In this document: in pieces, positions 1 to 64,000 of the stretch
Numbering within the stretch: the stretch's first letter is position 1
How the letters are laid out: each line of letters begins with the position of its first letter
Assembly: GCA_947626745.1 (NCBI GenBank)
Contig: CANQTF010000001.1
Span: 1-64,000, forward strand
DNA from: an uncultured Lachnospiraceae bacterium
GTDB lineage: Bacteria; Bacillota; Clostridia; Lachnospirales; Lachnospiraceae
Reading direction: 5' to 3'
DNA: 64,000 nucleotides
The notes under the pieces: model-generated
The model's database searches: none
The model's input: the letters and a program-made list of their open reading frames with translations, nothing else
What the model was told of the DNA's origin: nothing
Program-made: the position numbers and the translations under genes

Positions 1-77
1 AAGTTATGTTGAACCGCCGTATGCCGAACGGCATGTACGGTGGTGTGAGAGGGCGGAGAAAATCCGCCCTACTCGAT
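1..77 (+). mobile_element. 3' end of a group II intron (domains V and VI); remainder lies upstream of the window
   Basis: Domain V-like hairpin GAACCGCCGTATGCCGAACGGCATGTACGGTGGT (11-44), then domain VI-like GGGCGGA-gaaaa-TCCGCCC (51-69) and 3' tail TACTCGAT with an A about 7 nt from the end. Confidence 0.8.
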
Positions 78-121
78 AAGATATCCTGTATGTGAAACGG
101 TTATCAGGAGGCGTGTGGGAT

Positions 122-1831
122 ATGGCAGATCCCGTTATTTCTTTTCAGGATTACGGTTTTCAGTATATGGCGCAGGCGGCCCCTACGCTGTACAATATCG
201 ATCTTGACATTTATCCGGGCGAGAAAGTGCTGATCGCCGGCACGTCCGGAAGCGGCAAGAGCACTATCGGCAACTGCATCAACGGGCTGATCCCCTTCGC
301 CTATCCGGGGCAGAAGACAGGCAGACTGCTCGTGGGCGGCAAAGAGCCGGACAAGAGCAGCATCTTTGAACTCAGCCACACGGTCGGGACGGTCCTGCAG
401 GATACCGACGGACAGTTTATCGGGCTGACGGTCGGCGAGGATATCGCGTTCGCGCCGGAGAACAACTGTGTGCCGCAGGACGAGATGAAGGAGCTGGTAG
501 AGCGCGTGGCGAAGCTGGTGGATATCGATGATCATCTGCAGTATGCGCCGCACGAGCTGTCCGGCGGGCAGAAACAGAGGGTGAGCCTTGCGGGCGTCAT
601 GGTGGAGGACGTGAAGGCGCTCCTGTTCGATGAGCCTTTGGCGAATCTCGACCCGGCTGCGGGCCGGACGACGATCGAGCTGATCGACATGATCCATGAG
701 TACACGGGCGCGGCGATCATCATCATAGAGCACCGGCTGGAGGATGTGCTGTGGCGCAGCATGGACCGCATCGTGCTGATGGACGAGGGAAAGATCATAG
801 CGGATATGCCTACGTCGAAGCTGTTGGCGGGCCGTGCGCTTTTGGAGCACGGTATCAGGGAACCGCTTTACCTGACGGCGCTCCGGTACGCGGGCGTGGA
901 GATCGGCGAAGAGATGCACCCGGAGCATGTGGACAGTCTGCTGCTGACGGAAGGACAAAAGGAGAAGGTGCGCGGCTGGTACGAGTCGCAGAGATCGCAG
1001 GTGGGCCGTGCGGACACGGGAGAGGAACTGCTGCGGGTGGAGCATCTGGATTTCGGCTATACGCCTGAAAAACGGACGCTGCAGGACGTAAGTTTTACGA
1101 TACATAAGGGAGAGATGGTCAGCGTCGTCGGGCGCAACGGCGCCGGCAAGAGCACGCTGGCAAAGCTGATCTGCGGGTTTGAGCACCCGCTCTCGGGCGG
1201 TATCTATATGGATGGCAGGGATCTGTCGGGCGACACGATCAAAGAGCGGGCGGCACACATCGGCTATGTGATGCAGAACCCGAATCAGATGATCTCCAAA
1301 CCGATGATATGGGACGAGGTGGAGATGGCGCTGGTGCAGAGCGGTATGCCGAAGGAGGAGCGCAGGGCAAGGGTCGAGGAGACCCTGCATGTGTGCGGCC
1401 TGTATCCGTTCCGGCACTGGCCGGTATCCGCATTGTCCTTCGGCCAGAAGAAGCGCGTGACGATAGCCAGCATTCTGGTACAGCGGCCGCAGATGATCAT
1501 ACTGGACGAGCCGACGGCCGGGCAGGATTACCGCCACTACACGGAGATCATGGATTTCCTGAAAGAGCTGAACGGGCAGGGCTACACGATACTGATGATC
1601 ACGCACGACATGCATCTGATGCTGGAGTACACGCCGCGGGCTATCGTGTTCAGCGAGGGAAAGCTGCTTGCCGACACGACGGCGGCTCATGTGCTGAACG
1701 ATCCGGAGCTGGTGCGTGCGGCGAACCTGAAGGAGACGAGTCTGTATACGCTCAGTATGGCGTGCGGCATTGAAGACCCGCAGACCTTCACGGAGTGTTT
1801 TATCGGATATGAACGGAAGGAGGGGCGCTAG
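122..1831 (+). CDS. ECF transporter energizing protein, two fused ABC ATPase domains (YkoD/EcfA-like)
   Basis: Two Walker A motifs (GTSGSGKST, GRNGAGKST) and ABC signatures (LSGGQ, LSFGQ). ATG at 122 has AGGAGG upstream; the ORF-track start at 92 is probably too long. Confidence 0.9.
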   Translation: MADPVISFQDYGFQYMAQAAPTLYNIDLDIYPGEKVLIAGTSGSGKSTIGNCINGLIPFAYPGQKTGRLLVGGKEPDKSSIFELSHTVGTVLQDTDGQFIGLTVGEDIAFAPENNCVPQDEMKELVERVAKLVDIDDHLQYAPHELSGGQKQRVSLAGVMVEDVKALLFDEPLANLDPAAGRTTIELIDMIHEYTGAAIIIIEHRLEDVLWRSMDRIVLMDEGKIIADMPTSKLLAGRALLEHGIREPLYLTALRYAGVEIGEEMHPEHVDSLLLTEGQKEKVRGWYESQRSQVGRADTGEELLRVEHLDFGYTPEKRTLQDVSFTIHKGEMVSVVGRNGAGKSTLAKLICGFEHPLSGGIYMDGRDLSGDTIKERAAHIGYVMQNPNQMISKPMIWDEVEMALVQSGMPKEERRARVEETLHVCGLYPFRHWPVSALSFGQKKRVTIASILVQRPQMIILDEPTAGQDYRHYTEIMDFLKELNGQGYTILMITHDMHLMLEYTPRAIVFSEGKLLADTTAAHVLNDPELVRAANLKETSLYTLSMACGIEDPQTFTECFIGYERKEGR

Positions 1832-2665
1832 ATGGCACGGATCGCGATCTTAAGTTACATTAAGCGGGACAGCCTTGTGCATGCGCTGACGGGCAAGACG
1901 AAGCTGATCTTTTTTATCGCATGGAGCGTCGCCGCCATGGTGACCTATGACACCAGAGTGCTGGTGTGCATGCTGCTTTTCAGCCTTGTGATCTTTAAGA
2001 CCAGCAGGATCAGGTGGAAGGATATCAGCTTTGTGCTCGTTCTGGCGGCGGTCTTCCTTCTGATGAACAATCTGTTCGTGTACCTGTTCTCGCCGGAATA
2101 CGGCGTGGGGCTGTACGGGAGCAGGACGGTCGTATTCACGATCGCCGGGCCTTACACCATCACGCTGCAGCAGTTGTTTTATCACCTGAACATGACGATG
2201 AAGGTGGTGTGCGTCGTGCCGGTGGCGCTCCTGTTCATCGCCTGTACCGACCCGAGCGAATTCGCTTCCTCGCTGGCAAGCATCGGGGTCAGCTATCGCA
2301 TCGGCTACTCGGTCAGCCTGGCGCTGCGCTATATCCCCGACATACAGCGGGAGTACCACAATATCAGTCAGGCGCAGCAGGCGCGGGGGATCGATCTGTC
2401 CGGCAAGGATAAGCTGTTCACCAGAATGAAGAATTCGGTAGCGATCCTGCTGCCGCTCGTGCTGTCCAGCCTAAACCGTATCGAGACGGTCAGCAACGCT
2501 ATGGAGCTGCGGGGATTCGGCAGGAATCAGAAGAGGACATGGTACAATCTGCGCAGGATGCAGAAGAATGACTGGATCGTAACGATCCTTGCGGCTGCGA
2601 TCCTCGCGGCGGATCTGATCGTGACTTTCTGGGACGGCAGCAGATACTACAATCCTTTTGTATAG
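1832..2665 (+). CDS. ECF transporter transmembrane T component (EcfT/CbiQ family)
   Basis: Hydrophobic protein directly after the ATPase gene; EcfT-like motifs (SLALRYIPDIQREYHNISQAQQARG, AMELRGFG). Confidence 0.88.
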   Translation: MARIAILSYIKRDSLVHALTGKTKLIFFIAWSVAAMVTYDTRVLVCMLLFSLVIFKTSRIRWKDISFVLVLAAVFLLMNNLFVYLFSPEYGVGLYGSRTVVFTIAGPYTITLQQLFYHLNMTMKVVCVVPVALLFIACTDPSEFASSLASIGVSYRIGYSVSLALRYIPDIQREYHNISQAQQARGIDLSGKDKLFTRMKNSVAILLPLVLSSLNRIETVSNAMELRGFGRNQKRTWYNLRRMQKNDWIVTILAAAILAADLIVTFWDGSRYYNPFV

Positions 2666-2692
2666 AACGAGGCGGATAAGGAAGACGGAACG

Positions 2693-3625
2693 ATGGAAAA
2701 GAAGCGCAGACTGTTGGTGATAGGCGGGAGTTATTTCTACGGGCGGGTGTTCGTCATGGAGGCCGCTCGGGAGGAAAACAACTGTGATATCACCGTTTTG
2801 AACCGCGGGACATATTCCATGGAAGAGTTCGGCGCAACACAGATCAAGGGCGACAGACATGACGGGAGCACGTTCGCGGCGTGTGCGGGAGCGTATGATG
2901 CGGTCATCGATTTCTGCGCATACCGGGAAGGCGACGTCAGATCTGCTGTGGAGGGGCTTCACGGAAAGATCGGACAGTATATCCTGATCAGCACGGTAGA
3001 CGTGTACGAGCGCGGCAGCGGTATCGTGAAGACGGAGGATCACGCGCTGGAGGAGAGAAGGTTTGGCGGGGAGGCCGGCGATTATATAGCCGGCAAGGTC
3101 GCGTTGGAGAAAGAACTGCGCAGCGTGTGCGAAGAGAGGAAGATACCGTACACCGTCCTGCGGCCGGCGATCCTGTACGGCCCGTACAATTACGCGCCGC
3201 GGGAGTCCGCCTATATCCGGATGATGCTGGCGGATCACGTGCTGCCCCGTTTTACGGACGCGGACGGCAGATTTCAGTTCGTCTATGTGAAGGACGCGGC
3301 ACACGCAGTCCTGTCGGCGCTCGGTAACGAGAAAGCGTACGGACAGGCGTACAATCTGTGTCAGGACGAAGAGGTGACCTACGACGGCTTTTTTGACAGA
3401 CTGAAAGAGGCGGCCGGACCGGAAGTCACCGAGAGGCTGCAGGTGGTGCCGCTCACGGTGGAACAGGCGGTAAGGGCGCAGATCCCGGTGCCTTTTCCGG
3501 CCACGAAGGCGGAGACGGAGCTGTGCTCCAACGAGAAGGGCAAGCGGGAGCTCGGCATCACATACACGGACTTCGCGGAGGGCATCGGCAGGACTTACAG
3601 GGCGTTCAAGCAGGTATACGCATAA
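2693..3625 (+). CDS. NAD-dependent epimerase/dehydratase (extended SDR) family protein
   Basis: N-terminal nucleotide-binding region LLVIGGSYFYGRVFV, ISTVDVY, and RPAILYGPYNY motif. Confidence 0.8.
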   Translation: MEKKRRLLVIGGSYFYGRVFVMEAAREENNCDITVLNRGTYSMEEFGATQIKGDRHDGSTFAACAGAYDAVIDFCAYREGDVRSAVEGLHGKIGQYILISTVDVYERGSGIVKTEDHALEERRFGGEAGDYIAGKVALEKELRSVCEERKIPYTVLRPAILYGPYNYAPRESAYIRMMLADHVLPRFTDADGRFQFVYVKDAAHAVLSALGNEKAYGQAYNLCQDEEVTYDGFFDRLKEAAGPEVTERLQVVPLTVEQAVRAQIPVPFPATKAETELCSNEKGKRELGITYTDFAEGIGRTYRAFKQVYA

Positions 3626-3646
3626 GGGACGGAGAGGGAGACAGTT

Positions 3647-3868
3647 ATGACATTGGATCAGGTGGCGATCGGCGAGGAAGTAAGGATCACAAAGGTGGGC
3701 GGAGAGGGTGAGCTCCGCTGCCGTCTGCTGGATATGGGGCTGATCCCCAAGACGGCGGTGCGGGTGCAGAAGGTCGCGCCCATGGGAGATCCCATTGAGA
3801 TACATCTGCGGGGTTATGAGCTGACGATCCGCAGGGAAGATGCGGGCAAGATAGAGGTAGAACGGTAA
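3647..3868 (+). CDS. feoA: FeoA family ferrous iron transport protein
   Basis: 73-aa SH3-like FeoA pattern (CRLLDMGLIPKTAVRVQKVAPMGDPIEIHLRGYELTIR) next to feoB. Confidence 0.92.
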   Translation: MTLDQVAIGEEVRITKVGGEGELRCRLLDMGLIPKTAVRVQKVAPMGDPIEIHLRGYELTIRREDAGKIEVER

Positions 3869-3895
3869 ATATACGGCACGGAGAAGGGACTCGAT

Positions 3896-5908
3896 ATGAT
3901 ATACGCACTGGCGGGCAATCAAAATTGCGGCAAGACGACACTTTTTAATCAACTGACGGGCTCCAATCAGCATGTGGGGAATTTTCCCGGCGTGACGGTG
4001 GATTCCAAGCTGGGAGAGATACGCGGGGAAAAGGGGGACGCCGTGGTGGACCTGCCCGGCATCTACTCGATCCGCCCGTACACGAACGAGGAGCTGGTGA
4101 CAAGAAGGTTTCTTTTGAAGGAGCATCCTGACGGTATCATCAACATTGTGGACGCCACCAACATCGAGCGCAATCTGTATCTGACGCTGCAGCTTCTGGA
4201 GATGCATATCCCTATGGTCCTTGCGCTGAACATGATGGATGAGGTGCGCGGCAACGGCGGCACGATCGATATCGCCAAGATGGAGGAGGCGCTCGGTATC
4301 CCGGTGGTAGCGATCAGCGCGGTCAAGAATGAGGGCATCGAGGATCTGATCCACGCGATCAGGGAAGTGTCGTCGCGGCATATCTATCCGAAGGTGACGG
4401 ATTTCTGCGAGAAGGGCGCCGTACACAGATGTATCCACGCGGTCAGTCATCAGGTGGAGGATCATGCGGAGAGCATCGGCATCTCTCCGCGGTTCGCGGC
4501 GACCAAAATCGTGGAGGGCGACACGGATATCGTGGAGAGTCTGCATCTTTCGGACAACGAGCTGGAACTGATAGAGCACAGCATCGTCGAGATGGAGAGG
4601 GACAGCGAGATGGACCGCAACGCCGCGCTGGCGGATATGCGGTATGCTTTTATAGAGAAGGTCTGCGCGCAGGCGGTCATCAAGTGCAGGGAGAGCAGGG
4701 AACATATCAGGAGCGCGCGTATCGACAGCGTGCTGACCAACAAATATCTGGCGATCCCGTCTTTTCTGGCGATCATGCTTTTGGTATTCTGGCTGACCTT
4801 CGGGGTGATCGGCACCTTCCTGAGCGATCTGCTGAGCATGGGGATCGACAGGCTGGCCGGCGTGACCGAGCGGGCGCTCACCGCTTACGGCATCAATCCT
4901 GTGGTGGAGAGTCTGGTGATAGACGGTATCTTCACGGGTGTCGGCAGCGTGCTGAGCTTCCTGCCGATCATCGTCGTGCTGTTCTTCTTCCTGTCTATTC
5001 TGGAGGATTCCGGCTATATGGCGCGGATCGCCTTCGTGATGGACAGACCCCTGCGTAAGATAGGCCTGTCAGGCAAAAGCTTCGTCTCCATGCTGATCGG
5101 CTTCGGCTGCAGCGTGCCGGCGGTCATGTCCACCAGAACGCTCTCCTCCGAGCGCGATAAGCGGATGACGATCATGCTGATCCCGTTTATAAGCTGTTCC
5201 GCCAAGATACCCATTTATGCGCTGTTTGCGGCGGCCTTTTTCAGAAAATATCAGGCGCTTGTCATGATCGGCCTGTATGTGCTGGGGATCGCGGCCGGCA
5301 TCGTCAGCGCCGTGGCGCTGCGCGGCACGCTCTTTAGAGGAAAACCCATGCCCTTTGTGATGGAGCTCCCCAATTACCGCTTTCCGTCGGCCAAAAGCGT
5401 GGCGCTTCTGATGTGGGATAAAGCCAAGGATTTTATACAGCGCGCATTTACCGTCATCTTTATCGCAACGCTCATCATTTGGTTCCTGCAGACCTTCGAC
5501 ACGAGGCTGAACGTGGTGACCGATTCCGGTGCGAGTCTGCTCGCCATGATCGGCAAACTGATCGCGCCGCTGTTCACGCCTCTGGGCTTCAACGATTGGC
5601 GGGCGGCGACGGCGCTGATCAGCGGCTTCACCGCAAAGGAGGCGGTCGTCAGCACCCTGAGCGTACTGACGGGGACGGGCATGTCCAATCTGGGCGGGGC
5701 GCTCGGCAGTGTCTTCACGACGCCGCTTGCGGCGGCCAGCTATCTGGTGTTCACGCTGTTGTATACGCCTTGCGTGGCGGCGGTGGCGACGATCCGGCGG
5801 GAGATCGGTTCCGCATGGAAGACGCTGGGGATCGTGTGCATGCAGTGCGGTGTGGCATGGCTGGCGGCATTTGCGTTTTATCAGATCGCATGTCTGATCG
5901 CACGATAA
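3896..5908 (+). CDS. feoB: Ferrous iron transport protein B
   Basis: N-terminal G domain (GNQNCGKTTLFNQLTGSNQHVGNFPGVTV, DLPGIYS) and Gate/Nucleoside-recognition-like membrane domain. Confidence 0.97.
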   Translation: MIYALAGNQNCGKTTLFNQLTGSNQHVGNFPGVTVDSKLGEIRGEKGDAVVDLPGIYSIRPYTNEELVTRRFLLKEHPDGIINIVDATNIERNLYLTLQLLEMHIPMVLALNMMDEVRGNGGTIDIAKMEEALGIPVVAISAVKNEGIEDLIHAIREVSSRHIYPKVTDFCEKGAVHRCIHAVSHQVEDHAESIGISPRFAATKIVEGDTDIVESLHLSDNELELIEHSIVEMERDSEMDRNAALADMRYAFIEKVCAQAVIKCRESREHIRSARIDSVLTNKYLAIPSFLAIMLLVFWLTFGVIGTFLSDLLSMGIDRLAGVTERALTAYGINPVVESLVIDGIFTGVGSVLSFLPIIVVLFFFLSILEDSGYMARIAFVMDRPLRKIGLSGKSFVSMLIGFGCSVPAVMSTRTLSSERDKRMTIMLIPFISCSAKIPIYALFAAAFFRKYQALVMIGLYVLGIAAGIVSAVALRGTLFRGKPMPFVMELPNYRFPSAKSVALLMWDKAKDFIQRAFTVIFIATLIIWFLQTFDTRLNVVTDSGASLLAMIGKLIAPLFTPLGFNDWRAATALISGFTAKEAVVSTLSVLTGTGMSNLGGALGSVFTTPLAAASYLVFTLLYTPCVAAVATIRREIGSAWKTLGIVCMQCGVAWLAAFAFYQIACLIAR

Positions 5909-5915
5909 TTTGTGC

Positions 5916-5967
5916 TTGCATTTTTTCCGGCTATGTATTATGATTTTTGATAAAGGAAAACGTTTTC
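5916..5967 (+). promoter_or_regulatory. Candidate promoter (TTGCAT-17-TATGAT) with downstream palindromic operator GAAAACGTTTTC (5956-5967)
   Basis: -35 5916-5921, -10 5939-5944, 17-bp spacer; 12-bp perfect palindrome centred on CG, LacI/CcpA-family-like. Confidence 0.55.
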
Positions 5968-6031
5968 TTTACGCCGGAGGGCGTGAGGAGACAGAGGACG
6001 GAAACGGTTTTGTTTCGGATGGGAGAAGGGA

Positions 6032-7792
6032 ATGGATTTTAACGCGGTATATCACAGGGCAAACGACAATTACTGCTACCCGTTGGACGAGGAGCAGCTT
6101 GTCATCAACATTAAGACGGGATACGATGTGCGGTATGTCAATCTGGTGCAGGGCGACCCTTTTATGGCCGGCATCCTGGGCGGCGGCGAGAACTGGAGCG
6201 GAGAGTGTATCAATATCCCCTTCAAGAAGCGGTTAAAGAACCAGCTCTGGTGGACGACCACGATCAAGCCTGAGTTCAAGCGGTTGAAATATTATTTTGA
6301 ACTGCAGACGGAGGACGAAAAATGGTTTTATTTCGAGGACGGTTTCGTGTCGGAAGCGCAGATGCAGCTTGCGGGAAGGAGCCGCCAATGCTTTGTGTTC
6401 CCGTGGATGAACCCCGCGGACATTCCCGTGACGCCTTCGTGGGTGAACGAAACGATCTGGTATCAGATCTTCCCCGAGAGATTCTGCAACGGGGATCCGT
6501 CCAACGATCCGGAGGGGACGCTGCCGTGGAGAAACGCGGGCTCTGTGACAAATCAGGAGTTTTTCGGCGGAGATCTGCAGGGCATCATCAATAAGCTGGA
6601 CTATATCAAGGGTCTGGGCGTGTCGGGGCTGTACCTGACGCCGATCAACGAGGCGCCCTCGTCCCATAAGTACGATACGACGGATTACACGAAGATCGAT
6701 CCGCACTTCGGTACGGAGGAGACGATGATCGCGCTCGTGCGTGAGGCGCACGCCAGAGGGATCCGCGTGATGTTAGACGGCGTGTTCAACCACTGCGGGC
6801 CTGATTTCGCGCCGTGGCTGGATGTGCAGGAGAAAGGGCCGCAGTCGGCATACTGGGACTGGTTTATGGTCAATGAGTGGCCTTTTCGGGAGGACGGCGG
6901 CTGCGCGCGGGCGAAGCAGTACTATACGTTCGCGTTCTTTGACCGGATGCCGAAGTTAAATACGAACAATCCCAAGGTGCGGGAATATCTGATCGGCGTC
7001 TGCGAGAACTGGGTGAAGAACTATGACGTGGACGGTATCCGTCTCGACGTGGCAAACGAGATATCCCATACGCTGTGCAAGGAGCTTCGCACGCACCTGA
7101 AAGCGATCAAGCCCGATATCTATATACTGGGAGAGATATGGCATGACGCGATGCCGTGGCTTAGGGGAGACGAGTTCGACGCGGTCATGAACTATCCGTT
7201 AGGGGAGAGCATCAAGGATTTCTGGATCGACAAGAGCCTGACGAACGAGGACTTCGAGTTCACGATCAACCGCTGCTACACGGGCTACATGCAGCAGACC
7301 AACGACGTGCTGTTCAATCTGTTGGATTCCCATGACACGCAGAGGCTTAGGAGCGACGTGAAGAATCTGGATGAATATTTCCAGCAGCTTGCGGTGCTGT
7401 TCACCATGCCGGGTTCACCGTGCATCTATTACGGGACGGAGATCGCCATGGAGGGCGGACACGATCCGGACTGCAGACGTTGCATGCCGTGGGCGGATAT
7501 CGACGGCGGCGTATACGACGAGCGCATTCAGATCGTGAGGAGTCTGCTGCATCTGCGCCGGGAAGAGCCGCTTCTCAGAAGCCGCAACTTCCATTTCCCG
7601 AACAGGATCAACAGACCGCGGGTGATCGAGTTCAACAAGATCGGCTGGCTGGACAATTATGTGGAGGTCATCATCAACTGCGAAGAGGAGGACGTGGAGA
7701 TCCCGAGAGAGGGAGAGATCCTGTTCTCCAGACATTATATCGATACCACCCTTCTGCGCAACGGCATCCTGATCCGGAAGATCCGCGGCTGA
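6032..7792 (+). CDS. Glycoside hydrolase family 13 (neopullulanase/maltogenic amylase-like)
   Basis: GH13 motifs: DGVFNHCG, DGIRLDVANE, ILGEIWHD, NLLDSHDTQR. Confidence 0.93.
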   Translation: MDFNAVYHRANDNYCYPLDEEQLVINIKTGYDVRYVNLVQGDPFMAGILGGGENWSGECINIPFKKRLKNQLWWTTTIKPEFKRLKYYFELQTEDEKWFYFEDGFVSEAQMQLAGRSRQCFVFPWMNPADIPVTPSWVNETIWYQIFPERFCNGDPSNDPEGTLPWRNAGSVTNQEFFGGDLQGIINKLDYIKGLGVSGLYLTPINEAPSSHKYDTTDYTKIDPHFGTEETMIALVREAHARGIRVMLDGVFNHCGPDFAPWLDVQEKGPQSAYWDWFMVNEWPFREDGGCARAKQYYTFAFFDRMPKLNTNNPKVREYLIGVCENWVKNYDVDGIRLDVANEISHTLCKELRTHLKAIKPDIYILGEIWHDAMPWLRGDEFDAVMNYPLGESIKDFWIDKSLTNEDFEFTINRCYTGYMQQTNDVLFNLLDSHDTQRLRSDVKNLDEYFQQLAVLFTMPGSPCIYYGTEIAMEGGHDPDCRRCMPWADIDGGVYDERIQIVRSLLHLRREEPLLRSRNFHFPNRINRPRVIEFNKIGWLDNYVEVIINCEEEDVEIPREGEILFSRHYIDTTLLRNGILIRKIRG

Positions 7793-7903
7793 CCGCAGAC
7801 AGGGACGGGAATCATTGGAAGCTCCGCGCTGTGCGTCCGGCTTTGAAAAAGGCAGGATTCAATTATCAGCACGCGAAAATGTGAAATTGTTTGTATTTAG
7901 CTA

Positions 7904-7932
7904 TTGAAAGGGGAATCTGTCTGCGATACAAT
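7904..7932 (+). promoter_or_regulatory. Promoter of the AbiE operon
   Basis: TTGAAA (7904-7909), 17-bp spacer, TACAAT (7927-7932). Confidence 0.6.
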
Positions 7933-7934
7933 AA

Positions 7935-8585
7935 ATGCACACAAAAACGCAAAACAGCGTGCGGAAAGTTGGTGTTCGCTTGAATCTAAAGGAGATTGCT
8001 CAAAATGTGCTCAAGAGCAACGGCGGAATTGCTAAAACCGCCGACTTTGTTGCGGCAGGCATAAAAAAATATGATGTGGCGGTGCTGTGCAAGGAAGGCT
8101 TTCTCGAACGTGTTCGGCGTGGGGTGTACCAAATGCCGGGCAACGATCAAATAACAGAGGAACAATTGCTCCGCGAACTTCTGCCGCAGGGAATCGTTTG
8201 CGTGGAGTCCGCACTGTTTCATTACGGATACAATGATTTTGCGCCTCGAGCTTGGTCTATTGCCGTACCGAGAACGGCCTCCAGGGCAGTTGGAAATATC
8301 GTGGAATTTCCGGTCAGAGCTTATTACATTCAAAAGGAGCATTTCCCAATCGGGAAGACCATTGAAGACTTCAACGGTGTAATGCTTCCTGTGTATGACC
8401 GTGAGCGTACAATATGTGATTGCTTTAAGTACCGCACAAAACTTGACAGCGAAACTTTTAATAAAGCAATCAACGCTTACGCCGCAGATGAAAATAAAAA
8501 TCTTGCCAATCTTTCTAAATATGCAAAAGAGATGAAGCTATATGCAAAGGTTATGGATTTGATGGAGGTATTGCTCAATGGCTGA
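7935..8585 (+). CDS. abiEi: AbiEi-type antitoxin/transcriptional regulator (type IV TA)
   Basis: N-terminal wHTH 'NGGIAKTADFVAAGIKKYDVAVLCKEGFLERVRRGVYQM' typical of AbiEi. Overlaps the downstream AbiEii. True start is probably internal (for example TTG near 7980) because the ORF begins next to the -10 box. Confidence 0.88.
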   Translation: MHTKTQNSVRKVGVRLNLKEIAQNVLKSNGGIAKTADFVAAGIKKYDVAVLCKEGFLERVRRGVYQMPGNDQITEEQLLRELLPQGIVCVESALFHYGYNDFAPRAWSIAVPRTASRAVGNIVEFPVRAYYIQKEHFPIGKTIEDFNGVMLPVYDRERTICDCFKYRTKLDSETFNKAINAYAADENKNLANLSKYAKEMKLYAKVMDLMEVLLNG

Positions 8586-9474
8586 TATTGCTGCATCCGT
8601 GCTTGCAAGATTAAAAAACAAAGCTGCGGAGAGCGGCAGAAGCTATCAGTTATGCTTACAGCTTTTTTGTCAGGAAGAGTTCCTTCGCAGACTGGAAAAA
8701 TCGAAGTATGCGGAAAATCTTGTGTTAAAAGGCGGACTGTTCATTTACTCCATCACCGACTTTGATAGCCGTGTAACGGTGGATGTAGATTTTCTTCTTC
8801 GAGAAATACCCAATACACCCGAACAGTTGAAGCCCGTGTTGGAGAAAATTATCAGCACGCCTACTGGCAATGATTTTATTACCTTTGAAATTAAAAATAT
8901 TGCACCTATCGCCGTTGCAAAGAAATACGCCGGTATCGGTGCGTCTCTTGTGGCACGAATCAAGAACACAAAAACACCGTTCAGTATTGACTTTGGCGTA
9001 GGCGATGTCATTGTCCCGAAACAGGAAAAGCGAAAAATTCCTACTCAGCTTGAAAATTTTATTGCACCAACGGTAAATACCTATTCTCTTGAAACAACGA
9101 TTGCCGAAAAAGTTGATGCTATTCTTAGCCTGATGGAGTTTTCCAGTAGGATGAAAGACTACTACGACATCTATTATCTTGCAAACAAGTTTAACTTTGA
9201 CGGAACAACGCTTACAGAAGCATTGAGAAAGACCTTTGAAAACCGTAGACACATCTTTACTATAGAGCAGTTTGAACAGGTTATGACTTTTGACGGTGAT
9301 GATGCGATGCAAAAGAAATGGAAAGCGTTTTGCCGAAAGATTGATACAAAAACCGATGATTACAGTACTGTGCTGAGAACGATAAAAACTTTTCTTATGA
9401 AGCCTTTTACGGCGGCAATTGAAAGCAAAGAATTTGCCGAACAATGGTCGGCACAAAATACAGAGTGGATGTAA
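8578..9474 (+). CDS. abiEii: AbiEii-type nucleotidyltransferase toxin (type IV TA)
   Basis: 'LVLKGGLFIYSITDFDSRVTVDVDFLL' nucleotidyltransferase motif (GG...DxD) and 'FSRMKDYYDIYYL'-type motif; translationally coupled to AbiEi. Confidence 0.9.
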   Translation: MADIAASVLARLKNKAAESGRSYQLCLQLFCQEEFLRRLEKSKYAENLVLKGGLFIYSITDFDSRVTVDVDFLLREIPNTPEQLKPVLEKIISTPTGNDFITFEIKNIAPIAVAKKYAGIGASLVARIKNTKTPFSIDFGVGDVIVPKQEKRKIPTQLENFIAPTVNTYSLETTIAEKVDAILSLMEFSSRMKDYYDIYYLANKFNFDGTTLTEALRKTFENRRHIFTIEQFEQVMTFDGDDAMQKKWKAFCRKIDTKTDDYSTVLRTIKTFLMKPFTAAIESKEFAEQWSAQNTEWM

Positions 9475-9649
9475 AGGAGAAAGTATTCACGCTTTCAATG
9501 TTAGTGAGCGTGATTATGGTATCATAGACGCAGATTCAGAAATCATCGTTCCTCTCCCAACCAATGGTTGAATTTGATCATTCTACTTACGGTTCGTGTA
9601 CAGAAACAGATAAAGCTGGTAAAGTGCAGCATGAAAGGAGGCATATGCA

Positions 9650-10269
9650 GTGAATCAAATTGCTACAGGGAAGTTTATTGCCGGCTGCAGAAAAGAAAAA
9701 GGATTGACGCAAGCGCAATTAGCAGAAAAGCTAAACATTACCGACAGAGCTGTTTCTAAATGGGAAACGGGGAAATGTATGCCCGATTCCTCTATTATGT
9801 TGGCGCTTTGCAATATTTTGGATGTTACTGTCAACGAACTATTGACTGGGGAGAGGATAGAAATGGATCATTATGAAGAAAAAGTAAACGAAAACCTCAT
9901 CGAATTAAAAAGAAAAGATGAGAATAATATGAACAAGAACGCCATAATAGCAACGATATACACAATCGCCATGGTGATTGGCATTATGGTATGCTGTATA
10001 TGCGATATCGCTGTTTCGGGGGCCCTGACATGGTCGCTTATTGTGCTTAGCGCTGTCTTGGTTACATGGATCGTGTCTTTTCCGGTTATATTGCTGGGAA
10101 AGAAAGGCGTGCGATCCCATTTACATTTTTGATCAACATTGCATTGTCAAAAATGATCGGGGAGCCTGTAATCGATATTTGGGATATATTATCCGTATTT
10201 ATTCTGTTTATTATGGCAGCTGCTTTTATCATTGGAGATTATGCAAGGAAAAAGGGTTATATAAGATAA
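9650..10269 (+). pseudogene. XRE-family HTH regulator with C-terminal membrane segments, apparently frameshifted
   Basis: GTG start at 9650 after AAAGGAGG; HTH 'KGLTQAQLAEKLNITDRAVSKWETGKCMPD'. The frame ends at 10132, but the +2 frame continues a membrane protein to 10269 (IPFTFLINIALSKMIG...DYARKKGYIR); a 1-nt deletion near 10113 would explain it. Confidence 0.6.
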
Positions 10270-10407
10270 TCTCCGGTCGTAGAAATAAAAAGCGGGGCGC
10301 GGCATTTTTTGGAGACGATCAATAATTTTGAGAGAAAAATAAGAGAATGCTTATATACTTGTGTAGGTGGAATTCCCGGAGATAAAAAATGGGATGAGGT
10401 ATGCGGA

Positions 10408-10650
10408 ATGAAAAGTTACATATTGGACCTGAACTCGATCGAGCGGGTCAAAGGGTTTGTCACCGCGATCGTGGGATTTGACGGATATTTTGATCTGGTG
10501 TCCGGCAGATATGTGATCGACGCGAAATCCATTATGGGGATCTTTTCCATGGATCTGTCCAAAAACGTGGAGTTCAGGATCTTGGAGACCAATGACAGGA
10601 TCGCGGAGGTGGAAGCCGCGATCGCGCCGTATCTGGCACAGGAGAGTTAG
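10408..10650 (+). CDS. HPr-family phosphocarrier-like protein
   Basis: 80-aa HPr-like fold pattern (ATG at 10408): 'GRYVIDAKSIMGIFSMDLSKNVEFRIL'. No obvious canonical phosphorylatable His, so HPr-like only. Confidence 0.65.
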   Translation: MKSYILDLNSIERVKGFVTAIVGFDGYFDLVSGRYVIDAKSIMGIFSMDLSKNVEFRILETNDRIAEVEAAIAPYLAQES

Positions 10651-10673
10651 TCGTATAGGACGCAGACACAGGA

Positions 10674-10710
10674 CTGCCGGCATATGAGTGATCGTATGCC
10701 GGCAGTTTTT
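10674..10710 (+). terminator. Rho-independent terminator after HPr-like gene
   Basis: CTGCCGGCATA-tgagtgatcg-TATGCCGGCAG followed by TTTTT. Confidence 0.9.
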
Positions 10711-10741
10711 GAAACGGACGGGAGTTGAGACAAGGAGCGCT

Positions 10742-11884
10742 ATGAAATTCATACATTTGGCGGACCTGCATCTGGGTAAGCGGGTAAACGGATTCTCCAT
10801 GCTGGAGGATCAGAAATATGTTTTGGAGCAGGTACTGGAAACGGTGGCTGAGGAGAAGGCGGACGGCGTGTTCCTATCGGGCGATATCTACGACAAACAG
10901 ATACCGCCTGTGGAGGCTGTGAGGCTTTGCGACGACTTCCTGACGCGATTGGCCGAGCGGCATGTGTCGGTGTATCTGATCGGCGGCAACCACGACAGCG
11001 CGGAGCGTCTGTCGTTCGGAGCCAGGCTTATGTCCGGCAGCGGGATCTATCTGTCGCCCGCGTATGACGGTAATGTGGCCAGGGTGACGGTCAGCGACGG
11101 TTACGGGCCGCTCGACATCTGGCTCCTGCCGTTCTTCAGGCCGGCGCAGGTGCGCGCCGTGTGGGGAGAGGAAGCGGAGGAGATCAGGACCTGTCAGGAG
11201 GCGCTTGCCTTTGTGCTTGGCAGACTGCCGCTCGACAAGGAACGCAGGAACGTCCTGCTGGCGCATCAGTTCGTCTCCGGCGGCGTCGTGTGCGATTCGG
11301 AAGAACATGCGGTGGGCGGGCTGGAACAGGTGGATGCGGCCGATTTCGCGGATTTCGACTATGTCGCGCTGGGGCATCTCCACAAGGCGCAGCACATCGG
11401 CACGGAGCGCGTGCGCTATGCCGGAACGCTGCTGAAATATTCCTTTTCCGAGGTGGGACACCGCAAGAGCATCACGGTGGTCGAACTGCGGGAGAAGGGA
11501 AACGTGGAGATCCGGGAGAGGCCCGTCAGGCCGCTTCACGAGATGCGCGGGATACGCGGCAGTTATGCGGAAGTGACGAGCAGGGCAAACTATGAAAATA
11601 CGGACACGCAGGACTACGTGCGCATCACGCTGACGGACGAGGAAGATATCTTCGACGCCGCCGGGAAGCTGCGCAGCATCTATCCGAATCTGATGCAGCT
11701 GGATTATGACAATGTGAGGACCAGAATGCATCAGGGCGTTGCGGTGTCGGAGACCGAGGAGGAAAAAGACCCGCTCACACTGGCGGAAGAACTGTTTGTC
11801 CTGCAGAACAACAAGCCTATGAGCGACGGGCAGCGCGAGTACCTGCGAAAGCTCGCCCGCACGGTGTGGGAGGAGGAACGATAG
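10742..11884 (+). CDS. sbcD: Exonuclease SbcCD subunit D
   Basis: Metallophosphoesterase motifs HLADLHLGK, GDIYD, GGNHDS; adjacent to sbcC. Confidence 0.95.
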   Translation: MKFIHLADLHLGKRVNGFSMLEDQKYVLEQVLETVAEEKADGVFLSGDIYDKQIPPVEAVRLCDDFLTRLAERHVSVYLIGGNHDSAERLSFGARLMSGSGIYLSPAYDGNVARVTVSDGYGPLDIWLLPFFRPAQVRAVWGEEAEEIRTCQEALAFVLGRLPLDKERRNVLLAHQFVSGGVVCDSEEHAVGGLEQVDAADFADFDYVALGHLHKAQHIGTERVRYAGTLLKYSFSEVGHRKSITVVELREKGNVEIRERPVRPLHEMRGIRGSYAEVTSRANYENTDTQDYVRITLTDEEDIFDAAGKLRSIYPNLMQLDYDNVRTRMHQGVAVSETEEEKDPLTLAEELFVLQNNKPMSDGQREYLRKLARTVWEEER

Positions 11885-11887
11885 GCT

Positions 11888-14644
11888 ATGAGACCGCTTA
11901 CATTGACTTTATCGGCGTTCGGCCCCTATGCCGGCGTGACGGATATACCGTTTGAAAAGCTGGGAGACCGTGGCCTGTATCTGATCACGGGGGACACGGG
12001 ATCGGGAAAAACATTTCTGTTTGATGCGATCGTTTTCGCCCTGTACGGCGAGGCCAGCGGCAGCGCGAGGGAGACGTCCATGTTCCGCTCCAAATACGCC
12101 GATGATGACGCAGAGACTTATGTGGCGCTGCGGTTTGCGCATCGGGAGGCCGTGTATGAGGTCACGAGAAGACCGGAGTATCTGCGGCCCGCGAGGCGGG
12201 GAAGCGGCATGACGGTGAGCCGCGCCGAGGCGACGCTTGTGTATCCGGACGGCCATGTGGTGACAAAAAGCAGAGATGTGACTGCGGCGGTGACAGAGCT
12301 GTTAGGCATAGACCGCAGCCGCTTCACACAGATCGCCATGATCGCGCAGGGAGATTTCCTGCGGCTTCTCTACGCCAGAACGGAGGAGCGCAGCGGCATC
12401 TTCCGCGAGATATTCCACACGCGGGCTTACGCGGTGCTGCAGGAGAAGCTGAAAGCGGAGTCGGGCGCGCTCAGACAGCAGTGTGAAGAGCTGGACAAGC
12501 GCATCGAACAGTACAGGGACGGCATTTTGTGGGAGGAGGAGCGGACGGTCAGCCCGGAAACTCTGCACACTACGGAAGAATTGCTGCGGGAGCTGGACGA
12601 CACGCTGGCATGGCAGAGCGAGAGAATGGAAGAACTGCTGCGGGAGCTTCGGGAGATCGACGTTTCGCTGGAGCAGAACAGCCAGATGATCGGCATGGCG
12701 CGCACGGAGCAAGCCATGCGGGAGGAGGCGGACAGGGCAGCGCAGGAGGCCGCCCGCATCGAGCCGGATATCGCGCCCCTGCGCGCCAGACTGGAGGAAC
12801 TTCGCGGGGAGAAGGAGCGGTACGAAACGATGCGCCGCCGTCTGCATTCCGAGGAGGAGAAATTGCCCGCCTACGAGGAAACGGAGAAGCTTAGCGGGGA
12901 GGCGGACAGGATCCGGGAGGAGGCAGAACTGCTGCAGAAGACGCATGATGCCAAGGCGGCGGAGACGGAGCGGCTCCGGGAGGCCCTCGCCCGCGGCGCA
13001 GAGCGCATCGATGCGCTGCAAGATGCGGAAGTGCAGATACTGCGGCTCACACAGCAGACGGAGCAGAGCAGGAAGCGGATCGCCGTATGGGGGGAGCTGC
13101 TCGGGCTGTCCGGCGAGGTGAAGCGTCTTGCACAGGAGCTTCTGGACAGGCAGGAGCAATACCGCGCGGCGTCCGCAAGGCAGAGGGAAGAAAAGGCTGC
13201 CTATGAACGGCTGCAGCAGAGATATCTGGACGAGCAGGCGGGCGTTCTGGCCGGACAGCTTCGGGAAGGCGAACCGTGTCCCGTATGCGGATCGCTTACA
13301 CACCCGCAGCCCGCCGGAAGCTGCGAGGACGCGCCCGACAGAGAGACGGTCAGGAAGGCCAGGGCGCTGTGGGAACAGGCGGACTTTGCCATGCGTGATG
13401 CCAGTACACAGGCGGGACGCGCAAAAGGCGCGCTCGACAACATGGCGCAGACGCTCCAAAACAGGCTGTCGGCCGAAGGGATCGACGGCGGGGATGAGGA
13501 GCGGACGGAAGAACTGCTCCAAAACAGCCTGGAGCAGGAGAAAAACGCCGCGGACAAGCTTGGCCGGGAATTGCAGGAGGCGGAGCAGCGCAGGGACGAG
13601 AGAGAGAAGCTGGCGGCGCGGCAGAAAAAGCTGGAGAGCGACCTGTGCGAGGCGGAGCAGCGCTGTAAGGAAACGGAAGAGGAGATAGCAAGGCTGAGGA
13701 CCCGGACACAGATCCTGGCGGACAGGATCAGCGAGAAACAGGGCAGCCTGTCACATGAGACAAAGGCTGGGGCGGAGAAGAGCATCGCGGAGAAAAGGGA
13801 GGCTCTCGCGGCATACGAACAGGCGGTCAGGCTGGCGGAGGAGTCCTGTACCGAGACAGAGAATGCCTATCAAAGTGCAGTCCAGAGGAGGGAGACGCTG
13901 CGCGGACAGCTTGCGCAGGACGGACAGGCGGCATGTCTGGAAGAACTGCTTAAGAAGCAGGAGAAGCTGTCGGAGCACAGGAGACAGCGGCAGGAGGCAC
14001 AGCAGAGGATCGCATACAGATATGAGACGGACAGGAAGCTGCGGGACGCCATAGCAGGGCAGAGCGAGGCCCTGAGCGCCGCACAGGAGCGGTGGGGTAT
14101 GGTGCGGGAGCTGTCAAACACCGTGAACGGCAATCTGACCGGCAAGGATAAGATCATGTTGGAAACGTATGTGCAGATGCATTACTTTGACAGGATACTG
14201 CGGCGGGCGAACACAAGGTTCATGGTGATGAGCGCCGGACAGTACGAATTGAAACGGTCTGCACAGGCGGACAGCCTAAAGAGGCAGAGCGGGCTGGAGT
14301 TAGACGTGACGGATCACTATAACGGCACGCAGCGCAGCGTAAGGACGCTGTCCGGCGGGGAGGCTTTTCTGGCGTCCCTGTCCTTGGCGCTCGGGCTGTC
14401 TGACGAGATCCAATCGGTTTCCGGCGGCATCACGCTGGAGACTATGTTTGTGGACGAGGGCTTCGGTTCTCTCGACGAAGCGGCGCTGCATCAGGCGCTT
14501 CACGCACTTGCGGGGCTGACGGAAGGAAACCGGCTCGTGGGGATCATATCCCATGTGAGCGAGCTGAAAGAGCGGATCGACAGGCAGGTGATCGTCACAA
14601 AGGACGCCCTCACAGGCAGCAGCGTGTGCCTCGTGACACAGTGA
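11888..14644 (+). CDS. sbcC: Exonuclease SbcCD subunit C (SMC-like ATPase)
   Basis: Walker A GDTGSGKTF, coiled coils, Zn-hook CPVC, C-terminal LSGGEAFLASLSLALGLS. Confidence 0.96.
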   Translation: MRPLTLTLSAFGPYAGVTDIPFEKLGDRGLYLITGDTGSGKTFLFDAIVFALYGEASGSARETSMFRSKYADDDAETYVALRFAHREAVYEVTRRPEYLRPARRGSGMTVSRAEATLVYPDGHVVTKSRDVTAAVTELLGIDRSRFTQIAMIAQGDFLRLLYARTEERSGIFREIFHTRAYAVLQEKLKAESGALRQQCEELDKRIEQYRDGILWEEERTVSPETLHTTEELLRELDDTLAWQSERMEELLRELREIDVSLEQNSQMIGMARTEQAMREEADRAAQEAARIEPDIAPLRARLEELRGEKERYETMRRRLHSEEEKLPAYEETEKLSGEADRIREEAELLQKTHDAKAAETERLREALARGAERIDALQDAEVQILRLTQQTEQSRKRIAVWGELLGLSGEVKRLAQELLDRQEQYRAASARQREEKAAYERLQQRYLDEQAGVLAGQLREGEPCPVCGSLTHPQPAGSCEDAPDRETVRKARALWEQADFAMRDASTQAGRAKGALDNMAQTLQNRLSAEGIDGGDEERTEELLQNSLEQEKNAADKLGRELQEAEQRRDEREKLAARQKKLESDLCEAEQRCKETEEEIARLRTRTQILADRISEKQGSLSHETKAGAEKSIAEKREALAAYEQAVRLAEESCTETENAYQSAVQRRETLRGQLAQDGQAACLEELLKKQEKLSEHRRQRQEAQQRIAYRYETDRKLRDAIAGQSEALSAAQERWGMVRELSNTVNGNLTGKDKIMLETYVQMHYFDRILRRANTRFMVMSAGQYELKRSAQADSLKRQSGLELDVTDHYNGTQRSVRTLSGGEAFLASLSLALGLSDEIQSVSGGITLETMFVDEGFGSLDEAALHQALHALAGLTEGNRLVGIISHVSELKERIDRQVIVTKDALTGSSVCLVTQ

Positions 14645-14665
14645 CGCCGCGTATTTTAGCGATAT

Positions 14666-14694
14666 TTGCGCAAGGTTCTTTTTTGTGTTATGAT
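14666..14694 (+). promoter_or_regulatory. Candidate sigma-70 promoter for cls
   Basis: TTGCGC-17 bp-TATGAT. Confidence 0.5.
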
Positions 14695-14742
14695 ATTCTA
14701 ATAAGCTCATACGGGAAGGACGTATGACGGCGAGGTTGGAAG

Positions 14743-16275
14743 ATGAGAAAATTTTTGCATTTGGCTTTGAACAGAGTAGTGATCACGGCGCTTCTTGTGA
14801 TCCTGCAGATCGGTTTCTTTATGCTGGAGATATTCCGGTGGGGCAATTACTATGTGGTGATCGCGATAGCCCTGCGGTTTATCAGTCTGGGAGCGGTGGT
14901 GGTGATCCTGCTCAGGTCGAGCGACCCGGCGGTGAAGCTGGCGTGGATCGTACCGATCCTGCTGTTCCCTCTGTTCGGCGGCATCATGTATCTCGCTTTC
15001 GGACATGTCTTCCTGCCGGGGAAGCTGCGCCGGGGCTGGGAGCTGACATCGCGCCAGATCGCGGGGAATCTGGTGCAGAGACCGGAGATACTCGACAGGC
15101 TGCAGGAGGAAGCGCCGGACATCGCAAACCAGAGCAGATATCTGCTTAGCTATGCGGGAACGCCGATATGGGACCACACATCGACGGTGTACTATCCGGA
15201 AGGTCTGCCCTATTGGAAACAGCTGCTGGAGGATCTTGAACTGGCGCAGCATTACATCTTTCTGGAATATTTTATTCTGGGAGAAGGCAGGATGTGGAAC
15301 GCGGTGTTGGAGGTGCTGGAGCGCAAGGTCAAGGAGGGCGTGGAAGTCCGTCTGATCTATGACGATGTCGGAAGCGTCTTTACGCTGCCGAAGAACTATG
15401 ATCAGATCATGGAGAGGAAAGGGATCAAGTGTATCGCTTTCAACAGGATCATACCTTTCATGGCGCTGATCCTGAACAACAGGGATCACAGAAAGATCAC
15501 CGTGATCGACGGCAGGATCGGGTACACCGGCGGCATCAATATGGCGGACGAATACATCAATCATACCCATCCCCACGGCGATCACTGGAAGGACGCCGGC
15601 ATCCGCATCGAGGGGGAGGCCGTGCAGAACTTTACGGTGATGTTTCTGCAGATGTGGAATGTGGCGCGCTATACGGAGGAGGATTACGGCCCCTACCTGT
15701 ACCGGTTTACGGACAGGCCCGAGGCTGCCGGTTATGTGCAGCCCTATATGGATTCGCCGCTGGACGGGGAACTGATCGGCGAGAGCGTCTATCTGAACAT
15801 GATCGGCTGCGCCAGAAAATACATCTATATCTTTACGCCGTATCTGGTCACGGACAATGAGGTCGTCACGGCGCTTAAGCTGGCGGCGAAGCGCGGCGTC
15901 GACGTGCGTATCGTGACGCCCGGCGTGCCCGACAAGAAAACGATCTATTGGCTGACGCAGTCCAACTATCAGCCGTTAGTCGAGGCCGGAGTCAAGATAT
16001 ACCAGTATACGCCGGGCTTTCTGCATTCCAAGTGCGTGCTCTGCGATGACGAGTCTGCCGTCGTGGGGACGGTGAATTTCGATTACCGCAGTTTTTATCA
16101 CCATTTCGAGTGCGGGGCGTTCCTGTACCGGGTGGATGCCATACAGGATCTCAAAAAGGATATGGAGGAGACGTTCGCAGTGTCGGAACGCATCACGATG
16201 GACTGGTGCAGGAAGAAATTCGTGAAGACAAATGTGATCGGTCCGGTATTGAAATTATTTTCACCGCTGTTGTGA
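14743..16275 (+). CDS. cls: Cardiolipin synthase (phospholipase D superfamily)
   Basis: Two HKD motifs (DHRKITVIDGRIGYTGG; HSKCVLCDDESAVVGTVNFD) and N-terminal TM segments. Confidence 0.93.
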   Translation: MRKFLHLALNRVVITALLVILQIGFFMLEIFRWGNYYVVIAIALRFISLGAVVVILLRSSDPAVKLAWIVPILLFPLFGGIMYLAFGHVFLPGKLRRGWELTSRQIAGNLVQRPEILDRLQEEAPDIANQSRYLLSYAGTPIWDHTSTVYYPEGLPYWKQLLEDLELAQHYIFLEYFILGEGRMWNAVLEVLERKVKEGVEVRLIYDDVGSVFTLPKNYDQIMERKGIKCIAFNRIIPFMALILNNRDHRKITVIDGRIGYTGGINMADEYINHTHPHGDHWKDAGIRIEGEAVQNFTVMFLQMWNVARYTEEDYGPYLYRFTDRPEAAGYVQPYMDSPLDGELIGESVYLNMIGCARKYIYIFTPYLVTDNEVVTALKLAAKRGVDVRIVTPGVPDKKTIYWLTQSNYQPLVEAGVKIYQYTPGFLHSKCVLCDDESAVVGTVNFDYRSFYHHFECGAFLYRVDAIQDLKKDMEETFAVSERITMDWCRKKFVKTNVIGPVLKLFSPLL

Positions 16276-16300
16276 CGGCGGCGGAGAGAAAGGAAGTCAT

Positions 16301-17011
16301 ATGTTACGTTTTATACAGGTTATCGTGTGTAATCTGCCGAGACTCTATATGATACCGAAGATGAGGTATAAGGCGAGGAGCAGCAGATACACGGAGGAAC
16401 AGCGGTATGCATATGCGAGGCTGACGGTGGAACGCATGAAACGGTCGGGGCATATCACCACGCACGGTTACGGCATGGAGAATCTGCCTAAGGAGGGCGG
16501 CTATGTCATGTTTCCGAATCATCAGGGCAAATACGATGCGCTCGGCATCATAGCGACTCACGACAAGCCGTGCTCCGTGGTGATCGACGACGCGAAATCA
16601 CACGTGATCCTGACGACGCAGTTTGTGGATATGCTGCACGGCAAACGGCTGGTGAAGGACGATATGAGACAGTCGGTGCGGCTTATCTCGGAGGTGGCCG
16701 CGGAGGTCGCACAGGGCCGGCGCTATATCATTTTCCCGGAGGGCGGCTATTTCCACAATCACAACGAGGTGCGGGAGTTTAAGCCGGGCTGCTTCAAGAG
16801 CGCGATGAAGGCGAAAGCGCCGATCGTGCCGGTGGTCCTGATCGATTCGTATAAGGTATTCGAGGAGTGGTCGCTCAAGCCGGTCACGACGCAGGTACAC
16901 TATCTGCCGGCGATCACTTACGAGCAGTATAAGGGTATGAGCACCTTGGAGGTGTCCGATATGGTTCACGGACAGATCAAAAGCTATATTGCCAAGGTTA
17001 CAAAACAGTGA
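16301..17011 (+). CDS. plsC: 1-acyl-sn-glycerol-3-phosphate acyltransferase family
   Basis: NHQGKYD (NHxxxxD) and FPEGGYF motifs. Confidence 0.85.
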   Translation: MLRFIQVIVCNLPRLYMIPKMRYKARSSRYTEEQRYAYARLTVERMKRSGHITTHGYGMENLPKEGGYVMFPNHQGKYDALGIIATHDKPCSVVIDDAKSHVILTTQFVDMLHGKRLVKDDMRQSVRLISEVAAEVAQGRRYIIFPEGGYFHNHNEVREFKPGCFKSAMKAKAPIVPVVLIDSYKVFEEWSLKPVTTQVHYLPAITYEQYKGMSTLEVSDMVHGQIKSYIAKVTKQ

Positions 17012-17036
17012 TGTCTGAAAACGGGAGATAAGGGTT

Positions 17037-19235
17037 ATGCAGATCATGCAGGGAGTATGGCTTTGTATTCATATATTCGGGGTTCTGGTGTCGTTTTTCC
17101 TTCTGGCTTCCATATTAAAGCAAAAGGATTCGGGCTATAAGAACAGGCTGATCATGACGGTGAGCTGCTGTCTGATAGCGCTCGTGTCGCGCAGCCTTTT
17201 TATCACGGCAGGACCGGATATGCGGGAGCTTATCGCGCTCGGCAAGACGGAGTATCTGGGAAAGTGCTTTGCCAATTTTCTGGCCCTGTCCTTCGTGCTC
17301 TCCTACTATAAGATACAGTGGCCGCGCAGACTGATGCTCACGCTTTTCGGCATCAATCTGGCATTCTTCGGCATCATTATGACCTGTGACTATCATCACC
17401 TCTACTATACGTCCTATGAGATCGCCGCTACCGGCAACGGCAATATCCTGATACTCGGCAAAGCGCCGCTCTATTATTTCTATATGCTGTTCTGTCTGGT
17501 GGAGATGATCCTGTATCTCTATGTCTGCATCAATCCGTCCTATCATCAGAAGAAAAAGGGCGCACAGGCGATCCAAGGGCTTCTGATCGCCGCGGGGATC
17601 CTGCCGTTCTTCATGCTGCTGCTGTATCTGAGCGGCGTCACGGGCGGATTCGATACGACGCCCCTCGGCATCTTCTGTTCGGTCGTGTGCCTCTTTATGG
17701 CGGTCAACCGATACGGGCTGTTCGATCTGGTGCAGAATGCGAAGGAGGCCGTGATCGAGAGCATGGACGAGGGTATCATCGTGTCGGACAACCAGATGAA
17801 ATTCCTCTATGCAAATCCGGCAGCCTGTGAACTTTTTCCGGATATGAAGCTGGGGGAGGGCAACGTCAGCGAATCGGAGATCCAGGCGATCTACGAACAG
17901 ACCGGCACGGTGCTGGAGTTAAAGGATAAGAGCTATGAGATCAGGAACGCGGAGATACGCGACGAGGTGCAGGTGCAGGGCTACATGCTGTCTGTCATAG
18001 ATGTGACCGATGTGATGGCACAGGCGAAGCTGATGCGGGAGCTTGCGGAGAAGGCGGAGAACGCTTCCCGCGCGAAATCGGCGTTTCTAGCAAATATGAG
18101 CCACGAGATACGGACGCCTATGAACGCGATCTTAGGTATGACGGAGATCGCGCTTCGGGGAAAACTCGACGAGCAGCAGCGGGATGCCATCGAGCAGATC
18201 AAATCAGCCAGCATGACGCTGTTGACGATCATCAACGATATTCTGGATTTTTCCAAAATGGAGTCCGGCAAAATGGAGATCGTGGAGGCGGATTACGATG
18301 TCAAGACGCTGGTGCAGGACGTGTATCATATCTTTTCCGGCAAGGTGGAGGAGAAGAACCTGCGTCTGGAGATCGGGATCGATCCCGCGATGCCGAAGGG
18401 GCTGCACGGCGACGAGATCCGTCTGAAGCAGGTGCTGATCAATCTGGTGAACAATGCCGTGAAGTTCACGGAGCAGGGGAGCATACAGCTGAACGTCGGC
18501 TATGAGAAAGCCGGGGAGGATATCCTGCTCAAAGCGTCGGTGAAGGACACCGGCATCGGGATCAAGGAGGAGGATCTGGAGCGTATCTTCAACTCCTTCG
18601 AGCAGTCCGACACGTTCAGGAACCGCAAGAAGGAGGGCAGCGGTCTGGGACTCGCTATCTCCAGACAACTGATCTCTCTGATGGGCGGGGAGATCCATGT
18701 GGAGAGCGAATACCGGCACGGCAGCAATTTTTACTTTGAAGTGCCGCAGCGAGTCGTAGATGAGACTCCCTGCGGGGCGCTGGAGCTGAGCGAGAAGCAG
18801 CCGCGCACGCCGCAGACAACGAATTACGAGGACTTCCGTGCGCCGAATGCCAAGGTGCTCATCGTGGACGATAATCTGGTCAACAGAAAAGTGGCGGTGG
18901 GGCTGATGCGCCCGTTTGCCATGCAGGTGGATACCGCCAAGAGCGGCAGCGAAGCGATCGGGATGATAAAGAAAAAGAGATACGATCTGATCTTCATGGA
19001 TCACATGATGCCGGATATGGACGGCGTGGAGACCACGCACATCATCAGGCAGATGGAGGGCGCGTATTACCGGGAAGTGCCGATCATCGCGCTGACTGCC
19101 AATGCGATCAGCGGCGTCAAGGAGATGTTCCTCGAGGAGGGCATGAACGATTTTATCCCGAAGCCGATCAACATCAAGGAGCTGAGCGAGAAGATCCTCG
19201 CGTGGCTTCCCTTTGAACTTCTGGAAAACGCCTGA
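17037..19235 (+). CDS. Hybrid sensor histidine kinase with N-terminal 7TM region and C-terminal receiver
   Basis: HisKA 'FLANMSHEIRTPMNAILGM', HATPase motifs, receiver 'VLIVDDNLVNRKVA...IFMDHMMPDMDGVE'. Confidence 0.95.
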   Translation: MQIMQGVWLCIHIFGVLVSFFLLASILKQKDSGYKNRLIMTVSCCLIALVSRSLFITAGPDMRELIALGKTEYLGKCFANFLALSFVLSYYKIQWPRRLMLTLFGINLAFFGIIMTCDYHHLYYTSYEIAATGNGNILILGKAPLYYFYMLFCLVEMILYLYVCINPSYHQKKKGAQAIQGLLIAAGILPFFMLLLYLSGVTGGFDTTPLGIFCSVVCLFMAVNRYGLFDLVQNAKEAVIESMDEGIIVSDNQMKFLYANPAACELFPDMKLGEGNVSESEIQAIYEQTGTVLELKDKSYEIRNAEIRDEVQVQGYMLSVIDVTDVMAQAKLMRELAEKAENASRAKSAFLANMSHEIRTPMNAILGMTEIALRGKLDEQQRDAIEQIKSASMTLLTIINDILDFSKMESGKMEIVEADYDVKTLVQDVYHIFSGKVEEKNLRLEIGIDPAMPKGLHGDEIRLKQVLINLVNNAVKFTEQGSIQLNVGYEKAGEDILLKASVKDTGIGIKEEDLERIFNSFEQSDTFRNRKKEGSGLGLAISRQLISLMGGEIHVESEYRHGSNFYFEVPQRVVDETPCGALELSEKQPRTPQTTNYEDFRAPNAKVLIVDDNLVNRKVAVGLMRPFAMQVDTAKSGSEAIGMIKKKRYDLIFMDHMMPDMDGVETTHIIRQMEGAYYREVPIIALTANAISGVKEMFLEEGMNDFIPKPINIKELSEKILAWLPFELLENA

Positions 19236-19262
19236 GAGGCCGCCATATGGCGGCGGATCCGA

Positions 19263-20501
19263 TCAGACGACGATAATTTGCCGGCGGTATTCATTCTGCA
19301 GCGGCCCGCCGAATTTCTGCTGTACGAGCAGGGAGTAGATATGGGAGGCTCGAATGTCGGCATCGAACATCTGCAGACCGGCCTTTTGCGTGATGACCCT
19401 GCGGGCCTCCGCCGGTTTGGAGAGAAGCGGGATCGAGGCGCGCTCTTTGACGGCGCTAAGAAGCGGTCCCGCTTCTTTTTTGAAGCCGAGCAGCCTTGCA
19501 TAGTATATGTGATCTTCCCGGCAAAAGGCGAGCATGTCCTGCCGGCGGATATTTAAGAAAATATGCAGAAGGTTCCGGGCGACTCTCGTGTAGGTCATGT
19601 TTTTGGACTTGAGCAGTTCGCAGAAGGAGGAGTAGTCCGTGTAGTCCGGCAGCAGCCGGCAGATCCTGTCGGAAAAAGCCTCGTCCACGTCCAGGTATGA
19701 CAGGTATCCCTGCTCCTGTTCCAACAGCAGCTTATAGGACAGCAGCCCGGAGAGATCGTCCGGGAAAACAGGAAAGGCATGTCCGTAGGCGCGCTCCATT
19801 GTCCGGTAGACAGAGGCGGGGACCTGCTCCTTGATGCAGCCTATGTCGTTTCGTTCGCGGAGGGCTTCCCGGATGGCGCGGGCGGAGCTGAAGGCTGCCC
19901 CCAGAGACGCATCGTGGTAGTCGGAACCGCGCCGGCTTACGGTGTGCGGCACGATACGGCTTCCGCGCTTTTTGAGGGCCTTGATGTACTCCAGACCGAG
20001 AATATTGTTCGGGGATCGCAGCACGTCGAGGGAGGCGGTCAGGTGCGGCGCGGTGACGGAGAGCGCATGATTTCGGGCCTGCGGATAGGTGGCGCCTTCT
20101 TTCAGGCGCTGCTGCAGCTCGTGCCGAAAGGCGGGAGACTCTGCCAGAAGCTCGTCGGCAAAGGCGGACAGGATGTCCGTGTCGCCGCACTCGCTGCCGA
20201 AGCAGAGCACGTCGATCACCCCCAGCCTGTCCAACAGGGCGACGGCGCCGGAGGCAAAGTATTCCGCGCTTGCCGCAGCGTAGCAGACAGGCAGCTCCAG
20301 CACCAGATCCGCGCCGTTTTCAAGGGCGGTCTGCGCGCGCAGATGCTTATCCATGACGGCGGGTGTGCCCCGCTGTGTGAAATCGCCGCTCATGACGACG
20401 ACACAGTAATCCGCCCCCGCGGCCCTCTTTGCTTCTGCGATCTGATAGGCATGTCCGTTGTGGAACGGATCGTACTCCGCGATGATCCCTATTGTTTTCA
20501 T
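19263..20501 (-). CDS. tmcAL: tRNA(Met) cytidine acetate ligase / nucleotidyltransferase
   Basis: 'IGIIAEYDPFHNGHAYQI' (HxGH) and 'VVMSGDFTQRGTPAVMDKHLRA', characteristic of TmcAL/YlbM. Confidence 0.9.
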   Translation of the reverse strand: MKTIGIIAEYDPFHNGHAYQIAEAKRAAGADYCVVVMSGDFTQRGTPAVMDKHLRAQTALENGADLVLELPVCYAAASAEYFASGAVALLDRLGVIDVLCFGSECGDTDILSAFADELLAESPAFRHELQQRLKEGATYPQARNHALSVTAPHLTASLDVLRSPNNILGLEYIKALKKRGSRIVPHTVSRRGSDYHDASLGAAFSSARAIREALRERNDIGCIKEQVPASVYRTMERAYGHAFPVFPDDLSGLLSYKLLLEQEQGYLSYLDVDEAFSDRICRLLPDYTDYSSFCELLKSKNMTYTRVARNLLHIFLNIRRQDMLAFCREDHIYYARLLGFKKEAGPLLSAVKERASIPLLSKPAEARRVITQKAGLQMFDADIRASHIYSLLVQQKFGGPLQNEYRRQIIVV

Positions 20502-20609
20502 GATATCCGCACTCCTTATCAAACAGGCGGGTGAAACGCTGTTTGGAACAGTTTATCATAAAACGGCGGTTTTGTATCTAAAAAAATACCGTCAAAACAG
20601 GAATATATC

Positions 20610-20638
20610 TTGTACAAAATCAATAAATTTTGTATAAT
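20610..20638 (+). promoter_or_regulatory. Promoter upstream of pta
   Basis: TTGTAC-17 bp-TATAAT. Confidence 0.65.
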
Positions 20639-20700
20639 TTTACATATGCGGGAAGTTGCATACGACTTCGCCGCAATGATGTATTAGGAGGGAAAAGCAT

Positions 20701-21702
20701 ATGAGTTACATCGATCTGATCAAAGAGAAGGCAAAAAGCGACAAGAAGACGATCATTCTGCCGGAAACAAACGATAAAAGGACACTGATAGCGGCCTCGC
20801 ATATCCTGAAAGAGGGCATCGCGGACATCATCATGATCGGCAACGAGGAGAAGATCATGGACGGCGCGGGCTGGCTGGAAGTGGAACTGGACGGCGTCAG
20901 GATCGTCGATCCCGAGAATACGGATAAGTTTGAAGAATATGCGGAGCTTCTGTATGAGACCAGAAAGAATAAGGGCATGACGCCGGAGGCGGCCAGGGAG
21001 ATCCTGCTGAAGGACTATCTCACGTTCGGGGTAGTCATGGTCAAGGCGAACGACGCGGACGGCATGGTAGCGGGCGCATGTCATGCGACGGCAGACACGC
21101 TGCGCCCCGCGCTGCAGATCTTAAAGACCGCGCCGGGCGTAAAACTGGTATCCGGCTTCTTTATCATGGACGTGCCGGACTGTGAGTTCGGAGAGCACGG
21201 CACATTCCTGTTTGCGGACTGCGGCCTGAATCAGGATCCTACGGCGGAGGAGCTGGCGGCGATAGCGGACACGTCGGCCAAGAGCTTCAAGAGTCTGGTG
21301 GGCGCGAAGCCGATCATCGCCATGCTGTCCCATTCCACCAAGGGAAGCGCGAAGCATCCTCTCGTGGACAAGGTGGTGGAGGCTACGCGGATCGCTCATG
21401 AACAGTATCCGCATCTCTGCCTTGACGGCGAGCTGCAGACAGATGCGGCTCTCGTTCCGCAGGTGGCGAAATCCAAGGCGCCCGGCAGCGAGGTGGCAGG
21501 TAAGGCGAACGTGCTGATCTTCCCCAATCTGGACTGCGGCAACATCGGCTATAAGCTGGTACAGAGGCTCGGCAAGGCGGAGGCGTACGGCCCGATGCTG
21601 CAGGGTATCGCCAAACCCGTCAACGACCTTTCCCGCGGCTGCTCTTGGGAGGACATCGTGGGCGTCGTAGCGCTCACGGCGGTGCAGGCGCAGTTATCGT
21701 AA
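20701..21702 (+). CDS. pta: Phosphate acetyltransferase
   Basis: Pta-family sequence ('MLSHSTKGSAKHPLVDKVVEAT', 'LIFPNLDCGNIGYKLVQRLG'). Confidence 0.95.
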   Translation: MSYIDLIKEKAKSDKKTIILPETNDKRTLIAASHILKEGIADIIMIGNEEKIMDGAGWLEVELDGVRIVDPENTDKFEEYAELLYETRKNKGMTPEAAREILLKDYLTFGVVMVKANDADGMVAGACHATADTLRPALQILKTAPGVKLVSGFFIMDVPDCEFGEHGTFLFADCGLNQDPTAEELAAIADTSAKSFKSLVGAKPIIAMLSHSTKGSAKHPLVDKVVEATRIAHEQYPHLCLDGELQTDAALVPQVAKSKAPGSEVAGKANVLIFPNLDCGNIGYKLVQRLGKAEAYGPMLQGIAKPVNDLSRGCSWEDIVGVVALTAVQAQLS

Positions 21703-21745
21703 GCCTGTCCGCGGGATCGTTCAGGACAAAATCTGAATTTGGTGG

Positions 21746-21774
21746 TTGACAAATCAGACCCGCATCAGTATAAT
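21746..21774 (+). promoter_or_regulatory. Consensus sigma-70 promoter for yceD-rpmF
   Basis: TTGACA-17 bp-TATAAT. Confidence 0.8.
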
Positions 21775-21800
21775 AGTCTGCGTGTGAATAGGAGTCGGCT

Positions 21801-22328
21801 ATGTTCGTAAACTTGACCGATGTGTTTACAGACAAAGTGAAGACGGCCGTAACGGAGGCGAAAACGGAGCTTCGGCAGGTGGAAGCGGGCGGCGCGGTGA
21901 TCCCCGTCAAGGCGGCTTCGCCGGTCAAACTGACTTTTACCAACAGCGGTAAAGGCCGGGCAAGGGTCGAAGGTCAGGCGGAGGTAACGCTTGCCATGAA
22001 CTGTGACCGATGTCTGCGCCCCGTGGACAGGACGCTCCGTCTCGTGTTTGACAGGGAGGTATTCGCGCCGGACGCGCTCGAGGACGTACCTGACGGACAG
22101 GAGGACCAAGCGTTCATGGACGGCTGGCAGATGGACGTTGACGATTTCCTTCGCATTGAGATCGTGATTAACTTGCCTATGAAAGTCCTGTGCAAGCCTG
22201 ACTGCCGAGGGATATGCCGGCAGTGCGGCAGGGACCTGAATACGGGAACATGTGACTGTGACACCTTTGTTCCTGATCCGAGGATGGCGTTAATAAAGGA
22301 TATTTTTAACGGGAATAAGGAGGTGTAA
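21801..22328 (+). CDS. DUF177/YceD family protein
   Basis: CDRCLRP and 'CKPDCRGICRQCGRDLNTGTCDC' Cys motifs; directly upstream of rpmF. Confidence 0.9.
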   Translation: MFVNLTDVFTDKVKTAVTEAKTELRQVEAGGAVIPVKAASPVKLTFTNSGKGRARVEGQAEVTLAMNCDRCLRPVDRTLRLVFDREVFAPDALEDVPDGQEDQAFMDGWQMDVDDFLRIEIVINLPMKVLCKPDCRGICRQCGRDLNTGTCDCDTFVPDPRMALIKDIFNGNKEV

Positions 22329-22330
22329 AG

Positions 22331-22510
22331 ATGTCTATTTGTCCTAAGAACAAATCTTCCAAAGGTAGAAGAGACAAGAGAAGAGCAAACTGGAAAATGA
22401 CTGCTCCCACGTTGGTAAAGTGCAGTAAATGCGGCGCCCTGATGGTACCCCACAGAGTGTGCAGGAAGTGTGGCACATACAACAAAAAAGAGATCATCTC
22501 AGTTGATTGA
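22331..22510 (+). CDS. rpmF: 50S ribosomal protein L32 (59 aa; below the ORF-track cut-off)
   Basis: Translated by hand: MSICPKNKSSKGRRDKRRANWKMTAPTLVKCSKCGALMVPHRVCRKCGTYNKKEIISVD*. Confidence 0.96.
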   Translation: MSICPKNKSSKGRRDKRRANWKMTAPTLVKCSKCGALMVPHRVCRKCGTYNKKEIISVD

Positions 22511-22524
22511 GCATTGTCGGTACG

Positions 22525-22560
22525 GGCTTTTCGGGATATCCCGAAAAGCCTTATTTTTTT
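22525..22560 (+). terminator. Rho-independent terminator after rpmF
   Basis: Perfect 26-bp palindrome GGCTTTTCGGGATATCCCGAAAAGCC followed by TTATTTTTTT. Confidence 0.93.
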
Positions 22561-22594
22561 GTGGCGGGAAAACCTCCGGCCAATCTTTTAGAAC

Positions 22595-22623
22595 TTGATT
22601 TTTGCAGGTATATTTAGTATAGT
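22595..22623 (+). promoter_or_regulatory. Candidate promoter for plsX
   Basis: TTGATT-17 bp-TATAGT. Confidence 0.5.
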
Positions 22624-22653
22624 AGATATGATATTTCAGCATACGGCGGAAGG

Positions 22654-23697
22654 ATGCGCAGAGCGATGAGTGAATTGATAAAAGTAGCGGTAGATGCGAT
22701 GGGCGGCGACAACGCGCCGAAGGAGATCGTCAAGGGCGCGGTCGAGGCAGTCAACGAGAGCGGTAAGGTGAAGGTATATCTGACCGGGCCGCAGGAGGTC
22801 CTGGAGAGAGAGCTTGCCGGTTATACATACGAAAAAGACCGGATAGAGATCGTTCCGGCGACGGAGATCATCGAGACGGCCGAGCCGCCGGTGATGGCTA
22901 TCCGCAAGAAGAAGGATTCCTCTCTGGTCAAAGCGTTGAATCTCGTGAAGGACGGTACGTGCGACGCTTTTGTCTCCGCGGGCAGTACGGGCGCGACGCT
23001 GGTGGGCGGACAAGTTATCGTCGGGCGGATCAAGGGCGTGGAGAGACCGCCTCTCGCACCGCTTATCCCGACGGAGAACGGCTGCTCTCTGCTGATCGAC
23101 TGCGGCGCGAATGTGGACGCAAGGCCGTCTCATCTCGTGCAGTTTGCCAAGATGGGTTCCGTCTATATGGAGCATGTTATGGGCGTCAGGAATCCCAAGG
23201 TCGGCATCGTGAATATCGGCGCGGAGGAGGAGAAGGGGAATGCGCTCGTCAAGGAGACGTTCCCGCTCTTGAAGAACTGCCCGGACATCAATTTCATCGG
23301 CAGTGTGGAGGCAAGGGACATTCCCGCCGGCGTGGCTGACGTGGTCGTGTGCGAAGCCTTTGTCGGCAATGTGGTCCTCAAAACTTACGAGGGCGTGGGC
23401 AGCACACTTATCAAGAAGGTCAAGGCGGGCATGATGACAAGTCTGCGCAGCAAGCTTGGCGCGCTTCTGGTGAAGCCCGCGCTGAAGCAGACGCTGAAAG
23501 CCTTTGATCTGGAACAGTACGGCGGCGCACCGCTATTGGGGCTGAAAGGGCTGGTCGTCAAGACGCACGGCAGCTCCAAGGCAGTGGAGATCAAAAATTC
23601 GATCCTGCAGTGTATCACTTTTACGGAGCAGAAGATCAACGACAAGATCAGGGAGATGCTTCTGACGGAAGAGACAGTGTCCGAAGAGGACAAGTAG
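22654..23697 (+). CDS. plsX: Phosphate acyltransferase PlsX
   Basis: 'VAVDAMGGDNAPKEIVKGAVEA', 'ALLIDCGANVDARP'-like motif; upstream of acpP. Confidence 0.96.
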   Translation: MRRAMSELIKVAVDAMGGDNAPKEIVKGAVEAVNESGKVKVYLTGPQEVLERELAGYTYEKDRIEIVPATEIIETAEPPVMAIRKKKDSSLVKALNLVKDGTCDAFVSAGSTGATLVGGQVIVGRIKGVERPPLAPLIPTENGCSLLIDCGANVDARPSHLVQFAKMGSVYMEHVMGVRNPKVGIVNIGAEEEKGNALVKETFPLLKNCPDINFIGSVEARDIPAGVADVVVCEAFVGNVVLKTYEGVGSTLIKKVKAGMMTSLRSKLGALLVKPALKQTLKAFDLEQYGGAPLLGLKGLVVKTHGSSKAVEIKNSILQCITFTEQKINDKIREMLLTEETVSEEDK

Positions 23698-23730
23698 ACG
23701 ATAGAGAAGACGAAGGGAGCAGCAGCCGAC

Positions 23731-23961
23731 ATGGAGTTCGATAAGTTGAAAGAGGTCATAGCTGATGTACTGAGTGTAGATCCCAATGAGATAACGTTAG
23801 AGACGACGTTCGTGGAAGATCTGGGGGCCGATTCGTTGGATGTGTTTCAGATCATTATGGGGATCGAGGAAGCTTTTGAGATAGAGATCCCGGCCGAGAA
23901 GGCGGAGCATATCACGACGGTAGGGGAAGCGGTTGCCTTGATCAAAAATTCGATGTCATAA
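23731..23961 (+). CDS. acpP: Acyl carrier protein
   Basis: 'EDLGADSLDVFQIIMGIEEAFEIEIP' with DSL phosphopantetheine site. Confidence 0.97.
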   Translation: MEFDKLKEVIADVLSVDPNEITLETTFVEDLGADSLDVFQIIMGIEEAFEIEIPAEKAEHITTVGEAVALIKNSMS

Positions 23962-23974
23962 TAAAGCAGGGAAG

Positions 23975-23998
23975 CCCTTTCTGCAGGAAAGGGTTTTT
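23975..23998 (+). terminator. Rho-independent terminator after acpP
   Basis: CCCTTTC-tgcag-GAAAGGG followed by TTTTT. Confidence 0.85.
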
Positions 23999-24013
23999 CT
24001 ATGTGGAGGTTTC

Positions 24014-24706
24014 ATGCTGGAGGAAAGGATCACAGAACTGGAACAAAAGATACAGTATGCGTTCCAAGACAGGCGGCTTCTGGTGCAGGCGCTGACGCAC
24101 AGCTCATGCGCCAATGAACGCAGGATCAACAAGACCGGGGATTACGAGAGACTGGAATTTCTGGGAGACGCCGTGCTGGAGCTTGTCAGCAGTGATTATA
24201 TCTACAGGGAAAATGCGGATATGTCCGAGGGAAAGATGACGAAGTACCGTTCTTCTATCGTCTGCGAGCCGGCGCTTGCTTACTGTGCCAGAGAGATCGG
24301 ACTGGAGGAATATATCCTGCTTGGCAGGGGCGAGGAGGCCACCGGAGGCAGGAAAAGGGATTCGATCATATCCGACGTTATGGAGGCGGTCATAGGCGCG
24401 ATCTATCTGGACAGCGGCCTTGCGGAGGCGCAGCGCTTTATCCGGCGCTTCATTCTGTCGGATCTGGAGCACAAACAGCTCTTTTACGATGCGAAGACGA
24501 TCCTGCAGGAGGAAGTGCAGAAGGAGAATAAAGGTACGCCGCGGTACGAGCTTACGGACGAGGACGGGCCGGAGCACGACAAGACCTTCAGGGTCGAGGT
24601 GTTTATAGGGGACGTGAAGGCCGGGACAGGTGTCGGACATTCCAAGAAAGCGGCGGAGCAGAAGGCGGCCTATGAGGCGCTGCTTCGCATGAATACGCGC
24701 AGTTGA
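24014..24706 (+). CDS. rnc: Ribonuclease III
   Basis: 'ERLEFLGDAVLELVSSDYIY' signature plus C-terminal dsRBD. Confidence 0.96.
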   Translation: MLEERITELEQKIQYAFQDRRLLVQALTHSSCANERRINKTGDYERLEFLGDAVLELVSSDYIYRENADMSEGKMTKYRSSIVCEPALAYCAREIGLEEYILLGRGEEATGGRKRDSIISDVMEAVIGAIYLDSGLAEAQRFIRRFILSDLEHKQLFYDAKTILQEEVQKENKGTPRYELTDEDGPEHDKTFRVEVFIGDVKAGTGVGHSKKAAEQKAAYEALLRMNTRS

Positions 24707-24715
24707 GAGGTACAT

Positions 24716-27700
24716 ATGTATTTAAAAAGTATTGAGGTGCATGGGTTTAAGTCCTTTGCCAATAAGATCGTTTTTAAGTTTCACAACGGCATTACGGGCA
24801 TTGTCGGGCCGAACGGGTCCGGCAAGAGCAACGTGGCGGATGCCGTCAGGTGGGTTTTGGGAGAACAGCGCATCAAGCAGCTGCGCGGGGCGAATATGCA
24901 GGATGTCATCTTTTCGGGCACGGAGCTGCGCAAACCGCTGGGGTATGCCTATGTGGCGATCACACTCGACAATGCCGACCACCAGCTTGCGATAGACTAT
25001 GATGAGGTGACCGTTTCCAGAAGGCTGTATCGCTCCGGGGAGAGCGAGTACATGATCAACGGCACGGTGTGCCGCCTGAAAGACGTCAACGAGCTGTTCT
25101 ATGACACGGGTATCGGCAAGGAAGGCTACTCTATCATCGGACAGGGACAGATCGACAGGATCCTGAGCGGCAAGCCGGAGGAGAGGAGGGAACTCTTTGA
25201 CGAGGCTGCCGGTATCGTGAAGTTTAAGCGCAGGAAATATGCGGCGCAGAAGAAGCTGGAAGACGAGAAACAGAATCTCGTGCGCGTCAACGATATCCTT
25301 GCGGAATTGGAGAATCAGATCGGCCCGCTGGAGAAGCAGTCCGAGAAGGCAAGGGTCTATCTGAAGAAAAAAGAGGAGCTTAAGACGCTCGACGTCAATG
25401 TGTTCCTCTTAGAGAACGTGCGCGTCAGGCAGCAGCTTGACGAGGTGGAGGGCAAGCTGCATATCGCGTCCGGCGACCTGGAGGATACCACGAAAAAGTA
25501 TGAGCAGATCAAAGACGAGTATGAGCAGATCGCAAGCCGCATCGAACAGCTTGACCGGGAGATCGAGGAGACGAGGACGGCGCTTGCCGACACCGGCGTG
25601 ACGCGTTCCAAGCTGGAGGGTGAGATCAACGTCCTGAAGGAGCAGATCCATTCTGCGGAGGGAAACGAAGAACATCTCAAGACGCGCATCGACAGCATTC
25701 GCACACTGTTGGACGAGCGCAGCGCGGAGCGGGAGCAGATCCTGTCCAAGAAGGCGGCGATCGACGGGGAGCTGGCGCAGCTCGAACAGGCGAGAGCCGA
25801 GGCAAGGCAGCTTCTGGAAGAGACGCAGGGCAGGATCGAAGAGCTCAACAACCATATCGAAAGCGGCAAGAACACGATCATCGACGCCCTCAATAACCGC
25901 GCAACGATCAAGTCCAAGCTGGGAAGCTATGACGCGAAGCTGGAGCAGATCAATATCCGCAAGGCCGAGCTGAATTCCAGACTCCTCCGCGCGAAGTCCG
26001 ACGAGGCGGCACAGGCGGAGAACATCAAGAAGCTGGAAGAAGAATTTGAGAGCGTCAATGTGGTGATACGCGAGCTGAGCGACAGACAGGCGACGATGGA
26101 AGAGCAGCTTGCGGCGATTCGTGAGGAGTTAGCCGGCAGGGATCAGAAGCTGCGCGACACGCAGGTGCTTTATCATCAGGAAAAGTCCAAGCTGGAAGCG
26201 TTGTCCAACCTGACGGAGCGCTACGAAGGCTACGGCGGCAGCGTCAAGGCCGTCATGGAGCAGAAGGGGCAGGAGAAGGGGATCATCGGCGTCGTGGCCG
26301 ATATCATTCAGGCGGAGGCCAAGTACGAGACGGCGATCGAGACGGCTCTGGGCGGCAATATCCAGAATATCGTCACCGAGGACGAGGAGACGGCGAAGCG
26401 CATGATCGCCTATCTGAAAAAGACGAAAGCGGGGCGCGCAACCTTTCTGCCGCTCACGAGCATCACGAACCCGCAGGAGTTCAAGAATCCGGAGGCGCTG
26501 GACGAGGAGGGCGTCATCGGCATGGCCGACGAGCTTGTAAAGATCGATCAGAAGTACCGGAATGTGGCGAAGTCGATGCTCGGCCGCATCGTGGTCGTCG
26601 ATAACGTGGATCATGCCGTGAAGATCGCAAGAAAATACGCTTACGGGATCCGCATGGTGACGCTGGAGGGAGAACTGCTTGTGCCCGGCGGCGCGATCAG
26701 CGGCGGCGCGTTCAAGAACAATTCCAACCTTCTTGGCAGACGCCGCGAGATAGAAGAACTGGAGAAGAAGGTAAAGCAGTATGTCGTGGCTATCGACAAG
26801 CTGCTCAACGATATCGAGGACACGAAGAAGCGCAGGAACAAGCTGCGCCTGGACGTGGAGGACGTCAAGGGACAACTGCAGCGCAAGTTTATCGAGCAGA
26901 ATACCGCAAGGATCAATGTGATGCAGGCCAGAGACAAGAAGAGCGAGACGGAGGAAGGCTTCGGAGAGCTGAAATCCGAGGAGCAGGAGATAGAGCGCCA
27001 GATCAAGGAGATTCAGGTAGAGAAGGACGAGATCGCCAGAGAATTGGAGGATTCCGAACAGCTCGAGAAGAACACGGGCGCGCAGATAGAGGAGTTTCAG
27101 AAGCAGTTAGGAGAGCGGCGCGCGGAAGAGTCCGTTCAGGCGTCCAAGGTGTCCGAGTGGGATGTGGAAGTGGAGAAGATACGCCAGAGCGAGGACTTCC
27201 AGAGACAGAATCTGGAACGTGTGGACGGCGAGATCGCCAGACACAACGCGGAGCTGGACGAGGTGCAGGAAGGACTGCACCTGAGCAAAGAGGAAGTGGA
27301 GCGCAAGAAGGAGAGCATCATAGAGATCGAGAAGACGATCGCCTCCTCCTACACCGCGCAGAGCGACGCTTCGAGAAAGCTGCAGGAGGATACCGCGGCG
27401 AAAGAAGAGCTGGCCGGAAAGCAGAAGAATTTCTTCACTTCCCGGGAGGAACTCTCGGAGCGCATGACGGCGTTAGACAAGGAAGTATACCGTCTGGAGA
27501 GCCAGAAGGAGCGTATGCAGGAATCGATAGAGGCGCAGATCAACTATATGTGGGATGAGTACGAGATCACGCTGTCCGACGCGGAATCGCTTAAGGACGA
27601 TGCGATGAATGATCTGCCGGCCATGAAGAAAGAGATCGCGGCGCTCAAAGACGCGATCAAAAAGCTGGGCGACGTCAACGTCAACGCTATCGAGGATTAC

Positions 27701-28276
27701 AGGAATCTCATGGAGCGCTATACGTTCTTAAAGACACAGCACGATGATCTGGTGGAGGCGGAGAAGACCCTGCTCGGCATCATCGAGGAGCTGGATACCG
27801 CGATGCGGAAGCAGTTTAACGAGAAGTTCGCCGAGATCAACAGAGAGTTTGACAAGGTGTTCAAGGAGCTGTTCGGCGGCGGCAAGGGAACGCTTGAACT
27901 GATAGAGGACGAGGACATACTGGAGGCGGGCATACGCATCATCGCCCAGCCGCCGGGCAAGAAGCTGGTCAATATGATGCAGATGTCGGGCGGCGAGAAA
28001 TCATTGACGGCGATCTGCCTCCTGTTCGCGATCCAGAACCTGAAGCCGTCCCCTTTCTGTCTGCTGGACGAGATCGAGGCGGCGCTGGACGAGAACAATG
28101 TGGGAAGATTTGCAAAGTATCTGCATAAACTGACTAAGAATACACAGTTTATTGTTATTACCCACAGACGCGGAACGATGGAGAAGGCAGACCGCCTGTA
28201 CGGTATCACCATGCAGGAGAAGGGCGTTTCCACGCTGGTGAGCGTCAATCTGATCGATAAGGAACTGGATGACTGA
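24716..28276 (+). CDS. smc: Chromosome segregation protein SMC
   Basis: Walker A GPNGSGKSN, coiled coils with hinge, 'MSGGEKSLTAICLLFAI', 'CLLDEIEAALDENNV'. Confidence 0.98.
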   Translation: MYLKSIEVHGFKSFANKIVFKFHNGITGIVGPNGSGKSNVADAVRWVLGEQRIKQLRGANMQDVIFSGTELRKPLGYAYVAITLDNADHQLAIDYDEVTVSRRLYRSGESEYMINGTVCRLKDVNELFYDTGIGKEGYSIIGQGQIDRILSGKPEERRELFDEAAGIVKFKRRKYAAQKKLEDEKQNLVRVNDILAELENQIGPLEKQSEKARVYLKKKEELKTLDVNVFLLENVRVRQQLDEVEGKLHIASGDLEDTTKKYEQIKDEYEQIASRIEQLDREIEETRTALADTGVTRSKLEGEINVLKEQIHSAEGNEEHLKTRIDSIRTLLDERSAEREQILSKKAAIDGELAQLEQARAEARQLLEETQGRIEELNNHIESGKNTIIDALNNRATIKSKLGSYDAKLEQINIRKAELNSRLLRAKSDEAAQAENIKKLEEEFESVNVVIRELSDRQATMEEQLAAIREELAGRDQKLRDTQVLYHQEKSKLEALSNLTERYEGYGGSVKAVMEQKGQEKGIIGVVADIIQAEAKYETAIETALGGNIQNIVTEDEETAKRMIAYLKKTKAGRATFLPLTSITNPQEFKNPEALDEEGVIGMADELVKIDQKYRNVAKSMLGRIVVVDNVDHAVKIARKYAYGIRMVTLEGELLVPGGAISGGAFKNNSNLLGRRREIEELEKKVKQYVVAIDKLLNDIEDTKKRRNKLRLDVEDVKGQLQRKFIEQNTARINVMQARDKKSETEEGFGELKSEEQEIERQIKEIQVEKDEIARELEDSEQLEKNTGAQIEEFQKQLGERRAEESVQASKVSEWDVEVEKIRQSEDFQRQNLERVDGEIARHNAELDEVQEGLHLSKEEVERKKESIIEIEKTIASSYTAQSDASRKLQEDTAAKEELAGKQKNFFTSREELSERMTALDKEVYRLESQKERMQESIEAQINYMWDEYEITLSDAESLKDDAMNDLPAMKKEIAALKDAIKKLGDVNVNAIEDYRNLMERYTFLKTQHDDLVEAEKTLLGIIEELDTAMRKQFNEKFAEINREFDKVFKELFGGGKGTLELIEDEDILEAGIRIIAQPPGKKLVNMMQMSGGEKSLTAICLLFAIQNLKPSPFCLLDEIEAALDENNVGRFAKYLHKLTKNTQFIVITHRRGTMEKADRLYGITMQEKGVSTLVSVNLIDKELDD

Positions 28277-29268
28277 TGAGCGAAGAGAAGAAAGGCTTTT
28301 TTAACAGGTTAAAAGAAGGACTGACCAAGACGAGGAATAATATCGTGCAGGGCATTGACGCTGTGTTCGGGGGCTTTTCCAGTATCGACGAAGATTTCTA
28401 CGAGGAGCTGGAAGAGATCCTGATCACGGGCGATATCGGCGTGAAGGCGACCGAGGAGATCCTTGACAGGCTGCGCGAACAGGTCAAAGAGAACCACATC
28501 AAGGAGCCGGCTGACTGCAAGCAGTTCCTGATCCGCAACATTCAGGAACAGATGCAGGTGGGAGAGACGGCCTATGCGTTTGAACACCGGCAGTCGGTGG
28601 TGCTTGTGATCGGCGTCAACGGCGTGGGCAAGACGACGACGGTGGGTAAGCTGGCGGGCCAGCTTAAGGCGCAGGGGCGCAAGGTGCTTCTGGCGGCCGC
28701 GGACACATTCCGCGCGGCGGCGGGAGAACAGCTTGGCGAGTGGGCGAACCGCGCCGGCGTTGACGTGATCGGCGGAAACGAAGGCGCAGATCCCGCCAGC
28801 GTGATCTATGACGCCGTGAACGCGGCGAAGGCGAGAGGCGTGGACGTGCTGTTATGCGATACGGCCGGCCGGCTGCACAACAAGAAGAACCTGATGGAGG
28901 AGCTGAAAAAGATCGACCGCATCATCGGCAAAGAGTTTCCGGAGGCGCATAGGGAGAATCTGGTGGTGCTGGACGGAACGACCGGACAGAATGCGCTGCA
29001 GCAGGCGAAAGAATTCGGTGAGGCCGCCGACCTGACAGGCATTATCCTCACCAAGATGGACGGCACGGCCAAGGGCGGCATCGCCGTTGCGATCCAGTCG
29101 GAGCTGCAGATCCCCGTGAAGTATATCGGCGTCGGCGAGACCATTGACGATCTGCAGAAATTCGATGCGGAGCAGTTTGTGAACGCGCTGTTCGATACGG
29201 CGGCGGACGGGGAAGAGGCGCAGGAAGCATTAGGAGGAGAGAATGATGAAAGAACTGTCGTTGGATAA
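28276..29268 (+). CDS. ftsY: Signal recognition particle receptor FtsY
   Basis: NG domain: GVNGVGKTTTVGKLA, DTAGR, TKMDGTAKGG. Confidence 0.97.
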   Translation: MSEEKKGFFNRLKEGLTKTRNNIVQGIDAVFGGFSSIDEDFYEELEEILITGDIGVKATEEILDRLREQVKENHIKEPADCKQFLIRNIQEQMQVGETAYAFEHRQSVVLVIGVNGVGKTTTVGKLAGQLKAQGRKVLLAAADTFRAAAGEQLGEWANRAGVDVIGGNEGADPASVIYDAVNAAKARGVDVLLCDTAGRLHNKKNLMEELKKIDRIIGKEFPEAHRENLVVLDGTTGQNALQQAKEFGEAADLTGIILTKMDGTAKGGIAVAIQSELQIPVKYIGVGETIDDLQKFDAEQFVNALFDTAADGEEAQEALGGENDERTVVG

Positions 29269-30463
29269 ATTTGAGGAAGCGTACGAGGTAGTCAAGGAAG
29301 TCGCCTCGGAGACGAAACTGGTGTACAGCGATTATTTCAGTGTACAGACGAACAATAAAGTGTATCTGAAGCCGGAGAACATGCAGCTCACGGGCGCTTA
29401 TAAGCTGCGCGGCGCCTATTACAAGATCAGCACCCTGTCGGAGGAAGAGCGGGCAAAGGGGTTGATCACGGCGTCGGCGGGGAACCATGCGCAGGGCGTT
29501 GCCTATGCGGCGAAATGCTACGGGGTGAAGGCGGTGATCGTCATGCCTACGACCACGCCGCTCATCAAGGTGAACCGCACCAAGAGCTACGGCGCGGAAG
29601 TGATCCTGAACGGCGACGTGTACGACGAGGCGTGTGCGTATGCTTACAAGCTTGCGGAGGAGCATGGATACACGTTCGTACACCCTTTCGACGATCTGGA
29701 TGTGGCCACCGGGCAGGGCACGATCGCCATGGAGATCATCAAGGAGCTGCCGCTTGTGGATTATATCTTAGTTCCGATCGGCGGCGGCGGTCTTGCCACA
29801 GGCGTGTCCACACTGGCGAAGCTGCTCAATCCCAAGATCAAGGTGATCGGCGTTGAGCCGGCGGAAGCCAACTGTATGCAGGAGTCGATGCGCGCGGGCA
29901 AAGTGGTCACGCTGGACCATGTGAATACGATCGCGGACGGCACGGCGGTAAAGACGCCGGGAACCAAGATCTTCCCGTATCTGAGCCAAAATCTGGATGA
30001 CATCGTCACCGTGGAAGACGAAGAGCTGGTGGTCGCTTTCCTCGATATGGTCGAGAATCATAAAATGATCGTGGAAAATTCCGGACTGCTCACGGTGGCG
30101 GCGCTTAAGCACCTGAACGTGAAGAATAAAAAGATCGTGTCGATCCTGAGCGGCGGCAACATGGACGTGATCACGATGTCGTCGGTGGTGCAGCAGGGTC
30201 TTGTGCTGCGCGACAGGATATTTACGGTGTCGGTGCTCCTTCCGGACAAACCGGGCGAACTGACGAGGGTGTCCGGCATCATCGCACAGCAGAACGGCAA
30301 CGTTATCAAACTGGAGCACAACCAGTTCGTGTCCATTAACCGGAGCGCCGCGGTGGAGCTGCGCATCACGCTGGAGGCGTACGGCACGGAGCACAAGGAA
30401 CAGATCATCAAGGCGCTGCATGAGAACGGGTATCAGCCGAAGGTCGTGCGCGCGAGCATATAG
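29243..30463 (+). CDS. ilvA: Threonine ammonia-lyase (PLP-dependent, C-terminal ACT domain)
   Basis: PLP lysine region 'LTGAYKLRGAYYKI', 'SAGNHAQGVAYAA', 'GGGGLATGV', C-terminal ACT. 5' end overlaps ftsY by 26 nt. Confidence 0.9.
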   Translation: MMKELSLDKFEEAYEVVKEVASETKLVYSDYFSVQTNNKVYLKPENMQLTGAYKLRGAYYKISTLSEEERAKGLITASAGNHAQGVAYAAKCYGVKAVIVMPTTTPLIKVNRTKSYGAEVILNGDVYDEACAYAYKLAEEHGYTFVHPFDDLDVATGQGTIAMEIIKELPLVDYILVPIGGGGLATGVSTLAKLLNPKIKVIGVEPAEANCMQESMRAGKVVTLDHVNTIADGTAVKTPGTKIFPYLSQNLDDIVTVEDEELVVAFLDMVENHKMIVENSGLLTVAALKHLNVKNKKIVSILSGGNMDVITMSSVVQQGLVLRDRIFTVSVLLPDKPGELTRVSGIIAQQNGNVIKLEHNQFVSINRSAAVELRITLEAYGTEHKEQIIKALHENGYQPKVVRASI

Positions 30464-30504
30464 AATCAAAGGCGGTCTGTGAGGAGACAGGAGAGGACGC
30501 GGGT

Positions 30505-31803
30505 ATGGAAGGACAGTTGAAAAACGGTACGACGCTCACTTCCGAGGGCGGGAGCAGGTACAAGGTCAAAGCGCTTTTGGGCTCCGGCGGTCAGGGCGAA
30601 GTGTACGAGGTGGAATCGCGCGGCAGGATCTATGCGATGAAGTGGTACTATAAGAACAGTGCGACGCAGAACCAGAAAGAGATCTTGGATAATCTGCTCC
30701 AAAAGGGGCAGCCGGACGTGTCGTTTTTGTGGCCGCAGGACATGATCTTTCGCGCCTATGGGGAGCCGTTCGGCTATGTCATGCCGCTCAGGCCGAAAAA
30801 CTACAAGAGTATCGTGGACATGATGAAAAGAAGGGCCGAGCCTTCTTTTTACTGCCTGTGCCGGGCGGCTTACAACCTGACGAAGGGATATAACGCGCTG
30901 CACGCAAAGGGATACAGCTATCGCGACATCTCCTTCGGCAACGTGTTCTTTGACCCGGATACCGGAGACGTCCTGATCTGTGACAACGATAACGTATCGT
31001 ACAACGATGCGAAGAGCGGCGTCTACGGAACGCCCCGGTTTATGGCGCCGGAGATCGTCCTCGGCAAGGCAAGGCCGTCGCGCAACACGGACCTGTTTTC
31101 CCTGGCGGTGCTGCTGTTCTATATGTTTATGCTGAATCACCCGTTAGAGGGGAAAAGAGAGGCAAAGATCAAATGTATGGATATCCATGCCATGAATCAG
31201 TTATACGGCACGGATCCGCTGTTTATCTTTGACCCGGACAATAAGGACAACCGGCCGCTCGTCGGCTATCAGGACAATGCGCTCGTGTTCTGGGATCTGT
31301 ATCCCGGACAGCTCAGGGAGCTTTTTACCGCATCGTTCACGGTGGGGCTGAGAGAGCCGAACCGCAGGGTGACCGAGACGAAATGGCTGGAGACCTTCGC
31401 AAATATGATGTCGGGCATCATCACCTGTCCGCACTGCGGGGCGGAGGTGTTCTACGACAGCAAAAAAGAGGCGGACGGCGTGGCGCATACGTGCTGGAGC
31501 TGCCAGAAGCCGGTGGCTGTCCCCGTGAAGCTCGTTATCGGCAGGAGCACCGTGCTGCTTGCCGCGGGTACGAAGCTCTATAAGCACCATACGGACGGCG
31601 GTCATGACATGGAGACCGTGGTCGGCGAGGTGGTGCAGAATCCCAAGGCTCCCGACGTTTGGGGCATCAGGAATCTCTCGAAGGAAAATTGGACCTATAT
31701 TAAGGCGGACGGTACGCAGATCCCGATCGAGGAAGGCCGCTCCGCGACGATCGCAAGGAATGTAAAGATCGATTTCGGGCAGCTCAAAGGGGAATTTTGT
31801 TAA
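30505..31803 (+). CDS. Protein kinase-like protein with C-terminal zinc ribbon (TerY-P triad-type kinase)
   Basis: GSGGQGEVYEV glycine loop, AMKWYY, catalytic-loop variant YRDISFGN, DFG position reads DND; CPHC...CWSC Zn-ribbon; next to vWA and PP2C genes. Confidence 0.85.
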   Translation: MEGQLKNGTTLTSEGGSRYKVKALLGSGGQGEVYEVESRGRIYAMKWYYKNSATQNQKEILDNLLQKGQPDVSFLWPQDMIFRAYGEPFGYVMPLRPKNYKSIVDMMKRRAEPSFYCLCRAAYNLTKGYNALHAKGYSYRDISFGNVFFDPDTGDVLICDNDNVSYNDAKSGVYGTPRFMAPEIVLGKARPSRNTDLFSLAVLLFYMFMLNHPLEGKREAKIKCMDIHAMNQLYGTDPLFIFDPDNKDNRPLVGYQDNALVFWDLYPGQLRELFTASFTVGLREPNRRVTETKWLETFANMMSGIITCPHCGAEVFYDSKKEADGVAHTCWSCQKPVAVPVKLVIGRSTVLLAAGTKLYKHHTDGGHDMETVVGEVVQNPKAPDVWGIRNLSKENWTYIKADGTQIPIEEGRSATIARNVKIDFGQLKGEFC

Positions 31804-31813
31804 GGAGGCTTCG

Positions 31814-32971
31814 ATGGAAGACCACAGGATCTTGGCAAGGATCATAAAAGATTATCCGGACGTCCTCTCGGACCGAAGGAAACTGCAGGCGCTCCTCTCG
31901 GATTTTTTTCCGGAGAACAGGCTGAAGCGCAATATCCTGCTGATGGTCTATGACGACGGCATCGTCGGGCAGCTGTCGGAGCTGACGCGGCTTGACAGCC
32001 TCACGCTGCAGCGGTTCGTCAGATCCGTCGGACAGGGCTACGGCATACAGGCGCAGAACGCCGAGACGGCGATCCTCGCCTGGGCGGGCGCATTGGGAGT
32101 CGCGGCGGACACGGAGCAGGGCGTCCGGGAAACGGCCGCTTCCTGTGAGGAGGAGAGCGGCTGCGCCGCGAACGAGAACGCATACGAGTATGAGGATACG
32201 CCGAGGGGGATCAAGCTCCTGCGCTATATTGATTTCGACGATATGACCGTGAAGCTGCCGGACCGGATCGGCGGCAGGAAAGTGACGGAGGTCGGCAATC
32301 ATGCGTTCAAGGGCTGTGTCGGCATCGAGAAGATCATCGTGCCGGAAGGGATAGAGGTGCTTGGAAACGGCGTGTTCCTCAACTGCAAGGAACTGCGGGA
32401 AGTCGTTTTGCCGGGCACGTTGAAGCGCATCGGCACGGCGGACACGGACGGCTGCCCGAAGATACTGGGGACCATGACGAAGCTGGAGGGGGCCTTTGAA
32501 AATACGGCGCTGGAGAGCGTGACCGTGCCGGACAGCGTGAAGTATATCGGCGAGTATACCTTTTCCGGCTGCTTGCGGCTTCGCAGTGTCACACTGCCGG
32601 CCGGATTGCGGGAGATCAGGGACTACACCTTCTGCTGGTGCAGGAGTCTGCAGGAGATAACGTTCCCCGCGGAACTGGAAGCAATAGGCACGGAGGCGTT
32701 CGAGGGCTGCGAGTCGCTGGAGACGGTGATCCTGCCGGAAGGCGTCAGCAGTATCGCGCAGGGGGCCTTTGCAGGGTGTAAGGCTCTGCGGCGCATTTAT
32801 CTGCCGGATTCCGTCAGCGAGATCGGCGGCGGACGGGGCAGCGGCTTTATACAGACATTCGGACAGCCGGAGGACAGGCATCAGGACTTTACGATACTGT
32901 GCAACGCGGGCTCCTATGCGATGGGCTACGCGAGAAAACAACAGATCAGATGTGCCAGAGCACAATTATAA
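31814..32971 (+). CDS. Leucine-rich repeat (BspA/LRR_5-like) protein with uncharacterised helical N-terminal domain
   Basis: Repeated 'VTVPDSVKYIGEYTFSGC', 'VTLPAGLREIRDYTFCWC', 'ITFPAELEAIGTEAFEGC', 'VILPEGVSSIAQGAFAGC' units. Confidence 0.85.
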   Translation: MEDHRILARIIKDYPDVLSDRRKLQALLSDFFPENRLKRNILLMVYDDGIVGQLSELTRLDSLTLQRFVRSVGQGYGIQAQNAETAILAWAGALGVAADTEQGVRETAASCEEESGCAANENAYEYEDTPRGIKLLRYIDFDDMTVKLPDRIGGRKVTEVGNHAFKGCVGIEKIIVPEGIEVLGNGVFLNCKELREVVLPGTLKRIGTADTDGCPKILGTMTKLEGAFENTALESVTVPDSVKYIGEYTFSGCLRLRSVTLPAGLREIRDYTFCWCRSLQEITFPAELEAIGTEAFEGCESLETVILPEGVSSIAQGAFAGCKALRRIYLPDSVSEIGGGRGSGFIQTFGQPEDRHQDFTILCNAGSYAMGYARKQQIRCARAQL

Positions 32972-32982
32972 GGAGGGATACT

Positions 32983-33693
32983 ATGGCAACAATGAAGAGA
33001 CCGGGAGGAGAACTGGCGAGCAGACCGCTGCATTTCTTTTGGATCGTGGATTGCTCCGGTTCCATGCGCGGAGAAAAGATCGGCACGGTAAACCATGCGA
33101 TCCAGTCCACGATACCCGAGATGGTCGCGGCGGCCGAGAACAATCCCAATGCGCAGCTCATGATCCGGACACTGAAATTTTCCACAGGGGCTTCATGGGT
33201 CACGAGCAGCCCGGTGAATGTGGAGGACTTTGCGTGGGACGATCTGGAGGCGGACGGCGTGACGGATCTTGGCAAGGCGTTTGAGCTTCTGGCGGCGCAG
33301 CTCACGATACCGCCCATGTCGGACAGGGCCCTGCCTCCGGTGCTGGTGCTGCTCTCGGACGGACAGCCCACGGACGATTACAAGAAAGCCCTGGCGGAGC
33401 TTAAGAAGCTGCCGTGGGGTAAGAAAGCCGTCAAGATCGCCATTTCCATAGGACAGGATGCGGACGATGCGGTCTTGGAGGAGTTCACGGGCAACAAGGA
33501 GCTGGTGCTGCAGGCGAACAATGCCGCCGCGCTCACTAAGATGATCAAGTGGGCGTCTACCGCCGCATCGCTGGTATCCGCACCGGCAAGCGTCGCGGCG
33601 GATACGCAGGACGGCGCCGGCAGTCCGGTTATCGTCGAGATGGGAGGCAGACTTCCCGATCTGGACGATATTCAGGATGGCGACGTCTGGTAA
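32983..33693 (+). CDS. von Willebrand factor A domain protein (TerY-like)
   Basis: MIDAS motif DCSGSM (FFWIVDCSGSMRGEKI), TDLGKA, LLSDGQPTDD; start ATG 32983 after AGGAGG. Confidence 0.9.
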   Translation: MATMKRPGGELASRPLHFFWIVDCSGSMRGEKIGTVNHAIQSTIPEMVAAAENNPNAQLMIRTLKFSTGASWVTSSPVNVEDFAWDDLEADGVTDLGKAFELLAAQLTIPPMSDRALPPVLVLLSDGQPTDDYKKALAELKKLPWGKKAVKIAISIGQDADDAVLEEFTGNKELVLQANNAAALTKMIKWASTAASLVSAPASVAADTQDGAGSPVIVEMGGRLPDLDDIQDGDVW

Positions 33694-33707
33694 AAGGAGT
33701 GTTGCAT

Positions 33708-34526
33708 ATGACGCGAAGCGTATTCGGCGAGTCTGTGCAGGGAGCGGCCCATATCAGGAGCGGCAAGGAGTGTCAGGACAGCCTGAAAAAGGTCGAGCGG
33801 GGCGAAGATGCGCTCATTTTGGCGGTCGCCGACGGACACGGGAGCGACGCCTGTCCGTACAGCAGGACCGGAGCGGACACGGCCGTGAACGTGTTCTGCA
33901 GGATCATGGAGGACTATCTGGATACCTATGCCGCATATCCGGAGACGCTTCTGACCTTTTTGAAGCGCGAGGGCGACACCAAGGTGGCACAGGCGATAGA
34001 AGCGGAGTGGAAGCGGCGGATACTGCGGACCCATGCCGTCAAGAAGCGCGGCTGGGCGCTTGACGCGGACGGCAATAAGGACAAGGACGCCGTGTACAGG
34101 CTGTACGGGAGTACGCTGGTCGGGCTGGTGATGACGAAGGAGTTCCTCTTTGCCTTCCAGCTTGGCGACGGCGACATCATGGAGGTGTCCAAAAAAGGGG
34201 TGCAGAGCGTGATCGAGGCGGATAAGATCCTCGGAACGGAGACACATTCGCTCAGCAGACCGGAGGCATGGCGCAAGGCGATCACATACACCGCGAAGCG
34301 GGCTGCGGATCAAAAACTGCCTGTGCTGTATATGCTCTCCACCGACGGCATGGCGAACAGCTATAAGAATGAGGCGGAGTTTCAAAAGACCTGCGCCGAT
34401 TATTACGCGCTGCTGCAGAAGCACGGCGTGAAAGCGGTGGCGGACAGTCTCCGGGGCTGGCTTGCCGAGACGAGCGAGCTCGGCTGCGGTGACGACATCA
34501 CGGCGCTCTTTGCCTATTACGCCTGA
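33708..34526 (+). CDS. PP2C-family Ser/Thr protein phosphatase
   Basis: 'AVADGHGSDA', 'QLGDGDI', 'STDGMANSY', 'GCGDDITALF' motifs. Confidence 0.88.
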   Translation: MTRSVFGESVQGAAHIRSGKECQDSLKKVERGEDALILAVADGHGSDACPYSRTGADTAVNVFCRIMEDYLDTYAAYPETLLTFLKREGDTKVAQAIEAEWKRRILRTHAVKKRGWALDADGNKDKDAVYRLYGSTLVGLVMTKEFLFAFQLGDGDIMEVSKKGVQSVIEADKILGTETHSLSRPEAWRKAITYTAKRAADQKLPVLYMLSTDGMANSYKNEAEFQKTCADYYALLQKHGVKAVADSLRGWLAETSELGCGDDITALFAYYA

Positions 34527-34637
34527 CGGACGGATCGGATATACATATCGTGACATGAATTGTGCAAAACGGGATATGCTAATGGTGACTGCGCCGCATA
34601 TGCGGGGCGGATATCCGTTGCAGGGAGCGTGTGCGAT

Positions 34638-35531
34638 ATGTATAGGGCCAAAAAGAAAAAAGAGAAGAAGCGTACAGGCAAGATAAGGGAACTGAAGAAA
34701 TATATTGTTATAACGGCTGCCGCGTTCGTCTATGCGGCCGGCATCAGCCTTTTTATCGACCCGAACCGCATCGCGCCCGGCGGTGTGACCGGCATCTCGA
34801 TCATTCTGAGCAGGGTGGTGCCGATGAACACCGGCACATTGATCCTGCTTTTCAACATACCGATCTTTGTTTTTGCCGTGTGGAAATTTGGGTTTCGGCT
34901 GGCGGTCTCGACGATCTATGCCACGGCGCTGATATCGGTATTCACGAATCTGCTGGCGGTCTTTCCGGCTGCGACGGGCGACAGGATGCTGGCGGCCATA
35001 GCCGGCGGGATCCTGTCGGCAGTGTCGATCGGCGTGATCTTCCGCGCCGGGGCCACCACGGGCGGCATGGACATTATCGTCAAAGCCCTGCGGCTGCGGC
35101 TGCCGCATCTGAAAACGGGCAACCTTTTTTTCGCTGCGGACGCCGTGGTCGTGACGGTCTCCGGCATTGTTTTTCGGGATATCGACGCGGCGCTGTACGC
35201 GGCTGTCACCGCCACCTGCACCTCCTTTGTGCTCGACATCGTCCTCTATGGCCGGGACGAGGCCAAGCTGCTGTACATCATCAGCGCAAGGCCCGCGGAG
35301 ATCACGGCGCGTATCCTGAAGGAGCTGGATATCGGGCTGACGATGATAGAGGGCCGCGGCGCGTACAGCGGCGACAGAAAGCAGGTGCTGATGTGCGCCA
35401 TGAAGAAGACGGTATTTCCGCGCGTGGAACGCATCGTGCGGGAGGAGGACGCCGACTCCTTCATGATCGTGACGAGCGCCTCGGAGATCTTCGGAGAGGG
35501 ATACAAGAGTTACTTCAGCGAACGGATATAG
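34638..35531 (+). CDS. YitT family membrane protein (with DUF2179-like C-terminus)
   Basis: 'ISLFIDPNRIAPGGVTGISIILS', 'FRAGATTGGMDIIVKAL'; start ATG 34638. Confidence 0.88.
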   Translation: MYRAKKKKEKKRTGKIRELKKYIVITAAAFVYAAGISLFIDPNRIAPGGVTGISIILSRVVPMNTGTLILLFNIPIFVFAVWKFGFRLAVSTIYATALISVFTNLLAVFPAATGDRMLAAIAGGILSAVSIGVIFRAGATTGGMDIIVKALRLRLPHLKTGNLFFAADAVVVTVSGIVFRDIDAALYAAVTATCTSFVLDIVLYGRDEAKLLYIISARPAEITARILKELDIGLTMIEGRGAYSGDRKQVLMCAMKKTVFPRVERIVREEDADSFMIVTSASEIFGEGYKSYFSERI

Positions 35532-35574
35532 AAAACAAAAGAATGGCCCAGACAGATCAATATGGAGAGAGAGT

Positions 35575-36696
35575 ATGCAGGAGCACGATTTGCAGAGCAG
35601 AAGACGTAAGAAAAAACGAAAAAGGAATGAGAACGGCATACTGATGGGCTCGATCGTTCTGTGCGTCGTCACGCTGCTTGCGATCACGGTCAGCCTGATA
35701 GCGGTATTCAGATACCGGGCGCTGCAGATGAAAAATGCGGTCGTCATGAGTGAGCTGGAGGATATCCGCACGGATAAGACGGTCATGTACACGCAGGAGG
35801 AAGTAGATGCCATGCTCGACCAGGCGGCAGCGGAGACCGCGCAGAGTACGGCCGAGGAAGTCAGGCAGGAATTGCTGGACCGGATGAAGGAGCTTATGTT
35901 GTCCGGTGAGGGCGCCGTAGAGATGCTGCGGTATTTCTTTCCGGACGAGATCGTCCTTGCGGACGCGGGAGAGTACTATTTCTTCCCGATATCGGACGAA
36001 CTGACGCACAATACATATGATCCCGAACGGTTTGCGCTGAACGAGGATCAGGAGATGACTTATTATGAGGAGGGCGAAGCGGTCTCCCACAAAGGCATCG
36101 ATGTGTCAAAGTATCAGGGCAGCATAGACTGGGAAAAGGTCGCGCAGGACGGTGTGGAGTACGCATTTATCAGGCTCGGTATCAGAGGCTACACGGAAGG
36201 CGCGATACAGGAAGACGAGTATTTTGAAGACAATATCAAGGGCGCAAGCCACAATGGCATCGACGTGGGCGTGTACTTCTTCACACAGGCCATCAGCGTG
36301 GAAGAAGCGGAGGAGGAGGCGCAGTACGTTCTGGATGCGATAGCGCCGTACAATGTGAGATATCCCGTGGTCATCGACGTGGAGGCGGTCGCCAACAGGC
36401 GCGCCAGAACGAGGGAACTGACGAAAGAAGAGAGGACGCGATACTGTATCGCTTTCTGTGAGAAGATCAAAGCTGCGGGTTACACGCCGATGATCTATGG
36501 CAATCTTAAGACTTTTATGCTGATGCTCGATCTGGAAGAGCTGGAGGATTACGACAAGTGGTTCGCCCACTACGACGACCGCTTTTACTATCCTTATGCG
36601 TTCCGCATATGGCAGTATACCGACCAGGGAACGGTGGACGGTATCGGCACAGGGGTGGATCTGAATATCAGCTTTGAGGATATGGCCGATGAGTGA
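35575..36696 (+). CDS. Membrane-anchored GH25 lysozyme
   Basis: 'GIDVSKYQGSIDWEKV', 'VGVYFFTQA', 'YPVVIDVEAV', 'IWQYTDQGTVDGI'; N-terminal TM. Confidence 0.93.
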   Translation: MQEHDLQSRRRKKKRKRNENGILMGSIVLCVVTLLAITVSLIAVFRYRALQMKNAVVMSELEDIRTDKTVMYTQEEVDAMLDQAAAETAQSTAEEVRQELLDRMKELMLSGEGAVEMLRYFFPDEIVLADAGEYYFFPISDELTHNTYDPERFALNEDQEMTYYEEGEAVSHKGIDVSKYQGSIDWEKVAQDGVEYAFIRLGIRGYTEGAIQEDEYFEDNIKGASHNGIDVGVYFFTQAISVEEAEEEAQYVLDAIAPYNVRYPVVIDVEAVANRRARTRELTKEERTRYCIAFCEKIKAAGYTPMIYGNLKTFMLMLDLEELEDYDKWFAHYDDRFYYPYAFRIWQYTDQGTVDGIGTGVDLNISFEDMADE

Positions 36697-37603
36697 CGGA
36701 GCAGAGAAGGACAGCCGCGCTGCCGGCGGCAGGACAGCCGCCCTGTCCGATGACGGGACGGCGGCGTTTGAGCACTATGAGAAAACGGGGTATCTCGACG
36801 AGCCGTTCAGGATCTTCCACCTGCGGGAGTGTACGGACCGCGAGTTCGTTTTTCATTACCACGAGTTCTACAAGATCATATATCTGGTGGACGGCAAGGT
36901 GGATTATAAGGTCGAAGGCAAGACGTACCATTTGAAGCCGCATGACTTCGTGCTGGTGGGCGCCAATGTCATTCACAAGCCGGAGATCGATGCGGCGACG
37001 CCTTATGAGCGCTACATCGTCTATCTGTCGGAGGCGTTTGTCGCGGAAAAGAGCGAGCGCGGCGAGAGTCTGCGGTTCTGCTTTGAGGAAGCGGGGCGGC
37101 TGCAGAACCGCGTCGTCCATTTCGCGCCGGAGAGCTACGGACCGCTTGTGGGCTGCCTGATGCGCATGGAGCAGATCGAGGGGCAGAAGGCGTCGTATAT
37201 GGGCGATCTGCTCTTAAAAAGCGCTTTTCTGGAGTTCATGGCGCTGTTTAACAGAAGCATTGTCGAGCAGCCGCAGTCGTTCATCACCACGGCGGCGTAC
37301 AACGAGAAGGTGATCAACGTGATCGCCTATATCCGGGAGCACCTGTCGGAGGAGATCAGCGCGGATATTCTGGCGAAGCAGTGCTATGTCAGCAAATATC
37401 ACCTGATGCGGCAATTCAAGGAGGCCACGGGCTACTCGATCCACCAGTACATCAATGAAAAAAGGATCCAGGCGGCGAGACAGATGATCCTCGCGGGCAT
37501 GCCTGCGTCGAGAGCGTGCTATGAGTGCGGTTTTCGGGATTATTCCACCTTTGCGCGGCGGTTTAAGGCGATCGTGGGAAGAGCGCCGTCGAAATTGGAG
37601 TAG
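36689..37603 (+). CDS. AraC family transcriptional regulator with N-terminal cupin
   Basis: N-terminal cupin pattern; C-terminal double HTH 'ISADILAKQCYVSKYHLMRQFKEATGYSIHQYINEKRI'. Confidence 0.93.
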   Translation: MSDGAEKDSRAAGGRTAALSDDGTAAFEHYEKTGYLDEPFRIFHLRECTDREFVFHYHEFYKIIYLVDGKVDYKVEGKTYHLKPHDFVLVGANVIHKPEIDAATPYERYIVYLSEAFVAEKSERGESLRFCFEEAGRLQNRVVHFAPESYGPLVGCLMRMEQIEGQKASYMGDLLLKSAFLEFMALFNRSIVEQPQSFITTAAYNEKVINVIAYIREHLSEEISADILAKQCYVSKYHLMRQFKEATGYSIHQYINEKRIQAARQMILAGMPASRACYECGFRDYSTFARRFKAIVGRAPSKLE

Positions 37604-37684
37604 CGCCGGTATTTTTGTCTTTTATATCTTTACTTTCTATGATATAATAACGAGGAAAGATTTTTTAAGAAAGGCGGGGTTACG

Positions 37685-38356
37685 ATGAAATACGAATTTG
37701 AGGGTACGGTGGAATTCAGGGAGAATGAGAACACGATCGCCGTGCCGTTCAATGTCTGGGAAGTATGCGAGAAGGTCGGGGACGCACCGGTCAGGGTATG
37801 TTTTGACGATGTCTGTTTTATCTGCGATCTGGTGCCGAAGGGACAGGGATATTATGATATCCCGATCAGTCAGGAGACGTTATCCAAGGTGGAGCTGGGG
37901 AAGAAATATACGATCTCCATTGAGATCGTCGGTAATGTGACGGCGCTGAGCGGGAACAGCCCATACAGCACACAGAACCCTATCCGCAGGATCGACGGCA
38001 TCGATCTTGTCACACAGCCCTGGGACGGCCTGTGCGGACAGTCCTGTATCGCGATGATCGCGGGCACTACGTTGGATGAAGCCTGTGACATCATGAAGTG
38101 CCGCGAGTGGCAGGCGAACATGAGCAAGATGATCGCCACGTTAGAGTATCTTGGGATCCGTCATGCGGACAAGATCGTGTACACATTGGGCAAGACCGTG
38201 GAGCTGCCGAAGTGCTGTATCATCATGGAGAAGATGGGAAGGTACAGCCACTATCTCGTGGGATACGAGGGGCAGTACTATGACCCGAATCTGGGCGTGC
38301 TCAAGGAGTTCGACCATGAGAAGATGGTCGGTTATCTGGAGGTCGTGACAGAGTAA
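37685..38356 (+). CDS. DUF1905-like domain fused to a papain/C39-like cysteine peptidase-like domain
   Basis: N-terminal 'YEFEGTVEFRENENTIAVPFNVWEVCEKVG' DUF1905-like; C-terminal 'QPWDGLCGQSCIAMIAGTTLDEA...YSHYLVGYEGQYYDPNLG' C39-like. Confidence 0.6.
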   Translation: MKYEFEGTVEFRENENTIAVPFNVWEVCEKVGDAPVRVCFDDVCFICDLVPKGQGYYDIPISQETLSKVELGKKYTISIEIVGNVTALSGNSPYSTQNPIRRIDGIDLVTQPWDGLCGQSCIAMIAGTTLDEACDIMKCREWQANMSKMIATLEYLGIRHADKIVYTLGKTVELPKCCIIMEKMGRYSHYLVGYEGQYYDPNLGVLKEFDHEKMVGYLEVVTE

Positions 38357-38388
38357 GGGAGCAAGTCTGCATACATCATATAGCGATG

Positions 38389-38424
38389 AAAAAGGTCACT
38401 GCGTGCGGCAGCGGCCTTTTTTTT
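38389..38424. terminator. Bidirectional terminator hairpin between convergent genes
   Basis: AAAAAGG-tca-CTGC-gtgcg-GCAG-cgg-CCTTTTTTTT. Confidence 0.8.
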
Positions 38425-38680
38425 GTCCCACATTGCTGCGGTCCGGTTTTCCGGCGCTGTCTTTGGCGGGGCCGTAAGGTCTTTTCTCGTCTGTCAGTCC
38501 CAACAGATAATCCACGCTGGTATCGTGCAGCGCTGCCAGTTTGATCAGGATACCCGTAGGGATATCGTTTTCACCGGTCTCGTATTTGGAGTAGCCTGTT
38601 TGTGACATGCCGATCAGCTTGGACAGCTCTGTCTGTGACATATCTTTGTCTTCTCGCAGATTTCTAATGCGCGGATACAT
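38396..38680 (-). CDS. XRE-family HTH transcriptional regulator
   Basis: 'MSQTELSKLIGMSQTGYSKYETGENDIPTGILIKLAALHDTSVDYLLG'. Confidence 0.93.
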   Translation of the reverse strand: MYPRIRNLREDKDMSQTELSKLIGMSQTGYSKYETGENDIPTGILIKLAALHDTSVDYLLGLTDEKRPYGPAKDSAGKPDRSNVGQKKGRCRTQ

Positions 38681-38716
38681 ATCGTCACCTCAAAATCAAC
38701 CTTAATGTCAGTATAG

Positions 38717-38763
38717 CTAACCTGTTTTAGATTATTGACATTTAACCTGAAACAGGTTAGAAT
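38717..38763 (+). promoter_or_regulatory. Sigma-70 promoter overlapped by tandem palindromic operators
   Basis: TTGACA (38735-38740)-17-TAGAAT (38758-38763). 17-bp perfect palindrome TAACCTGAAACAGGTTA (38743-38759) and imperfect copy TAACCTGTTTTAGATTA (38718-38734). Confidence 0.8.
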
Positions 38764-38803
38764 AGAAATCGTTAGTGCAGAAAAAAGACGATGCGATACG
38801 AAC

Positions 38804-39803
38804 ATCGGAAGCTGCCTTATGGCGGAAAGGAACACGGAAGACAATGGATGAAAAATTTCCTCTGGCGCTGCCCGAAGGGACCATACTGGCGGGCCAGTAT
38901 ATGATTGAGAAGGTGCTGGGACAGGGCGGCTTCGGCATCACCTACAGAGCGATCGATCATAAGACAGACCAGAAAGTTGCGGTCAAGGAGTTCTTCCCGG
39001 ACGCGATGGCATACAGGGAAGCGACGACCGTCATCTCATATCCGGGCGAGCGCACCGAGAACTATGAGTACGGCAAGGAAAGCTTCCTGCAGGAAGCGCA
39101 GACTCTCGCGGAGTTTATCGGGAACGAGAACATCGTGCGCATCCACAGCTACTTTGAGGAGAACGGAACGGCGTATTTTGTCATGGACTACATCGAGGGC
39201 ACGAGCTTCGATGCGTATCTGAAAGAAAAGGGCGGAAGGATCGGCATGGAGGAGGCCGAGCGCATACTGATCCCCGTCATGGACGCGCTGAATGTGGTAC
39301 ACAGCAAGGGCATCGTCCACCGTGACGTGACGCCGGACAACATATATCTCACCAATGACGGCAAGGTCAAGCTGTTAGACTTCGGCGCGGCGAGATACAG
39401 CCTCGGCGACAAGAGCCGCAGTCTGGACGTCATCTTAAAGCATGGGTTTGCGCCGAAGGAGCAGTACACAAGACGGGGCAAACAGGGGCCTTTTACCGAT
39501 GTCTACAGTCTGGGCGCCACCTTCTATTTTGCGCTGACGGGGAAGCGGCCGCCGGATTCCGTGGAGCGGCTTGACGAGGATGACCTGATCCCGCCGAGCA
39601 ATCTGGGCGTGGAGATCACGGAGTATCAGGAGCGGGCGATCCTTCAGGCGCTGAGCGTCCAGCCCGCCGAGCGTTTCCAGTCTATGGCGGATTTTAAGCA
39701 GGTGCTGCTGCAGGAGAATACCGCCACGAACCAGATCTTTTTTACCGCGCCTCCGGCTGCAACGCCGGCCATGCAGCAGACACCTGCGGGCATGCCGTAT
39801 CAG
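38804..39803 (+). repeat. Long direct repeat copy A (~1 kb, partner 40576-41575)
   Basis: Near-identical at DNA level: kinase domains and even antisense ORFs (39036..39320 vs 40808..41092; 39188..39481 vs 40960..41253) translate identically. Confidence 0.95.
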
Positions 39804-40520
39804 ACGGCGCCGGCCATGCAGCAGACAGCTGCGGGTGTGCCGTATCAGACGACACAGCAGGGATATCCGGCGGTCGTGCAGACGGCACAGGCCGGGCCTT
39901 CGACGAAGGAGCAGATGACGCAGCTTCTGGAGAAAGGGAAGCAGCTTCTGGAGAAAGGGAAACCGCTTCTGGAAAAAGGGAGACCGCTTCTGGAAAAATT
40001 CAGGCAGACGAGATACAAGAAGCTGATCGTGGCAGTGGTCGTGCTGGCGTGCATATTGCTCTCCGGAACGGGTTCGCTGATAAGAGGGCACGGAAGGGGA
40101 CTGCGCTCTCCGGAAGCGGCTTTTGAGGCATTTTTTAACGGACAGGCGGAGCAGGATTTTGACAAGCAGTTGAACGCGTATCCTGATTTCAGGATAGAGG
40201 CCAGAGGCGGTGAGGACAGTCTTAAGGAAGAGATGCAGTCCAGTTATGATGCAACGTTCAAACAGTATGCGGAAGAGGGATACAGCCTTCGCTATGAAGC
40301 CGTCGGGTATACCAAGTTAAGCCAGGAGGAGACGGAGCAGCTCGCGAAGAGTCTCAGCGAAACGTATCAGGCGGATGTCAAATTATCCGACGCGGCTACC
40401 GTTGATTATGTGATCCATATGAAGAATGACAGTAATGGTGTGGATAGCACCTCGGACATGCTTAACGGCGGATACAGTGTTAAGTATAAAGGAAAATGGT
40501 ACTATTTTAATGCTTTTTAA
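38844..40520 (+). CDS. Transmembrane Ser/Thr protein kinase (PknB-like), paralogue 1
   Basis: GQGGFGITYRA, VAVKEFF, HRDVTPDN, DFGAARY; TM segment LIVAVVVLACILLSGTGSLI and ~140-aa extracellular domain. Confidence 0.95.
   Translation: MDEKFPLALPEGTILAGQYMIEKVLGQGGFGITYRAIDHKTDQKVAVKEFFPDAMAYREATTVISYPGERTENYEYGKESFLQEAQTLAEFIGNENIVRIHSYFEENGTAYFVMDYIEGTSFDAYLKEKGGRIGMEEAERILIPVMDALNVVHSKGIVHRDVTPDNIYLTNDGKVKLLDFGAARYSLGDKSRSLDVILKHGFAPKEQYTRRGKQGPFTDVYSLGATFYFALTGKRPPDSVERLDEDDLIPPSNLGVEITEYQERAILQALSVQPAERFQSMADFKQVLLQENTATNQIFFTAPPAATPAMQQTPAGMPYQTAPAMQQTAAGVPYQTTQQGYPAVVQTAQAGPSTKEQMTQLLEKGKQLLEKGKPLLEKGRPLLEKFRQTRYKKLIVAVVVLACILLSGTGSLIRGHGRGLRSPEAAFEAFFNGQAEQDFDKQLNAYPDFRIEARGGEDSLKEEMQSSYDATFKQYAEEGYSLRYEAVGYTKLSQEETEQLAKSLSETYQADVKLSDAATVDYVIHMKNDSNGVDSTSDMLNGGYSVKYKGKWYYFNAF
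39921..40004 (+). repeat. Four 21-nt tandem repeats encoding LLEKGKQ/P in the juxtamembrane linker
   Basis: cagcttctggagaaagggaag x4 with minor variation. Confidence 0.9.
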
Positions 40521-40575
40521 GAGTGTGGGGAAGGACGCTTGTGCCTCTGTCTGCAAAGCAGCCCATAATTACGGT

Positions 40576-41575
40576 ATCGGAAACTGCCTTACGGCGGAAA
40601 GGAACACGGAAGACAATGGATGAAAAATTTCCTCTGGCGCTGCCCGAAGGGACCATACTGGCGGGCCAGTATATGATTGAGAAGGTGCTGGGACAGGGCG
40701 GCTTCGGCATCACCTACAGAGCGATCGATCATAAGACAGACCAGAAAGTTGCGGTCAAGGAGTTCTTCCCGGACGCGATGGCATACAGGGAAGCGACGAC
40801 CGTCATCTCATATCCGGGCGAGCGCACCGAGAACTATGAGTACGGCAAGGAAAGCTTCCTGCAGGAAGCGCAGACTCTCGCGGAGTTTATCGGGAACGAG
40901 AACATCGTGCGCATCCACAGCTACTTTGAGGAGAACGGAACGGCGTATTTTGTCATGGACTACATCGAGGGCACGAGCTTCGATGCGTATCTGAAAGAAA
41001 AGGGCGGAAGGATCGGCATGGAGGAGGCCGAGCGCATACTGATCCCCGTCATGGACGCGCTGAATGTGGTACACAGCAAGGGCATCGTCCACCGTGACGT
41101 GACGCCGGACAACATATATCTCACCAATGACGGCAAGGTCAAGCTGTTAGACTTCGGCGCGGCGAGATACAGCCTCGGCGACAAGAGCCGCAGTCTGGAC
41201 GTCATCTTAAAGCATGGGTTTGCGCCGAAGGAGCAGTACACAAGACGGGGCAAACAGGGGCCTTTTACCGATGTCTACAGTCTGGGCGCCACCTTCTATT
41301 TTGCGCTGACGGGGAAGCGGCCGCCGGATTCCGTGGAGCGGCTTGACGAGGATGACCTGATCCCGCCGAGCAATCTGGGCGTGGAGATCACGGAGTATCA
41401 GGAGCGGGCGATCCTTCAGGCGCTGAGCGTCCAGCCCGCCGAGCGTTTCCAGTCTATGGCGGATTTTAAGCAGGTGCTGCTGCAGGAGAATACCGCCGCG
41501 AACCAGATCTTTTTTACCGCGCCTCCGGCTGCGGCGCCGGCCATGCAGCAGACAGCTGCGACCATGCCGTATCAG
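40576..41575 (+). repeat. Long direct repeat copy B (~1 kb, partner 38804-39803)
   Basis: See copy A; constant offset of 1772 bp. Confidence 0.95.
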
Positions 41576-42862
41576 ACGACACAGCAGGGATATCCGACGG
41601 TCGTGCAGACGGCACAGGCCGGGCCTTCGGCAAAGGAGAAGGTGGCGCCGCTTCTGGAGAAGATCAGGCAGATGAAGCACAAGAAGCTGATCGCGGGAGT
41701 CGCGGGCGGGCTGCTTCTGGCGGTCATAGCTGTACGGATCCTGTCCGGCATCGGGGCGGGCGGTGAGACCGAGCGGGCGAGCGGCAAGTCGGCCCACGGA
41801 GAAGACAGCTATGCGGAAGCCGACTATCACGGCACGGAGGAACCGGACTACGGCACGGAAGAACCGGTCTACGGTACGGAAGAGCCGGACTACGGCACAG
41901 AGGAGTCGCAGGGGCAGTCGGATTTTGATGCGAGCGGACTGCAGATCGTGGGGACCACGGCGGGCAACATTAAGAATTTTGGAACGTATACCGCCAATGA
42001 CGGCAGTGAATTCTGGCTTGACGACGGCCAGCACTCCCTAGTGTGGAACGAGGGATATATCTACCGGAATCAGACGGGAACATTCAATAGTTTGGCCTAT
42101 GACCGCGGCATTCTGTATTTTGGGTATGACGGGAAGGCATATATGCGGGATCTGATGCAAGGCACAGCGGAGTCGCTCATAGCGGAATTGTCCGGACACA
42201 ACAATATAACCAGGCTGTTTGTGACGGATAAGTACTATTTTATCTATGACAGTGATTACATTCTGACCCGCGTGTCCAGACAGACCGGACAAGAGGAAGA
42301 AAGCAGCGGGATAGACAGTGGGTATTTTACATTCGACAACGACGGTCATCTCTATACGGTCGGCGTAAATGAGGACGGTCATTCGACGATCTATCAATAC
42401 AGGGCGGATGATTTTAGCGCACCGGTTGATTATATCTGGTACAAAGACGGCACCCGCAGATTTGAAGATATAGTGGTTGACGGCGATTGGCTGTATGTAT
42501 TCATGACAGACGGCACGTCCACCTATCTGCAGCGGCTCAGCACCGATTTCTCGGATGAGAGCTACGCTAGGGTATGGGATATCACCGCATATGTCACGGA
42601 GAACGGGACGGATGGAGATAATGAGGCAATCTGTCTCAATGTCAAAGACGGTTTCGTCGCTTTCAACGTCTATGATTCGGACAGCGACGATTTTATGGTC
42701 CTGTATATAACGGAGGATCCGGATCAGGGCTTTCAGCAGCATCAGAGCGATCCCGACTATGGGAACTGCTTGGGATATGTATGCTTCCCGTGCAGTGGCA
42801 AAGCATCGGAAAATTATTGCTGGTTCCGATACAATCCAGATACCGATCTGTGGATGTGGTAA
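40616..42862 (+). CDS. Transmembrane Ser/Thr protein kinase (PknB-like), paralogue 2 with different extracellular sensor (DUF5050/beta-propeller-like)
   Basis: Kinase domain identical to paralogue 1 apart from the C-terminal edge; TM LIAGVAGGLLLAVIAVRIL; unrelated extracellular domain. Confidence 0.94.
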   Translation: MDEKFPLALPEGTILAGQYMIEKVLGQGGFGITYRAIDHKTDQKVAVKEFFPDAMAYREATTVISYPGERTENYEYGKESFLQEAQTLAEFIGNENIVRIHSYFEENGTAYFVMDYIEGTSFDAYLKEKGGRIGMEEAERILIPVMDALNVVHSKGIVHRDVTPDNIYLTNDGKVKLLDFGAARYSLGDKSRSLDVILKHGFAPKEQYTRRGKQGPFTDVYSLGATFYFALTGKRPPDSVERLDEDDLIPPSNLGVEITEYQERAILQALSVQPAERFQSMADFKQVLLQENTAANQIFFTAPPAAAPAMQQTAATMPYQTTQQGYPTVVQTAQAGPSAKEKVAPLLEKIRQMKHKKLIAGVAGGLLLAVIAVRILSGIGAGGETERASGKSAHGEDSYAEADYHGTEEPDYGTEEPVYGTEEPDYGTEESQGQSDFDASGLQIVGTTAGNIKNFGTYTANDGSEFWLDDGQHSLVWNEGYIYRNQTGTFNSLAYDRGILYFGYDGKAYMRDLMQGTAESLIAELSGHNNITRLFVTDKYYFIYDSDYILTRVSRQTGQEEESSGIDSGYFTFDNDGHLYTVGVNEDGHSTIYQYRADDFSAPVDYIWYKDGTRRFEDIVVDGDWLYVFMTDGTSTYLQRLSTDFSDESYARVWDITAYVTENGTDGDNEAICLNVKDGFVAFNVYDSDSDDFMVLYITEDPDQGFQQHQSDPDYGNCLGYVCFPCSGKASENYCWFRYNPDTDLWMW
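41828..41911 (+). repeat. Four 21-nt tandem repeats encoding (Y/H)GTEEPD/V
   Basis: HGTEEPD-YGTEEPV-YGTEEPD-YGTEESQ on the extracellular side of kinase 2. Confidence 0.9.
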
Positions 42863-42896
42863 GCATAAAAGGAGCAACACAAAGGAGGAGATCAAT

Positions 42897-43493
42897 ATGG
42901 CAATACAGGAATGTGCAAACGGACATCTCTATGACACGGATCAGCATGCGAGCTGTCCGTACTGTCAGGGGAACGCTACCAGGATCAATTTTGAAGGTTC
43001 TTCGGTGGGCAGAACGGTAGGGATCGCGCCCGAAGCGGAGGTTGGCGCGACGATGGCGCCTGTGGGCTACACGAGACAGCAGGACAGGAGCGATACGGGC
43101 AAGACGGTCGGCGCCTTTCAGAAGAAGCTGAGCTTCGAGCCGGTCGTAGGCTGGCTGGTGTGCTTCGACGGCCCGGAGAAAGGCAAGGATTACAGGATCT
43201 ACGGGAGAAACAACACCGTCGGCAGAAGCGAGAAGATGGATATCTGTATCAAGGGCGATCCCACCATATCCAGAGAGAATCATGCGCGGCTTGCTTATGA
43301 CGAGAAGCACAACGCTTTTCACCTGATCCCCGCGGAGAGCACCAATACGATCTATCTGAATGAGGAGCCGGTCTATGTGCCCACCAAACTAAACGAATAT
43401 GATGTGATCGAGTTCGGCGACTGCAAACTGGTCTTCGTTCCTTTCTGCAACGAACGGTTCACATGGCAGACAGGCTTTAAGCAGGAACAATGA
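42897..43493 (+). CDS. FHA domain protein with N-terminal zinc-ribbon-like motif
   Basis: N-term 'CANGHLYDTDQHASCPYC'; FHA 'NNTVGRSEKMDICIKGDPTISRENHARL'. ATG 42897 with AGGAGG. Confidence 0.9.
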   Translation: MAIQECANGHLYDTDQHASCPYCQGNATRINFEGSSVGRTVGIAPEAEVGATMAPVGYTRQQDRSDTGKTVGAFQKKLSFEPVVGWLVCFDGPEKGKDYRIYGRNNTVGRSEKMDICIKGDPTISRENHARLAYDEKHNAFHLIPAESTNTIYLNEEPVYVPTKLNEYDVIEFGDCKLVFVPFCNERFTWQTGFKQEQ

Positions 43494-43494
43494 T

Positions 43495-44319
43495 ATGGCA
43501 TGGTTTAAGAGAAAAGCAAAACGGAATGAGGAAGTGATCCCGGAAGCGTCCGCAAACGCGGAGCAGCCGGGCAGACCGGCTTACCGGCTCGAAAACATAC
43601 AGGGAGTGGGAGCGCGGGCAAGGCAGGAAGATTCCTTCACCTTTATGAATGCGCTTGACGAACAGCTTTACCGCGATCACGGAATGATGTTTGCGGTCTG
43701 CGACGGCATGGGCGGGATGAAGGACGGAAAGGTGGCCAGTGAGACGGCGATCAACAGCTTCCGGCGGTCCTTTGAAGCGCTGGACACAGATGCGGACATT
43801 GCGGGACAGCTGCGGGACAGCGTTTTTGCCGCTTCGGCGGAGATAGAGGATATCTTGGAAGGCGACGGCGGAAGCACGGTCGTGATCGGTGTGGTCTTTC
43901 GGGAACAGCTCTACTATGCCAGCGTGGGCGACAGCTATTTCTATCTCAAGAGAGGCGGCGGACTGTACCGCCTGAACGCGGAGCACAATGTCTGTCATCT
44001 CAGATATCTGGAAAACATACGGGACGGCGGTTTTGACATACAGGAGTGCCGGAACGATCCGGAGGCTGCGGCGCTGACGCAGTTTCTCGGCATGACCGGA
44101 CTTTCGCAGGTCGATCGTTCCGTGCGGCCTCTGCGTCTGCAGCCCGGAGATCTGCTGCTTGCGTGTTCCGACGGCGTGGGCGGGGTAGTGGACGAGCGGG
44201 AGCTTCTGGAGATCCTCGACGGTTCGGAAGGAATGTGCCGGCGGATCGAACAGCGCATCGCAGAGCATGCGAGGCCGAATCAGGATAACTATACGGCGTT
44301 GATCATACAATGTCTGTAA
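43495..44319 (+). CDS. PP2C-family Ser/Thr protein phosphatase
   Basis: 'GVGARARQEDSF', 'AVCDGMGGMKDGKVAS', 'VGDSYFYL', 'CSDGVGGVV', 'PNQDNYTALII'. Confidence 0.92.
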   Translation: MAWFKRKAKRNEEVIPEASANAEQPGRPAYRLENIQGVGARARQEDSFTFMNALDEQLYRDHGMMFAVCDGMGGMKDGKVASETAINSFRRSFEALDTDADIAGQLRDSVFAASAEIEDILEGDGGSTVVIGVVFREQLYYASVGDSYFYLKRGGGLYRLNAEHNVCHLRYLENIRDGGFDIQECRNDPEAAALTQFLGMTGLSQVDRSVRPLRLQPGDLLLACSDGVGGVVDERELLEILDGSEGMCRRIEQRIAEHARPNQDNYTALIIQCL

Positions 44320-44345
44320 AAAAACAAAAGAGAGGGGACAAGAAC

Positions 44346-45704
44346 ATGAGAACAAGATTACTACAGCGCATGCGCATAGCCATTCTGTTGGTCTGCGCGG
44401 TACTGACAACGATCTGCATGGGCAGCAGGTCCTATGCGTTTGAGGGCAGCGCCCAAGACGGAACGGTGGCCATAGTATTCTACCTGAAAGGGGCTTTTGC
44501 CTTTATCACGGACGGGGAGCATACACAAACGCTGGAACAATATGGAGATACGCAATACAGCAGCGGTTCGGGTTTCTTTATCGGAGCTTCCGGAGAGGAT
44601 CCGCAGTATATCGTTACCAACTGTCATGTGATCCAGAGTTATCTTAAGGCGGACGAGGGCGGTGCCTTTGCGGTCTATACAGGACAGGAGTATCAGGGCT
44701 ATCCCGTTTGTATCGGAGCGCAGAGCTGTGAGCTGCGGGTCTACTATGACGATGAGGATTATGATATCGCCTATGTGGAAGCCTACGGCGATGTGGACAA
44801 GGTCGATTTGGCGGTGCTCAGGATCAGAGAGGCGACCGACAAGCGCTGTGCCCTTCAGTTTCAGATTCCTACGGAGGACATGAAGGGTGATACGGTCTAC
44901 ACGATCGGCTATCCCGGAAATGCCGATAATGATTTTTCGGGTGCAAGTCATTACGGTATCGAGGATTCCACCATGCATCGGGGCGTTATCAACCGCTTTG
45001 TCGTAAATGAGGGAAAGGGCGTGGAGAGGATCGCGATCGACGCGACGCTCCAGCACGGCAATTCCGGCGGACCGCTGGTCACGGAGGAAGGTTATGTGAT
45101 CGGCGTCAATACCAATGTATACTCCAGCAGTCCTTATGAGGATCAGATCGAGGAGGATTATTATGCGATCAACGCTTCTGAGGTGACGCATTTTCTGGAT
45201 CAAAACAACATCGATTATGAAATGGCGGGCAAAGGCGGCGCCGGTCTCGGCATCGTGCTGATCATCATCGGCATTGTGGCTGCTGTGGCCGTTGTGGCGG
45301 TGATCGTCGTTCTGGTCCTGAAGAAGAGTAAGAAGGGAGCAGGGACGAAGGGGCCGAAGCCTGTCCGGACAGGCGGCACGAAGGCGGTCGTCAGATCTAT
45401 GGCTTCGCAGCATGGCGGCAGGGAGTTCCCCGTCGGCAGCTCTCCCATTATCATCGGGCGGAATCCGGCGGAGTGTACGATCGTGTTCCAGGAGGGGACA
45501 AGAGGTGTCAGCGGCAGACATTGTTCGGTATACTATAATGCCGGCGCCAATGTCTTTACCCTGACGGATCTGGGCTCTACCTACGGGACATTTTTGGGCA
45601 ACGGCATGCGGCTGACGGCCAATTCGCCGATCAACTTAAAGCCGGGCGACATCTTCTATATCGGTGAGAAGACCAATGTACTGAAAGTCGAAGCGGGGCA
45701 GTAG
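44346..45704 (+). CDS. Secreted/membrane trypsin-like serine protease fused via TM segment to a cytoplasmic FHA domain
   Basis: Signal sequence; triad motifs NCHVI, KVDLAVLRI, GNSGGPLV; TM GIVLIIIGIVAAVAVVAVIVVLVL; FHA 'SPIIIGRNPAECTIVFQEGTRGVSGRHCSVYY...LTDLGSTYGTFLG'. Confidence 0.92.
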   Translation: MRTRLLQRMRIAILLVCAVLTTICMGSRSYAFEGSAQDGTVAIVFYLKGAFAFITDGEHTQTLEQYGDTQYSSGSGFFIGASGEDPQYIVTNCHVIQSYLKADEGGAFAVYTGQEYQGYPVCIGAQSCELRVYYDDEDYDIAYVEAYGDVDKVDLAVLRIREATDKRCALQFQIPTEDMKGDTVYTIGYPGNADNDFSGASHYGIEDSTMHRGVINRFVVNEGKGVERIAIDATLQHGNSGGPLVTEEGYVIGVNTNVYSSSPYEDQIEEDYYAINASEVTHFLDQNNIDYEMAGKGGAGLGIVLIIIGIVAAVAVVAVIVVLVLKKSKKGAGTKGPKPVRTGGTKAVVRSMASQHGGREFPVGSSPIIIGRNPAECTIVFQEGTRGVSGRHCSVYYNAGANVFTLTDLGSTYGTFLGNGMRLTANSPINLKPGDIFYIGEKTNVLKVEAGQ

Positions 45705-45707
45705 ATC

Positions 45708-46436
45708 ATGTTTGACGTTTATACATATACCGGCCGGGGAGGCCGCAGTTATAATGAGGACTCGGTCGGCAGCAGCTATGACAATGACGGCGGCAGCGGG
45801 ATCTTTGTCGTGGCGGACGGCCTCGGCGGGCATGCGCTCGGCGAGGAGGCTTCCGCTGCGGCTGTGGCGGCTGTCGTTTCCGGCTGGGGAGATTTCGAGG
45901 AGGATATCGCATCGCAGCTTCGGGAGAAGATAGCACAGGCCAACCGGGATATCCTGCAGCTCCAGCAGGAAAAGAATGCCGTTATCAAGACGACGGTCGC
46001 GGCGCTTGCCGTAAACGGCGGTCAGGCGGCGTGGGCCAATGTGGGGGATTCCAGAGTGTATTTTATCCACGACGACAGGCTGCACGCCTACACGAACGAT
46101 CACTCCGTAGCCTATATGAAATACAGGGCGGGCGAGATCACCAGAGAGCAGCTCGCAACGGACGAGGACCAGTCGAGACTGCTGCGCAGCCTTGGAAGCG
46201 AGGAGCGGAATGAACCGGACGTGTATGCGGCGGATGTGGCGCTTGCGCCGGGCGATGCCTTTTTCCTCTGCTCGGACGGCGCCTGGGAATATCTGCAGGA
46301 CGAGGAGATCCTGATCGATTACCTGAAAGCCGAGACGGCCGCAGATTGGGCGGAGCTGATGCTGCTTCGGATCATGGAGCGGGTCGACGGCGAAAACGAT
46401 AATCTGTCGTTAGTGACCGTGATACTGACTGATTGA
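45708..46436 (+). CDS. PP2C-family Ser/Thr protein phosphatase
   Basis: 'GGRSYNEDSVG', 'VVADGLGGHALGEEAS', 'WANVGDSRVY', 'CSDGAWEYL', 'ENDNLSLVTV'. Confidence 0.93.
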   Translation: MFDVYTYTGRGGRSYNEDSVGSSYDNDGGSGIFVVADGLGGHALGEEASAAAVAAVVSGWGDFEEDIASQLREKIAQANRDILQLQQEKNAVIKTTVAALAVNGGQAAWANVGDSRVYFIHDDRLHAYTNDHSVAYMKYRAGEITREQLATDEDQSRLLRSLGSEERNEPDVYAADVALAPGDAFFLCSDGAWEYLQDEEILIDYLKAETAADWAELMLLRIMERVDGENDNLSLVTVILTD

Positions 46437-46477
46437 TAAAGGAGAAAGAAGGCGAAGCTGACCGATCGTCATTTTGT

Positions 46478-46506
46478 TTGCGCGAGAACGGCCGCCGTGT
46501 TATAAT
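46478..46506 (+). promoter_or_regulatory. Candidate promoter of the MFS leader transcript
   Basis: TTGCGC (46478-46483)-17-TATAAT (46501-46506). Confidence 0.6.
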
Positions 46507-46550
46507 CTGAGAGATTGGATATGCCGCATCGCGGCGGAAGGGGAAAAATC

Positions 46551-46589
46551 ATGATACTTTGTATTGCGGCGGCTCCATGCAGGGTCTGA
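46551..46589 (+). CDS. Putative leader peptide MILCIAAAPCRV
   Basis: ATG after GGAAGGGG; stop codon lies in the loop of the first leader hairpin. Confidence 0.5.
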   Translation: MILCIAAAPCRV

Positions 46590-46672
46590 GGACTGCATGG
46601 AGGAATGGCGTCATGCCGTGTTCCTCAGACTTTGCTCTTGTTCGGTGAAAGAAAACAGACAAAGGAGCAAAG
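46573..46672 (+). promoter_or_regulatory. Putative translational attenuator leader
   Basis: Hairpin CTCCATGCAG/CTGCATGGAG (46573-46602); alternative GTCTGAGGA (46584-46592)/TCCTCAGAC (46622-46630); SD-sequestering CTTTGCTCTT (46630-46639)/AGGAGCAAAG (46663-46672). Confidence 0.6.
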
Positions 46673-46675
46673 ACG

Positions 46676-47953
46676 ATGAAGACAAAAAAAGATCATAAAG
46701 TATGCGCATTGCGGGATTTTTATATCCTGTGGAGCACACAGAGCGTTTCGCAGCTTGGGAGCAGCATCACGGCGTTTGCGCTGACGCTGTGGCTGTATGA
46801 AAGGACGGGCTCGTCACTGGGCACGGCGGCGCTTACCATATGCTTCTACGGGCCTTATGTGCTCATGAGTATTTTTGCCGGCGCTTTGACGGACCGGTTT
46901 GACAAGAAAAAGCTGATGCTGGGCTGTGATCTGGCCGCCGCCTTGTGTACCGTTCTGGTATATGTCCTGTTTCGGGCAAAATGTCTGGCCCCATGGCAGC
47001 TCTATGTGATGAACGGCATATACGGCCTGATGAACACGATGCAGCAGCCCGCCTCCGAGGTGGCGATGACGCTCATCGTTCCGGAGAAGGATTACCAGAA
47101 AACGAGCGGCCTCAGATCACTGTCGAGGGCGCTCATCGACATACTGCATCCGCTGATCGCGACGGCGCTGTACTCCCTTGCGGGTCTTACCGTTGTCATA
47201 GCGGTCGATCTGAGCAGCTTTGCGGTGGCGTTTGCCGCGCTGCTGTTTTTGATCAGGCTCCCTCAGAAACAGGAAGAAAAAGAGGAGCCGTTACTTGCGC
47301 TTGCGCGGGAAGGCTTGCGCTTCTTAAGAGAGAATCCGCTTATCATGACGCTGATCCTGTTCATGGCGGGCGTAAACCTGACGGCGTCGGCCTTTGACGC
47401 GGTGCTGCCGGGCTATGTGCTCCCCTCTCCGAGAGGCGGCACGGCTGTGTTGGGCATCGTTACGTCCTGCGCGGGCGCCGCGATGGTCGCCGGCAGTCTG
47501 TTGGCCGCGGTCTTGCCGAAACCGAAAGACCGGGTGCGGGTAATCTATCTTACGATGCTGTTCTCTCTGGGCAGCGAGAATTTCCTGCTGGCGTTTTCCC
47601 GAGAGCCGGTGCTGTGGTGTATCGGCCAGATCGTCGGCTGGCTTCCGGTGCCGATCATGGAAGCGAATCTGGACGTGATACTCAGAACGAATATTCCCGT
47701 GGAACTGCAGGGGCGGGTTTATGCGTGCCGCAATACGCTGCAGTTCTTCACGATACCGATCGGGCTGTTTCTCGGCGGTTTCATGGTGGATCGGGTATGC
47801 GAGCCGTTCATGGCGGCTTACGGCGATACGGCAGTCCTTCGGACGTGCTTCGGGAGCGGCAAAGGGTCGGGCGCGGCGCTTATGCTGTTCTTTCTCGGCG
47901 TGGCCGGGAGCGCGCTGTGCATCTCTGCCGGCAGACGGCTGCGGCGACACTAA
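46676..47953 (+). CDS. MFS transporter (drug efflux-like)
   Basis: 12-TM MFS pattern; 'FAGALTDRFDKKKLML' loop 2-3 motif. Confidence 0.9.
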   Translation: MKTKKDHKVCALRDFYILWSTQSVSQLGSSITAFALTLWLYERTGSSLGTAALTICFYGPYVLMSIFAGALTDRFDKKKLMLGCDLAAALCTVLVYVLFRAKCLAPWQLYVMNGIYGLMNTMQQPASEVAMTLIVPEKDYQKTSGLRSLSRALIDILHPLIATALYSLAGLTVVIAVDLSSFAVAFAALLFLIRLPQKQEEKEEPLLALAREGLRFLRENPLIMTLILFMAGVNLTASAFDAVLPGYVLPSPRGGTAVLGIVTSCAGAAMVAGSLLAAVLPKPKDRVRVIYLTMLFSLGSENFLLAFSREPVLWCIGQIVGWLPVPIMEANLDVILRTNIPVELQGRVYACRNTLQFFTIPIGLFLGGFMVDRVCEPFMAAYGDTAVLRTCFGSGKGSGAALMLFFLGVAGSALCISAGRRLRRH

Positions 47954-47960
47954 AAATTTC

Positions 47961-47989
47961 TTGACATGGTATCCGATTTTCGGTATAAA
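47961..47989 (+). promoter_or_regulatory. Promoter of the repeat-containing small RNA
   Basis: TTGACA (47961-47966)-17-TATAAA (47984-47989). Confidence 0.8.
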
Positions 47990-48038
47990 ATAATTAGAGA
48001 TAAGCGATGCTTATCATACGGAGGTGAAGGCTTCCGTA

Positions 48039-48140
48039 AAAAGCAGTGAGTCCTACTGAGAGTGGAAACGATAAAAGCAGTGAGTCCTACTGAGAGTGGA
48101 AACGATAAAAGCGGTGAGTCCTACCGTAAGTGGAAACGAT
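48039..48140 (+). repeat. Three tandem 34-nt repeats (48039-48072, 48073-48106, 48107-48140)
   Basis: AAAAGCAGTGAGTCCTACTGAGAGTGGAAACGAT x2, then AAAAGCGGTGAGTCCTACCGTAAGTGGAAACGAT. Confidence 0.97.
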
Positions 48141-48145
48141 TGATC

Positions 48146-48171
48146 TAAGGCTGCGCACCAGCGCAGCCTTA
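48146..48171 (+). terminator. Terminator-like hairpin between repeat RNA and toxin remnant
   Basis: TAAGGCTGCGC-acca-GCGCAGCCTTA (11-bp stem), only a weak U tract downstream. Confidence 0.65.
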
Positions 48172-48214
48172 AGCTTTATCTGCAGACTGGATACGGAAAT
48201 ACAGAGGAATAATC

Positions 48215-48304
48215 ATGAAACAAAACAGACTGAATTTATATCTCATAGATATGAAATATGTGCGGAACCTTGCAAATTTTTCAAAAAATACGCTTGTCAA
48301 ATAA
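48215..48304 (+). pseudogene. Truncated N-terminus of a type III TA toxin (ToxN/AbiQ/CptN-like endoribonuclease)
   Basis: GAGGAA SD then MKQNRLNLYLIDMKYVRNLANFSKNTLVK*; 'LYLIDMKYVRNL' resembles the start of ToxN/CptN-family toxins. Confidence 0.55.
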
Positions 48305-48310
48305 AAATAC

Positions 48311-48339
48311 TTGACACCTTTATCCGGTTATTGTACAAT
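48311..48339 (+). promoter_or_regulatory. Promoter of the ylxM-ffh operon
   Basis: TTGACA-17 bp-TACAAT. Confidence 0.8.
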
Positions 48340-48383
48340 GCATAAGTCGGACTCGACAGAATACAGCCGACCGGGGTTTTGAC

Positions 48384-48734
48384 ATGGAGAAGATCGTAGA
48401 GCAGGGTCTATTATATGATTTCTATGGAGAACTGCTGACGGAGCATCAGCGGCGGATCTATGAAGGCATCGTGTATGATGACCTCTCTCTGGGCGAGATC
48501 GCCGAAGAGGAGGGCATCAGCAGACAGGCGGTGCATGATATCGTGAAGCGCTGCGATAAGATATTGCAGGGATACGAGGCGAAGCTTCGCCTCGTGGAGA
48601 AGTTCCGGCGTATCAAGGAGAAGATCGCCTACATCGGCCGGTTGTCGGAGCAGTACGGGGACGGCGCGGCGGATATGGCCGCATACAGTACACAGGTGAA
48701 GAAATTGTCTGAGGAGATCCTGCAGGAATTATAG
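48384..48734 (+). CDS. ylxM: YlxM family HTH protein
   Basis: 'LLYDFYGELLTEHQRRIYEGIVYDDLSLGEIAEEEGISRQAVHDIVKR'; upstream of ffh. Confidence 0.94.
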   Translation: MEKIVEQGLLYDFYGELLTEHQRRIYEGIVYDDLSLGEIAEEEGISRQAVHDIVKRCDKILQGYEAKLRLVEKFRRIKEKIAYIGRLSEQYGDGAADMAAYSTQVKKLSEEILQEL

Positions 48735-48804
48735 TACTGCGAGGGATACCGCGATGATATGAGGATCAGGATCTGACAGCATACTTGGAAGGGCATGTGG
48801 TCAT

Positions 48805-50172
48805 ATGGCATTTGAGAGTCTTACGGACAAATTACAGAATGTATTTAAGAACCTGAGAAACAAGGGCCGTCTCACCGAGGAGGACGTCAGGACCGCGCTC
48901 AAAGAAGTAAAAATGGCGCTTTTGGAGGCGGACGTCAACTTCAAGGTCGTCAAGCAGTTTATCAGATCCGTGGAGGAGCGCGCTGTCGGCGCAGACGTCC
49001 TGAACGGGCTGAATCCGGGCCAGATGGTGATTAAGATCGTCAACGAGGAGATGATCGCCCTGATGGGCTCCGAGACGACAGAGATCACACTGCAGCCGGG
49101 CAAGGCGGTCACGGTCATCATGATGTGCGGCCTACAGGGCGCAGGTAAGACGACCACAACCGCGAAGATCGCGGGCAAGCTGAAATTAAAGGGCAAAAAA
49201 CCGCTTCTTGTGGCCTGTGACGTATACAGGCCCGCGGCGATCAAGCAGCTTCAGATCAACGGGGAAAAACAGCAGGTGGACGTGTTCTCCATGGGAGAGA
49301 ATCACAAGCCTGTCAATATCGCCAAGGCCGCTTTGGAACACGCGGAGAAAAACGGGCACAATGTGGTGATCTTAGATACCGCGGGGCGTCTCCATATCGA
49401 CGAGGAGATGATGGCGGAGCTTCAGGAGATCAAGGAAAACGTGGCTGTGCATCAGACGCTTCTCGTTGTAGACGCCATGACGGGTCAGGATGCGGTCAAT
49501 GTGGCGAAGGATTTTGACGATCAGATAGGGATCGACGGGGTCGTCCTCTCGAAGATGGACGGCGATTCCAGAGGCGGCGCGGCGCTCTCCGTCAAGGCGG
49601 TGACAGGAAAGCCGATTCTGTATGTGGGTATGGGAGAGAAGCTCTCCGATCTGGAGCAGTTCTATCCGGAGCGCATGGCGAGCCGTATCCTCGGAATGGG
49701 CGATGTGCTGACACTGATCGAGAAGGCGCAGCAGAATATAGATATCGACGAAGAAAAAGGAAAACAGATGACTGCCCGCATGAAGAAGGGCAAGTTTGAC
49801 TTTGAGGATTATCTGGAAAGCATGAAGCAGATGCGCAATATGGGCGGACTTTCAAGCCTGATGAGCATGCTGCCCGGCATGGGTAAGCAGATGGGCGATC
49901 TGGAGTCTGCGGTAGACGAGAAACAGCTTGCGCGCATGGAGGCGATCGTGCTCAGCATGACGCCGGAGGAAAGGCAGAATCCGAAGCTGTTGAATACGAG
50001 CCGCAAGGCGCGCATTTCCCGGGGATCCGGCGTTGACATCTCGCTTGTCAACAGGTTTATCAAGCAGTTTGAACAGTCCCAGAAGATGATGAAGCAGATA
50101 CCCGGCATGATGGGCGGCAAGAAAGGCCGGGGGATGTTCGGCGGTTTGGGTGGTATGAAATTCCCGTTTTAG
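48805..50172 (+). CDS. ffh: Signal recognition particle protein Ffh
   Basis: GLQGAGKTTTTAKIA, DTAGRLHIDEEMM, Met-rich M domain. Confidence 0.98.
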   Translation: MAFESLTDKLQNVFKNLRNKGRLTEEDVRTALKEVKMALLEADVNFKVVKQFIRSVEERAVGADVLNGLNPGQMVIKIVNEEMIALMGSETTEITLQPGKAVTVIMMCGLQGAGKTTTTAKIAGKLKLKGKKPLLVACDVYRPAAIKQLQINGEKQQVDVFSMGENHKPVNIAKAALEHAEKNGHNVVILDTAGRLHIDEEMMAELQEIKENVAVHQTLLVVDAMTGQDAVNVAKDFDDQIGIDGVVLSKMDGDSRGGAALSVKAVTGKPILYVGMGEKLSDLEQFYPERMASRILGMGDVLTLIEKAQQNIDIDEEKGKQMTARMKKGKFDFEDYLESMKQMRNMGGLSSLMSMLPGMGKQMGDLESAVDEKQLARMEAIVLSMTPEERQNPKLLNTSRKARISRGSGVDISLVNRFIKQFEQSQKMMKQIPGMMGGKKGRGMFGGLGGMKFPF

Positions 50173-50217
50173 GGTTTCATCATAAAATAATCATATTATA
50201 CACGGAGGCAAAGAAAA

Positions 50218-50463
50218 ATGGCAGTTAAGATCAGATTGAGAAGAATGGGACAGAAGAAATCTCCTTTCTACAGGATTGTGGTTGCGGATTCCAGAGCGCC
50301 GAGAGACGGCAGATTTATCGAGGAGATCGGCACGTACGATCCGAACACGGATCCCAGCACTTACAAGGTAAACGAGGAGGCAGCCAAGAAGTGGCTCAAT
50401 AACGGCGCACAGCCGACGGAGATCGTCAGCAGGATTTTCAAGAGCGTAGGCATAACAAAATAG
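50218..50463 (+). CDS. rpsP: 30S ribosomal protein S16
   Basis: '[42 protein letters not shown]'. Confidence 0.98.
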
Positions 50464-50517
50464 TGATCTGCCGGTATTGCGAGTGTACATCGGCAGCAAG
50501 GCTTTTGGAGGTGGACT

Positions 50518-50745
50518 ATGAAAGAATTGGTTGAAGTGATCGCAAAAGCGCTTGTCGAGAATCCTGACGAGGTGGTTGTGACCGAAAAGGAGGAAGGCAG
50601 ACATATTACTGTAGAACTTCATGTCGCAGCCTCGGATATGGGCAAGGTGATCGGCAAGCAGGGACGTATTGCCAAAGCAATCCGCTCTGTAGTGAAAGCG
50701 GCATCATCGAAGGACAACACGAGAGTGGACGTAGAGATCGTATGA
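50518..50745 (+). CDS. khpA: KH domain RNA-binding protein KhpA (YlqC)
   Basis: 'GKVIGKQGRIAKAIRSVVKAAS'; between rpsP and rimM. Confidence 0.94.
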   Translation: MKELVEVIAKALVENPDEVVVTEKEEGRHITVELHVAASDMGKVIGKQGRIAKAIRSVVKAASSKDNTRVDVEIV

Positions 50746-50832
50746 TCGGACAGCCTCATGGGATATACCGTGAGGCTGTTGATATATTGGCCGAAAAGAG
50801 AACGCCGTACCGGGCGTATAGATGGAGGAAGT

Positions 50833-51339
50833 ATGGTATCTGAGATGCAGGTCGGCGTTATCACGCAGACCCACGGGATCCGAGGAGAAGTTAAGGTGTT
50901 CCCCACGACGGATGACGCCGGCCGTTTCAAGAAACTGAAGGAAGTCATCTTGGACAACGGCAGGGAGCGGCTGACGCTCGAGATCGAGGGAGTCAAATTT
51001 TTCAAGCAGTATGCCATTCTCAAATTCAAAGGGTATGACTCTATCAATGATGTGGAGAAATATAAGGGCGCGAAGCTCTGTATCAGGAGAGAACAGGCGG
51101 TAAAGCTGCAGAAGGACGAATATTTTATCGCGGATCTGATCGACATGGAAGTGGTGACGGAGGACGGGGCGCATTTTGGTAAAATAAAGGACGTACTCAC
51201 CACCGGAGCGAACGATGTCTATGTGGTGTCGAGAGAGGCCGGGACGGAGGTCTTACTGCCGGCGATACGAGAGTGTGTGAAGGCGGTCGATGTGGAGCAG
51301 GGCAGAGTGACCGTCCACATCATGGACGGACTGCTGTAG
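50833..51339 (+). CDS. rimM: Ribosome maturation factor RimM
   Basis: 'VGVITQTHGIRGEVKVFPTTD'; genomic context. Confidence 0.96.
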   Translation: MVSEMQVGVITQTHGIRGEVKVFPTTDDAGRFKKLKEVILDNGRERLTLEIEGVKFFKQYAILKFKGYDSINDVEKYKGAKLCIRREQAVKLQKDEYFIADLIDMEVVTEDGAHFGKIKDVLTTGANDVYVVSREAGTEVLLPAIRECVKAVDVEQGRVTVHIMDGLL

Positions 51340-51369
51340 CGGCGGATAATGTGTTAGGGAGCGGACGGC

Positions 51370-52113
51370 ATGTATTTTTATATTTTGACGCTTTTCCCCG
51401 AAATGGTCATGCAGGGGCTGGATACGAGCATTCTCGGGAGAGCTGCAAAGAGAGGGCATATCGTCATCGAGACGGTAAATATCAGGGATCATACGCTGGA
51501 CAAACACGGCAAAGTGGACGATTACACGTACGGCGGCGGTGCGGGCATGCTCATGCAGGCGCAGCCCGTCTATGACGCATACACGGCGGTCCTGCATCAG
51601 ATCGCGGCGCGCAGACAGATGACGGAATCCGAAGCGGCGCAGGAGACGCGCGTCGTCTATGTGACGCCTCAGGGCAGGACTTTCCGGCAGGATATGGCGC
51701 AGGAGTTTGCCGGTGAGGAGGATCTGATCTTACTGTGCGGACATTACGAAGGGATCGACGAGCGGGTCTTGGAGGAGATCGTTACCGATTATGTTTCTAT
51801 CGGCGATTATGTGCTGACCGGCGGAGAGCTGCCGGCGATGGTGCTGGTAGACGCGATCGCCAGACTGGTGCCCGGCGTGCTGCACAATGCCGACTCCACG
51901 GTGACGGAGACGTTTCATGACGGTCTGCTGGAATATCCGCAGTATTCGAGACCGGAGGTCTGGCATGGCAGGAGAGTGCCGGAGATCCTGCTCTCGGGCG
52001 ACCATGCGAAGGTGGACGCGTGGCGGCACGAGCAGTCGGTGGAGCGGACGAAACGTCTGCGTCCCGACCTGTACGAGACGTATCTGGCAGACCGGGAGCG
52101 GGCACAAAGATAA
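51370..52113 (+). CDS. trmD: tRNA (guanine37-N1)-methyltransferase
   Basis: 'DDYTYGGGAGMLMQ', 'LLCGHYEGIDERV', 'SIGDYVLTGGELPAM'. Confidence 0.98.
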   Translation: MYFYILTLFPEMVMQGLDTSILGRAAKRGHIVIETVNIRDHTLDKHGKVDDYTYGGGAGMLMQAQPVYDAYTAVLHQIAARRQMTESEAAQETRVVYVTPQGRTFRQDMAQEFAGEEDLILLCGHYEGIDERVLEEIVTDYVSIGDYVLTGGELPAMVLVDAIARLVPGVLHNADSTVTETFHDGLLEYPQYSRPEVWHGRRVPEILLSGDHAKVDAWRHEQSVERTKRLRPDLYETYLADRERAQR

Positions 52114-52232
52114 ATAAATGAATATTTGCTTGCATTTTATTTGATTCTATGCTAAATTATTACTGTTGCGAAAAAGGATGGTCCTCTGTTACAAAATGTA
52201 TTAAGAACATCTATATCAATAGGAGGAAGATC

Positions 52233-52580
52233 ATGAACAATATCATTCAGGAGATCGAAGCGGCGCAGCTCAAAGAGAACGTCAGCGATTTCAATGTCGG
52301 CGATACCGTTAAGGTATACGGTAAGATCAAAGAGGGAAACCGTGAGAGGATTCAGGTATTCGAGGGAACCGTATTGAAGATACAGGGCGGAAGCAGCAGA
52401 GCGACTTTCACCGTAAGAAAAGTATCCAACGGCGTAGGCGTTGAAAAGACATGGCCCATGCACTCTCCCAACGTAGAGAAAGTGGAGGTTGTGAGAAGAG
52501 GTAAGGTAAGACGTGCCAAGCTGAACTACTTAAGGCAGCGTGTCGGCAAGAAGGCCAAGGTCAAAGAGATCGTAAAATAA
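52233..52580 (+). CDS. rplS: 50S ribosomal protein L19
   Basis: '[30 protein letters not shown]'; ATG 52233 after AGGAGG. Confidence 0.98.
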
Positions 52581-52691
52581 GGAGCGCGAAGGGCAGATAC
52601 CTTGAAGAGATTTGAGGTATCTGTTTTTTATAAAGGTTTTACTACAAAGGCTTCTGCGTGTATAATATAATAAGACTTGGAGGAACGCGCC

Positions 52692-53276
52692 GTGGCGAGA
52701 AGAAAAGGACTGACGTTTTATCAGAAAAAAAAGCGGCTGGATCCGGCGCTCATCAAAGATATATTCGAGATGCTGATCGGCATCGTCATCGTCGTCTTTC
52801 TGGCATTCGTGATCGTGTCCTCGGTGGGTATGAAGACGAGTGTCGTCGGTGATTCGATGGAGCCGGGGCTTGCGAGCGGGCAGGAGATCCTGATCAACAG
52901 GGTGGTGTACAGACTGTCGTCGCCAAAGCGCGGGGACGTGGTCGTTTTTCTGCCGAACGGCAACCAGAACTCGCATTTTTACGTGAAGAGAGTGGTCGGG
53001 CTGCCGGGCGACAGGATACAGATCCGGGACGGCAGCGTCTACGTGGACGGCGTGCCGCTTCAGGAGGACGGGGACTTTGACAGCATGGCGGACGCCGGGA
53101 TCGCGGAGAACGAGCTGGAGCTTGCGGCGGACGAATATTTTGTTCTGGGTGATAACCGCAACAGCAGCGAGGACAGCCGCTCCGGCAACATCGGCGCCGT
53201 CAAAAGAGACGATATCATCGGCAAAGCGTGGTTCAGATTGTCCGAGAACTGGGAGGATATCGGCTGGATCAAATAG
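52692..53276 (+). CDS. lepB: Signal peptidase I
   Basis: 'GDSMEPGL', 'YVKRVVGLPGDRI', 'GDNRNSSEDSR'; GTG start with GGAGG. Confidence 0.95.
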   Translation: MARRKGLTFYQKKKRLDPALIKDIFEMLIGIVIVVFLAFVIVSSVGMKTSVVGDSMEPGLASGQEILINRVVYRLSSPKRGDVVVFLPNGNQNSHFYVKRVVGLPGDRIQIRDGSVYVDGVPLQEDGDFDSMADAGIAENELELAADEYFVLGDNRNSSEDSRSGNIGAVKRDDIIGKAWFRLSENWEDIGWIK

Positions 53277-53295
53277 GCGTGAAGGGGTCGTACAT

Positions 53296-54171
53296 ATGAA
53301 TTATCAGTGGTATCCGGGTCATATGACCAAAGCAAAACGCATGATGCAGGAAAATATCGGGCTGATCGATCTGGTCATTGAACTGGTCGATGCGAGGATC
53401 CCGCTCAGCAGCCGCAATCCGGATATAGACGAGCTGAGTAAGAACAAAGCCAGACTGATCCTGCTCAATAAATCCGATCTGGCGGACGCGGAGGCAAACC
53501 GCCTCTGGATCACTTATTTTCAGAAGAAAGGGTTTCATGTGCTGGAGGTGGACGCGAAGAGCGGACAGGGCATGAAAGCCATACAGGGGATCGTGCGGGA
53601 GGCGTGCCGGGAAAAGATAGAGCGCGACCGAAGGCGCGGCATCAAGAACAGGCCGATCCGCGCGATCGTGGTGGGGATACCGAATGTGGGAAAGTCCACG
53701 TTCATCAATTCTTTTGCCGGCAAGGCATGCACCAAGACCGGCAATAAGCCGGGCGTCACCAAGGGCAAACAGTGGATCCGCATGAATAGGGAGCTGGAGC
53801 TTCTGGACACGCCGGGTATCCTGTGGCCGAAATTTGAGAGCGAGGAGGTCGGCAGGAATCTTGCGCTGATCGGCTCTATGAATGATGAGATACTGGAGAT
53901 GACGCAGCTTTCGTCGGATCTGATCGGTTATCTGCTCGCTCACTACAGGGAACTTTTGGCGCAGAGGTATCAGATGTCCGGCATCGACGACGGAACCACG
54001 GCGCTCGATGTGCTGACGCACATATGTGAGCAGCGAAAATGTTATAAGAAAGGCAGAGAAGCCGATTATGAGAAGGCGGCTTCCGTTCTGCTGGAGGATT
54101 TCAGAAGCGGTCGGATCGGCAGGATCACGCTGGAACTGCCGGCGGAGAACGGCAAGACTGCCGACAGATAA
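53296..54171 (+). CDS. rbgA: Ribosome biogenesis GTPase RbgA (YlqF)
   Basis: Circularly permuted GTPase: 'NKSDLAD', 'GIPNVGKSTFINS', 'DTPGILWPKF'. Confidence 0.96.
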   Translation: MNYQWYPGHMTKAKRMMQENIGLIDLVIELVDARIPLSSRNPDIDELSKNKARLILLNKSDLADAEANRLWITYFQKKGFHVLEVDAKSGQGMKAIQGIVREACREKIERDRRRGIKNRPIRAIVVGIPNVGKSTFINSFAGKACTKTGNKPGVTKGKQWIRMNRELELLDTPGILWPKFESEEVGRNLALIGSMNDEILEMTQLSSDLIGYLLAHYRELLAQRYQMSGIDDGTTALDVLTHICEQRKCYKKGREADYEKAASVLLEDFRSGRIGRITLELPAENGKTADR

Positions 54172-54201
54172 CAACTACGGACGAAAACGAGGAACAGCAT
54201 C

Positions 54202-54741
54202 ATGAAGAAAGTATTAAGAGAAGTGTTGAGCACCAGTATCTATATCCTGTTTGTCCTGTGTGCGGTCTATCTGACCATTCATTTTGTGGGACAGAGGACA
54301 CAGGTGCTTGGCAGTTCTATGGAGCCGAAGCTGAGCAGTGAGGATAACCTGATCGTGGATAAGATAAGTTACCGTTTTCATGATCCGGAGCGCTTTGACA
54401 TCATCGTGTTTCCCTTCCGATATGAGGAGAACACTTATTATATCAAGCGTATCATCGGCTTGCCGGGCGAGACCGTGCAGATCGACGAGGAAGGAAATAT
54501 CCTGATCAACGGAGAAAAATTGAACGAGAACTACGGCAAGGAAGTGATCCAAAGTCCGGGCCGGGCTTACGAGGAGATCAAACTCGGGGACGACGAATAT
54601 TTTGTGATGGGCGACAACAGGAACAACAGCACGGACAGCAGAGATCCCTCGGTGGGAAACATCAGACGGGAGGAGATCATCGGGCGGGCGTGGCTGCGCA
54701 TATGGCCGCTCGATAAATTCGGGCTGATCAAGCACAGATGA
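54202..54741 (+). CDS. lepB: Signal peptidase I (second copy)
   Basis: 'GSSMEPKL', 'YYIKRIIGLPGETV', 'GDNRNNSTDSRD'. Confidence 0.95.
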   Translation: MKKVLREVLSTSIYILFVLCAVYLTIHFVGQRTQVLGSSMEPKLSSEDNLIVDKISYRFHDPERFDIIVFPFRYEENTYYIKRIIGLPGETVQIDEEGNILINGEKLNENYGKEVIQSPGRAYEEIKLGDDEYFVMGDNRNNSTDSRDPSVGNIRREEIIGRAWLRIWPLDKFGLIKHR

Positions 54742-54753
54742 GGAAGGACAGAG

Positions 54754-55512
54754 ATGGCGGAGACGATCGGGGTCATTAGAGCAAAAATGCAGGCGGCTGC
54801 GCCGGGTGAGCTGTCTGCATTAATATCGGAATACGAACAGGACGAAAGGGCAGGGGTGCGCGCGGCGGCAGCGCAGCAAAGGAAACGGCTGGCGGCTTAC
54901 GAGAAGGAGGTCGCCCGCTGTGAGGCGCTCAAGAGATATGAGAGGGAGTATGCCGCCTATGCGCATATATGCGGTATCGACGAGGTCGGGCGAGGCCCTT
55001 TGGCCGGTCCGGTGGTGGCGGGCGCGGTCATTTTACCGAAAGATTGTGATATTTTATATATCAACGATTCCAAGAAACTGTCCGAAAAAAAGAGAGAAGA
55101 GTTATATGATGTGATCATGGAGCGGGCGGTCGCCGTCGGTCTGGGTTACAGCACGCCGGAGAGGATCGATGAGATCAATATCCTGCAAGCGACCTATGAG
55201 GCGATGCGGGAGGCGATCTCCAAGCTTAAGGTGGAACCGGATCTTCTGCTGAACGATGCCGTTACGATCCCGCAGGTATCCGTGCGGCAGATCCCGATCA
55301 TCAAGGGAGACGCCAAAAGCATCTCCATAGGAGCGGCAAGCATCGTTGCAAAGGTCACCAGAGACAGGCTTATGGTGCAGTACGACGAGATCTATCCGGA
55401 GTACGGATTTGCATCAAACAAAGGGTACGGCGCACAGGCCCACATCGACGCGCTGCGAAGATACGGGCCGTGTCCGATCCACAGAAGATCGTTCATCACT
55501 CATTTTTGTTGA
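54754..55512 (+). CDS. rnhB: Ribonuclease HII
   Basis: 'GIDEVGRGPLAGPVVAGAV', 'NDSKKLSEKKRE'. Confidence 0.97.
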   Translation: MAETIGVIRAKMQAAAPGELSALISEYEQDERAGVRAAAAQQRKRLAAYEKEVARCEALKRYEREYAAYAHICGIDEVGRGPLAGPVVAGAVILPKDCDILYINDSKKLSEKKREELYDVIMERAVAVGLGYSTPERIDEINILQATYEAMREAISKLKVEPDLLLNDAVTIPQVSVRQIPIIKGDAKSISIGAASIVAKVTRDRLMVQYDEIYPEYGFASNKGYGAQAHIDALRRYGPCPIHRRSFITHFC

Positions 55513-55539
55513 TCGTTTATGTGAGTAAGAGGGAAAACA

Positions 55540-57294
55540 TTGAATCTTGGGAATATTTTTAAAAGGGATGACCGAAACGTCAGGCCCGCCGATACCGTCA
55601 GGATAACGGAGCCCATGTCCAAGGGGGAGCGGGCGTACCGGATACAGAACGAGATCCGCAGCCTTGCGCCGGGACAGACGATACAAGGCTCTGTCGTCAG
55701 CAGGGACGGCAATTCCGTGCAGATCGCGATCAGACAGGATATGCTGCTCAATGCGAGGATCGATCAGAATATCGATCTGATGCTGGGGCAGAATATGAGC
55801 TTTGAGGTGAAGTCGAACAACGGGTCCGTGCTGTCGCTGACCCCCTTGTATGCCAACATGGCAAACGAGCCCACGGTCATGAGGGCGTTGGACGCCGCCG
55901 GGCTGCCGGAGACGGCCAACAATATCGAGATGGTGGCGGTCATGATGGAGGAGGGGATGCCTATCGACAGGGAGTCCCTCGCCAATATCAGCAGACTCAT
56001 GCTGGAATTTCCGACACAGAATCCGGCGACGCTCGTGCAGATGACGAGACTCGGTCTGCCGGTCACGGAGGAAAATATCGCACAGTTTGAGCAGTACATG
56101 CATGTGAACCACCAGCTCCTTGGAAGCGCCGAGACGATCATGAGCGAACTGCCGCAGATATTTCAGGCGCTTGTGGAGGAGGGCAGACCGGATCAGGCGA
56201 TCGCATTTTACCGGAACGTGCTGGATATCTTTCTCAATGCCGGTTCCGAAGACAGCGACGGTACGGTGGCGGTAAAGCAGGAGGTGCAGATGCAGACCGC
56301 GGACGGCGTCGTGGTCGCAGAGCCGGGCGGCGGGGCGCAGGACTCCGCACAGGCAAGAGCCGCGGCGGCGCAGGTCAGGGGTGACGCGGCGCAGACGGTG
56401 ATCGACATGGCGGCTCCGGAGGCACAGGCCGTCGGCGCAGGAAGGGAAGAAGGACAGGCGGCCGGCAGGGAGACGGTCCTCACCGACAAACAGTGGAGCG
56501 CTCTGGGCGATCTGTTAAGAGAACTGGGCGTGGACGAGGAGACGGCCGGACAGATCAAAAACGGGGAGCTGCCTCCGAAGGAGGTGCTTGCCTTGATCCG
56601 CGGAACTGTGCAGAGGGCCGGAACGGAGGGCCAGCAGACGCATGTCTTGGAACGAGTGCTCGGCAGCAGGGAATTTGCGGCTCTTCTGCGGGAAGAGATC
56701 GGAAAGCAGTGGCTGATCGAGCCGAAGGATGTGGCGGATCCGCACAAGGTGGAACAGCTGTACGAGCGGGTCCGTGAACAGGCGATGCGGCTCAACGAGG
56801 CGATGCAGAGTGCAGACAAGGGCGATATGCCGGTGGCAAGGAGCGTTCAGAATCTGCAGAGCAACGTGGACTTCATGAATCAGCTCAATCATATGTTCAC
56901 CTATATCCAGCTTCCGCTGAAGCTGGCAGGGAATCATGCACACGGCGATCTGTACGTCTACACCAACAAGAAAAACCTTGCGGCCAAAGACGGCAGCGTG
57001 AGCGCGCTGCTGCATCTGGATATGGAGCATCTGGGTGCGCTCGACGTCTATGTGGCGATGCAGCAGAACAAGGTGAGCACCAACTTTACGCTGCAGGACG
57101 AGAGCGCGCTGGATCTGATCGAAGCGCATATCCACCTTCTTGACGAGCGGCTCGCCAAGCGGGGATATGATCTGAAAGCGCAGTTTTCCGTCAAGGAAGA
57201 GGAGACGGCGGAAAACGGTATCATGCAGACGATCTTAGAGCAGGGGAAAAATATATCGGTGCTCAGCAGGACGTCCTTTGATATGAGGGCATAG
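55540..57294 (+). CDS. FliK (flagellar hook-length control)-like C-terminal domain protein (YlqG position)
   Basis: C-term 'YIQLPLKLAGNHAHGDLYVYTNKKNLAAKDGSVSALLHLDMEHLGALDVYVAMQ'; TTG start with AGAGGG. Confidence 0.78.
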   Translation: MNLGNIFKRDDRNVRPADTVRITEPMSKGERAYRIQNEIRSLAPGQTIQGSVVSRDGNSVQIAIRQDMLLNARIDQNIDLMLGQNMSFEVKSNNGSVLSLTPLYANMANEPTVMRALDAAGLPETANNIEMVAVMMEEGMPIDRESLANISRLMLEFPTQNPATLVQMTRLGLPVTEENIAQFEQYMHVNHQLLGSAETIMSELPQIFQALVEEGRPDQAIAFYRNVLDIFLNAGSEDSDGTVAVKQEVQMQTADGVVVAEPGGGAQDSAQARAAAAQVRGDAAQTVIDMAAPEAQAVGAGREEGQAAGRETVLTDKQWSALGDLLRELGVDEETAGQIKNGELPPKEVLALIRGTVQRAGTEGQQTHVLERVLGSREFAALLREEIGKQWLIEPKDVADPHKVEQLYERVREQAMRLNEAMQSADKGDMPVARSVQNLQSNVDFMNQLNHMFTYIQLPLKLAGNHAHGDLYVYTNKKNLAAKDGSVSALLHLDMEHLGALDVYVAMQQNKVSTNFTLQDESALDLIEAHIHLLDERLAKRGYDLKAQFSVKEEETAENGIMQTILEQGKNISVLSRTSFDMRA

Positions 57295-57315
57295 AAACCA
57301 AGGGAGGAAGCAGCG

Positions 57316-57615
57316 TTGGCAGGAGAAGAGAACACAAAGCCGAAACAGGCGATCGCGCTGGAATACGATCCGTCGGACGAAGCGCCCCGCGTTATCGCTT
57401 CCGGAAGAGGCGCGCTGGCGGAGCGTATCATTGAGAGGGCGAAGGAAGCCGATGTGCCGATCCATAGGGACGATAAGCTGGCGGATACGCTGTCGCGTCT
57501 GGAGATCGGCGACATGATCCCGCCGGAGCTGTACGAGGTGGTGGCGGAGATCCTCGTATTCGTCGATTCGATGGATAAGATCAAGGCGAAGATGAACAAG
57601 GCGCAGCAGCAGTGA
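57316..57615 (+). CDS. FlhB-like/EscU-type C-terminal domain protein (YlqH-like)
   Basis: 'AIALEYDPSDEAPRVIASGRGALAERIIERAKEADVPIHRDDKLADTL'. Confidence 0.88.
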   Translation: MAGEENTKPKQAIALEYDPSDEAPRVIASGRGALAERIIERAKEADVPIHRDDKLADTLSRLEIGDMIPPELYEVVAEILVFVDSMDKIKAKMNKAQQQ

Positions 57616-57634
57616 GAGGATCGGGCCGTAAGAG

Positions 57635-57991
57635 ATGAATAAACGTAAGATAGGGGCACAGAAGGAGGAACAGGTCTGTGCCTATTTGTTGTCTGAGGGC
57701 ATAGACATCAGGGAGAGGAATTTCAGATGCAGACAGGGCGAGATCGACATCGTGGGCTATGACGGGGCATATCTGGTATTCTTCGAAGTGAAATACAGGA
57801 GCGGGAAACGCGCGGGAAGCGCTGCGGAGGCTGTGGGTACGGCCAAGCAGAGAAAGATCTGCCGCGTGTCGGATCACTATCGCATGCTCCACCGCTGCGG
57901 CGAAGACACGCCGGTCCGGTTTGACGTGGTCGCGATAGACGGGGCGTCTGTGCAGTGGATCAAGAATGCTTTCTTCTATATCGCGCGGTAG
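57635..57991 (+). CDS. YraN/UPF0102 family endonuclease-like protein
   Basis: 'GAQKEEQVCAYLLSEGIDIRERNFRCRQGEIDIVGYDGAYLVFFEVKYRS'. Confidence 0.93.
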   Translation: MNKRKIGAQKEEQVCAYLLSEGIDIRERNFRCRQGEIDIVGYDGAYLVFFEVKYRSGKRAGSAAEAVGTAKQRKICRVSDHYRMLHRCGEDTPVRFDVVAIDGASVQWIKNAFFYIAR

Positions 57992-58070
57992 CGACGGTCT
58001 GCTGGCCTGACAAAAAGAGAGAAGGAGCGGCTGACGTTCCGGAACGACGCATCGGGAAAGGAAAACACAG

Positions 58071-58922
58071 ATGGAATTATACAGGCATGAAAACAGAATG
58101 CGGACGCAGGTGAACAAAAAGGGCGAAGTGGAGTACCTCACCTTTCCGATACTTGAGAGGACAGGCATCGTGCGGCATCTTTTTTCTACGAGGGCGGGAG
58201 GCGTGAGCAAAGGCGTCTATAGTACCATGAATCTGAGTTACACACGCGGCGACGAGAAAGAGGCGGTGGACGAGAATTTCAGGCGGATCGCGGGAGCGCT
58301 CGGGTGCGGCCTGGAGGATATCGTTTGTTCCGATCAGACTCACACGGTCAATCTCAGGATCGCCACGAGAGCGGACGGCGGCAAAGGGATCCTGCGCCCG
58401 AGAGATTATACGGATATCGACGGACTGCTGACAGACGAGCCGGGTATCGTGCTGGCGACGTTCTATGCCGACTGCGTGCCGCTCTATTTCGTCGATACGA
58501 GAAGGAGGGCGGTCGCGCTTGCGCACTCCGGCTGGCGGGGCACGGTGGCGCGTATGGGCAGGTGCGTGGCGGAGAAGATGCATGAGACGTACGGGACGGA
58601 TCCGAAGGATATCGTGGCGGTGATCGGGCCGTCTATCTGTCAGGCATGCTACGAGGTGAGCGAAGATGTCGCGGAGGCGTTTGCGGGGGAATTTCGCGCT
58701 ACGGGACAGACTGACGGGCTCCTGTCTGCCAAGGGCGGCGGGAAATATCAGCTTGACCTGTGGCGCGCCAACGAGATCGTCCTGACGGAGGCAGGGATCC
58801 CGGCGGAACAGATACAGGTGACGGACCTGTGTACGTGTCACAACAGCGCTTATCTGTTCTCCCACAGGGCAAGCCACGGAAAGCGCGGAAACATGGGCGC
58901 GTTCCTCGGACTGCTATCTTAA
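58071..58922 (+). CDS. Polyphenol oxidase/purine nucleoside phosphorylase family (YfiH/PgeF/LACC1)
   Basis: 'VLATFYADCVPLYFVD', 'ALAHSGWRGTVARM', 'IGPSICQACYEV'. Confidence 0.94.
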   Translation: MELYRHENRMRTQVNKKGEVEYLTFPILERTGIVRHLFSTRAGGVSKGVYSTMNLSYTRGDEKEAVDENFRRIAGALGCGLEDIVCSDQTHTVNLRIATRADGGKGILRPRDYTDIDGLLTDEPGIVLATFYADCVPLYFVDTRRRAVALAHSGWRGTVARMGRCVAEKMHETYGTDPKDIVAVIGPSICQACYEVSEDVAEAFAGEFRATGQTDGLLSAKGGGKYQLDLWRANEIVLTEAGIPAEQIQVTDLCTCHNSAYLFSHRASHGKRGNMGAFLGLLS

Positions 58923-59031
58923 GAAAACATTAAAGATTTTCACATCTTTTCCTTTAGGTTTTCGTGTTTTAATGAACTCATACACGAAAGAAAACAAGTC
59001 CGCGCGGCTGAAAGACAAGAGAGGTGAGGGC

Positions 59032-59724
59032 ATGGCCAATATATTGGTTTGCGACGACGACAAAGAGATCGTGGATGCGATAGAGATCTATCTGCTGCAG
59101 GAAGGCTACACGATCTTCAAGGCCTATGACGGAGAACAGGCGATCAGGATCTTAAAGGAGCAGCAGATCCATCTGCTCATCATAGACGTCATGATGCCGA
59201 AGCTGGACGGCATCCATGCGACGCTGAAGATCAGAGAATATTCCAGCATTCCGATCATTATCCTGTCGGCGAAGTCGGAGGACAATGACAAGATACTCGG
59301 GCTCAATATCGGGGCGGACGACTATGTGACGAAACCTTTTAACCCGCTGGAGCTGGTGGCGAGGGTCAAGTCAAATCTGAGAAGATACACCACGCTGGGC
59401 AATCTGAATGTGGACAACAACGCGCTTTTTCAGGTGGGCGGCCTGTGTATCAACGACGATACGAAGGAAGTCACGGTTGACGGGGAGGCCGTTAAGCTGA
59501 CGCCCATTGAGTACAACATCCTGCTTCTCTTGGTCAAGAACTGCGGCAGGGTGTTCTCTATCAACCAGATCTATGAGAGTATCTGGAATGAGGAGGCCAT
59601 CGGCGCGGACAATACCGTGGCGGTACATATCAGGCATATCCGCGAGAAGATAGAGATCAATCCGAAAGAGCCGCGATATCTGAAAGTCGTGTGGGGCGTC
59701 GGCTATAAGATCGAGAAACAGTAG
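59032..59724 (+). CDS. OmpR-family response regulator
   Basis: 'NILVCDDDKEIVDAIEIYL', 'IIDVMMPKLDG', C-terminal winged helix; start ATG 59032 after AGGTGAGG. Confidence 0.95.
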   Translation: MANILVCDDDKEIVDAIEIYLLQEGYTIFKAYDGEQAIRILKEQQIHLLIIDVMMPKLDGIHATLKIREYSSIPIIILSAKSEDNDKILGLNIGADDYVTKPFNPLELVARVKSNLRRYTTLGNLNVDNNALFQVGGLCINDDTKEVTVDGEAVKLTPIEYNILLLLVKNCGRVFSINQIYESIWNEEAIGADNTVAVHIRHIREKIEINPKEPRYLKVVWGVGYKIEKQ

Positions 59725-59770
59725 ACGGTACGGTGAAAGACAGAACAGATACGAAAGCAGGGCTGTTCAG

Positions 59771-62458
59771 ATGGGAGTTAAGATGAGAAAAAAGGAAAAT
59801 AACAAAGTGGGAAGGAAATTCTTGAGATTCCTGCAGCATACCGCGCTGGCCGTCACGGCTGCGGCCGTCTGTGTGACGGTGGGGGCTTCCGGCTTCCGGG
59901 CGGGCGCGTTTCAGAAGACCTATACGATGCATTTTTCTCTGGCGGACCGGTCGAAGAGCTACGAGGCCACCGATATGTTCCTAAACCTGCTCGGGGCTGA
60001 ACTTTCCGATGCGGTGCGGCACGGCGTGGTGAGCGGGCAGATGGAGACGGACGGCCGCTTTGACGGCAGAAAAGTGATCGATGTGACGGCTTACAACTAC
60101 CGGCAGATAGGGCTGCCGGGGCAGTATGTGACCGCACAGTATTATCTGGAGGATCTGCTAAAATGGCAGAGCTATGGTTTCGAGACGAGGACCGAGACCA
60201 TGACGCCGGAGCAGTCGGCGGCTTTCCTGTCGCCCCTGACCAGAGTGACGTTTGCCTCGCTGTCCGATCTGGATTCGTATCTGGGCTATGAGGTCGGGGA
60301 GAACGGGAACGACGACGGATTATATCAGGAGGATGTGTCGGGCAATCAGCTTTGGGTCTATACGGATGATGACGGTTACGGTTATCAGGTGAAGATTGCG
60401 GACGCATATGACGAAGAGACTGTGGCGGAGTCTCCCTATGCCGATGAAGAGGACGGTTTGGAGAGATGCAATATCCTGGTGAACCGTTACCGGACCGTGG
60501 ACGGCGGGAAGCTGGAGGATTATGTGTCCGATTGGGAGCTGTATTATGATCTGTGCAATCAGGTGAAGACCGCAGCCAACGGGCTGGCTTACAACTATCG
60601 GGAATATCTGGATTTCAACGATTTCTACAGTGCGGACAAGACCAATATGCGCTATGTGATCGTGCAGGAGACGGAGGAAGGGCGGCAGGTCTTTACGAAT
60701 CTGACGGCGCAGGACGCGGGCAACCCGGCTTTTGCCTGTGCGAAGGAACTGGCGGAGACAGACGTACTGCACACGGAGGAAATGGAGGACGGGCGCTATA
60801 TCTACTATGCGCCGTCGGATATGGTCTATGAGACCAATACGGGTCTGGAAGAGGACACGGTAAGGCAGGTGCTCAACGCCTACGATTATGCCTATCCGGA
60901 AGCGACGAAGATCTGGGTGGGCGTGGACACGAAGTACCCCGCTCATGACGGATTCTGGCAGGGATATCAGAACTTCTACCATTACGGGGCCTATATGCTG
61001 CAGAGCGCGATCGTCGCGCTGGCGGCGGGGCTTTTGTATCTGCTCCTCTGGTTTTATCTGACCTGTACGGAGGGACGGGCTGTGGACGAGGAAGGGAACA
61101 GATGCGTCAGCCTGACGGCTTTCGACAGTGTGATCCCCACGGAGGGCGCGTTCGTCCTCGTCTGCGGTGCGGCGGTCATAGGACTGGTGATCCTTATGGT
61201 GCTGCTTGAACTGACGGGCATCGACCCGACCAGTCCGTGGGCGCTGGCGGATCTGACGGGATCGGCGCGGACGTTGAGCATCGCCATGCTGGCAGTCTAT
61301 GTGTTCTTGGCGGACTGGGCGGCTATGTTCTTCTTCTACAGTCTGGTCAGAAGGATCAAGGCGCGCTCGCTCTGGAAGAACAGCTATCTGAAGAGACTGT
61401 TCGGCCGCGCCGTGCGGTTCGGCTGGAAGGTGTACGACAACAGCGATATCGTGCTGCGCACGTGGCTGCCGTATGCCGCCTTCGTCCTGTTCAATGTCGC
61501 CATGCTGCTGTTCGCGTTTGCAGGGGCCGGCGTGCTCAGCATCGCGGCCTGTATCATACTGGCGGCGGCGGATATCTTCGTGGGTATCGTACTCTTCCGC
61601 AGCGCCAAGGAACAGCAGGAGATCGTGAACGGGATCGAGATCATTGCCGGCGGACAGACAGAGCATCAGGTAGATACGGACAATATGCACGGGGACAACC
61701 TGACGCTTGCCAATTCCGTCAACAGCATCGGCAAGGGCATCAAGGAAGCGGTGGAGATCAGCATGAAGGATGAGCGCATGAAGGCGGATCTGATCACGAA
61801 CGTATCCCACGATATCAAGACGCCGCTCACCTCGATCATCAATTATGTGGATCTGATCAAGCGGGAACAGGTGGATAACGAAAAGATACGGGGCTATATC
61901 AATGTGCTCGATGAGAAATCTCAGAGACTGAAGCAGCTGACCGACGATCTGGTTGAGGCGAGCAAGATATCCTCCGGCAATATCAATCTGCATTTTGAGC
62001 GGATCGATCTGGCCGAACTGATGAACCAGACGCTCGGCGAGTTCTCGGAAAAGTTTGAACAGAGGAAGCTGATCACCGTCATGAACATCAATGCGCCGCA
62101 TGCCGTGATCGAGGCTGACAGCCGCAGGATATGGCGCGTGATCGAGAATCTCTTCAACAATATATACAAGTATGCCATGGAAGGGACGAGAGTGTATCTG
62201 ACGATAGACCATGTGCCTGACAAGGACGGATATATCGCGCTCACCGTCAAGAATATTTCGGCGACGGCGCTGAACTGTGACCCCGCTGAACTGACGGAGC
62301 GGTTCATCAGAGGAGACGAGTCGAGAACGACGGAGGGAAGCGGACTGGGGCTGTCTATCGCCAAGAATCTGACCGAGGCGCAGAACGGAACGTTTGAGAT
62401 CCGTCTCGACGGCGATCTGTTCAAGGTCATTCTGACGTTCCCGGCCGCGCGGGACTAG
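59771..62458 (+). CDS. Sensor histidine kinase
   Basis: HisKA 'LITNVSHDIKTPLTSIINYVDLI', HATPase 'GSGLGLSIAKNL'; multiple TMs. Confidence 0.95.
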   Translation: MGVKMRKKENNKVGRKFLRFLQHTALAVTAAAVCVTVGASGFRAGAFQKTYTMHFSLADRSKSYEATDMFLNLLGAELSDAVRHGVVSGQMETDGRFDGRKVIDVTAYNYRQIGLPGQYVTAQYYLEDLLKWQSYGFETRTETMTPEQSAAFLSPLTRVTFASLSDLDSYLGYEVGENGNDDGLYQEDVSGNQLWVYTDDDGYGYQVKIADAYDEETVAESPYADEEDGLERCNILVNRYRTVDGGKLEDYVSDWELYYDLCNQVKTAANGLAYNYREYLDFNDFYSADKTNMRYVIVQETEEGRQVFTNLTAQDAGNPAFACAKELAETDVLHTEEMEDGRYIYYAPSDMVYETNTGLEEDTVRQVLNAYDYAYPEATKIWVGVDTKYPAHDGFWQGYQNFYHYGAYMLQSAIVALAAGLLYLLLWFYLTCTEGRAVDEEGNRCVSLTAFDSVIPTEGAFVLVCGAAVIGLVILMVLLELTGIDPTSPWALADLTGSARTLSIAMLAVYVFLADWAAMFFFYSLVRRIKARSLWKNSYLKRLFGRAVRFGWKVYDNSDIVLRTWLPYAAFVLFNVAMLLFAFAGAGVLSIAACIILAAADIFVGIVLFRSAKEQQEIVNGIEIIAGGQTEHQVDTDNMHGDNLTLANSVNSIGKGIKEAVEISMKDERMKADLITNVSHDIKTPLTSIINYVDLIKREQVDNEKIRGYINVLDEKSQRLKQLTDDLVEASKISSGNINLHFERIDLAELMNQTLGEFSEKFEQRKLITVMNINAPHAVIEADSRRIWRVIENLFNNIYKYAMEGTRVYLTIDHVPDKDGYIALTVKNISATALNCDPAELTERFIRGDESRTTEGSGLGLSIAKNLTEAQNGTFEIRLDGDLFKVILTFPAARD

Positions 62459-62460
62459 CG

Positions 62461-63654
62461 CTACAGCTCAAACGCGCTCATCTCACGGTTGTTGTAGCGG
62501 GCAAGGATCTGGTGGATCTTGTCGGTGGGCGTGTAGATGTTAGCCATGGAAGCGTCATGGTTCAGGAAATCAATGATAGAAGCGACGAACTTACTCATAT
62601 CAGCCTCCACATAGTAGGGCTTTTCTTTGAGCTCCGGGGGCTGATAGCAGAGGTTCGTCGAGATGATCCTGTCAAAATAACATTTCTCATAGGCCTCATC
62701 AAAGGCCTTCAGGCCGTCTGTGAAGAGACCGAAGGTGCAGCATACGAAGACGCGCTTTGCATTCATCTTCTTGAGATGCATGGCGGTGTCGATCATGCTG
62801 CCGCCGGAGGAGATCATGTCGTCGATGATAATGGCGTCTTTGCCGTCCACGTTGTCGCCCAGAAATTCATGCGCAACAATGGGATTCTTGCCGTTCACGA
62901 TAACGGAGTAATCACGGCGTTTATAGAACATACCCACATCTACTCCCAGAACATCCGCAAAATAGACCGCCCTGTCGAGCGCTCCCTCGTCGGGACTGAT
63001 GACTAGCGTGTGTTCTTTGTCTATGATGAGATCCTTCTCGGTGTGAAGCAGCGAGCGGATAAACTGATAGGGCGGCGTAAAGTTGTCAAAGCCCTTGAGC
63101 GGCACTGAATTCTGCACTCTGGGATCGTGGGCGTCAAAGGTGATGAAATTGGCCACGCCCATATCCATAAGCTCCTTGATCGCGTAGGCGCAATCCAGCG
63201 ATTCGCGGCCGTTGCGCTTGTGCTGTCTGCCCTCGTAGAGAAAGGGCATGATCACGGTGACGCGGTGCGCTTTGCCGTTGATGGCGGAGATGATCCTTTT
63301 CAGATCCTGATAGTGGTCGTCGGGGGACATGTGATTCTCAAAGCCGTTCATCTGATAGGTGATGCTGTGGTTGCACACATCTACCAAGATAAAGATATCC
63401 TTGCCTCTGACGGAGGAGGGCAGCACGCTTTTGGCCTCGCCCGTTCCGAAACGGGGGCATTCCACCTCCACAAGATAGTTGTCTTCCATATATCCGTGAA
63501 AAGCCGGATCGTTCTTGAAATTGTTGTCAAGGCTCTTGCGAAACTCCACCAGATGACTGTTGACCTTAGCGGCGAGCGGCAGAGCGGATCTCGTCGTGAG
63601 AAGCTTGATCGGTGCGACCGGCATCGCATTCTTAAGCTGTTCCGTGTTAGGCAT
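62461..63654 (-). CDS. prs: Ribose-phosphate pyrophosphokinase
   Basis: 'IISAINGKAHRVTVIMPFLYEGRQHKR', PRPP-binding 'DAIIIDDMISSGGSMIDTA'. Confidence 0.95.
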   Translation of the reverse strand: MPNTEQLKNAMPVAPIKLLTTRSALPLAAKVNSHLVEFRKSLDNNFKNDPAFHGYMEDNYLVEVECPRFGTGEAKSVLPSSVRGKDIFILVDVCNHSITYQMNGFENHMSPDDHYQDLKRIISAINGKAHRVTVIMPFLYEGRQHKRNGRESLDCAYAIKELMDMGVANFITFDAHDPRVQNSVPLKGFDNFTPPYQFIRSLLHTEKDLIIDKEHTLVISPDEGALDRAVYFADVLGVDVGMFYKRRDYSVIVNGKNPIVAHEFLGDNVDGKDAIIIDDMISSGGSMIDTAMHLKKMNAKRVFVCCTFGLFTDGLKAFDEAYEKCYFDRIISTNLCYQPPELKEKPYYVEADMSKFVASIIDFLNHDASMANIYTPTDKIHQILARYNNREMSAFEL

Positions 63655-63705
63655 GGTTTCCTCCCGTCATTCGTGACTGTAATGTAACCGCACAGCAACA
63701 CTTAT

Positions 63706-63734
63706 TTTATATCATTCCGCTAGTGACACGTCAA
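63706..63734 (-). promoter_or_regulatory. prs promoter
   Basis: On the - strand TTGACG-17 bp-TATAAA. Confidence 0.65.
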
Positions 63735-63790
63735 GAAATTTCTAGTAGAATATAGACAGCGCATACCATGTGCGGCGGGAGACGGATATC

Positions 63791-64000
63791 ATGCGGAAGG
63801 AAGAAAAAAAGCAGCATATCGTGCAGCGGGTCGAAGCGGGTTCCGCGGCGGAGGAAATGGGGATAGAGACGGGGGATATCCTGCTTGCCGTCAACGGCAC
63901 AGAGATCGAGGATATCTTTGATTATCAGTATCTGACGCAGGACGAGTATGTGGAGGTGTCGGTCAGGAAGAAGAACGGCGAGGAGTGGCTTCTGGAGATC
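63791..64000 (+). CDS. DUF512/PDZ-like radical SAM-associated protein, N-terminal part (runs off window)
   Basis: Hand translation MRKEEKKQHIVQRVEAGSAAEEMGIETGDILLAVNGTEIEDIFDYQYLTQDEYVEVSVRKKNGEEWLLEI; PDZ-like start typical of DUF512 proteins. Confidence 0.75.
   Translation, partial: MRKEEKKQHIVQRVEAGSAAEEMGIETGDILLAVNGTEIEDIFDYQYLTQDEYVEVSVRKKNGEEWLLEI

Follow-up and report, generated by a model that had tools for sequence, protein, structure and literature searches.

The window analysed here, a stretch of 64,000 nucleotides, comes from contig 1 of a draft genome of 2.69 Mb whose best named relatives are Lachnospiraceae. A 239-bp gap between a PP2C phosphatase gene (45708-46436) and an MFS transporter gene (46676-47953) contains all the elements that an earlier note had assembled into a leader-peptide attenuator, and each sequence named in that note was found in the window where it had been placed. 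The elements and the transporter gene are on the + strand. The regulated gene encodes a 425-aa protein of the DHA3/Mef(A)-like group (matches to TIGR00900 and Mef(A) models and to PF07690 and PF05977), with scores of 186 bits for TIGR00900 and 119 bits for the Mef(A) model, each under its curated cut-off. Mef(A) is the nearest named resistance family, yet its cut-off is 675 bits and the protein therefore does not qualify as a Mef(A/E) macrolide efflux pump.

The gap contains a candidate -10 element, TATAAT (46501-46506). A promoter had been claimed here, and the hexamer is indeed present, but no -35/-10 pair passed a two-hexamer sigma-70 consensus scan, so that the promoter is tentative. Downstream of it, the Shine-Dalgarno (SD) sequence AAGGGG (46538-46543) precedes a leader ORF of 12 codons plus TGA, MILCIAAAPCRV (46551-46589; ATG ATA CTT TGT ATT GCG GCG GCT CCA TGC AGG GTC TGA), and the 12-aa leader with an SD of its own was thus correctly described. 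Its 3' codons overlap hairpin 1, as had also been noted: the 5' arm (strand 1, CTCCATGCAG, 46573-46582) covers leader codons 8-11 and forms 10 bp with the 3' arm (strand 2, CTGCATGGAG, 46593-46602), and the stop codon (46587-46589) sits in the loop. Further downstream, the arms CTTTGCTCTT (46630-46639) and AGGAGCAAAG (46663-46672) form a second hairpin that overlaps the MFS SD, AAAGGAG (46661-46667), and both sequence and folding agree with the proposal that it hides this SD.

The pairing between the loop sequence GTCTGAGGA (46584-46592) and TCCTCAGAC (46622-46630), also pointed out in the earlier note, is present but was understated, since it extends to 14 bp: the anti-sequestrator 5' strand GCAGGGTCTGAGGA (46579-46592), made of leader codons 10-12, the stop codon and the loop, pairs with strand 3, TCCTCAGACTTTGC (46622-46635). 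Alternatively, the CTTTGC end of strand 3 can pair with the MFS ribosome-binding site. The other alternative put forward, GAGGAA (46600-46605) with TTCCTC (46621-46626), exists as well; it does not touch the SD and we therefore rejected it as the switch. Thus, the attenuator interpretation is supported by the conservation described below, while the pairing that switches it, the extended 14-bp leader/anti-sequestrator helix, had not been identified.

No Rfam family matched the region at its gathering score, and a permissive scan gave chance-level hits only (E of 3.8 or more). We found no description of this leader in open-licence papers; an earlier description elsewhere is possible. Two other features of the window were recorded. 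At its edge, positions 12-77 (+) match the Rfam group II intron family (RF00029, 46.1 bits). Just downstream of the MFS gene, at 47962-48304 (+), a TTGACA/TATAAA pair resembling a promoter is followed by three tandem repeats of 34 nt (48039-48140), a terminator-like hairpin rich in GC and a 29-aa ORF, MKQNRLNLYLIDMKYVRNLANFSKNTLVK; the arrangement resembles a type III toxin-antitoxin locus of the ToxIN/CptIN kind whose toxin gene is cut short. One repeat unit recurs in a same-genus genome; the 29-aa ORF had no match among the Pfam and PADLOC models.

Conservation of the leader and of two exclusive folds

We gathered relatives of the transporter from 60 same-genus genomes and from GTDB representatives. 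The earlier note had made its reading depend in part on conservation in orthologues, and this conservation is strong: leader and stems are kept upstream of nearly all the MFS orthologues found (49-83% protein identity), the exceptions being one locus without the leader (L039) and records that start too late. A purine-rich SD also precedes the leader in the orthologues. The ORF upstream of the regulated gene thus has its start codon, SD, frame and amino-acid conservation, and its translation is predicted.

The consensus of the orthologous leaders is M-x-L-C-I-[AV]-x-[AT]-P-C-[RK]-[VAG]-stop. Among the 143 leaders counted, Leu3 occurs in 123 and is encoded by all six Leu codons, Cys4 (TGC or TGT) in 100 and Cys10 in 137. 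The remaining 43 leaders have A, T, M, I, V, G, E, Y or R at position 4, mostly Ala, Thr, Met, Ile or Gly (Ala in 11, Thr in 9 and Gly in 3 of the 143), so that Cys is the commonest residue there, A, C, G or T together account for 86% of leaders and M, I, V, E, Y or R for the remaining 14%. Residues L3-C4-I5 are those conserved at the amino-acid level. The Ile5 codon is ATT in 118 of 119 cases, and this bias hints that codons 4-5 may carry an extra RNA-level or codon constraint. The closing APC[RK] of the leader hardly varies in its nucleotides, which is to be expected of a segment that doubles as hairpin 1. The front half of the leader is therefore preserved at the peptide level and the back half chiefly at the RNA level.

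The region folds better than expected (z = -2.65; 2 of 200 shuffles were equally good). ON and OFF pairings were counted in an alignment of 32 diverse sequences that was built from sequence alone, without structure fitting. The OFF form, hairpin 1 plus the SD-sequestering hairpin, is 97.6% paired in this set, and its helices covary, with compensatory changes in three hairpin 1 pairs and none of 500 shuffles scoring as high; covariation counts for strand 2 came from the 32 sequences and the wider leader set. In the OFF form CUUUGC pairs with GCAAAG, adjoining GGAG, and the computed accessibility of the MFS SD is about 0.07. The ON form is the 14-bp helix GCAGGGUCUGAGGA/UCCUCAGACUUUGC, which opens both OFF hairpins. 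Its consensus, GCARRGUCUGAGG/CCUCAGACUUUGC, is paired in 97.8% of cells (13 pairs counted), and its covariation score of 0.181, compared to 0.137 in shuffles, was reached by none of 500 shuffles and exceeds that of every slid register.

In a sister clade, UGAGGA/UCCUCA is replaced by GGGCAGU/ACUGCUC with both forms preserved; there, the 9-mer GCAAAGUCU occurs in the leader and again at the ribosome-binding site, and the two copies compete for AGACUUUGC. In the wider set, which includes one weak model match that looks like chance (L126), the ON core pairs at 9 of 9 positions in 116 of 154 leaders and at 8 or more in 139. Automatic anchoring picked CTTTGCATTG/CCATGCAGAG, a pair inside the leader, as hairpin 1 in many sequences; this was wrong and a stricter anchor was used instead. 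Finally, no intrinsic terminator was found in 46400-46700, and no U-run follows the SD hairpin, indicating translational rather than transcriptional attenuation; terminator-based attenuation was rejected.

Predicted stall site and proposed switching mechanism

We then mimicked ribosome cover in an edge scan, in which 59 leaders were folded with progressively longer stretches of 5' RNA removed (such folding ignores pseudoknots, co-transcriptional folding and real variation of the footprint). SD accessibility stayed at ∼0.07 until the edge entered CUCC and rose from there to a peak of 0.45, with the G of GCAG as the first free base, before falling to 0.18 one base further on. The rise from 0.07 to 0.45 thus occurs in silico only with the leading edge of the ribosome just ahead of the ON helix. 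For the leader in the window, the probability of the ON helix went from 0.01 to 0.87 at the peak and that of the sequestrator from 0.99 to 0.22. Shuffling the leader strand of the ON helix alone abolished the gain in SD access (mean 0.41 native versus 0.03 shuffled, p=4e-14). A ribosome at the leader stop codon was rejected as the opener, as the SD stays closed at edge +7 and beyond. Some results count against a stall switch: SD accessibility in the window itself peaks at merely 0.25, little or no gain is predicted for the cargo leaders L142, L147 and L176, and in three of four leaders that precede chloramphenicol acetyltransferase (CAT) genes the baseline is already about 0.5.

With a footprint assumed to end 15 nt past the first P-site base, the peak would correspond to a P site occupied by Ile5 (ATT, 46563-46565) and an A site occupied by Ala6. 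The nascent chain would therefore end in L-C-I, the part that is conserved as amino acids. The region, whose elements, conservation, covariation, mutually exclusive folds and edge dependence are seen in silico, is in our reading a ribosome-stall translational attenuator, with a probability of roughly 85%; this figure covers the stall-switch mechanism and not the drug. Without drug, ribosomes would traverse the 12-codon leader, hairpin 1 (strands 1:2) would form and CUUUGC would pair with the MFS ribosome-binding site, leaving the gene silent. With drug, a ribosome would be arrested early in the leader, with the peptidyl-tRNA of MILCI predicted in the P site, and its front edge would mask CUCCAU, so that hairpin 1 could not form. 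GCAGGGUCUGAGGA, just beyond the arrested ribosome, would become free to pair with UCCUCAGACUUUGC, and this ON pairing would pull CUUUGC off the SD and turn on MFS translation. A ribosome that finishes the leader would cover the anti-sequestrator strand, and the gene would stay off.

The switch would work like the ermC and cplR attenuators; its sequence, its leader and the topology of its strands set it apart as a family of its own. In ermC, a short leader ORF (ErmCL) precedes strands that pair 1 with 2 and 3 with 4 in the OFF state, the latter helix hiding the SD of the resistance gene, and the stalled ribosome sits on strand 1. The leader ORF, the four-strand OFF state, the hidden SD and the predicted occupation of strand 1 are alike here. 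In contrast, ermC pairs the freed strand 2 with strand 3, whereas here the partner of strand 3 is the leader 3' end plus the loop (46579-46592), overlapping strand 1, and the leader and cargo of ermC are unrelated to those found here. Leader attenuation before CAT genes is also known from cat-86 and catA; the CAT genes found here differ in being preceded by the new switch, whose leaders there include MKRGLDAAPCKA and MKFCIAVFPCKA. In Clostridioides difficile, cplR has a 3-codon uORF (MRI) and an intrinsic terminator, and a drug-stalled ribosome frees the SD of the resistance gene (PMC10201436). In both cases a clostridial leader ORF precedes an intrinsic resistance gene whose SD is released by ribosome stalling (predicted in our case), but here the uORF has 12 codons and there is no terminator. 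In mef(E)/mel (PMC4335068) and with the msrD leader (PMC10314930), leader attenuation likewise acts before an MFS pump that is of DHA3 type and belongs to the Mef group, the leaders having been compared without alignment. For mef(E)/mel the attenuation reported is transcriptional (PMC4335068), whereas no terminator was found here and the pump scores well under the Mef models.

Spread, cargo and candidate inducers

A first covariance model, built from the 32 MFS leaders only, matched (E of 0.01 or better) 58 of 397 genomes sampled from the family (53 of 334 genera), 39 of 392 from the order and 28 of 391 from the class, the samples overlapping; a second model added a few matches within the phylum. 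Most matches precede MFS genes. Parablautia muri is one carrier that exists in culture. Other cargo comprises CAT (PF00302, 199 bits), a PF00756 esterase, a SpoU-family methylase, CD3324-family (Mor-like) regulators and an uncharacterised hydrolase. The CAT matches were obtained with the first model, which had seen no non-MFS leaders, at per-genome E of 4e-6 to 2e-3; in these leaders, MKRGLDAAPCKA and MKFCIAVFPCKA among them, the leader start has the same offset and the strand order is unchanged. The edge-scan peak is at the same place in most cargo leaders and weaker or absent in a few. In the CD3324 cases and in L140 and L141 the hairpin is read in another frame, giving LHAK or SMQS instead of APCK, so that the RNA constraint can be separated from the peptide constraint.

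Some of these loci deserve mention on their own. Small CD3324-family Mor-like regulators with leaders in other frames lie under the switch in L121, L123, L170, L175, L176, L177 and L181, also outside Clostridia. A hydrolase-like protein of ∼430 aa with an SHTHSAPN motif follows it in L143, L145 and L147. The Pfam match of this protein to neutral ceramidase is sub-threshold (E 0.098) and a comparison with the PDB gave no useful match, so the ceramidase-like reading stays tentative. Ceramide and chloramphenicol have a common 2-acylamino-1,3-diol core, and we speculate that the hydrolase might act as an amidase on a phenicol-like drug. A putative P-loop kinase (AAA_18) follows a weak switch-like match in L182 and could be an antibiotic kinase. 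The weak, chance-like model matches L125, L126, L179, L180, L183 and L190 were excluded as examples.

What would arrest the ribosome? We infer induction by a translation inhibitor; the conservation of L-C-I, the predicted Ile5 stall and the CAT cargo put this on firmer ground than before, and the stall would be caused by a drug, namely a peptidyl-transferase inhibitor. Our best guess at its class, held at somewhat under even odds, is a phenicol-like inhibitor. Chloramphenicol and linezolid arrest best with penultimate Ala, followed by Ser/Thr (PMC8987054); this rule, the small residue at position 4 and the CAT cargo together favour such a drug. Against it, the published phenicol/oxazolidinone preference list does not include Cys, which is found most often at position 4, and 14% of leaders carry M, I, V, E, Y or R there.

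The main rival, which we consider unlikely, keeps the same switch and makes a macrolide the arresting drug, MILCI stalling the macrolide-bound ribosome and the MFS protein being a Mef-like macrolide exporter. Macrolides arrest ribosomes at +X+ motifs and also stall them on short hydrophobic leaders; the MsrDL leader, reportedly MYLIFM, is said to stall macrolide-bound ribosomes, as are Erm leaders. The main leader family has no +X+ motif, but L141, which lies before an MFS gene, uses another frame and encodes KKRVRKQ, where +X+ arrest at R-V-R would bring the edge of the ribosome to +4, a position within the range that opens the switch. The likeness to Mef(A), the closest named resistance family, and the precedent of the msrD leader (PMC10314930) also speak for a macrolide, while the protein is far under the Mef(A) cut-off (119 versus 675 bits) and the CAT cargo does not fit. 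Most of the remaining probability goes to another ribosome inhibitor, neither phenicol-like nor macrolide.

Two out of twelve leader codons are Cys, and Cys4 and Cys10 recur in 100 and 137 of the 143 leaders, as would suit a leader that senses shortage of cysteine or another amino acid, like biosynthetic attenuators. We reject this as highly improbable: Cys10 is imposed by hairpin 1 (TGC), other frames reading His-Ala or Met-Gln there, Cys4 is replaced in 43 leaders, a ribosome held up at Cys4 would reach just to the base of hairpin 1, an edge position that gives little SD access (0.16), and the cargo is resistance-like rather than concerned with cysteine metabolism. A ligand-binding riboswitch or protein-binding leader with an incidental ORF would suit the strongly conserved RNA structure and the lack of an Rfam family, but deserves very little credence, as the start codon, SD and Leu3 (in six synonymous codons) are preserved, the SD-access peak follows the ribosome stop position and the greater part of the conserved RNA falls in strands with a clear pairing partner.

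Returning to the ribosome-stall attenuator, we regard it as possible, if rather doubtful, that it is a portable switch family used as a plug-in drug sensor in many Clostridia and some other Bacillota, with a fixed scaffold on which frames (APCK-, LHAK- and SMQS-type) and cargo are exchanged. If so, the sensed drug could be swapped with the switch unchanged; the main version would sense a naturally occurring peptidyl-transferase inhibitor of the phenicol-like kind, and those cargo enzymes that are uncharacterised would represent new genes for resistance to it. The mechanism makes sharp predictions, namely ribosome stalling at codon 5 and formation of a helix for a defined position of the ribosome edge. 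The model of the switch also allows resistance genes of unknown function to be found through the switch and not through protein sequence. The switch, which probably makes resistance inducible, is widespread in gut Clostridia, a group in which the regulation of intrinsic resistance is little known.
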